IMG/VR virus record: IMGVR_UViG_3300038701_001730
Coordinates: 1-25,633 of that record
Source of the DNA: a virus
Strand: one strand, 5' to 3'
DNA length: 25,633 bases
In this document: piece by piece, positions 1 to 25,633 of the stretch
Layout of the letters: every line of letters starts with the position of its first letter
How positions within the stretch are numbered: the first letter of the stretch is position 1
Position numbers and translations under genes: made by a program
Notes under the pieces: model-generated
Seen by the model: only the letters and a program-made list of their open reading frames with translations
Told to the model about the DNA's origin: nothing
Databases searched by the model: none

Positions 1-374
1 ACGAGGAAGCCTTCAGGGTCGGCGAAACGGGTCTCGCAACGGGCGGCATCAAGAGAGACGTAAGCGGTCGTCCCTACGATGGGACCAACCCTATCATGCC
101 GTGTGGAGAGCGGTCGGAACTCGACGCGTTGCTCGGGGACGTTGGCGAGGTCTAAGGAAGACTTATTGAGGTCGAGGGGACCGAAGTACCTTCCGTCGCT
201 TTGAGAGAACGTCTCCACTTCGTCGCCAATCCGGCAGACCACTGTTTGTTCCAAGAAGGGCGACGCGAGGGGGCGTCCACCTAAGGCTTCGACAGTCTCA
301 GGAGGCGCGTTGGTAGCTAGAAGGGTCACTGGCCGACCGTCACGGGTCTGCAGCGGCTTGCTGTAATCAATCAT
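1..374 (-). CDS. Hypothetical phage protein, 3' end beyond window
   Basis: The frame is open from an ATG at 374 to the window edge, with no stop in 124 codons. The N-terminus reads MIDYSKPLQTRDGRPVTLL, an opening of the kind seen in short hypothetical phage proteins; I know no function for it. A strong Shine-Dalgarno (AAGGAG, 7 nt before the ATG) overlaps the stop of the preceding 43-aa ORF, so the two are probably co-translated from the phage promoter at 565-543. No transmembrane segment or signal peptide is visible in the part present. That it is a gene is well supported; its role is unknown. Confidence 0.75.
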   Translation of the reverse strand, partial: MIDYSKPLQTRDGRPVTLLATNAPPETVEALGGRPLASPFLEQTVVCRIGDEVETFSQSDGRYFGPLDLNKSSLDLANVPEQRVEFRPLSTRHDRVGPIVGTTAYVSLDAARCETRFADPEGFL

Positions 375-385
375 TGTCGGTCTCC

Positions 386-517
386 TTAAGAGCGGAACTG
401 TTCGCGCTCAGAGGCGCTTGGGACGGCTTGCTCAGCACCACAGCGGACTTCGACGCCCGACGTTGATGCGATCTGCTGTGCGAGGCGCTGCTGGAGCGCC
501 GGGGATGTGATTTTCAT
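386..517 (-). CDS. Small hypothetical protein (43 aa)
   Basis: A 43-residue ORF starts at ATG 517 and stops with TAA at 388-386. It begins MKITSPALQQRLAQQIAS and ends SASEREQFRS. The AAAGGA Shine-Dalgarno with 6-7 nt spacing is the same type used by the other small genes here. It is the first ORF after the phage promoter at 565-543, and its stop lies inside the ribosome binding site of the next gene. It is soluble and Gln/Ser-rich, with no recognised domain. The promoter, ribosome binding site and tight coupling support translation; function unknown. Confidence 0.55.
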   Translation of the reverse strand: MKITSPALQQRLAQQIASTSGVEVRCGAEQAVPSASEREQFRS

Positions 518-542
518 GTCATTCCTTTCGAGAAGTGTTTCA

Positions 543-565
543 TTCACCGATGGTGAGGGTTAATT
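543..565 (-). promoter_or_regulatory. Phage RNA polymerase promoter P1 (T3-like)
   Basis: On the minus strand, AATTAACCCTCAC (565-553) is identical to positions -17 to -5 of the bacteriophage T3 promoter, followed by CATC and a predicted start GGTGA with +1 at 548. It stands just after the RNA polymerase gene and would drive the genes at 517-1 and whatever follows. Between it and the polymerase stop is a perfect 10-bp palindrome, CCACATGTGG (585-594), of unknown role. The sequence recurs at 3366 (minus) and 9401 (plus). Confidence 0.85.
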
Positions 566-599
566 GTATGCAAGGTCTGTAATCCCACATGTGGAACTA

Positions 600-3080
600 T
601 TATGCGAAGGTGTATTGCGCTTCGCGGATGCGGTTCAGATCTAGCGTCCCAGACTTAGGAGGCTCGGGTAGTTGCTCTGCCAGTTCTTCGCCGACCTGCT
701 CTTTGAGCTGCTCGTAGAAGTCCCGGAGAACGTCGCCTTCATATTGCTCCACCAAAGTGTCGCGAAGGATCGCACTGATCCGTGAAGTGTCCGCCGCGTG
801 AGCGCCGAAGCTGTCATGGATCATGGCGAGGTGGTTGATGCCTTCCCGGCGCGACCGAAGAGCAACGCCTTGAAGGTGGGCCGCATCGAGCGAGTGTACA
901 AAGTTCGGAGCAACGCCGTTCGTTTGAGCGCGGCTGTCGATCTTCTCTTCGTCGACTTGGATGACCACCTGTAGGCGGCTCCCGGCCCAGTGCGTGTCGA
1001 TGCGCTTTCCTTTCTGCTTCTTGTATTCCTGCAGGATCGGAAGACCCATCGGAGTAGTCCACCAGAGGGGCAGCGAGGCTTTGGCCGCGACAGTGGCGAC
1101 CTCCCGGAGCCAGTCCATCGCCGACGCAGCCGACGTGACGGTCTCGCGGATCGCCTCGTAGAGGACATAAGACAACCATGTGGAAGCTTGGTAGTTATCC
1201 ACGCCGCCAAGATATGGCGCCTTGCCTTCCCCTTCGAGATCTCGGTCGAGCTCCCGCAGTGTCTGGAGGATCATTCCCTGCATCCCGAAACGCGTAGCGC
1301 TGTAGCAGTATGTCATGGTCGGTCGCTTAGCGATCTTCCGGCCAATCCTGCCGTTCTGCCACGGGTTTGGGATCGTGATTGGAACTCCGTCCACGTCATC
1401 GTATGTGATCGTAGGCGTTTGATCTGCCTTAGCCTGAGCCTTAGCCGCCACCGCCATGTAGACGTCGGCAGGGACATCGGTCGGCAGGAGGTTGACCGTG
1501 CGCCCGCCTTCCTCGTCCCGGAGCATTGCTGAGAAGTGCTGCAGGCCTGAGCAGGAGCCATCCAGAGCCACTGGGATACGCGAAACGTACTCTGTCGGGT
1601 CTTCGAGAGACAGTGCTTCGAAGATCTCAATGCAAGCAGCAAGAGCACACCAAGGGTCGTCGGCCTGCGTCCAGAAGCGGTCCCCGTCGAGCGGATTTCG
1701 TCCGCTGTCCATGATGGCTTCGAGGTTGTCCAGAACCCACGCCTTGCGGTCTGCGAACGAGACCTTGTCGACGCCAAATAGGTTGGCCACGTGGACTTGC
1801 AGCCAGTCGAACCCTTGGAGACCGAGGGGCTTGCCGTCGGCGAAGTGAATGAGCGCCTTCTGCCAGTCGCTGCCTTGAGGTGACGGGCCAAATACTGGGA
1901 CAGGGTACACCCGTCCACGGAAGTCGAGCTCGTGCGGGAAGAAGATACGCTCTTCCTCTTCGAACCGGCGGGCAACCCAAAGACCCTGCATGAGGCAGAT
2001 GCGGCTGCTCGTCCGCTCGCCGTTCCGAGCGTAGGTCAGCGCGGCCTCCTTCTTCCACGCCAACTTGGCTTCCTCATTCGTCTCGATGTCGACAGGCTTG
2101 GGCGGCACTGGGTCGTCTTCTCGTTGAGGGAGACCTCCCAGAGTTCCGCCCCCTGTCCAGACCTCCTGCATGATCGACAGGACGTCCCGGTTGATCCTCC
2201 ACGGAGTGTCTTGGATGTGGTTCACCGCTGCATAGCAGTTGTCGATGTCCACTCCGCGAAGCTCTTCGTGGTACGCCTTGTTCCGCTGCTTGACGAACAG
2301 GTTTCCGGGGCGACGGAGCAGGTACCCACCATAGGTAGGAGACCTCCAGCGGCGCGGACGGATCAGCATCGGGAGATTGATCGGCTCCAGCAGAGAGCAC
2401 CGCTCGTGTTGGTTATCGAGCCACACTTCGAGAGCCTCCGAAGGGGCGAGACGATACGTGTAGCCGCGCTTGTGCTTCTGCGCGTCCCTCGTGAACAGTC
2501 CGGTCGCTTCCATGACCAGTTCCATCATCTTGAGGCCAACAGTGGTCTTGTGGCTCTCCGACAGTTCCCGGCGGACACCTTCCGCCTCGAATAGTTTCTG
2601 GACTGCTGAGCGACGCTGGCGTGAGTACCCGCGCTTCTCTTGCTTGACCATGTAGCCCTTGTACCCGGACTTGTTGTGTTCCCGGAACGCCTTGAACTCC
2701 AAGTTCTCCGACAGAGCGTTCGTGATCGCGATAGCGACCGTCTGGAATGCAGAGCGGGATATGGCCATGTTCGTCATGACACGGACGGTGAGATATGCGG
2801 CCTCGTCAGGGTCCGTTAGGAGTAGGAAGTCGAGCACGTTGTGGCGGCGACCAGCCTTCCCGTCACATCCTGCCTTGATCGCTCCGCGGATGGCGTTCGC
2901 GACGGGCTCCACACAGGTCTTGATAAGCAGCTGGCCGGGCGGAAGATTGGCTTCCTCGTCGACCGTCCCTGCCTCGACCCGCCAAGGGAGTTTGCGTGAG
3001 TGGTAGCGTTCAACGCCGAGCGCTTTGCTCTCTTCTTCGAGTTCTACCTGCCGGCGGATGAGTGTACGAATATCTTGCAT
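600..3080 (-). CDS. T7-family single-subunit DNA-directed RNA polymerase
   Basis: This 826-aa enzyme (T7 gp1 is 883 aa) transcribes phage genes from phage-specific promoters. The catalytic set is complete: Asp507 in ALDGSCSGLQHFSAMLRD (T7 D537), Lys585 and Tyr593 in KRPTMTYCY (T7 K631, Y639), and Asp756 in MIHDSFG (T7 D812). The C-terminus ends in FA as in T7. The specificity loop (about 681-704) keeps Arg693, Arg702 and Gln704 (T7 R746, R756, Q758) but has Asp695 where T7 has Asn748, the T3-type residue; this fits the T3-like promoters in the window. The loop is one residue shorter than in T7. The ATG at 3080 has an AAGGA Shine-Dalgarno held in a small hairpin. The gene lies downstream of promoter P2 and the integrase. 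Confidence 0.97.
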   Translation of the reverse strand: MQDIRTLIRRQVELEEESKALGVERYHSRKLPWRVEAGTVDEEANLPPGQLLIKTCVEPVANAIRGAIKAGCDGKAGRRHNVLDFLLLTDPDEAAYLTVRVMTNMAISRSAFQTVAIAITNALSENLEFKAFREHNKSGYKGYMVKQEKRGYSRQRRSAVQKLFEAEGVRRELSESHKTTVGLKMMELVMEATGLFTRDAQKHKRGYTYRLAPSEALEVWLDNQHERCSLLEPINLPMLIRPRRWRSPTYGGYLLRRPGNLFVKQRNKAYHEELRGVDIDNCYAAVNHIQDTPWRINRDVLSIMQEVWTGGGTLGGLPQREDDPVPPKPVDIETNEEAKLAWKKEAALTYARNGERTSSRICLMQGLWVARRFEEEERIFFPHELDFRGRVYPVPVFGPSPQGSDWQKALIHFADGKPLGLQGFDWLQVHVANLFGVDKVSFADRKAWVLDNLEAIMDSGRNPLDGDRFWTQADDPWCALAACIEIFEALSLEDPTEYVSRIPVALDGSCSGLQHFSAMLRDEEGGRTVNLLPTDVPADVYMAVAAKAQAKADQTPTITYDDVDGVPITIPNPWQNGRIGRKIAKRPTMTYCYSATRFGMQGMILQTLRELDRDLEGEGKAPYLGGVDNYQASTWLSYVLYEAIRETVTSAASAMDWLREVATVAAKASLPLWWTTPMGLPILQEYKKQKGKRIDTHWAGSRLQVVIQVDEEKIDSRAQTNGVAPNFVHSLDAAHLQGVALRSRREGINHLAMIHDSFGAHAADTSRISAILRDTLVEQYEGDVLRDFYEQLKEQVGEELAEQLPEPPKSGTLDLNRIREAQYTFA

Positions 3081-3082
3081 GT

Positions 3083-3095
3083 GGAAGTTCCTTCC
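3083..3095 (-). promoter_or_regulatory. Ribosome binding site of RNA polymerase inside a hairpin
   Basis: On the minus strand the leader reads GGAAG-GAA-CTTCC-AC-ATG. GGAAG and CTTCC are perfect 5-bp arms around a 3-nt loop, and the Shine-Dalgarno AAGGA spans the left arm and loop. Folding would partly hide the ribosome binding site of the polymerase gene and lower its translation. The stem is short, so the effect may be mild; no other leader in the window shows this. Confidence 0.45.
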
Positions 3096-3163
3096 GGGTT
3101 AGGGATTTAGGCTGCTCAAACGGCAGTCCCGAGGTTGTCGACTATGTGGAAGTATTTGGTGCG

Positions 3164-3304
3164 TTAGAAACAGCGTGGAAGGGACCGGCAGTAGTCCGTC
3201 CAAAGATGCCTCTCGGCTTCTATGATACGGTGTATTCTCGCGATGCGCGCCTCTCGGTCGAGCGCATCCACCGGCCTCTCTGGGTCGTGCTTTCCAGTGA
3301 ACAT
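3164..3304 (-). CDS. Small hypothetical protein in RNA polymerase leader (46 aa)
   Basis: ATG 3304 is preceded by AAGGAG at 6-nt spacing and lies 45 nt downstream of the predicted start of phage promoter P2. The 46-aa product begins MFTGKHDPERPVDALDREAR and is strongly charged, with a probable amphipathic helix (ALDREARIARIHRIIEAERH). No family is recognised. The frame is open further upstream, to 3379, but that would begin before the P2 start site, so I chose the ATG with the Shine-Dalgarno. Because it is read before the polymerase on the P2 transcript, a regulatory role is conceivable but not shown. Confidence 0.5.
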   Translation of the reverse strand: MFTGKHDPERPVDALDREARIARIHRIIEAERHLWTDYCRSLPRCF

Positions 3305-3343
3305 AAGGTGCTCCTTAGGTACTCTTTCAGTGGCTGTGTTCAG

Positions 3344-3366
3344 CCCACCGAGGGTGAGGGTTAATT
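3344..3366 (-). promoter_or_regulatory. Phage RNA polymerase promoter P2 (T3-like), upstream of the polymerase gene
   Basis: AATTAACCCTCAC (3366-3354, minus strand) is identical to T3 promoter -17 to -5, followed by CCTC and a start GGTGG with +1 at 3349. It reads into the 46-aa ORF and then the RNA polymerase gene, so the polymerase should drive its own synthesis in a positive loop. The promoter sits on the polymerase side of the proposed attP core and would remain linked to the gene in a prophage. Confidence 0.88.
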
Positions 3367-3379
3367 GCTCGACTGGCAC

Positions 3380-3456
3380 GTTCTCAACTGTGTGGAGGTA
3401 TCGTGCCTAATCGTGCCAAGAGTAGCATTTTAGGATCGTGCCAGCGGGCACGGTCG
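3380..3456. repeat. Cluster of GGCACG/CGTGCC sites, candidate integrase arm sites
   Basis: Five copies of GGCACG or its complement fall in about 75 bp: TGGCACGTTC (near 3384), two TCGTGCC units spaced 9 nt apart (3403-3418), another at 3436, and GGGCACGG at 3447. The last two face each other as the inverted repeat CGTGCC-AGCG-GGCACG. Repeated short sites beside a phage integrase and next to a possible crossover core are typical of arm-type binding sites. A repressor or RNA polymerase accessory site is an alternative, because the cluster directly abuts promoter P2. Confidence 0.5.
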
Positions 3457-3493
3457 AAAAACGCCTCTGAAGTCACTGAAAGATTATGGATAT

Positions 3494-3508
3494 ACTGGAG
3501 CGGGTGAT
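3494..3508 (-). other. attP: Candidate attP core matching a tRNA-Gly 3' end
   Basis: The minus strand at 3508-3496 reads ATCACCCGCTCCA. As I recall, many bacterial tRNA-Gly genes, including alphaproteobacterial ones, end in CACCCGCTCCA, with CCA encoded. It lies 51 bp beyond the integrase stop and 40-120 bp from a cluster of repeated GGCACG sites. Integrases of this type often use tRNA 3' ends. The match is short (11-13 bp) and upstream bases do not follow the tRNA T-arm closely, so this is a reasoned candidate rather than a demonstrated site. Confidence 0.45.
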
Positions 3509-3556
3509 ACCAACCCCCACCATATTTTCCAATGACTTACTGAGAGTGCGCCGCGC

Positions 3557-4828
3557 CTAGGATGGCACATTATTTCCACATAGTTGAAGTTCTGTTGTGG
3601 AACACTCTGTCGCTTCAGATCCTGCTTTCCCCTGCCTAGTTCCAACCGAGGCGTTAAGGTTCAGGATCGATACCCCACGCCACACGTGGCTGTTCATGAG
3701 GTGTAGGTAATTCTGGGCCGTGATCTTGATGTCCGAGTGCCCGAGCCAGTCGCGCAAGGCAACAATGTCGAGCCCGCCTTCAGCCAGTCGAGTGGCGCAG
3801 GTGTGCCGAAACGTGTGGAGCACAACGTCGTCGAACTGGAAGCCCTTCATCGCCATGTCTGCCCGCACCTTCTTGAGGTGATAGAGCGGGCCTGAGCTGC
3901 CTTTGGCCCAAGGGAACCAGCGGGTGCCTTCGCAGCGCTCGTTAAGTTCCTCAATAGCCTTCATGGCTCGGTCGCTCAGCGGTATGTCGCGCGGCTTGCG
4001 GCTCTTGGTCACAAAGATCTCTGCGCCACGGTAGACGGTGCGCTTAGGGACCGCCAACCAGATGCCTTCGACATGCTCTCCTGTCACCGGGTCGCGCCAG
4101 CGCTTCCGCTTGAGCCAGCTCGGTCCTGCCAACAGTGCCTCGGTCAGACGACAGCCGGTGTCCATCAGGATGATGGCAAGGCGTTCGAAATGCCACCAAG
4201 TGCGGGTAGGCTCGTCCTGCCGTCGCTGCAGTATGCACTCAAACATCGCCGCTTCCTCGTCCAGAGAGACGACGCGGTCCCTTGTGTTGTCGAAAGTGAT
4301 CTTTGGGAAGTCCGGCATGGCCGACAGGTGCCCATCCTTGACCGCTTGGCGGCATGCAGCTGACAGACTGCCGAGCAGCTTGCGTACACTCGCCGGGGCA
4401 TAGTTCTCTTCTTCGAAGAGGCGCTCTGTTAGCTCTGCAACGACGACAGTGGACACTTGCCCGATCTGTAGATCGCTCGGCAGGAGCCGCGTCAGGATGC
4501 GCACGTTGGATCTGTGTGTGGCCTCTGCCCGACAGTCACCCCAGACGTCACGGTGCGATAGGCACGTAGCGAGCCAGCTGGATAGGTAAGGACTGTCGAG
4601 GTTCCTGCTTGTGGAAGCTTTGGTCTCGCGGCCCTTTGGGGCAACGACGCCGCCCATGGCCGGGTGCTTCGGATGCACTCCTGCCATCCAGTCGCGGCGC
4701 TGCGCTTCCGCCTCTGCCTTGTCCTTCGTGCTGAGACCGACACGGCTCCGACGGAGACCGCCAGAGCCATCAGGGACTTCGGTGTCGAGGTAGTAGACAC
4801 CATTCGGTTTCTGTTTGAGGTCAGTCAT
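3557..4828 (-). CDS. int: Tyrosine recombinase, phage integrase
   Basis: This 423-aa protein carries out site-specific integration and excision. The catalytic residues are visible: Arg227 (MDTGCRLTEAL), Lys275 (VTKSRKPRDIP), His338 and Arg341 (HTFRHTCATRL), His364 (LGHSDIKIT) and the nucleophile Tyr374 (QNYLHL). An N-terminal SAM-like DNA-binding region (about 75-165) precedes the catalytic domain. I chose ATG 4828 (MTDLKQKPNGVYYL) because GGAGG stands 7 nt before it and overlaps the stop of the upstream regulator, implying coupled translation; a longer frame up to 4903 would overlap that gene. It is followed by a likely attP and then the RNA polymerase, so the phage is temperate or recently was. 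Confidence 0.95.
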   Translation of the reverse strand: MTDLKQKPNGVYYLDTEVPDGSGGLRRSRVGLSTKDKAEAEAQRRDWMAGVHPKHPAMGGVVAPKGRETKASTSRNLDSPYLSSWLATCLSHRDVWGDCRAEATHRSNVRILTRLLPSDLQIGQVSTVVVAELTERLFEEENYAPASVRKLLGSLSAACRQAVKDGHLSAMPDFPKITFDNTRDRVVSLDEEAAMFECILQRRQDEPTRTWWHFERLAIILMDTGCRLTEALLAGPSWLKRKRWRDPVTGEHVEGIWLAVPKRTVYRGAEIFVTKSRKPRDIPLSDRAMKAIEELNERCEGTRWFPWAKGSSGPLYHLKKVRADMAMKGFQFDDVVLHTFRHTCATRLAEGGLDIVALRDWLGHSDIKITAQNYLHLMNSHVWRGVSILNLNASVGTRQGKAGSEATECSTTELQLCGNNVPS

Positions 4829-4830
4829 GT

Positions 4831-5229
4831 TCAATCCTCCAGTGCTAAGGCCTGCCCGATCTCGTCCGCGACGGACTGACCGAGAGGCGTTAGCTTGATC
4901 CATTTGCGGCGGTTGTCAGACGGGTCTGTCTCACGTCGGAGCCAGCCCAGTCCGTCCTGCCGTTTGCCGTTGCGAATGCGCCCCTCGTTGAGAAACACGC
5001 GGTACGTGGTGTGTAAGCTCCGATTGATCGCTGGTCCTACAGCCTCTTGAAGCTCGGTAAAGGTCGCTGGCTTCCCTGCCCGGTCGGCCATAGCTGCTGC
5101 GAGAAAGAATGACGCCTGCGCCAGCGTCAGGTGCCGTGGTGCGATTTCAGCTAGGGTCACGACCCCGACTGAGAAGTTCCGCAAAGCGGGCGTGTGCGCG
5201 CGCCGCCGTGCCTTCAATGTTTGTGCCAT
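4831..5229 (-). CDS. MarR-like winged-helix protein, coupled to integrase
   Basis: This 132-aa protein has a basic N-terminus and a winged-helix pattern from about residue 33 to 118: RHLTLAQASFFLAAAM, then TFTELQEAVGPAINRSLHTTYRVF as the likely recognition region, and a wing leading to LRRETDPSDNRRKWIKLTPLG. The final stretch (DPSDNRR...LTPLG) is the signature wing of MarR-type regulators. AGGAG lies 7 nt before ATG 5229. The stop TGA is 2 nt from the integrase start, so the two are co-expressed. It may control integration, excision or lysogeny, but its target cannot be read from the sequence. The 138 bp before it (5230-5367) holds no convincing gene or promoter. Confidence 0.75.
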   Translation of the reverse strand: MAQTLKARRRAHTPALRNFSVGVVTLAEIAPRHLTLAQASFFLAAAMADRAGKPATFTELQEAVGPAINRSLHTTYRVFLNEGRIRNGKRQDGLGWLRRETDPSDNRRKWIKLTPLGQSVADEIGQALALED

Positions 5230-5367
5230 TTGATTTCTCCTGAGAGCGTTTTGCTCGAGTAGTGTTGAATGTCTGTATGTCGTTCATGTGGTAGTGTCCA
5301 GTCGCGGTTGTTTCGGTGCGGCATGTGGCTCGTTTACAACTAAGTAGGATCACGCTGTAGAGGCGCT

Positions 5368-5688
5368 TCATTTTGACGCGGAGAACAGGGCTTCAATAAG
5401 GTCTACCCCTTCTCTGGCCGCAGTGTCGGATGCCTTGTAGTAGACCATTCCCAGTTCCATTGTTTCCACCTTCCCCTCCGCCTCCAGCCCGTGCAGTCTC
5501 CTGCGCAGCTGTGAGCGGGACAAAGGTGTCTGGGAGAGAAGCTCTGCCAGTGACGTCCACGGATCCCCTCGGCAGTAGCGGCTTAGCAGAGCAATACCGA
5601 GACCTCCGGTCCCCCATTCCTCCATGTCATATTCGGCGATCCGTTGGACAGCGTCCAACAGGTCGCATATTGCGCGGTTATCGGCGAT
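5368..5688 (-). CDS. Winged-helix (MarR-like) protein with apparent ATC start
   Basis: The frame encodes about 106 aa with a helix-turn-helix pattern near residues 44-75 (WTSLAELLSQTPLSRSQLRR, then HGLEAEGKVE), like MarR-type winged helices. No ATG fits. The leader GGAGACCGATT-ATC matches base for base, apart from two spacer bases, the leader GGAGACCGACA-ATG used by the gene at 374, so ATC sits exactly where ATG is expected. Protein-like sequence (ADNRAICDLLDAVQRIAEYD) continues upstream of the TTG at 5658 and supports the longer form. Alternatives are TTG 5658 or ATG 5625, neither with a good Shine-Dalgarno. It is a second small DNA-binding protein two genes upstream of int, perhaps its regulatory partner. 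Confidence 0.65.
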   Translation of the reverse strand: MADNRAICDLLDAVQRIAEYDMEEWGTGGLGIALLSRYCRGDPWTSLAELLSQTPLSRSQLRRRLHGLEAEGKVETMELGMVYYKASDTAAREGVDLIEALFSASK

Positions 5689-5700
5689 AATCGGTCTCCC

Positions 5701-5847
5701 TCATTTTGTTTCTCGTTCGCTCGTTATGCGCTCTTGCCGAGCACGGATGCGGGCAAGCTGCGCCGATCTGTCAGCCCCTCGTAGCAGAAGCTTGGTTGCA
5801 CGTGAGGTGCGCCTAGTCGGGCTGTACCCGTTCCAGTTCGCTCTCAT
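5701..5847 (-). CDS. Small arginine-rich protein (48 aa)
   Basis: A 48-aa ORF begins MRANWNGYSPTRRTSRATK and holds 11 arginines, mostly in two clusters. Its ATG overlaps the TGA of the upstream zinc-ribbon ORF (ATGA), and its own stop adjoins the Shine-Dalgarno of the next gene. The charge suggests nucleic-acid binding, but no domain is recognised. Its support comes from position in a run of coupled genes. Confidence 0.5.
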   Translation of the reverse strand: MRANWNGYSPTRRTSRATKLLLRGADRSAQLARIRARQERITSERETK

Positions 5848-5993
5848 GGGTGCCCCCTAGTGTCTCCGCAGGAGCCGCAAGCGACCCACTGCCCGGACGT
5901 CGAATCAGCGTTATTCCAGATGCGTCCGAAACCGTCGCAGGTCTCGCAATCCGTCTCTTGCTCGTGTTCGGCACGTGTAGGAAAGGGGTTCAT
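5844..5993 (-). CDS. Small zinc-ribbon-like protein (49 aa)
   Basis: This 49-aa ORF carries two CxxC pairs, Cys16/Cys19 (DCETCDGFG) and Cys39/Cys42 (ACGSCGDTRG), spaced like a DnaJ-type or treble-clef zinc ribbon. It starts with ATG overlapping the stop of the previous gene (AAATGA) and ends overlapping the next start. Metal binding is inferred from the cysteines; a target (DNA, RNA or protein) is not evident. Such tiny zinc proteins are common among early phage genes. Confidence 0.6.
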   Translation of the reverse strand: MNPFPTRAEHEQETDCETCDGFGRIWNNADSTSGQWVACGSCGDTRGHP

Positions 5994-6217
5994 TTCTTTT
6001 CCCCCTCGCCTGTCAGCTTCTCAAGATCTTCCAAGGCACGGCGCATGGTGCCTAGCTGGCGCTCGATTTCCTCCTTGTTGCGCTTGAAGTATTTCGCAGC
6101 TTCCTCCGTAGGCACGTCGTAACGCATGTGATCCGCGTCTGAGAAAGTGGCGTTTGCGGCGTTATGGAACGCAGTGATCGCTCGGGCGGTCATGTTCAGT
6201 TTGTCGTGCTCGTTCAT
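5990..6217 (-). CDS. Small helical hypothetical protein (75 aa)
   Basis: ATG 6217 overlaps the TGA of the upstream gene (ATGA), with GGGAGA about 7 nt before it. The 75-aa product has a mid-section reading MRYDVPTEEAAKYFKRNKEE and a highly charged, probably coiled C-terminal helix (about 46-72). It is soluble with no known domain. Translation is probably coupled to the putative peptidase gene before it. Function unknown. Confidence 0.7.
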   Translation of the reverse strand: MNEHDKLNMTARAITAFHNAANATFSDADHMRYDVPTEEAAKYFKRNKEEIERQLGTMRRALEDLEKLTGEGEKK

Positions 6218-6723
6218 GATGCTTTCTCCCGTTCTGGTGCGTTCCTGTTGATTGATAGGATTTCGATTGACCCTAACACCCGCTGTTTCGCGCTGCGGTG
6301 ATCGGCTGCGGGTGCTATCCCTGATTGATCCGCCACTAGCCCGTCCCGGACGGTGACTATGTGCCCGCCAACGCGGAGCATGTAGGTTGTTCCTGCGTCC
6401 GCGTATTTCTTCGCGAACGTCGCCACGGTGCAAGAGGGTTGATACCGGGTGTTGACGAGGCGTGGGTACCCACTCCGCATGGCGTCGTAGCGCGCTTTGG
6501 AAATATGGAAGCGCTCGTCATAGGATACGCCTAGCCGCTTCAGCGCTCCGGTTCGTTCCGGGCCTGTTGTGCGGCCTTTCCAGTTCCCGCTGTGGCGGCT
6601 GCAGGTGCGTATGAGCTCGAATACGGTCTCGAACGGGACGTCAGCACATATCGCCACCGCCAACACTCCGCAGTGTGGCCTACAGCTTCCCGCACAGCCT
6701 TCTGGATACGATAGATTTTTCAT
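6214..6723 (-). CDS. Putative papain/C39-like cysteine peptidase-fold protein
   Basis: The product is 169 aa from the second ATG (6723). The ATG at 6729 touches the Shine-Dalgarno AAGGA, while 6723 has the usual 7-nt spacing. The layout resembles a papain-type fold: a cysteine at the head of a hydrophobic helix (PHCGVLAVAICADVPFETV, about 17-35), then late in the chain MLRVGGHIVTVRDGLVADQ (about 115-133), which would supply His and Asp. This Cys-His-Asp order is the only basis for the call; catalysis is unproven. Its first 13 residues and leader are identical to those of the next gene upstream, from a 70-bp duplication. It could modify host proteins early in infection. Confidence 0.55.
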   Translation of the reverse strand: MKNLSYPEGCAGSCRPHCGVLAVAICADVPFETVFELIRTCSRHSGNWKGRTTGPERTGALKRLGVSYDERFHISKARYDAMRSGYPRLVNTRYQPSCTVATFAKKYADAGTTYMLRVGGHIVTVRDGLVADQSGIAPAADHRSAKQRVLGSIEILSINRNAPEREKAS

Positions 6724-6754
6724 GTTCATTCCTTTCGGTTGTGTGTCGTTTATG
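6685..6754 (-). repeat. 70-bp direct repeat, copy 2 (leader plus 13 codons)
   Basis: This stretch is identical to 6972-7041, 287 bp away. It holds the end of the preceding gene's stop codon, the leader cassette, the Shine-Dalgarno and the first 13 codons (MKNLSYPEGCAGS) plus a few further bases. The two proteins diverge entirely after it. Confidence 0.95.
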
Positions 6755-7010
6755 CTGTTTTCTCCTCATAGGTATCGAAGGGACACCCAACAGCCTCGAT
6801 CCACTCCCCCTCAGGGCTTGCCCACGGCCCTGTGTTTATGGTCTCATCTAGTTCGGAGATCCGCTTGAGAAGCGCGGTTCGGAGCATTTCCGGAGTGACG
6901 TCGTCGCCCTCGGGGTGGTTACTAATCAGCGAGAACCCGATACTGTAAGCGTGGTTGAAACTAGGCTCATGGCTTCCCGCACAGCCTTCTGGATACGATA
7001 GATTTTTCAT
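6750..7010 (-). CDS. Hypothetical early protein sharing its N-terminus with the next gene
   Basis: This 86-aa protein runs from the second ATG (7010), chosen for its 7-nt spacing from AAGGA. Residues 1-13 (MKNLSYPEGCAGS) come from the duplicated 70-bp unit; residue 14 onward (HEPSFNHAYSIGFSLISNH) looks like a separate small phage protein whose original start has been replaced. The rest, PEMLRTALLKRISELDETIN, is helical and acidic. No known domain. The stop TAA lies inside the leader cassette of the next gene. Confidence 0.7.
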   Translation of the reverse strand: MKNLSYPEGCAGSHEPSFNHAYSIGFSLISNHPEGDDVTPEMLRTALLKRISELDETINTGPWASPEGEWIEAVGCPFDTYEEKTA

Positions 7011-7041
7011 GTTCATTCCTTTCGGTTGTGTGTCGTTTATG
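6972..7041 (-). repeat. 70-bp direct repeat, copy 1 (leader plus 13 codons)
   Basis: Identical to 6685-6754. It covers the shared leader, Shine-Dalgarno and 13 codons. Bases on either side differ, so the duplication is sharply bounded. Confidence 0.95.
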
Positions 7042-7046
7042 TGGAA
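7015..7046 (-). promoter_or_regulatory. Recurrent leader cassette
   Basis: Read on the minus strand the unit is TTCCACATAAACGACA, then A or C, then ACAACCGAAAGGAA. It appears here, at 7826-7857 and 8096-8127, and as a 27-bp partial at 6728-6754; shorter forms (GAAAGGAA with or without TTCCAC) stand at 8289-8309, 8446-8453 and 523-530. It carries the Shine-Dalgarno AAAGGA. Conservation well beyond the ribosome binding site suggests a shared translation or RNA-stability element, or cassette exchange. Confidence 0.75.
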
Positions 7047-7820
7047 CTAATTTACGTGCTTCTTTCCGGTGCCGTGGGCGGCGATCTGGATAGACGCCTT
7101 GGCCTTGCCCCCGGTGCCCATGCAGGCTCTGCAGGAAAAGCAATCAGCGGCCTTGCCGCGTTCCTCTGACGCGGGGCAAATGACCTCCTTGCCTTTGACG
7201 TTCTCGAAAGGCTCGGCGGTCACTCGGAATGTCCGATACCCCTTCTCTTGCGCGGCTTCCATTTCTGCCAGCGTGTCGGCACTGGCCATGACCAATTCAT
7301 GCCAGCGAGCCGGTATTGTGCTCCACTGGTGAGTGTACCCGGTCCATCCCTTGGCTTGTAGCAAGGCTGTTTTCCAGAGCGCGAAGGGAGCGGCTGCAGG
7401 ATCGCCGTAGGTGCCTAGGCGGATCATCTTGCCTGCGAACATTTGCGCGGCTTCAGACGCTGTAGCTTTCGGGTAGATGCCGCGCTTGTACCCGTCAAAG
7501 ACGCTGCGAGGACCGTGGGCAAGCGTAACGTAGCAAGAACGCCCCTTGCCTGTCCCGTCACCCCGGTGCCGGCACTGACCGCATATACTGACGTCCTGAC
7601 CAGTCTTAACCGCCTCAATCGGATGAACGTCGGAGCGGAGCACATAGGTTTGCACCATTGCCCCTGTCTTACTGTTACGGCTCGCTTTAGTTATGCCGGT
7701 TGCAATAACGACGATTGGCTTGCCGTCTAGCTGGCTTGGCCCTTCATAAAGGATCGCGCCGTTTGCCTTTGCGAGTTCGGTGGAGAGTGCCGGTTCGGTT
7801 GCTGGTAGAATGTTGAACAT
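7047..7820 (-). CDS. Conserved phage protein with two cysteine clusters
   Basis: A 257-aa protein with ATG 7820 and GGA 7 nt upstream. Cysteines group as Cys80/Cys83/Cys96 (ICGQCRH...SCY) and Cys215/Cys227/Cys230/Cys233 (ICPASEE...CFSCRAC), a pattern suiting zinc or iron-sulfur binding. Architecture and motifs (GMV-type beta strands, HQWSTIPARWHELVMASADT, then the CPASEE cluster) match a family of uncharacterised phage proteins I recall as DUF7227; I cannot verify the assignment here. It lies among early genes and is preceded by the shared leader cassette. No enzymatic role is known to me. Confidence 0.75.
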   Translation of the reverse strand: MFNILPATEPALSTELAKANGAILYEGPSQLDGKPIVVIATGITKASRNSKTGAMVQTYVLRSDVHPIEAVKTGQDVSICGQCRHRGDGTGKGRSCYVTLAHGPRSVFDGYKRGIYPKATASEAAQMFAGKMIRLGTYGDPAAAPFALWKTALLQAKGWTGYTHQWSTIPARWHELVMASADTLAEMEAAQEKGYRTFRVTAEPFENVKGKEVICPASEERGKAADCFSCRACMGTGGKAKASIQIAAHGTGKKHVN

Positions 7821-7825
7821 GATTT

Positions 7826-7857
7826 GTTCCTTTCGGTTGTTTGTCGTTTATGTGGAA
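7826..7857 (-). promoter_or_regulatory. Recurrent leader cassette
   Basis: A copy of the leader found at 7015-7046, with AACAA in the middle; it supplies the ribosome binding site of the Cys-cluster protein and starts next to the stop of the 75-aa gene. Confidence 0.7.
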
Positions 7858-7860
7858 GTT

Positions 7861-8088
7861 TCAGACCTTATCGAAACGATAGGCGAACGCAGAAAACGGC
7901 TCCCCCCGGTCATCTAGAATGTCAATAAAGGGGGTTCCACACGTGCCATCCGGCCACCCGTCATCGTTAGGATCGTAGGCAACGACCTCGTATGGCTTCC
8001 CTTCCGTCAACTGGCTAGGATAGGTCGCGCCGCTCCCATTGCTGAAAGTGACCAAGTCGCCCGCTTTAGGTTTGTCTAGGAGTGTCAT
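7861..8088 (-). CDS. Small hypothetical protein, SH3-like beta composition (75 aa)
   Basis: This 75-aa protein begins MTLLDKPKAGDLVTFSNGSG and continues YPSQLTEGKPYEVVAYDPND, then DILDDRGEPFSAFAYRFDKV. The order of short beta strands with GD-LV-F, GK-YEVV and D-GE resembles small barrel (SH3-like) phage proteins; that is a resemblance only. ATG 8088 follows the leader cassette. Acidic and soluble. Function unknown. Confidence 0.75.
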   Translation of the reverse strand: MTLLDKPKAGDLVTFSNGSGATYPSQLTEGKPYEVVAYDPNDDGWPDGTCGTPFIDILDDRGEPFSAFAYRFDKV

Positions 8089-8095
8089 TCTGTAG

Positions 8096-8127
8096 GTTCC
8101 TTTCGGTTGTTTGTTGTTTATGTGGAA
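8096..8127 (-). promoter_or_regulatory. Recurrent leader cassette
   Basis: A copy of the leader, one base different from the one at 7826-7857. It starts 3 nt after the stop of the 50-aa ORF and carries the Shine-Dalgarno of the 75-aa gene. Confidence 0.7.
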
Positions 8128-8130
8128 GTA

Positions 8131-8283
8131 TTACGGCTTCGCGATCTGTCCGATCTCGTCATATAGCCAAGTCCCGCCGTCTGCCCATGCCCAGTAGGCG
8201 CTCCACGCCTTCGCTAGGTCAGTACGGTAAACGTCTAGGACGCATCGGACGGCGCGCAGCCGCTTGTGTTTCGCTTTCAACAT
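8131..8283 (-). CDS. Small hypothetical protein (50 aa), Trp/Arg-rich
   Basis: A 50-aa ORF begins MLKAKHKRLRAVRCVLDVYR, continues with a Trp/Ala-rich middle (AWSAYWAWADGGTWLYDE) and ends GQIAKP. AAAGGA stands 7 nt before ATG 8283, the common arrangement in this cluster. The basic N-terminus suggests nucleic-acid contact; no family is recognised. It fills the space between two better supported genes exactly, with TAA 3 bp before the next leader cassette. Confidence 0.6.
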   Translation of the reverse strand: MLKAKHKRLRAVRCVLDVYRTDLAKAWSAYWAWADGGTWLYDEIGQIAKP

Positions 8284-8299
8284 AGTTCGTTCCTTTCGA

Positions 8300-8437
8300 T
8301 TAGGTGGAAGTTTTCGAGCGGCCTTTGAGAAGCGCGTGTATCAACCGCCCTTCACGTTTCGAGATATACCCCTTGCCGTTCCTGCGGCGCTCGTTGTCAA
8401 TCTGACGTTGAACGGCGGTCTCGTTGTAAGTGCTCAT
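8300..8437 (-). CDS. Small basic hypothetical protein (45 aa), first early gene
   Basis: ATG 8437 (MSTYNETAVQRQIDNERRRN) is preceded by AAAGGA at 8-nt spacing. The 45-aa product is basic, mostly helical, ending GRLIHALLKGRSKTST. The frame stays open upstream to 8566, but that part crosses strong hairpins and has no ribosome binding site. It is the first gene behind the sigma70-like promoter at 8742-8708, a place often taken by host-takeover proteins. Function unknown. Confidence 0.6.
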   Translation of the reverse strand: MSTYNETAVQRQIDNERRRNGKGYISKREGRLIHALLKGRSKTST

Positions 8438-8517
8438 TGTGTAGTTCCTTTCATTCAGTTCCCTAGAAGCCCTTTCGCGAAGACTGCTAGGGAACCGGCG
8501 GAGCGTGTCAGGCCCCG

Positions 8518-8546
8518 CAAGTGTCCCGGGGGCACTTGTGGCCCCC
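8518..8546 (-). promoter_or_regulatory. Overlapping alternative hairpins in the early leader
   Basis: Two inverted repeats share bases: CAAGTG (8518-8523) with CACTTG (8533-8538), and GGGGGC (8528-8533) with GCCCCC (8541-8546). Only one can form at a time. They lie in the roughly 270-nt untranslated leader between the early promoter and the first gene. The arrangement recalls attenuators, but neither hairpin is followed by a U-run. Confidence 0.4.
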
Positions 8547-8707
8547 ATCCACCTCGCTACTAACAAACAGTCTCCCGACGTTTCCCCTAGGTGGTCACCC
8601 GGCCCCCTTACTCACCCAGTCTCGTCTGAAAGCTTTCAAGAGGCCTTTCGGCTGCACCTCTATGTCTAGGCCGGTGCGGGCTGATCTAGCGAGTTGCCCC
8701 GTTCGAT

Positions 8708-8742
8708 GTTTTGTAAGATACGCATGCAGCGCTGATAGTCAA
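8708..8742 (-). promoter_or_regulatory. Sigma70-like early promoter
   Basis: On the minus strand TTGACT (8742-8737) and TATCTT (8720-8715) are separated by 16 bp, with the -35 matching 5 of 6 and the -10 matching 4 of 6 consensus bases. It points to the early genes and lies 80 bp after an intrinsic terminator. Host RNA polymerase would use it to transcribe the early block toward the integrase and, in unintegrated DNA, the phage polymerase. Confidence 0.6.
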
Positions 8743-8821
8743 CCCTTGCACAGTATTTAATTTGAGCACGGCATGCCCAATCAGGCCAAAACCCTAGGAT
8801 TTCTGCGGGATACAGCCTCAT

Positions 8822-8853
8822 AAAAAAAATGCAGGGCACGGCTAGGTGCTGCC
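8822..8853 (-). terminator. Intrinsic terminator after the late block
   Basis: The minus strand reads GGCAGCACC-TAGCC-GTGCCCTGC followed by A and eight T (8829-8822). GCAC pairs with GTGC, then GCA with TGC across a two-base bulge, closing a GC-rich stem right before the U-run. It would stop transcription coming from the terminase side and insulate the early promoter just beyond it. Confidence 0.75.
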
Positions 8854-9026
8854 TTTTGTTCTCCTGCCGTTCTCGTCTAGGCCATAGAAGCCTCACACAG
8901 CACGTCCCTGCTGTCAGGTACGATTTAACCTAGAATGATCTGAACGCGCTCCTAGGCACGTCCCTGTCCATCCTAGCAGTGTTCTAGGCGCGCCCCTCCC
9001 CTCCCATATATAGAACACGCGCGAGA

Positions 9027-9059
9027 TAGGGATCGGCTAGGGATCGGCATGGGCACGGC
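9027..9059 (+). repeat. Three tandem 11-bp iterons
   Basis: TAGGGATCGGC occurs twice in tandem (9027-9037, 9038-9048), followed by a diverged third unit ATGGGCACGGC (9049-9059). Helical-turn spacing suggests cooperative protein binding on one DNA face, as at origins, operators or packaging sites. Confidence 0.6.
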
Positions 9060-9173
9060 AAGAGAACCGCAGGAGGCTGTGACGAAACAAAGCAGGGCAT
9101 CACGAAGAGGGACGGAAAGCCGCAGGCACTAGGCCGGCCCTTACAGCCCCTGCGGATCGCTTGGCACGTTCGC

Positions 9174-9186
9174 TTGGTTCAACCAA
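9174..9186. promoter_or_regulatory. Perfect 13-bp palindrome, operator-like
   Basis: TTGGTT-C-AACCAA is a perfect inverted repeat with a single central base, the size of a dimeric winged-helix operator. It lies 10 bp from a GGCACG site. One of the two winged-helix proteins encoded here could bind it, which is inference. Confidence 0.35.
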
Positions 9187-9400
9187 AGGGACGGGAACGG
9201 CTGTTTGCCTAGGGTGCCCGGTCAATCGTGCCGGGTATCGCGCCAGCAACAGGAGGCTCGGAGCATCTGCGCAGCCCTATCGGATGCGTGGGAGGCTGAT
9301 CGAGCCGGGAGTGGCCCTATGGGGGGTACGCGCGCCTGTCTCCTACGTATAACCCACTTCGGATTTTTGCGCTGAAACCTGCGGCTTAGACCCTCAATCC

Positions 9401-9423
9401 AATTAACCCTCACCCTCGGAGGA
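9401..9423 (+). promoter_or_regulatory. Phage RNA polymerase promoter P3, antisense to the late block
   Basis: AATTAACCCTCAC at 9401-9413 on the plus strand is identical to the other two phage promoters, followed by CCTC and GGAGG, +1 at 9418. It points into the 3' end of the large terminase gene, against all genes. Downstream, 9446-9466 repeats the P2 leader (AAGAGTACCT, then A or T, AGGAGCACCTT). No ORF follows that Shine-Dalgarno-like stretch. Possible roles are antisense RNA, transcription-primed replication, or a leftover duplicate of the P2 leader. Confidence 0.8.
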
Positions 9424-9534
9424 CAGATTATGGACATATCTCTTTAAGAGTACCTTAGGAGCACCTTCAGAGATCCTTACGAGAACCGTTAGAGGGTGGA
9501 AGGGTGAGGAGAGGGTTCATCCCCCTCCCCACTC

Positions 9535-11262
9535 TTACCTGCGTCTTTTCGAGGGCCTTCCGACCCCTCGCCGTGCCTTGAGGCCACCCTTGCGGCGCTC
9601 CATTGCAGCGAACACTGAGGTGCCGGTGAAGAAGCGAGCTTCGTTCTCCCGTTCGATCCTCTCGATGCGCTCTTGCTCAGCCTTGCGGCTGTCGGCGTTG
9701 AGGTACTCAGACCAGTAGCGGACGCCCATAGATAGGACGTCGACCATGTCATCGTGCTTCAGGGCTCCTCTGGCGTCACAGATGTGCGTCAGCTGGAACA
9801 ACCCTCGGTGAGCCGCAGGAGACAGGAGGTCTGCCCGAAGGACACTGAGGTCCATCACCAGACGGTGTTGCTTCAGAGCCGGCTCCAGCCAAGTGATGAT
9901 TCGGGTCTCCTTCATGCCCGTGACCTTCATGCCTTCGATCCTGCAGGGGCGCAGGGCGTTTACGTGGGTCTCAAGTAGCGCGGCGAACATGCCGTCACCG
10001 AAGTTGTCCTCGGTCACGATGGTGTTCACCTCGTGTCTGGCAGAGATCTTTGCGAGCTCCGAAAGGGTCTCAGGTGAGTACCCATCGGTGAAACCTCCCC
10101 ACGCTGTCACGAACACAAACCCGTTGAGGAACTTGGTCACGACGTAGGTGGTACGATCTCGACCGCGACCGGAGGGGTCAATGTGCATGACAGCCCCGGT
10201 GTACGGTAGCATCTCCGTCTGGTGCCTCATGGGACGGTACAGACGGTCCCCGTCGAAGCCGACGTTCTCGATGTCCCTGATGGCTAGATCGGGGTCAGAG
10301 GACCAGATCAGGTGCCCCGGTGCGACCTTCTTATCCAGATCGGTTACGATCAGATCTCGGGTCTTCAGCGGGTAACGCTCAGCGTCTGAGAGAGTGGTGT
10401 CGAGTTGGAACTGGAGCAGGAAGCCTGCCTGTCGGTACTCGGTCTCACGCTCAATCAGATCCATATCGTCGAACCGCTCAGGGTCCGTAGGAGCCCCTCC
10501 GAGCAGCGAAGACACTGGACGCATCAGCTCTGGGTTCTCGTCGATGTCCTGCTGGAGCATGGGGGCCAAGAAGCCCCGGTAGTTCTGCAGCTTGTTCGCG
10601 AGAGGGTAGCGCGATGGCCAGATACGAACTTCGTACCCTTTCTCAGGGAGACCGCGATAGATCGATTGCTCGCTCTGAGGTGTCCCGAGGTACACGATCT
10701 CGCCACCCGGTTTCAGGATAGCTGCGTACTCTTTGGTCTTGTTGTCGAGCTTCTCGCGCATCGTCTCCGTCTCGGAGTTCTTCACGACCTCAACGTCATC
10801 AGAGATAACAAGGTCGCCGCGAGAGCCGGTCAGCTGGCCGGTGATACCCACCGCCTTCACAGACGGGGACTTGTCGGCCTTGGCCGGTCCCACGTCGAAC
10901 ACGAGGGTCGACTGCCGCTGCCCGGAGCGAGCCCGGAGCTCAGCCCACAGATCGTCGCCAGCGTCGTGGTCAATGATCTGCTTGATGAATGTGGCGATCT
11001 CCTGAGCGAAGGCCTCGTTTGCCGAGACGATCACCACCTTGAGATCGGGGTTCTTCCAGAGACGCCAGACGACGTAGGCAGCGGTGAGGAACGTCTTCCC
11101 CACCCCACGGAACGCTTGAATGAAGCGCCGCTTACCGCCGCTTTGGAGGAACCGAGCGATGTCTTTTTGTACGCGTGTCGGCTCCGGAAGAAGGAGCAGA
11201 CGGGTCCAGACGTACCAGAGAAACTTCAGGAAGCTCCCCTGAAGCTGCTGGCGAGCATCCAT
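9535..11262 (-). CDS. Terminase large subunit (T7 gp19-like)
   Basis: This 575-aa motor and nuclease packages DNA into the prohead (T7 gp19 is 586 aa). The ATPase part has Walker A FRGVGKT (51-57) and Walker B DLVISDDVE (150-158). The nuclease part shows acidic residues in HIDPSGRG (Asp362), TEDNFGDG (Glu418/Asp419) and HDDMVDVLSMG (Asp504/505). The C-terminus is very basic (RKGGLKARRGVGRPSKRRR). Its ATG overlaps the small-subunit stop (TGATG), giving coupled translation. It is the last late gene; the terminator lies about 680 bp further on. T7-type terminases usually cut concatemers to give direct terminal repeats. Confidence 0.96.
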   Translation of the reverse strand: MDARQQLQGSFLKFLWYVWTRLLLLPEPTRVQKDIARFLQSGGKRRFIQAFRGVGKTFLTAAYVVWRLWKNPDLKVVIVSANEAFAQEIATFIKQIIDHDAGDDLWAELRARSGQRQSTLVFDVGPAKADKSPSVKAVGITGQLTGSRGDLVISDDVEVVKNSETETMREKLDNKTKEYAAILKPGGEIVYLGTPQSEQSIYRGLPEKGYEVRIWPSRYPLANKLQNYRGFLAPMLQQDIDENPELMRPVSSLLGGAPTDPERFDDMDLIERETEYRQAGFLLQFQLDTTLSDAERYPLKTRDLIVTDLDKKVAPGHLIWSSDPDLAIRDIENVGFDGDRLYRPMRHQTEMLPYTGAVMHIDPSGRGRDRTTYVVTKFLNGFVFVTAWGGFTDGYSPETLSELAKISARHEVNTIVTEDNFGDGMFAALLETHVNALRPCRIEGMKVTGMKETRIITWLEPALKQHRLVMDLSVLRADLLSPAAHRGLFQLTHICDARGALKHDDMVDVLSMGVRYWSEYLNADSRKAEQERIERIERENEARFFTGTSVFAAMERRKGGLKARRGVGRPSKRRR

Positions 11263-11531
11263 CAGTTAGGCAGGCCTCGTGCGGTTTCCTCAACGTCCAC
11301 GTCGAGACCGGCGAGGGTCTCTGAGAGATCGTTGGTCGCTCCGTTTGAGGCCGGGGCAGTCACGTCGTTGTCCTTCAGGAACTGACGGACTTTATCTAAG
11401 AGAGCTGGAGGGATCGGCTGCGGTCCTTCCTCGGCGGAGGCCGCGTTGATTGCCCGCTCCAGCTCCTCACGGAGCGCCTGCGCGAGAGTACCGTGCAGGA
11501 GGTCCATGAGGTCGTTGGTTGCTCTGGTCAT
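11262..11531 (-). CDS. Terminase small subunit (T7 gp18-like)
   Basis: 89 aa, the same length as T7 gp18, directly upstream of and overlapping the large subunit. The start MTRATNDLMDLLHGTLAQAL has AAAGG 6-7 nt before ATG 11531; a longer frame lacks this site. A helical N-terminal half, then PPALLDKVRQFLKDNDV, the typical last helix of small terminases, and an acidic tail. Sequence identity to T7 gp18 is low by eye, so the call rests on position, length and helix pattern. Confidence 0.75.
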   Translation of the reverse strand: MTRATNDLMDLLHGTLAQALREELERAINAASAEEGPQPIPPALLDKVRQFLKDNDVTAPASNGATNDLSETLAGLDVDVEETARGLPN

Positions 11532-11547
11532 TGAGAGCCTTTCTGGT

Positions 11548-11910
11548 TTACGCCCAGACCCGGTAAGGGACGGAAGGAGCATCCACCATGATCGGGGTCA
11601 GCGCTTCCGCCTGCTCGGGCGACAGGAGCAGGATTTCGTCGTCAGTATCTTCCACTGGAAGGGCCTGTAGAACCCGCAGGTTCGCGTGGTATCCTTCCAG
11701 CGGTTCGGTCACGGGGACTTCCAAGGTACCGGCGGCAGGGTCTTCGACAGTCTCAACTTCCCCGGTCGCCTTTCGGATCTCTCCGATGACGTCCAGCTCG
11801 AAACGGCCAGACACCTTGAGCGTCGGCCACTGAAAGATAAGGACGCCCGCGTTCACGAGCGCCTCTTGCATCGCACCTTTAGAAGGCGCGCTGAGATAGT
11901 AAGTTTTCAC
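11548..11910 (-). CDS. Hypothetical protein, GTG start
   Basis: The start is GTG 11910 (then KTYYLSAPSKGAMQEALVNAG), with AGGA 6 nt upstream overlapping the TAG stop of the LamG-like protein. The 120-aa product is acidic, of mixed alpha and beta composition, and ends LTPIMVDAPSVPYRVWA. It stands between a receptor-type tail protein and terminase, where T7-like phages carry small accessory or lysis genes, but it has no membrane segment. Function unknown. Confidence 0.75.
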   Translation of the reverse strand: MKTYYLSAPSKGAMQEALVNAGVLIFQWPTLKVSGRFELDVIGEIRKATGEVETVEDPAAGTLEVPVTEPLEGYHANLRVLQALPVEDTDDEILLLSPEQAEALTPIMVDAPSVPYRVWA

Positions 11911-11918
11911 TTGAGTTC

Positions 11919-13547
11919 CTAAGGGGCTGTGAGAATGTTCAAGGCGTCGTCCGAGAGCTTCTTATCGAAGTAACGGATGTCCTTGATGTGGACGTTGCCT
12001 TCAGTCGCGCCGCCAATCCAGAACGTGTCAAATGCCGGTAGTGACCCAGAGGTGTCGACAACGCTGGAACCGTCCACTGATAGTGTGAAGGCATTCGCTG
12101 CGTAGGAATACGCCAGCTTGACGTCTTCCTGAGCTGCGGAATAAGCGGAAGTTGAAGCGTATAGGCCGACTTGGGTAGACCCCCCGACAACGTGTCCTGC
12201 ACCGTGCTGCGTTGTATAGCGGTAGGCGCGGTAGTAGTCACCTCCGCCGGACACTCCAAGATAGTACAAGTCGTTCGATGAGAGGCCTCCGGGAGGCTTG
12301 TTTTGCCTCGCACTTACGAACAACGTCCCTTCTTCAAGGTTGAACGTTCTGTCGATCATTTTTCCACGGATGAACTGATCGTCGCTCCCTCGGGTTACTT
12401 GAGAGGATTGCGTCGGAATGTAGGACGACATGGTGTCTCCGAGCTCCAACTGATAGCCAGAAACCACGAAACCACGCGCTTTATCAGGGGTCTGGAATAC
12501 GCCGCAGTATTGAGCAGGACTGGCTATTGACGTCAGTGTAGCCCAAAGGCGGTATCGATCCCCGTAGATATGCTCAACGTTGAACGCAGACGCTGAGTTG
12601 CCAATGTTTAGGCTCAGCTCTGATGTCAGAGGCGGTCCTCCTACGGCGTCGACGTAGCAAGAGAAAGTGTACTGCGTTGACGCTGCAATAGCAGCCGACA
12701 CGTAAGCGTAGCTCGTGGGAGTTGCCGCGGCAGTAGGGCCGACTTGGACCCCAGTCCCTTCGGTTAAACCTGCGAAGGGTGCGTCAGAAACGGATCCCCC
12801 TCGAAACGGGACGTTCGCTACGAGACCGTTGCGCATCTCGCTTTCGATAGCGATGTTGGTCGAGGCCTCCTCGGCCAGAATGCCAAGCCTCGCGCCGTCC
12901 CGCCAGTCGACCCGAGGGCCGTAAAGAGGGTCCATGTACGCAGTCGGATAATCACTGTCCTCAGCTTGGTAGCCGAAGAACTGGCAAGTACGCATTTTAG
13001 GCACAGACGTTCGCGCCGCGCCATCGTCGTCACAGGCTCCGAAAATAGAGCTGTGAGCGCTTCCGTAGGCACCGTCTCCGCTGCCACCGATGCGCCACCA
13101 ACCATCTCCGGCAGGTTCGAACACCGCCCGTTCGAACGTAGGATCTTGTCGGACGATCTCGCCTGTAAGCGTATCTCCGATCAACGTGCCCCAGCCAGTA
13201 GCTCCGAGAGCCGTCACGATGTAGATGTAACGGAACTCAGATGCTCTAATATAGCACGATTGGCACCGCTGATCGGACGCCCCAGCGAGAGACATAGTAG
13301 TCCTATGCTCCGCCGGAGAGGAGCCCGATTGCGGGTTCAGCTCTACTGCTTTGAGAGAGCCATCCGGACATACAACCCCTGACCAAACCCCTCCCGACGC
13401 GAGGTTACCGGGCGTAAGAACGTTGGGTGCTTTGTTTCGACTTGGCTCCTGCCAGACGAAACGCCCATCAGGGCCGTGGTAGCCGCCGGAGGTTGTTCGT
13501 TGCGACGTCAGAAGCTGTTCGAGAGCGCGTGGAGTCTTGGTCGTCAT
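11919..13547 (-). CDS. Tail-associated LamG/carbohydrate-binding-like protein
   Basis: A 542-aa beta-rich protein. The middle (about 225-395) has the layout of phage carbohydrate-binding-like modules: a naming strand (TNIAIESEM), STQYTFSCYVDAVGG, DRYRLWATLTS and the closing GYQLELGDTMSSYIPTQSSQVTRGSD. The last 150 residues (EEGTLFVSARQNK...LYYLGVSGGG...FTLSVDGSSVVDTSG...DIRYFDKKLSDDAL) have the pattern of a LamG/concanavalin-like domain. It therefore probably binds a host surface glycan as a second fiber or tailspike component. It lies between holin and terminase rather than beside the main fiber. No catalytic motif is seen. Confidence 0.7.
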   Translation of the reverse strand: MTTKTPRALEQLLTSQRTTSGGYHGPDGRFVWQEPSRNKAPNVLTPGNLASGGVWSGVVCPDGSLKAVELNPQSGSSPAEHRTTMSLAGASDQRCQSCYIRASEFRYIYIVTALGATGWGTLIGDTLTGEIVRQDPTFERAVFEPAGDGWWRIGGSGDGAYGSAHSSIFGACDDDGAARTSVPKMRTCQFFGYQAEDSDYPTAYMDPLYGPRVDWRDGARLGILAEEASTNIAIESEMRNGLVANVPFRGGSVSDAPFAGLTEGTGVQVGPTAAATPTSYAYVSAAIAASTQYTFSCYVDAVGGPPLTSELSLNIGNSASAFNVEHIYGDRYRLWATLTSIASPAQYCGVFQTPDKARGFVVSGYQLELGDTMSSYIPTQSSQVTRGSDDQFIRGKMIDRTFNLEEGTLFVSARQNKPPGGLSSNDLYYLGVSGGGDYYRAYRYTTQHGAGHVVGGSTQVGLYASTSAYSAAQEDVKLAYSYAANAFTLSVDGSSVVDTSGSLPAFDTFWIGGATEGNVHIKDIRYFDKKLSDDALNILTAP

Positions 13548-13559
13548 GAGACGTGATCC

Positions 13560-13931
13560 TTACTTTTTGTTCCGAGAGCCAAACAGGACGTCCCACTTCG
13601 ACAGCCACCATTCCCACATATCGCGGGGGGCAGTCTTAGCGAGTTCGCCGAGGCTCAATCGGAGGTTCTTGACGGCTTCAAAGGCTCCCAGACCGAACAC
13701 GAAGCCGATGCTGTTGGAGACCATGGGTCCGAACTCGAAGATCTCGCGAGACGCTTGGTTCGCGTAATAGCTCACGATGATGCCGATACTGATCTGCAGG
13801 AGACGCTGCGTCCAAGTAAGTCCGGACTGGACGGCGACTGCGACGGTGGCTCCGAGAGCTCCGGGAACAAGGCCGATGGCCATTTCGCGGATCGTCGGGA
13901 TGATTTCGAGAAGGTAGGTTTTGATTTGCAT
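13560..13931 (-). CDS. Holin-like membrane protein
   Basis: This 123-aa protein starts at ATG 13931 (MQIKTYLLEIIPTIREMAIG). Three hydrophobic stretches are visible: about 17-36 (MAIGLVPGALGATVAVAV), 43-57 (LLQISIGIIVSYYA) and 66-86 (PMVSNSIGFVFGLGAFEAV). The tail is charged (WLSKWDVLFGSRNKK). Position matches T7 17.5 (holin), between fiber and terminase genes, although T7's is shorter with one membrane span. Function is inferred from topology and location. Confidence 0.6.
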   Translation of the reverse strand: MQIKTYLLEIIPTIREMAIGLVPGALGATVAVAVQSGLTWTQRLLQISIGIIVSYYANQASREIFEFGPMVSNSIGFVFGLGAFEAVKNLRLSLGELAKTAPRDMWEWWLSKWDVLFGSRNKK

Positions 13932-13935
13932 GGGC

Positions 13936-14403
13936 TCAACTCGGTGATGCGGACCACTCATCGTAGAGGGCCTGAATGTTGGTCTGGATGGTTTCACAAG
14001 CTTCCCGCTCTGCGCGGGCCGCTGCGTGTTCTGATGCGGCGTCGTTCGCTCTCGCCTGCGCTTCGTCCCTCAGGGACGTCACGGTACTCAGGGAGGCGTC
14101 TATCGCCGTCTTGATTGTATCGATCTGAGCCTTCACGGCGTCGATCTGGGTCTTGATGTCTGCAGCGTCTGCTGCTGACTGGGTAGCGCCTGCTTCAGCG
14201 CCGGCAACTGGGTCCGTGATAGATGCCCAACAAGGGACAAGCACGGTGCCGGTAGGAGACGGAAGGGGATACCTCCCGTCTCCCTGCGGCCCTCCATCGG
14301 AGGTACCATTGAGCCAATCTGTCAGGAGATCGTCCCGCTCTTGCATGGACGCCACAAGGGACGCCGCGAGAGCCGCGACGGCTCCGTTTGACATATCAGG
14401 CAT
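13936..14403 (-). CDS. Small coiled-coil protein downstream of the tail fiber
   Basis: 155 aa, with ATG 14403 and an AGAGG Shine-Dalgarno overlapping the end of the fiber gene. A helical N-terminus (MSNGAVAALAASLVASMQERDDL) is followed by a Pro/Gly linker, then a coiled coil from about 75 to 145 (DIKTQIDAVKAQIDTIKTAI and on) and the end TNIQALYDEWSASPS. It may be a fiber-associated or chaperone-type accessory, by analogy with small genes that follow fibers; unproven. Confidence 0.65.
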   Translation of the reverse strand: MPDMSNGAVAALAASLVASMQERDDLLTDWLNGTSDGGPQGDGRYPLPSPTGTVLVPCWASITDPVAGAEAGATQSAADAADIKTQIDAVKAQIDTIKTAIDASLSTVTSLRDEAQARANDAASEHAAARAEREACETIQTNIQALYDEWSASPS

Positions 14404-14405
14404 GA

Positions 14406-17400
14406 TTACCTCTTGAACTCGATTAGGGCCATTTGGCGGGCGGAGATCGCTCCTCCGATGCTGGAGAACAGCTCGACAGAGTATGTGTGCGATCCCGCAG
14501 GTGGGTTGTCGTCAACGACGAACACAGCGTAGCTTCCGGAGACCGTGGCAGGGATTTGAGCCGTACCGATGACCTCGAAGGTTTCACTGTCCGTGATGTT
14601 GACCAGAGACTGTCCGGGGATTTCCGTGAAGGTGCCTTCTCGGATTACCGTTGAGCCCCGCTTGATGCGGTAGGTGACTAGGACATTGCTCGAAGTGGAG
14701 TTGCTGCGGAAGAATGATCCACAGAAGTCAGCACGAACGCGACCCCCTGACGTTGTCAAAGTGCAGCTCTGGACTTGCGTCCACGCACTGTTGGAGATCG
14801 TCAGCTGACCAGAAGTGAACGACGAGTTACCTTTGGTGACTGCGTCGGTTTCCAGCTGAGCCGATGAGATCGTACCGCTGACAATCAGATTGCCGTTGAT
14901 CTCGACCCCAGAGGCTGTGACTTGGAAAGGTGTGACTAGGTATGTCCCATCCGAAGAAACGATAGAGAACCGATCCGCGCGGATGGTCATCGATCCGGTC
15001 ACGCCGTCGTTGTTCTGCACGAAGCCAGTGACGTAGCCGTTGACGTCGAGTGAGACGCCATATCGGGCTTGGACACCGTTCAACGTCGAGGCTTGCGTAG
15101 CGACTGCCGCTTCGTTCACCCCAACTCGGGAAGTCAGAACCGACACGGACTGTGCGAACGCACCATCCTTCGAGGCTCTTACAGCTTTCTCTTCAAGGAT
15201 CGCAGCTTCTACCGCGATGCTCTCTCCGGGAACCTGATAGACGCCCTCTCCGAAGTTCATTGAGAACCCCGGATCGGAAATGTCTACGCGAGCCTCGAGA
15301 CCTTGGAAGTCAGATGCTTGTGCGCTGTCTGCTGAAGACCTTGCCGATTGCTCCGCTAGGATGTCAGCTTCAGTCGTCCCTACGCGGCTGGTAAGAGCCG
15401 ATAGGTCAGTCGCCAGTGCGCTGTCTGCGCTTGCCCGGACGGATTGCTCCGAGACGATGTCCGCCTCGGCGGTCGAAACCCGACCTTGCAGCACTGTCAC
15501 GTCAGTCGCGATTGCGCTGTCAGCAGATGAGCGAGCCGTCTGCTCCGAAGCTACAGAAGCCTCTGCTGCGTCCATCCGCGTTATCAACGCAGTGATGTCC
15601 GTAGTCAGGGCGCTATCTGCGAGAGCCCTTGCGGACTGCTCTGAGATAATGTCTGCCTCGGTCGTTCCGACACGTGCCGTAAGTGCCGACAGATCCGTTG
15701 AGATCGCTTGGTCAGCACTGGACCGGGCGGACTGTTCAGATAGGATGTCCGCTTCCGCGTCTCCCATCCTCGTTGTCAGCCCTGACACACTCGTAGTGAG
15801 TGCATTGTCGGCAGAGACCCTCGCGCTCTCTTCGGACACGATGGCTGCTTCCGCAGTTCCCATTCTCGTCGTCAGGCCGGAGATGTCAGACGCCAGAACA
15901 CCATCACCGTCGATCCGGGCTTGCCGGTCGGAAAGGATATTGGCTTCAGCTGACCCAACGCGGGCTGTCAATGCTGACACGTCGCGCGCCACAACAGCGT
16001 TCTGCGAAGCGCGGGCCGAAGCCTCTTGGATCACAGCCGCCTGAACCGACACAGTCTCGCCGGGGGTCTCGTACACGCCTTGCCCAAAGTTGAGCGAGAA
16101 CGTGTCCGTAGGGATCTCCAGCTGAGCACGGACGCCAGTGATGTCAGTTGACAAGGCGTTGTCTGCAGTCGTCCTAGCGCTCTGCTCAGAGACGATGTCA
16201 GCTTCCGCCGTATCGACCCTAGAGTTCACCGCGTCGATTGAAGTCGACAACGCGCTATCGGCAGATGCCCTGACGGATTGCTCCGAGAGGATTGCCGCGT
16301 CTGCCCCGTCGACCCGCCCTTGGAGGACGGTGATGTCGGACGCTAAGGCAGTATCCGCAGAGGCCCTTGTGGACTGCTCTGTAAGGATGCTTGCGGTGTT
16401 GGTTCCGACGTCGCTCTGAAGGACGGTAATGTCCGCAGCAAGCGCAGTATCTGCGTTCGCACGGACGGTCTGTTCCGAGACGATGTCTGCTTCAGCGGTT
16501 CCGACACGACTGGTAAGAGCTGTCAGAGATGACGCCAAAGCGTTGTCCCCGGAGACCCTTGCCGTTGTCTCAGTGAGCACCGCCGCATCAGCGTCGTCGA
16601 CCCGTCCGAACAGGACAGTGACGTCGTTCGCTATCGCGCTGTCCGCAGATGCCCTTGCTGATTGCTCAGTCAGGATGTCAGCTTCAGTGGTTCCCACACG
16701 AGCCTGAAGGACCGTGATGTCAGCAGCCAAGGCTGTATCCGCATCAGACCGCGTGGTCTGCTCAGACACGATGTCCGCTTCTGTATCTCCCACCCGCGTG
16801 GTGAGAGCTGTCAGCGAGTTCGCTAAGGCGTTGTCTGCAGAAACCCTTGCATTGGTTTCAGTCAGAACGGCTGCATCAGCATCGTCGACCCGTCCGAACA
16901 GGACAGTGACGTCGGAGGCGATTGCGGTGTCCGCCGACGCTCTGACCGATTGCTCAGTCAGGATGTCAGCTTCAGTAGTTCCTACGCGCCCTTGAAGGAC
17001 CGTTATATCACTCGCCAGAGCGTTGTCCGCGTTAGACCTTGCAGTCTGCTCGGACACCACCGCAGCCTCAGTGTCTCCCACTCGCGTGGTTAAGGACGTC
17101 AGAGAGTTCGAGATCGCAGTGTCCGCAGAAACCCTTGCATTGGTTTCAGCCAGAACGGCTGCATCAGCATCGTCGACCCGTCCGAACAGGACAGTGACGT
17201 CTGAAGCGATGGCGGTGTCGGCTGATGCCCTGACCGATTGCTCAGTCAGGATGTCGGCTTCAGCAGTTCCTACGCGCCCTTGAAGGACCGTTATATCACT
17301 CGCCAGAGCGTTGTCCGCGTTAGACCTTGCAGTCTGTTCAGATACAACCGCAGCCTCAGTGTCTCCCACCCGCGTGGTGAGAGCAGTTAGCGAGTTCGCG

Positions 17401-19811
17401 AAGGCGTTGTCTGCAGAAACTCTTGCACTGGTTTCCGTCAGAACAGCCGCATCAGCGTCGTCGACCCGTCCAAACAGTACAGTGACGTCAGAAGCGATAG
17501 CCGTGTCAGCCGACGCCCTTACCGATTGCTCAGTCAGGATGTCGGCTTCAGCAGTTCCTACGCGCCCTTGAAGGACCGTTATATCACTCGCCAGAGCGTT
17601 GTCCGCGTTAGACCGAGCGGTCTGTTCGGAAACGATTGACGCCTCAGTATCCCCCACTCTGGTGGTTAGTGCGGTCAGCTGGGAAGCCAGCACTCCGTCC
17701 CCATCAATACGCGCTTGCCGGTCGGACAGGACGTTAGCCTCGGTCGTGCCCACTCGGGCAGTCAGGAGGGATACGTCACGTGCGACCACGGCGTACTGCG
17801 AGGCTCTTGCGGATTGCTCTTCCAGAACAGCAGCGCGGACATCGACCGTGTCCCCTGTGGCGTTGTAGACCCCCTCACCGAAGTTCAGTGCGAAGACGTC
17901 CGTAGGGATCTCCAGCTGTGCGTTCACGACCTTGAGGTCCGAGGCGATAGCTAGATCGGCGGTAGACCGCGCGGTTTGTTCAGCGATGATGTCGGCTTCG
18001 GCTGTATCGAGACGTGTGGACACGGCGGTCACAGACGAGGCTAGAGCCGTATCTGCGTCGACCCGTGCGGTCTGTTCGTTTAGGACCGCCGCGTCAGCGT
18101 CGTCCACTCTGGTGAACAGAACAGTCACGTTAGAGGCCAGAGCGCTATCAGCGTCTGCTCTAACCGTGCTCTCTGTCAGGATGTCGGCTTCGGTTGTGCC
18201 CACACGCGCTTGGAGAACCGTGAGGTCATTAGCCACAGCAGTGATGCCGTCGCTCCGTGCGGATTGCTCAGTGACTATCGCGGCTTCAGCATCGTCGATA
18301 CGGGCCGTGATGGCTGTAAGATCAGACGCGACTGCGCTGTCAGCGTCGATGCGCGCTTGTCGGTCAGACAGGATGTTTGCTTCCGCAGACCCTACTCGGG
18401 CCGACAGGAGGGACACATCTCTAGCGATCACTGCGTCCTTTGAGACGCGAGCGGACTGCTCTTCCATGAAGAGAGCACGAGCCGACAGGGTTTCCCCCGG
18501 AGCTCCGTAGATCCCGCTTCCGAAGTTCAAAGCGAACACATCAGTTGGAAGTTCGATCTCTGCGTTCACGATTTTCAAGTCAGCCGCGAGAGCGCTGTCT
18601 GCGTCCGCACGGGATGTTTGCTCAGAGACCACCGCAGCTTCGGCATCGCCGAGCCGCACCAGAAGAGCGTCTAAGCTCGATGCGAAACTGACATCAGCGT
18701 TCTGCAGAGTGGCTATGTTCGAGATTACCGTTGCGTGGTTTCCGTCAACGTCACCGCGAAGACCGTCGAGGAGGTCGTCGACCCGTGAGATCTCGGTCGT
18801 GATGCGGGTGTTAGCGTCAGCGACGGTACCATCGACGCGTGAGATTTCAGACGCAATCGTCGCATCTGTTGAAGCAATAACCCCGTCTAGCCTTGCGACT
18901 TCTGTGGAGATTAGCGTGTCGGCGTCGGCAATCAGGCCGTCCACACGGGAGATCTCGGTAGTGATGCGTCCGTCCGCCGTTGCGATAAGTCCGTCCACAC
19001 GAGAGATCTCAGTCGTGATCCTGTCGTCCGCCGTTGCGATAAGCCCATCGACCCGAGAGATCTCAGTAGTGATCCTTCCGTCCGCCGCGGCGATAAGTCC
19101 ATCGACCCTAGAGATCTCAGTAGTGATCCTGCCATCCGCCGCAGCGATCAGCCCGTCCACCCTCGCGATCTGCGTGGAGATTGTGTTGCCCACGTCAGCG
19201 ATCAAACCGTCGAGGCGTCCTACTTGGGTGTCCACGGTAGTGTTGATGTCAACCACGACTGTGTCCACGCGAGCGTTCAAGGCGTCTGCGGAAGCCTGAA
19301 GAGCCGCCTGCCGTGCATTGATCTCGTCGATCACTGCCTGCGCGTTAGCGTCGATGTCAGCGTATCGCGTCCGAAGGTCGTTCAACAGCTGGCTGTCGAG
19401 GATGCTCATTGTAAGCGTGTCGAGGACGGCATCGGTCTCAACCGAGATACCGTTCGCTGCTGCTAGTCGCTGCTTGGCTTCGCCGAGAGAGCGGTCGTAA
19501 AGCGCCGCTGCTTCTTGTTGTCGATAAAGGATCTGACGAACAGCTGTGTTCAGGTCGTCAGAGGTCAGGATGTTCCCGTTCTGGAACTCCACGAGAGGGC
19601 CTTCGATAGGTGTCTCTCGGATAATTTCTATGAAGGCTCCTGCTGCGGCTGGAGAAAGGAGACGAACTGTCCCTCCGCTCGGCCAAGGGGCCAGTGCTTG
19701 GAGGACACCGTTAGACCACACCTGAACGTGGGTGCGGTTTATGAAAGGGAAAGCCACGACAAAGTCGCGCTGACCCGCCGTGGCCGTATAGGCCCCGTAA
19801 GGTGTGGTCAA
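14406..19811 (-). CDS. Giant repeat-built tail fiber with T7 gp17-type base and lambda-J-like distal part
   Basis: 1801 aa (T7 gp17 is 553). The start is TTG 19811 with GGAGG 6 nt before it. Domains: 1-120, T7 gp17-type attachment domain (TTPYGAYTATAGQRDFVVAFPF; VEFQNGNILTSDDLN); 190-350, about nine 18-aa repeats (ITTEISRVDGLIAAADGR); 350-1570, roughly 32-aa coiled repeats (TTRVGDTEAAVVSEQTARSN) interrupted four times by a module containing NFG-x-G-(V/I)-Y near residues 428, 645, 1242 and 1521; 1577-1655, a stretch like the central fiber region of lambda-type J proteins (ARYGVSLDVNGYVTGF; TIRADRFSIVSSDG); then a beta-rich tip. It should trimerise, attach at the tail by the N-terminus and contact the host with the C-terminus. 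Confidence 0.92.
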   Translation of the reverse strand: MTTPYGAYTATAGQRDFVVAFPFINRTHVQVWSNGVLQALAPWPSGGTVRLLSPAAAGAFIEIIRETPIEGPLVEFQNGNILTSDDLNTAVRQILYRQQEAAALYDRSLGEAKQRLAAANGISVETDAVLDTLTMSILDSQLLNDLRTRYADIDANAQAVIDEINARQAALQASADALNARVDTVVVDINTTVDTQVGRLDGLIADVGNTISTQIARVDGLIAAADGRITTEISRVDGLIAAADGRITTEISRVDGLIATADDRITTEISRVDGLIATADGRITTEISRVDGLIADADTLISTEVARLDGVIASTDATIASEISRVDGTVADANTRITTEISRVDDLLDGLRGDVDGNHATVISNIATLQNADVSFASSLDALLVRLGDAEAAVVSEQTSRADADSALAADLKIVNAEIELPTDVFALNFGSGIYGAPGETLSARALFMEEQSARVSKDAVIARDVSLLSARVGSAEANILSDRQARIDADSAVASDLTAITARIDDAEAAIVTEQSARSDGITAVANDLTVLQARVGTTEADILTESTVRADADSALASNVTVLFTRVDDADAAVLNEQTARVDADTALASSVTAVSTRLDTAEADIIAEQTARSTADLAIASDLKVVNAQLEIPTDVFALNFGEGVYNATGDTVDVRAAVLEEQSARASQYAVVARDVSLLTARVGTTEANVLSDRQARIDGDGVLASQLTALTTRVGDTEASIVSEQTARSNADNALASDITVLQGRVGTAEADILTEQSVRASADTAIASDVTVLFGRVDDADAAVLTETSARVSADNAFANSLTALTTRVGDTEAAVVSEQTARSNADNALASDITVLQGRVGTAEADILTEQSVRASADTAIASDVTVLFGRVDDADAAVLAETNARVSADTAISNSLTSLTTRVGDTEAAVVSEQTARSNADNALASDITVLQGRVGTTEADILTEQSVRASADTAIASDVTVLFGRVDDADAAVLTETNARVSADNALANSLTALTTRVGDTEADIVSEQTTRSDADTALAADITVLQARVGTTEADILTEQSARASADSAIANDVTVLFGRVDDADAAVLTETTARVSGDNALASSLTALTSRVGTAEADIVSEQTVRANADTALAADITVLQSDVGTNTASILTEQSTRASADTALASDITVLQGRVDGADAAILSEQSVRASADSALSTSIDAVNSRVDTAEADIVSEQSARTTADNALSTDITGVRAQLEIPTDTFSLNFGQGVYETPGETVSVQAAVIQEASARASQNAVVARDVSALTARVGSAEANILSDRQARIDGDGVLASDISGLTTRMGTAEAAIVSEESARVSADNALTTSVSGLTTRMGDAEADILSEQSARSSADQAISTDLSALTARVGTTEADIISEQSARALADSALTTDITALITRMDAAEASVASEQTARSSADSAIATDVTVLQGRVSTAEADIVSEQSVRASADSALATDLSALTSRVGTTEADILAEQSARSSADSAQASDFQGLEARVDISDPGFSMNFGEGVYQVPGESIAVEAAILEEKAVRASKDGAFAQSVSVLTSRVGVNEAAVATQASTLNGVQARYGVSLDVNGYVTGFVQNNDGVTGSMTIRADRFSIVSSDGTYLVTPFQVTASGVEINGNLIVSGTISSAQLETDAVTKGNSSFTSGQLTISNSAWTQVQSCTLTTSGGRVRADFCGSFFRSNSTSSNVLVTYRIKRGSTVIREGTFTEIPGQSLVNITDSETFEVIGTAQIPATVSGSYAVFVVDDNPPAGSHTYSVELFSSIGGAISARQMALIEFKR
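16703..17600 (-). repeat. 288-bp tandem repeats within the tail fiber gene
   Basis: Near-identical units recur every 288 bp (96 codons, three 32-aa repeats). For example, CTTGAAGGACCGTTATATCA starts at 16991, 17279 and 17567 and continues identical for over 40 bp. Flanking copies are more diverged, so expansion of the central ones looks recent. Copy number may vary between isolates and could be miscounted by short-read assembly. Confidence 0.9.
18770..19240 (-). repeat. 54-bp (18-codon) repeats within the tail fiber gene
   Basis: About nine units of 54 bp encode ITTEISRVDGLIAAADGR-like repeats between the attachment domain and the long coiled shaft. Eighteen residues is two heptads plus four, a register that suits a slightly overwound trimeric coiled coil. 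Confidence 0.85.
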
Positions 19812-19828
19812 AAGTGTCCTCCAAGAGG

Positions 19829-22800
19829 TTACTGGATAACGCGGTAAGGATCAGGGAGGCCCGTAGCGGTCACCTCCTCGCGGGCCTTGCGGCGCGCGTC
19901 TTGGTTCTCGATACCGGACTTGATGTATTCCTTGAGAGACCGTTGGGCCACTCGATCCGCGAGATACTGTTGGTTCTCGGTCTCGTAGATTTGACGAGCC
20001 GGTTGGTTGAAGTCCCGCATGACCCTGACGACTTCGTCTTGGACCATGCTTTTGTCGGGAAGGGTTTGGAACTCAGGAGACGAGAAGAGGACGTGCAACG
20101 CCTCCTTCATGGTCTGTCCGTCAGCGTTCCGCGCACGAGTGGCACGGATGCTCCGAAGGTCAGACAACTCCTCAGATGTTAAATCGAACCCGGTCGGGTC
20201 AGCTTTCTTCAGGCTCTGGATGTCCACGCCCAGTTCTCGCATGCGAGCGGTCACAGGGTCGAGGTCTCCGGTTGAGCCGATAGCGATACCCATCGTTCGC
20301 CCGCTGATCTCGTTTCCAAGAGCATCGACACGAGCCGGAAGGTATCCGCCCATCCCCGGTGTGACCTTCGCCAGACGGTCTAGCCAGCTTACAGCTTCGA
20401 CAGACTTCCCAGAGATTGTCTCCTTCAGTTGCCGGCTGGTGCCTGACAGCGGGATAACCCGCGCGACCGCGTCTCCGGAGAACTTCGTAAAGTAGCTCTC
20501 AAGGACGCTGGCGTCGTTCGACGAGATAGCCTCGTACAGATCACTCAGGCCGGTCAGGTAGCTCTTCTCGAGCAGTGCGTCCCGGAAGCCACCGTAGGCG
20601 ATTGCCTTGGCTTCTGCGAGCGCGTCATCCTGTCCGTACTGGTCACCGGCTTCCTGCGCTGCCTTGTACATCTGGCCGACGATCCCGCCCATAGCGAAAC
20701 CCATAGCCAGAGGCTCAAGACGCCCGAACTCAACGTAACCTCCGCCGGGGAAGTTCACGCGGTTCGCGGGAGCCCCTCCGAGGTTCTTACTGTTGCGGTA
20801 GTCAGGTCCGTTCGTGACGGTGATAGCGCCGGTCGCCGCAGCAAGCATGCCTGCTGAGATGATGGTGCCGCCGAGATCCATACGTGCTCTTTCAAGAGCC
20901 GCTTCGGTCCCGCCTTTGGCAAGCTCGTCGGAGACTTCTTTGGTAAGGTGTCCCCAAGGAGTGTAGCTCGCTAGGCCGCGTTCCAAGATCCGAGTAGGCG
21001 TCTGGATGTACGGCATGAGGATGCCCTTGAAGGCTCCCAATCCCGCAACTGTGTCAGCGCCGTCGGCGACAGATGCCAGAGCCCTGCCTTTGCTTGTCTG
21101 AGGTCCGTCGAGGAACAAGACACGCTCGGCTTCACGCTCGGCACCATAGTCGCGCCGCAGGAGCATCTGATCCACATCGTCTAGACCTTCGCCGTCGATG
21201 AGCTTACGCTCGACCTTGGCTAGGATGTCCTCAGGAGGGAGTGATGCCCATTCCTTCGCTCTCTTAGATACGTGGTCTGCAAGCTTCTTGCCGGAGAGGC
21301 CTTGGTTGAGGCCTTCTGCAGTCGCCTTGCTGGCCATCTCTGCATAGACCTCTTTGGTCATAATCATCGCCCTACCGTAATCGTCGATCACGCCTGAGGC
21401 GACTTTGGCCGTGGCCGTTCCGAGAGCGTCGATGGTGTTGACCACCGTCGCTCCTGCGCGCTCCAAGCCGTTCACAAAGTGAGCGAAGGGGGCGTCAGAT
21501 GCAGCGCGTTCAGCGAGCCGTGCATTGAAGCCGCGAACGTCCGATACGGACAGACGCTTCTTCAGATCGAACTCCCGGATAGGAGGCGGCTTGTAGCCGC
21601 GAGCGATGAGTGCTTGGCGAGAGGCAGAAGCTTTGAGTGCGGATTTCTCCAGACCGGCCACCCCTGCGATATTCTTCCAGCTTCCCCACGCTTCCCACTT
21701 CATCCGGCGAACCGCGCCTTTGATGCCTTCAAGGTGGGCATGCCACCGGACGGCGGAAGCCGCTTGACGCTGCATCATGAGCATGGTGGCGGTGGGTATG
21801 TCCCCTCCGGCCCTTGCAGTGGCTTCAGCGAGCAAACGTGCGCCGCTGTTCCGGACCCAGTTATGGATCGGGACGCCGACGAGGTTGATCGCGGCTGTGG
21901 CCGGGGTCAATGTGTTGGACTTGATGAAGGATTCGAACGTGTTTCGCATCCGCATCCACAGGCCCACCTTCTCTGCTCTCGCAGGGTCCAGAAGAACCTT
22001 TGAGATCTCTTCTAGATGGGACATGTCGCGTGTCTGGGCGAGCAGCTCGTTCAAGCCATCATCGTCCAGATGCTGCATTGCATCGTTGACCCTCTTCCGG
22101 ATCTGCTCGATGGTTTCGACTTCATAGCCGTCGCCGAGTTCGCGGAACACGAGAGAGGTGGAATGCTTGAGCATGCCGAGCTCACGGCCTGCGCCGCTGA
22201 CCAGAAGCTGGCCTTTGGCGGAGATGCTGAGAGCGGTTGAGAGCTCTTCTGCCAGCAACTCACGAGCCGTCTGATCGCCCTTCATGACTTCCGGCATGAG
22301 ACTGCGGGAGACACGGGCGAACTTGACACCGGCTAGCACCATCTGGAGCTTACCGACTGTTGCTGTACCCTCTGCCGCTTTCATCTTCTCGACAGCAGCG
22401 TCGAGCTGTGCCTCGTTGAGTGAAGAGCCGTAACGGGCACGGAGCTGGCGTTCCCAAGACAAGGTGGAGCGAGCGCCCTCACCGGCCTTGTTGCGGACGC
22501 CCTCAAAGAGCTCTGCTAGGATCTTGGAGACCTCCGGGATGAGGTCAGCCTCGTCCCCGAACTCCGCTAGATCGAGACCGGCGATGGACGCGAAGTGAGG
22601 CTCCTTCGTTAGGTCTCCGCTGTCGACCGCCTCTTGAAGCTTCTGGGCCGCAACCTTTGCTTGCTGCGGGGTGAGCTTTGTCAGCTTGTCGATCAGCGCT
22701 CCGCGCTTGGTCTGGTCCAGCATTTCAGTCGCTGGAGCGATGGCGTCGTCGGCCACTTCATCAGCAGCCTTTCCGGTCATCCAGTTCGTGGGCTTCTTTA

Positions 22801-23611
22801 CAGGTGCCGCCTGATCCCCTGAGGGGGTTGGCTTCTTCCTGCCGACGGTTGTGCGCAGTGCGTCAAAGTCTGCCTGATCGGCTTCGGAGGCCTTGGTGGC
22901 TCTCCCGCCGATAGGGGCATAATCGAAGTCAAGCTTCGGAGACTTGCCGGTTCTGAAACCGACAGCCGCGCGGTAGCCGTGCTGGACGAGGCGAGATCCT
23001 TGGAACAATGCGGTGCCCAGAAACAGGCCCGCACCGGCTCCGAATGCGCCCATTGTGGCGGCACTTTGGAACCTTTCAGAGGTCAGGAGATCTTCGCTCT
23101 CAGCTGAGCCGAAGCCGTATGCAGCGCCTTGCGCAGCACCAGCCAGAGCCATGTAGCCCACTTGGGCTTTTCTTCCGTTCTTCCATGCCGAGTATGCAGC
23201 CTGCGCCTTGCCGCCGACACCGGCCACAGGGACGAAGCCCCCGACCAGTTGTCCGGATAAGTACGCGCCGCCGCTCTCGTCTTCAGCCTTGCCCATGATA
23301 GAGCGGTTGCGACGGAGGTTCTCTTTGTAGCTCAGGCCGTTTCCGCCGAGCCACTCAGGCATGTTCGTGTCGACGAACGCTCCGGCTTCATCAAGGAAAC
23401 CGAAGGTGACAGTGTCGGCAGCGCCGATGGCGAATGCGCCGAAGCCGTCGATCTCCACGTCGTCCACGTTGTAGATGTCTGGTGAACTGTTGGAGACCCG
23501 ACGAGCAACCTGCTCTGGGCGTCCTGCCGTAGTCGGCTTAGGGGCCGCTTTGGCTGACTTGAGCTTAGCCTCTTCTTGGGCAATCAGCTCATCGAGAGTT
23601 GGTTGGCTCAT
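19829..23611 (-). CDS. Internal virion (core/ejection) protein, gp16-like
   Basis: 1260 aa, immediately upstream of the fiber gene, the place and size class of T7 gp16 (1318 aa). It lacks the transglycosylase that T7 gp16 has at its N-terminus; here that domain is in the preceding gene. Gly/Ala-rich hydrophobic stretches lie near 115-133 (YLSGQLVGGFVPVAGVGG), 152-168 (GYMALAGAAQGAAYGFG), 186-206 (TMGAFGAGAGLFLGTALF) and about 912-930 (IISAGMLAAATGAITV). These could insert in the cell envelope as part of the DNA-ejection channel. ATG 23611 has AAGGA 6-7 nt upstream. Long helical regions elsewhere fit a core protein. Assigned by position, size and composition. Confidence 0.8.
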   Translation of the reverse strand: MSQPTLDELIAQEEAKLKSAKAAPKPTTAGRPEQVARRVSNSSPDIYNVDDVEIDGFGAFAIGAADTVTFGFLDEAGAFVDTNMPEWLGGNGLSYKENLRRNRSIMGKAEDESGGAYLSGQLVGGFVPVAGVGGKAQAAYSAWKNGRKAQVGYMALAGAAQGAAYGFGSAESEDLLTSERFQSAATMGAFGAGAGLFLGTALFQGSRLVQHGYRAAVGFRTGKSPKLDFDYAPIGGRATKASEADQADFDALRTTVGRKKPTPSGDQAAPVKKPTNWMTGKAADEVADDAIAPATEMLDQTKRGALIDKLTKLTPQQAKVAAQKLQEAVDSGDLTKEPHFASIAGLDLAEFGDEADLIPEVSKILAELFEGVRNKAGEGARSTLSWERQLRARYGSSLNEAQLDAAVEKMKAAEGTATVGKLQMVLAGVKFARVSRSLMPEVMKGDQTARELLAEELSTALSISAKGQLLVSGAGRELGMLKHSTSLVFRELGDGYEVETIEQIRKRVNDAMQHLDDDGLNELLAQTRDMSHLEEISKVLLDPARAEKVGLWMRMRNTFESFIKSNTLTPATAAINLVGVPIHNWVRNSGARLLAEATARAGGDIPTATMLMMQRQAASAVRWHAHLEGIKGAVRRMKWEAWGSWKNIAGVAGLEKSALKASASRQALIARGYKPPPIREFDLKKRLSVSDVRGFNARLAERAASDAPFAHFVNGLERAGATVVNTIDALGTATAKVASGVIDDYGRAMIMTKEVYAEMASKATAEGLNQGLSGKKLADHVSKRAKEWASLPPEDILAKVERKLIDGEGLDDVDQMLLRRDYGAEREAERVLFLDGPQTSKGRALASVADGADTVAGLGAFKGILMPYIQTPTRILERGLASYTPWGHLTKEVSDELAKGGTEAALERARMDLGGTIISAGMLAAATGAITVTNGPDYRNSKNLGGAPANRVNFPGGGYVEFGRLEPLAMGFAMGGIVGQMYKAAQEAGDQYGQDDALAEAKAIAYGGFRDALLEKSYLTGLSDLYEAISSNDASVLESYFTKFSGDAVARVIPLSGTSRQLKETISGKSVEAVSWLDRLAKVTPGMGGYLPARVDALGNEISGRTMGIAIGSTGDLDPVTARMRELGVDIQSLKKADPTGFDLTSEELSDLRSIRATRARNADGQTMKEALHVLFSSPEFQTLPDKSMVQDEVVRVMRDFNQPARQIYETENQQYLADRVAQRSLKEYIKSGIENQDARRKAREEVTATGLPDPYRVIQ

Positions 23612-23620
23612 CGGGTTTCC

Positions 23621-25633
23621 TTAGTAGTTGGGTGTTTGGACAGCTCGGTACTTCTCGACCATTGCGGCCTTCTCCCGAGCGATCATGCGAGCAGCAGCGA
23701 GCGCGGCTTCGGAGGGCTCTTCGCCTTCCAAGATACGTCGCATGTAGTCTCCACTCGCGCGGTCCATGATGTTGGCATACGCCTTCGTCGCGTTCGTGCG
23801 ATTGTAGGCAGGGATGTCGACCATGAGAGCCACTTCAGAAGCAGCGTTGTCCGCCTTCTCAGCGAAGTCGTTGGTCGTGGATCGAACCTCAGGACTGTTG
23901 CGGACAGTATTCTCATACTGGTTCGCTGCGGTGCTGATGCTGGACAAGACAGAAGCCGCGATCTCTGGATCGTCGCTGTTAGCGGCGAAGGTTAGAGCCG
24001 CACTACGAGCCTCAGGAGCGGTCAGTTCTCCGCGAAGGAGGAGGCCAACGATGTGGCTTGTCCCTGCATTCGCTGCGTCCCGTCGGCGTTTGGCTTCCTC
24101 GCGTTCCGCGCGGTTCTCCGAACGGTCAGCGCGAGCTTCTGCTCGATCCTCACGGCTCTCGAATAGACGCACGAGAGACATGACTTCACCGTCACCGATG
24201 TCGCCTGCTTCGTAGGAAGAGATGATGTCCTCCCGCGTGGTCACGCCGCCAACTCCCAGAACCCCGAGAGAGAGGCGAACCCCGTTCTCAGAGCGCTCCT
24301 CGTCGCGTTGTGCTGTCCATTCCCGCCGGAGCTCGTTAGTCGAAACCTTATAGAGCTGGTTGATACGGGCCTGCTGTTCGGCGGAGAACTGGATGTCCTC
24401 CAACCCTGTGATCTCGGCGATCTGACCAGACTGTTCAATCTCAGTCACTGGGTCAGCGTTTGGATCTTGAAGACGGGCTATCGGTTGGTCCGAAGGGACA
24501 GGTGCTTGAACTTCTTCGATAAGACCGAGGTTGCCCATGATCTTCCGAGCGTAGTCACGCGTTTCCTTGAAAGGGATCGCATCGATCCGCTTCTTCGTCC
24601 CGCCCTTAAGCTTGGATTTCCATTCGTCCGCGCGGGCTGGTCCTGCGTTGTAGGCGGACAAGGCGAGGACATAGTCCCCGTTGTACCGCTTAAGCATCGC
24701 CTTGAGATAATCCCTGCCGACCCTGCGAAGCTCTTCCGGACTATCATCCTTGGCAGCTTTAACCCCGAAGCCGGGATCTCGAAGGGTACCGGGCATAGTC
24801 TGCATGAGACCGATAGCGCCCACAGGAGACACCGCGTCCGGATCGTTGCCGCTCTCCGCTGTCTGTACGGCAGAGGCCAGTTGATCGAAGGATACTCGAC
24901 CGCTCTTAGCGGCCTTCTTCTTCCCGGTGGGCCGAACGTTGTTCACACCAGTGTCTGCAGGGCTATTCACGTAGCCGCGAAGGCCTGCCAGAAGCGCTGT
25001 TGCGTCCTCGTTGCGACCAGCTGCTTTCAAAGCATCGAACGCGTTTGCTACGGCGGTCATTGCCGTCTCAGCTACGTCTTCTTCAGACACTGTGGCGGGC
25101 AGGAGAGAGCGCGCAGCTGTGAGATCGACTGTGCCGGTCTCAAGCGCTTGATCGACAACGTTCGTGCTGAACAGGCTCAAGGCCTCTTCATTGAACTGCT
25201 CTTCGACCTGTGCTTGGGCTTTGGCCAAGGCGTCCGGACGTGAAGTCTGGATGGCTTCGGCGAGGTAGCGCATAGCGCCGGGAGACTGCAGATAATCACG
25301 CAGATCCCCGGTCTCAGGATCAACCGCGAAGTCCGAATAGAACCCTTCAGTGATAGCTTCGACCTCGGCCAGACGAACCTCAAGGCTCGGGCTGTCTTGG
25401 GATTGGATTAACTCTTCGAGCTCGCTGGAGAACTTCCGTGTAGCTTCAGAGAAGGCTGTTACGGTACGGCCTTTGGTCACCGCGTTGCGGTACCCGAGGC
25501 TCTTCTCCATCATTGCGTCATCTACGACGCCTGCAGCTTCGTCAGCCGCGCCTTGCGAGATGTTGTCCTGCTCGTCGACGATGTTCTGGTTTGTCGCATA
25601 GCGTTGGAAATCTGAGGCACCTCCTTGGAGCAT
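23621..25633 (-). CDS. Internal virion protein with lytic transglycosylase domain (5' end at or beyond window edge)
   Basis: 670 aa are visible; the first codon shown is ATG at the very edge, so the true start may lie further upstream. An SLT-type transglycosylase domain spans about 245-365: catalytic Glu260 in QTAESGNDP, then VGAIGLMQTMPGT and LALSAYNAGPARADEW. This cleaves peptidoglycan to let phage DNA enter. The rest is helical and Ala/Glu-rich with a coiled segment near 500-525 (EDRAEARADRSENRAEREEA). The order SLT protein, large protein, fiber parallels T7 gp15-gp16-gp17, but with the SLT domain moved to the gp15 position. Confidence 0.88.
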   Translation of the reverse strand: MLQGGASDFQRYATNQNIVDEQDNISQGAADEAAGVVDDAMMEKSLGYRNAVTKGRTVTAFSEATRKFSSELEELIQSQDSPSLEVRLAEVEAITEGFYSDFAVDPETGDLRDYLQSPGAMRYLAEAIQTSRPDALAKAQAQVEEQFNEEALSLFSTNVVDQALETGTVDLTAARSLLPATVSEEDVAETAMTAVANAFDALKAAGRNEDATALLAGLRGYVNSPADTGVNNVRPTGKKKAAKSGRVSFDQLASAVQTAESGNDPDAVSPVGAIGLMQTMPGTLRDPGFGVKAAKDDSPEELRRVGRDYLKAMLKRYNGDYVLALSAYNAGPARADEWKSKLKGGTKKRIDAIPFKETRDYARKIMGNLGLIEEVQAPVPSDQPIARLQDPNADPVTEIEQSGQIAEITGLEDIQFSAEQQARINQLYKVSTNELRREWTAQRDEERSENGVRLSLGVLGVGGVTTREDIISSYEAGDIGDGEVMSLVRLFESREDRAEARADRSENRAEREEAKRRRDAANAGTSHIVGLLLRGELTAPEARSAALTFAANSDDPEIAASVLSSISTAANQYENTVRNSPEVRSTTNDFAEKADNAASEVALMVDIPAYNRTNATKAYANIMDRASGDYMRRILEGEEPSEAALAAARMIAREKAAMVEKYRAVQTPNY

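Follow-up and report, generated by a model that had tools for sequence, protein, structure and literature searches.

How temperate T7-like phages silence a self-amplifying RNA polymerase in the lysogen is a question unsettled in the published work consulted. The locus described here raises it in a particular form, since an earlier note on this DNA proposed a geometric switch. Integration at an attP site between the integrase gene (int) and the gene of the phage RNA polymerase (RNAP) would sever the polymerase from the early promoter, leave it only the polymerase-dependent promoter P2, and by itself help silence the lytic programme. Is it this geometry that keeps the polymerase silent, or a repressor?

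The analyzed window is a whole IMG/VR record of 25,633 bases. Its gene content, with a large terminase, a tyrosine integrase, and a T7-type single-subunit RNAP, marks it as part of the genome of a temperate T7-like phage. The minus-strand order is that given in the earlier note: a sigma70-like promoter starting at 8742, small early genes, a MarR-like regulator, int, attP, P2, and RNAP. In the explanation that we favor, this part of the window is the lysogeny control region of the phage. Its features are as follows.

547..566, minus strand: second phage-type promoter, downstream of RNAP, assigned by motif
600..3080, minus strand: T7-type single-subunit RNAP (PF00940, E=1e-115; phrog_414)
3164..3304, minus strand: 46-codon leader reading frame between P2 and RNAP, at the place where relatives carry antirepressor genes
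3348..3367, minus strand: P2, phage-type promoter CAATTAACCCTCACCCTCGG, a repeated, conserved motif presumably recognized by the phage RNAP
3375..3456, minus strand: operator-like module, defined by an alignment of the window and 11 relatives, with a putative binding protein
3467..3487, minus strand: RNAP-side inverted-repeat flank of the attP core, assigned from sequence, with a putative role
3496..3508, minus strand: attP core ATCACCCGCTCCA, a tRNA-Gly 3' end by tRNA match, at the attL position of the L062 and L068 prophages
3522..3542, minus strand: int-side inverted-repeat flank of the core, assigned from sequence and likely to bind the integrase
3557..4828, minus strand: tyrosine integrase, int (PF00589, E=2.1e-14; phrog_1)
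4831..5229, minus strand: MarR-family regulator, candidate lysogeny repressor (phrog_9665, E=6.5e-8), whose frame overlaps the int start
8715..8742, minus strand: candidate sigma70-like early promoter TTGACT-16-TATCTT, from a sequence scan, conserved in the relative L089
9225..9244, minus strand: second half-site cluster, shared with L089, L069, and L067, in what is presumed to be the genome-end region

The int gene lies on the same strand as RNAP and ends 476 bases before it, an arrangement that serves to recognize temperate Autographiviridae; for its start, position 4828 is favored over a longer frame beginning at 4903. Among phages with a name, Caulobacter phage S2B and Mycobacterium phage jiawei come nearest, with RNAP identity of 51-52%. 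Both share with the window the order terminase, early genes, regulator, int, RNAP, whereas the repeats around attP have other sequences and jiawei, unlike the window, has a strong hairpin upstream of RNAP. The recorded host of jiawei (L004, OR464703.1) is Mycolicibacterium; its nearest relatives are alphaproteobacterial phages and prophages, and the host record may merit a check.

A raw consensus scan for sigma70-like sites yielded one site against 3.0 expected in shuffled sequences, a result without statistical weight. Because the matches were fewer than in shuffles, the scan was rejected as evidence for the early promoter and conservation was used instead. The relative L089 keeps the promoter in context, as TTGACT-16-TATATT followed by the same CAAAACATCGAA as in the window. 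A repeated leader box, (A/G)TTCCACAT, is present on the minus strand of the window at 8129, 7859, 7047, and 597; at three early genes it runs on as AAACNACANACAACCGAAAGGAA ahead of the start codon. The window contains the P2 motif three times, and the aligned relatives have P2-like sites ahead of RNAP. An inverted phage-type promoter is located just past the gene of the large terminase subunit and is directed back into that gene (antisense), at 9400-9419 on the plus strand of the window and, on the minus strand, at 4165 in L089, about 3984 in L069, and about 4510 in L067.

The candidate attP proposed earlier, at 3508-3496, proved to be exactly ATCACCCGCTCCA. It is intergenic, between int and RNAP, and coincides with the attL position of the L062 and L068 prophages, where a tRNA-Gly(CCC) ending in CACCCGCTCCA occupies the place of the window's core. 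The suggestion that the core might be a tRNA 3' end likewise held: TCACCCGCTCCA, its last 12 bases, is preceded by a tRNA T-arm in 30 of the 41 sampled genomes from the class of Novosphingobium umbonatum. The upstream-extended form GGTATCACCCGCTCCA was absent from all 289 sampled genomes of that class, and thus the shared core comprises only 12-13 bases. A tRNA 3' end downstream of int is also the form of attP by which temperate Autographiviridae are recognized. Imperfect inverted repeats flank the core in the window, L064, and L089. Neither an exact nor a relaxed junction pattern for the attL of the window phage itself matched any viral contig, and no attR of this phage was found either. A switch of the type known from mycobacteriophage BPs, with attP inside the regulator gene, was considered and rejected, because the core is intergenic and the regulator gene is at 5229-4831.

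The effect of integration on this gene order can be observed directly in relatives. A scan based on RNAP alignment yielded 55 genome loci and 80 viral loci. Prophages of the window's relatives are present in sequenced genomes, and in seven close prophage loci a complete host tRNA gene is located just upstream of RNAP in the same direction, int being absent between them. The tRNA is tRNA-Ser in Caulobacter D5 and N. umbonatum, tRNA-Pro in N. lindaniclasticum, tRNA-Gly in L062 and L068, tRNA-Met in L063, and tRNA-Ala in L065. Both junctions were found in three of the seven, and there int adjoins attR at the far end. The attL/attR repeat of the Caulobacter prophage is 19 bp long and lies within one contig, with the attR copy 138 bases past int and about 44.7 kb from the attL copy; the repeats of N. 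umbonatum and N. lindaniclasticum measure 20 and 13 bp, respectively. At the matching empty site in a related Caulobacter, the tRNA-Ser is intact and the homologue of the attR flank comes immediately after it. Meanwhile, int directly precedes RNAP in the window, L064, L066, L067, L069, L070, L073, L089, S2B, and jiawei. Together, these forms and the prophage junctions show that integration puts int and RNAP at opposite ends. Since the core is a tRNA 3' end, RNAP comes to lie just downstream of the host tRNA and co-oriented with it. Thus, integration severs RNAP from the early promoter in the relatives, and by homology the same is predicted for the window phage. On these points the earlier note, which had advised a search for attL and attR in related prophages, foresaw what the three junction pairs and the seven tRNA loci display.

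In a divergent subgroup (L075, L081, and L082), the MarR and int genes are transcribed away from RNAP, and integration would leave int and RNAP together; no att junction was identified in this subgroup, to which L009 and L011 also belong by RNAP.

Terminator calls here are heuristic predictions of the intrinsic type. Two findings named beforehand as adverse to the geometric switch, an att site elsewhere and a strong terminator between int and the polymerase gene in the free form, were both absent from the window, the int-RNAP interval of which contains only weak terminator candidates. Most free relatives in the window's clade are also without a strong terminator in this interval, the exceptions being jiawei and the pair L067/L215, in which a -22 kcal hairpin with a T-run follows int. 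Inside this post-int hairpin (L067 9710-9800, L215 12700-12790), TGGTAGCGGAGG matches a tRNA-Met 3' end read in reverse complement; should this be the core, it would be in inverted orientation and would sit at the terminator. In the wider family, a strong hairpin with a T-run is found in 20 of 35 int-RNAP intervals, compared with 9 of 175 shuffles, so free readthrough is not general there. In the window's clade, transcription may pass from int into RNAP in the free form. Rho-dependent termination could block readthrough in either the free or the integrated state.

In the integrated state, the tRNA-to-RNAP interval of six of the seven prophages contains no strong terminator. At the far end of the N. 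umbonatum prophage, in contrast, the core in attR is followed by a hairpin and T-tract, the host terminator, and in N. lindaniclasticum a hairpin that starts immediately behind attR is truncated where the contig ends. Hence the tRNA's own terminator appears to have been displaced to the far prophage end, and the tRNA unit appears to be directed into RNAP unterminated. In three more distant loci (L087 2543-2680, L013 9327-9470, and L012 9556-9750), a strong terminator stands between tRNA-Leu and RNAP, as though it were brought or retained by the phage to insulate RNAP from tRNA transcription. Many cousins thus seem to insulate RNAP from upstream transcription, whereas the window's clade mostly does not.

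These data bear on the proposal that separation from the early promoter is itself a main cause of lysogenic silence, the loop of RNAP and P2 staying off until excision because P2 needs RNAP. The separation itself is real in the relatives, P2 is the only recognized promoter next to RNAP, and the free window has no strong terminator to stop readthrough. However, the host tRNA unit, with its terminator apparently displaced, replaces the early promoter, so that RNAP expression could on balance rise or fall. In addition, the locus carries both a MarR regulator and a conserved operator-like module, and antirepressors in relatives suggest a repressor that has to be overcome. We therefore regard geometry as an improbable main cause. 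The claim that RNAP loses its early input stands for the relatives; besides P2, it would gain a potential input from the host tRNA unit that takes the place of the early promoter. As stated, the view that integration alone helps silence the lytic programme is not supported. In short, the observation is confirmed, the core coordinates included, and its interpretation as a geometric switch is partly supported.

Another possibility is that the position of attP has no regulatory role, being no more than the usual location of the int-attP cassette in temperate T7-like phages, and that a MarR-controlled host promoter between attP and RNAP drives RNAP. The isolation of RNAP behind a terminator after the tRNA in cousins outside the clade (L087, L012, and L013) would fit such a promoter; one was seen by eye as plausible after the terminator of L087, and the subgroup with MarR and int divergent from RNAP points the same way. 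Nevertheless, a consensus scan of the window, which could miss a weak host promoter, detected no sigma70-like site from the core to RNAP, and most members of the window's clade lack the terminator. A separate host promoter of this kind thus seems rather unlikely.

The alternative source of silence is the operator-like module. It consists of a GTGCC/GGCACGAT palindrome, two tandem GGCACGAT half-sites, and one inverted half-site, sits between the core and P2, and accompanies RNAP whether the phage DNA is free or integrated. A degenerate tandem pattern derived from it had seven matches in 2.9 million viral contigs, all in the window's phage group; four were in already-known relatives, and the three new ones were all between int and RNAP. 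Five of the six half-sites of the window fall into two clusters, the module and positions 9225-9244; none of 2000 trials with random placement reproduced this clustering. Interpreting TGGCACGATACTTCC within the module as a sigma54-like element was considered and not adopted, because the TTGC element is TTCC or similar in relatives.

The regulator encoded next to int is a natural candidate for binding the module. The PDB chains that its profile ranks highest all belong to the MarR family, and its AlphaFold model (pLDDT 83) matches MarR structures. Between P2 and RNAP, L066 encodes a Bro-N protein and L068 a Rha/KilAC antirepressor. Taken together, the module, the MarR gene beside int, and the antirepressors of relatives indicate repressor control, and the arrangement suggests a MarR repressor acting on RNAP. 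Lysogenic silence more likely rests on the operator-like module, probably bound by the MarR-like protein.

The same GGCACGAT module could instead be a set of integrase arm-binding sites with no operator role. It adjoins the core, and its tandem direct half-sites are spaced 10 bp apart, as in known arm sites. On the other hand, the same half-sites cluster at the genome-end region without a core in four phages, and the palindromic pairs fit a dimeric repressor. Arm sites are accordingly a tentative alternative, one to be taken seriously and still held as less than an even chance.

The explanation that we prefer combines an exchange of early and tRNA inputs at integration with MarR repression of RNAP through the module; we assign it a probability of about 0.55 as a whole. 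In the free form, host RNA polymerase would start at the early promoter and transcribe the early genes, MarR, and Int; some transcripts would pass attP into RNAP, and the first RNAP molecules would fire P2 and amplify their own synthesis. Integration, as in the relatives, would proceed by recombination at the tRNA 3' end, so that int would come to lie with the early region at one prophage end and RNAP at the opposite end. In the prophage, RNAP would lose the early input and gain a potential input by readthrough from the tRNA, because the tRNA's own terminator has moved to the far end. Silence would be maintained by the MarR-like protein, probably bound to the GGCACGAT module and blocking both P2 and upstream readthrough. 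Integration removes one RNAP input, so it would at most assist the repressor and is not an off switch on its own. The bolder reading that the input swap is a true regulatory event, with induction depending on host tRNA transcription overcoming a repressor roadblock to reach the self-amplifying polymerase, is speculative, and we think it unlikely. Still, given the apparently unterminated tRNA unit, a leak from tRNA transcription is the more interesting of the earlier note's remarks.

Parts of this scheme have precedents. The int-attP-RNAP order and readthrough into RNAP are already published for temperate T7-like phages. The closest case is LUZ100, a T7-like Pseudomonas phage with temperate features, for which host readthrough past int into RNAP and a MarR repressor were proposed (PMC10134795). 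LUZ100 has a MarR-int operon upstream of RNAP and a phage promoter directly before RNAP (PMC10134795). Correspondingly, the MarR gene of the window (5229-4831) adjoins int upstream of RNAP on the same strand, and a putative phage-type promoter, judged by its motif, stands directly upstream of RNAP. The two differ in that a terminator has been mapped immediately behind int in LUZ100, which uses tRNA-Leu, whereas the window has no strong terminator and a tRNA-Gly core; the sections of the LUZ100 paper at hand contain no discussion of RNAP being separated by integration (PMC10134795).

In the cyanophages S-TIP37 and P-SSP7, integration needs int and attP, and no repressor and no stable lysogens were found (PMC8776855). 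As in the window, their attP is downstream of int and matches the 3' part of a host tRNA, but their target is tRNA-Leu (PMC8776855). The window's relatives, for their part, are stable enough to appear as genomic prophages. Mycobacteriophage BPs shows integration-dependent immunity, in which attP falls inside the repressor gene and integration truncates that gene, altering the encoded repressor (PMC4557955). There too, recombination at attP moves the DNA on one side of the core away and changes the regulatory state (PMC4557955). The window attP, in contrast, is intergenic, and integration changes what precedes the polymerase gene rather than a protein. A targeted search, with incomplete coverage of the literature on temperate T7-like phages, found no published account of an input swap or of integration cutting RNAP off from the early promoter.

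The geometric switch is thus a testable proposition, and an exchange of inputs under repressor control would describe it better than silencing by integration alone. The window's group offers the free and integrated forms of the same control region side by side. Its unusual feature is a host tRNA gene, apparently deprived of its terminator, that lies a few hundred bases upstream of the polymerase gene. With RNAP placed behind the host tRNA in this way, insertion would swap the input of the polymerase instead of plainly switching it off.
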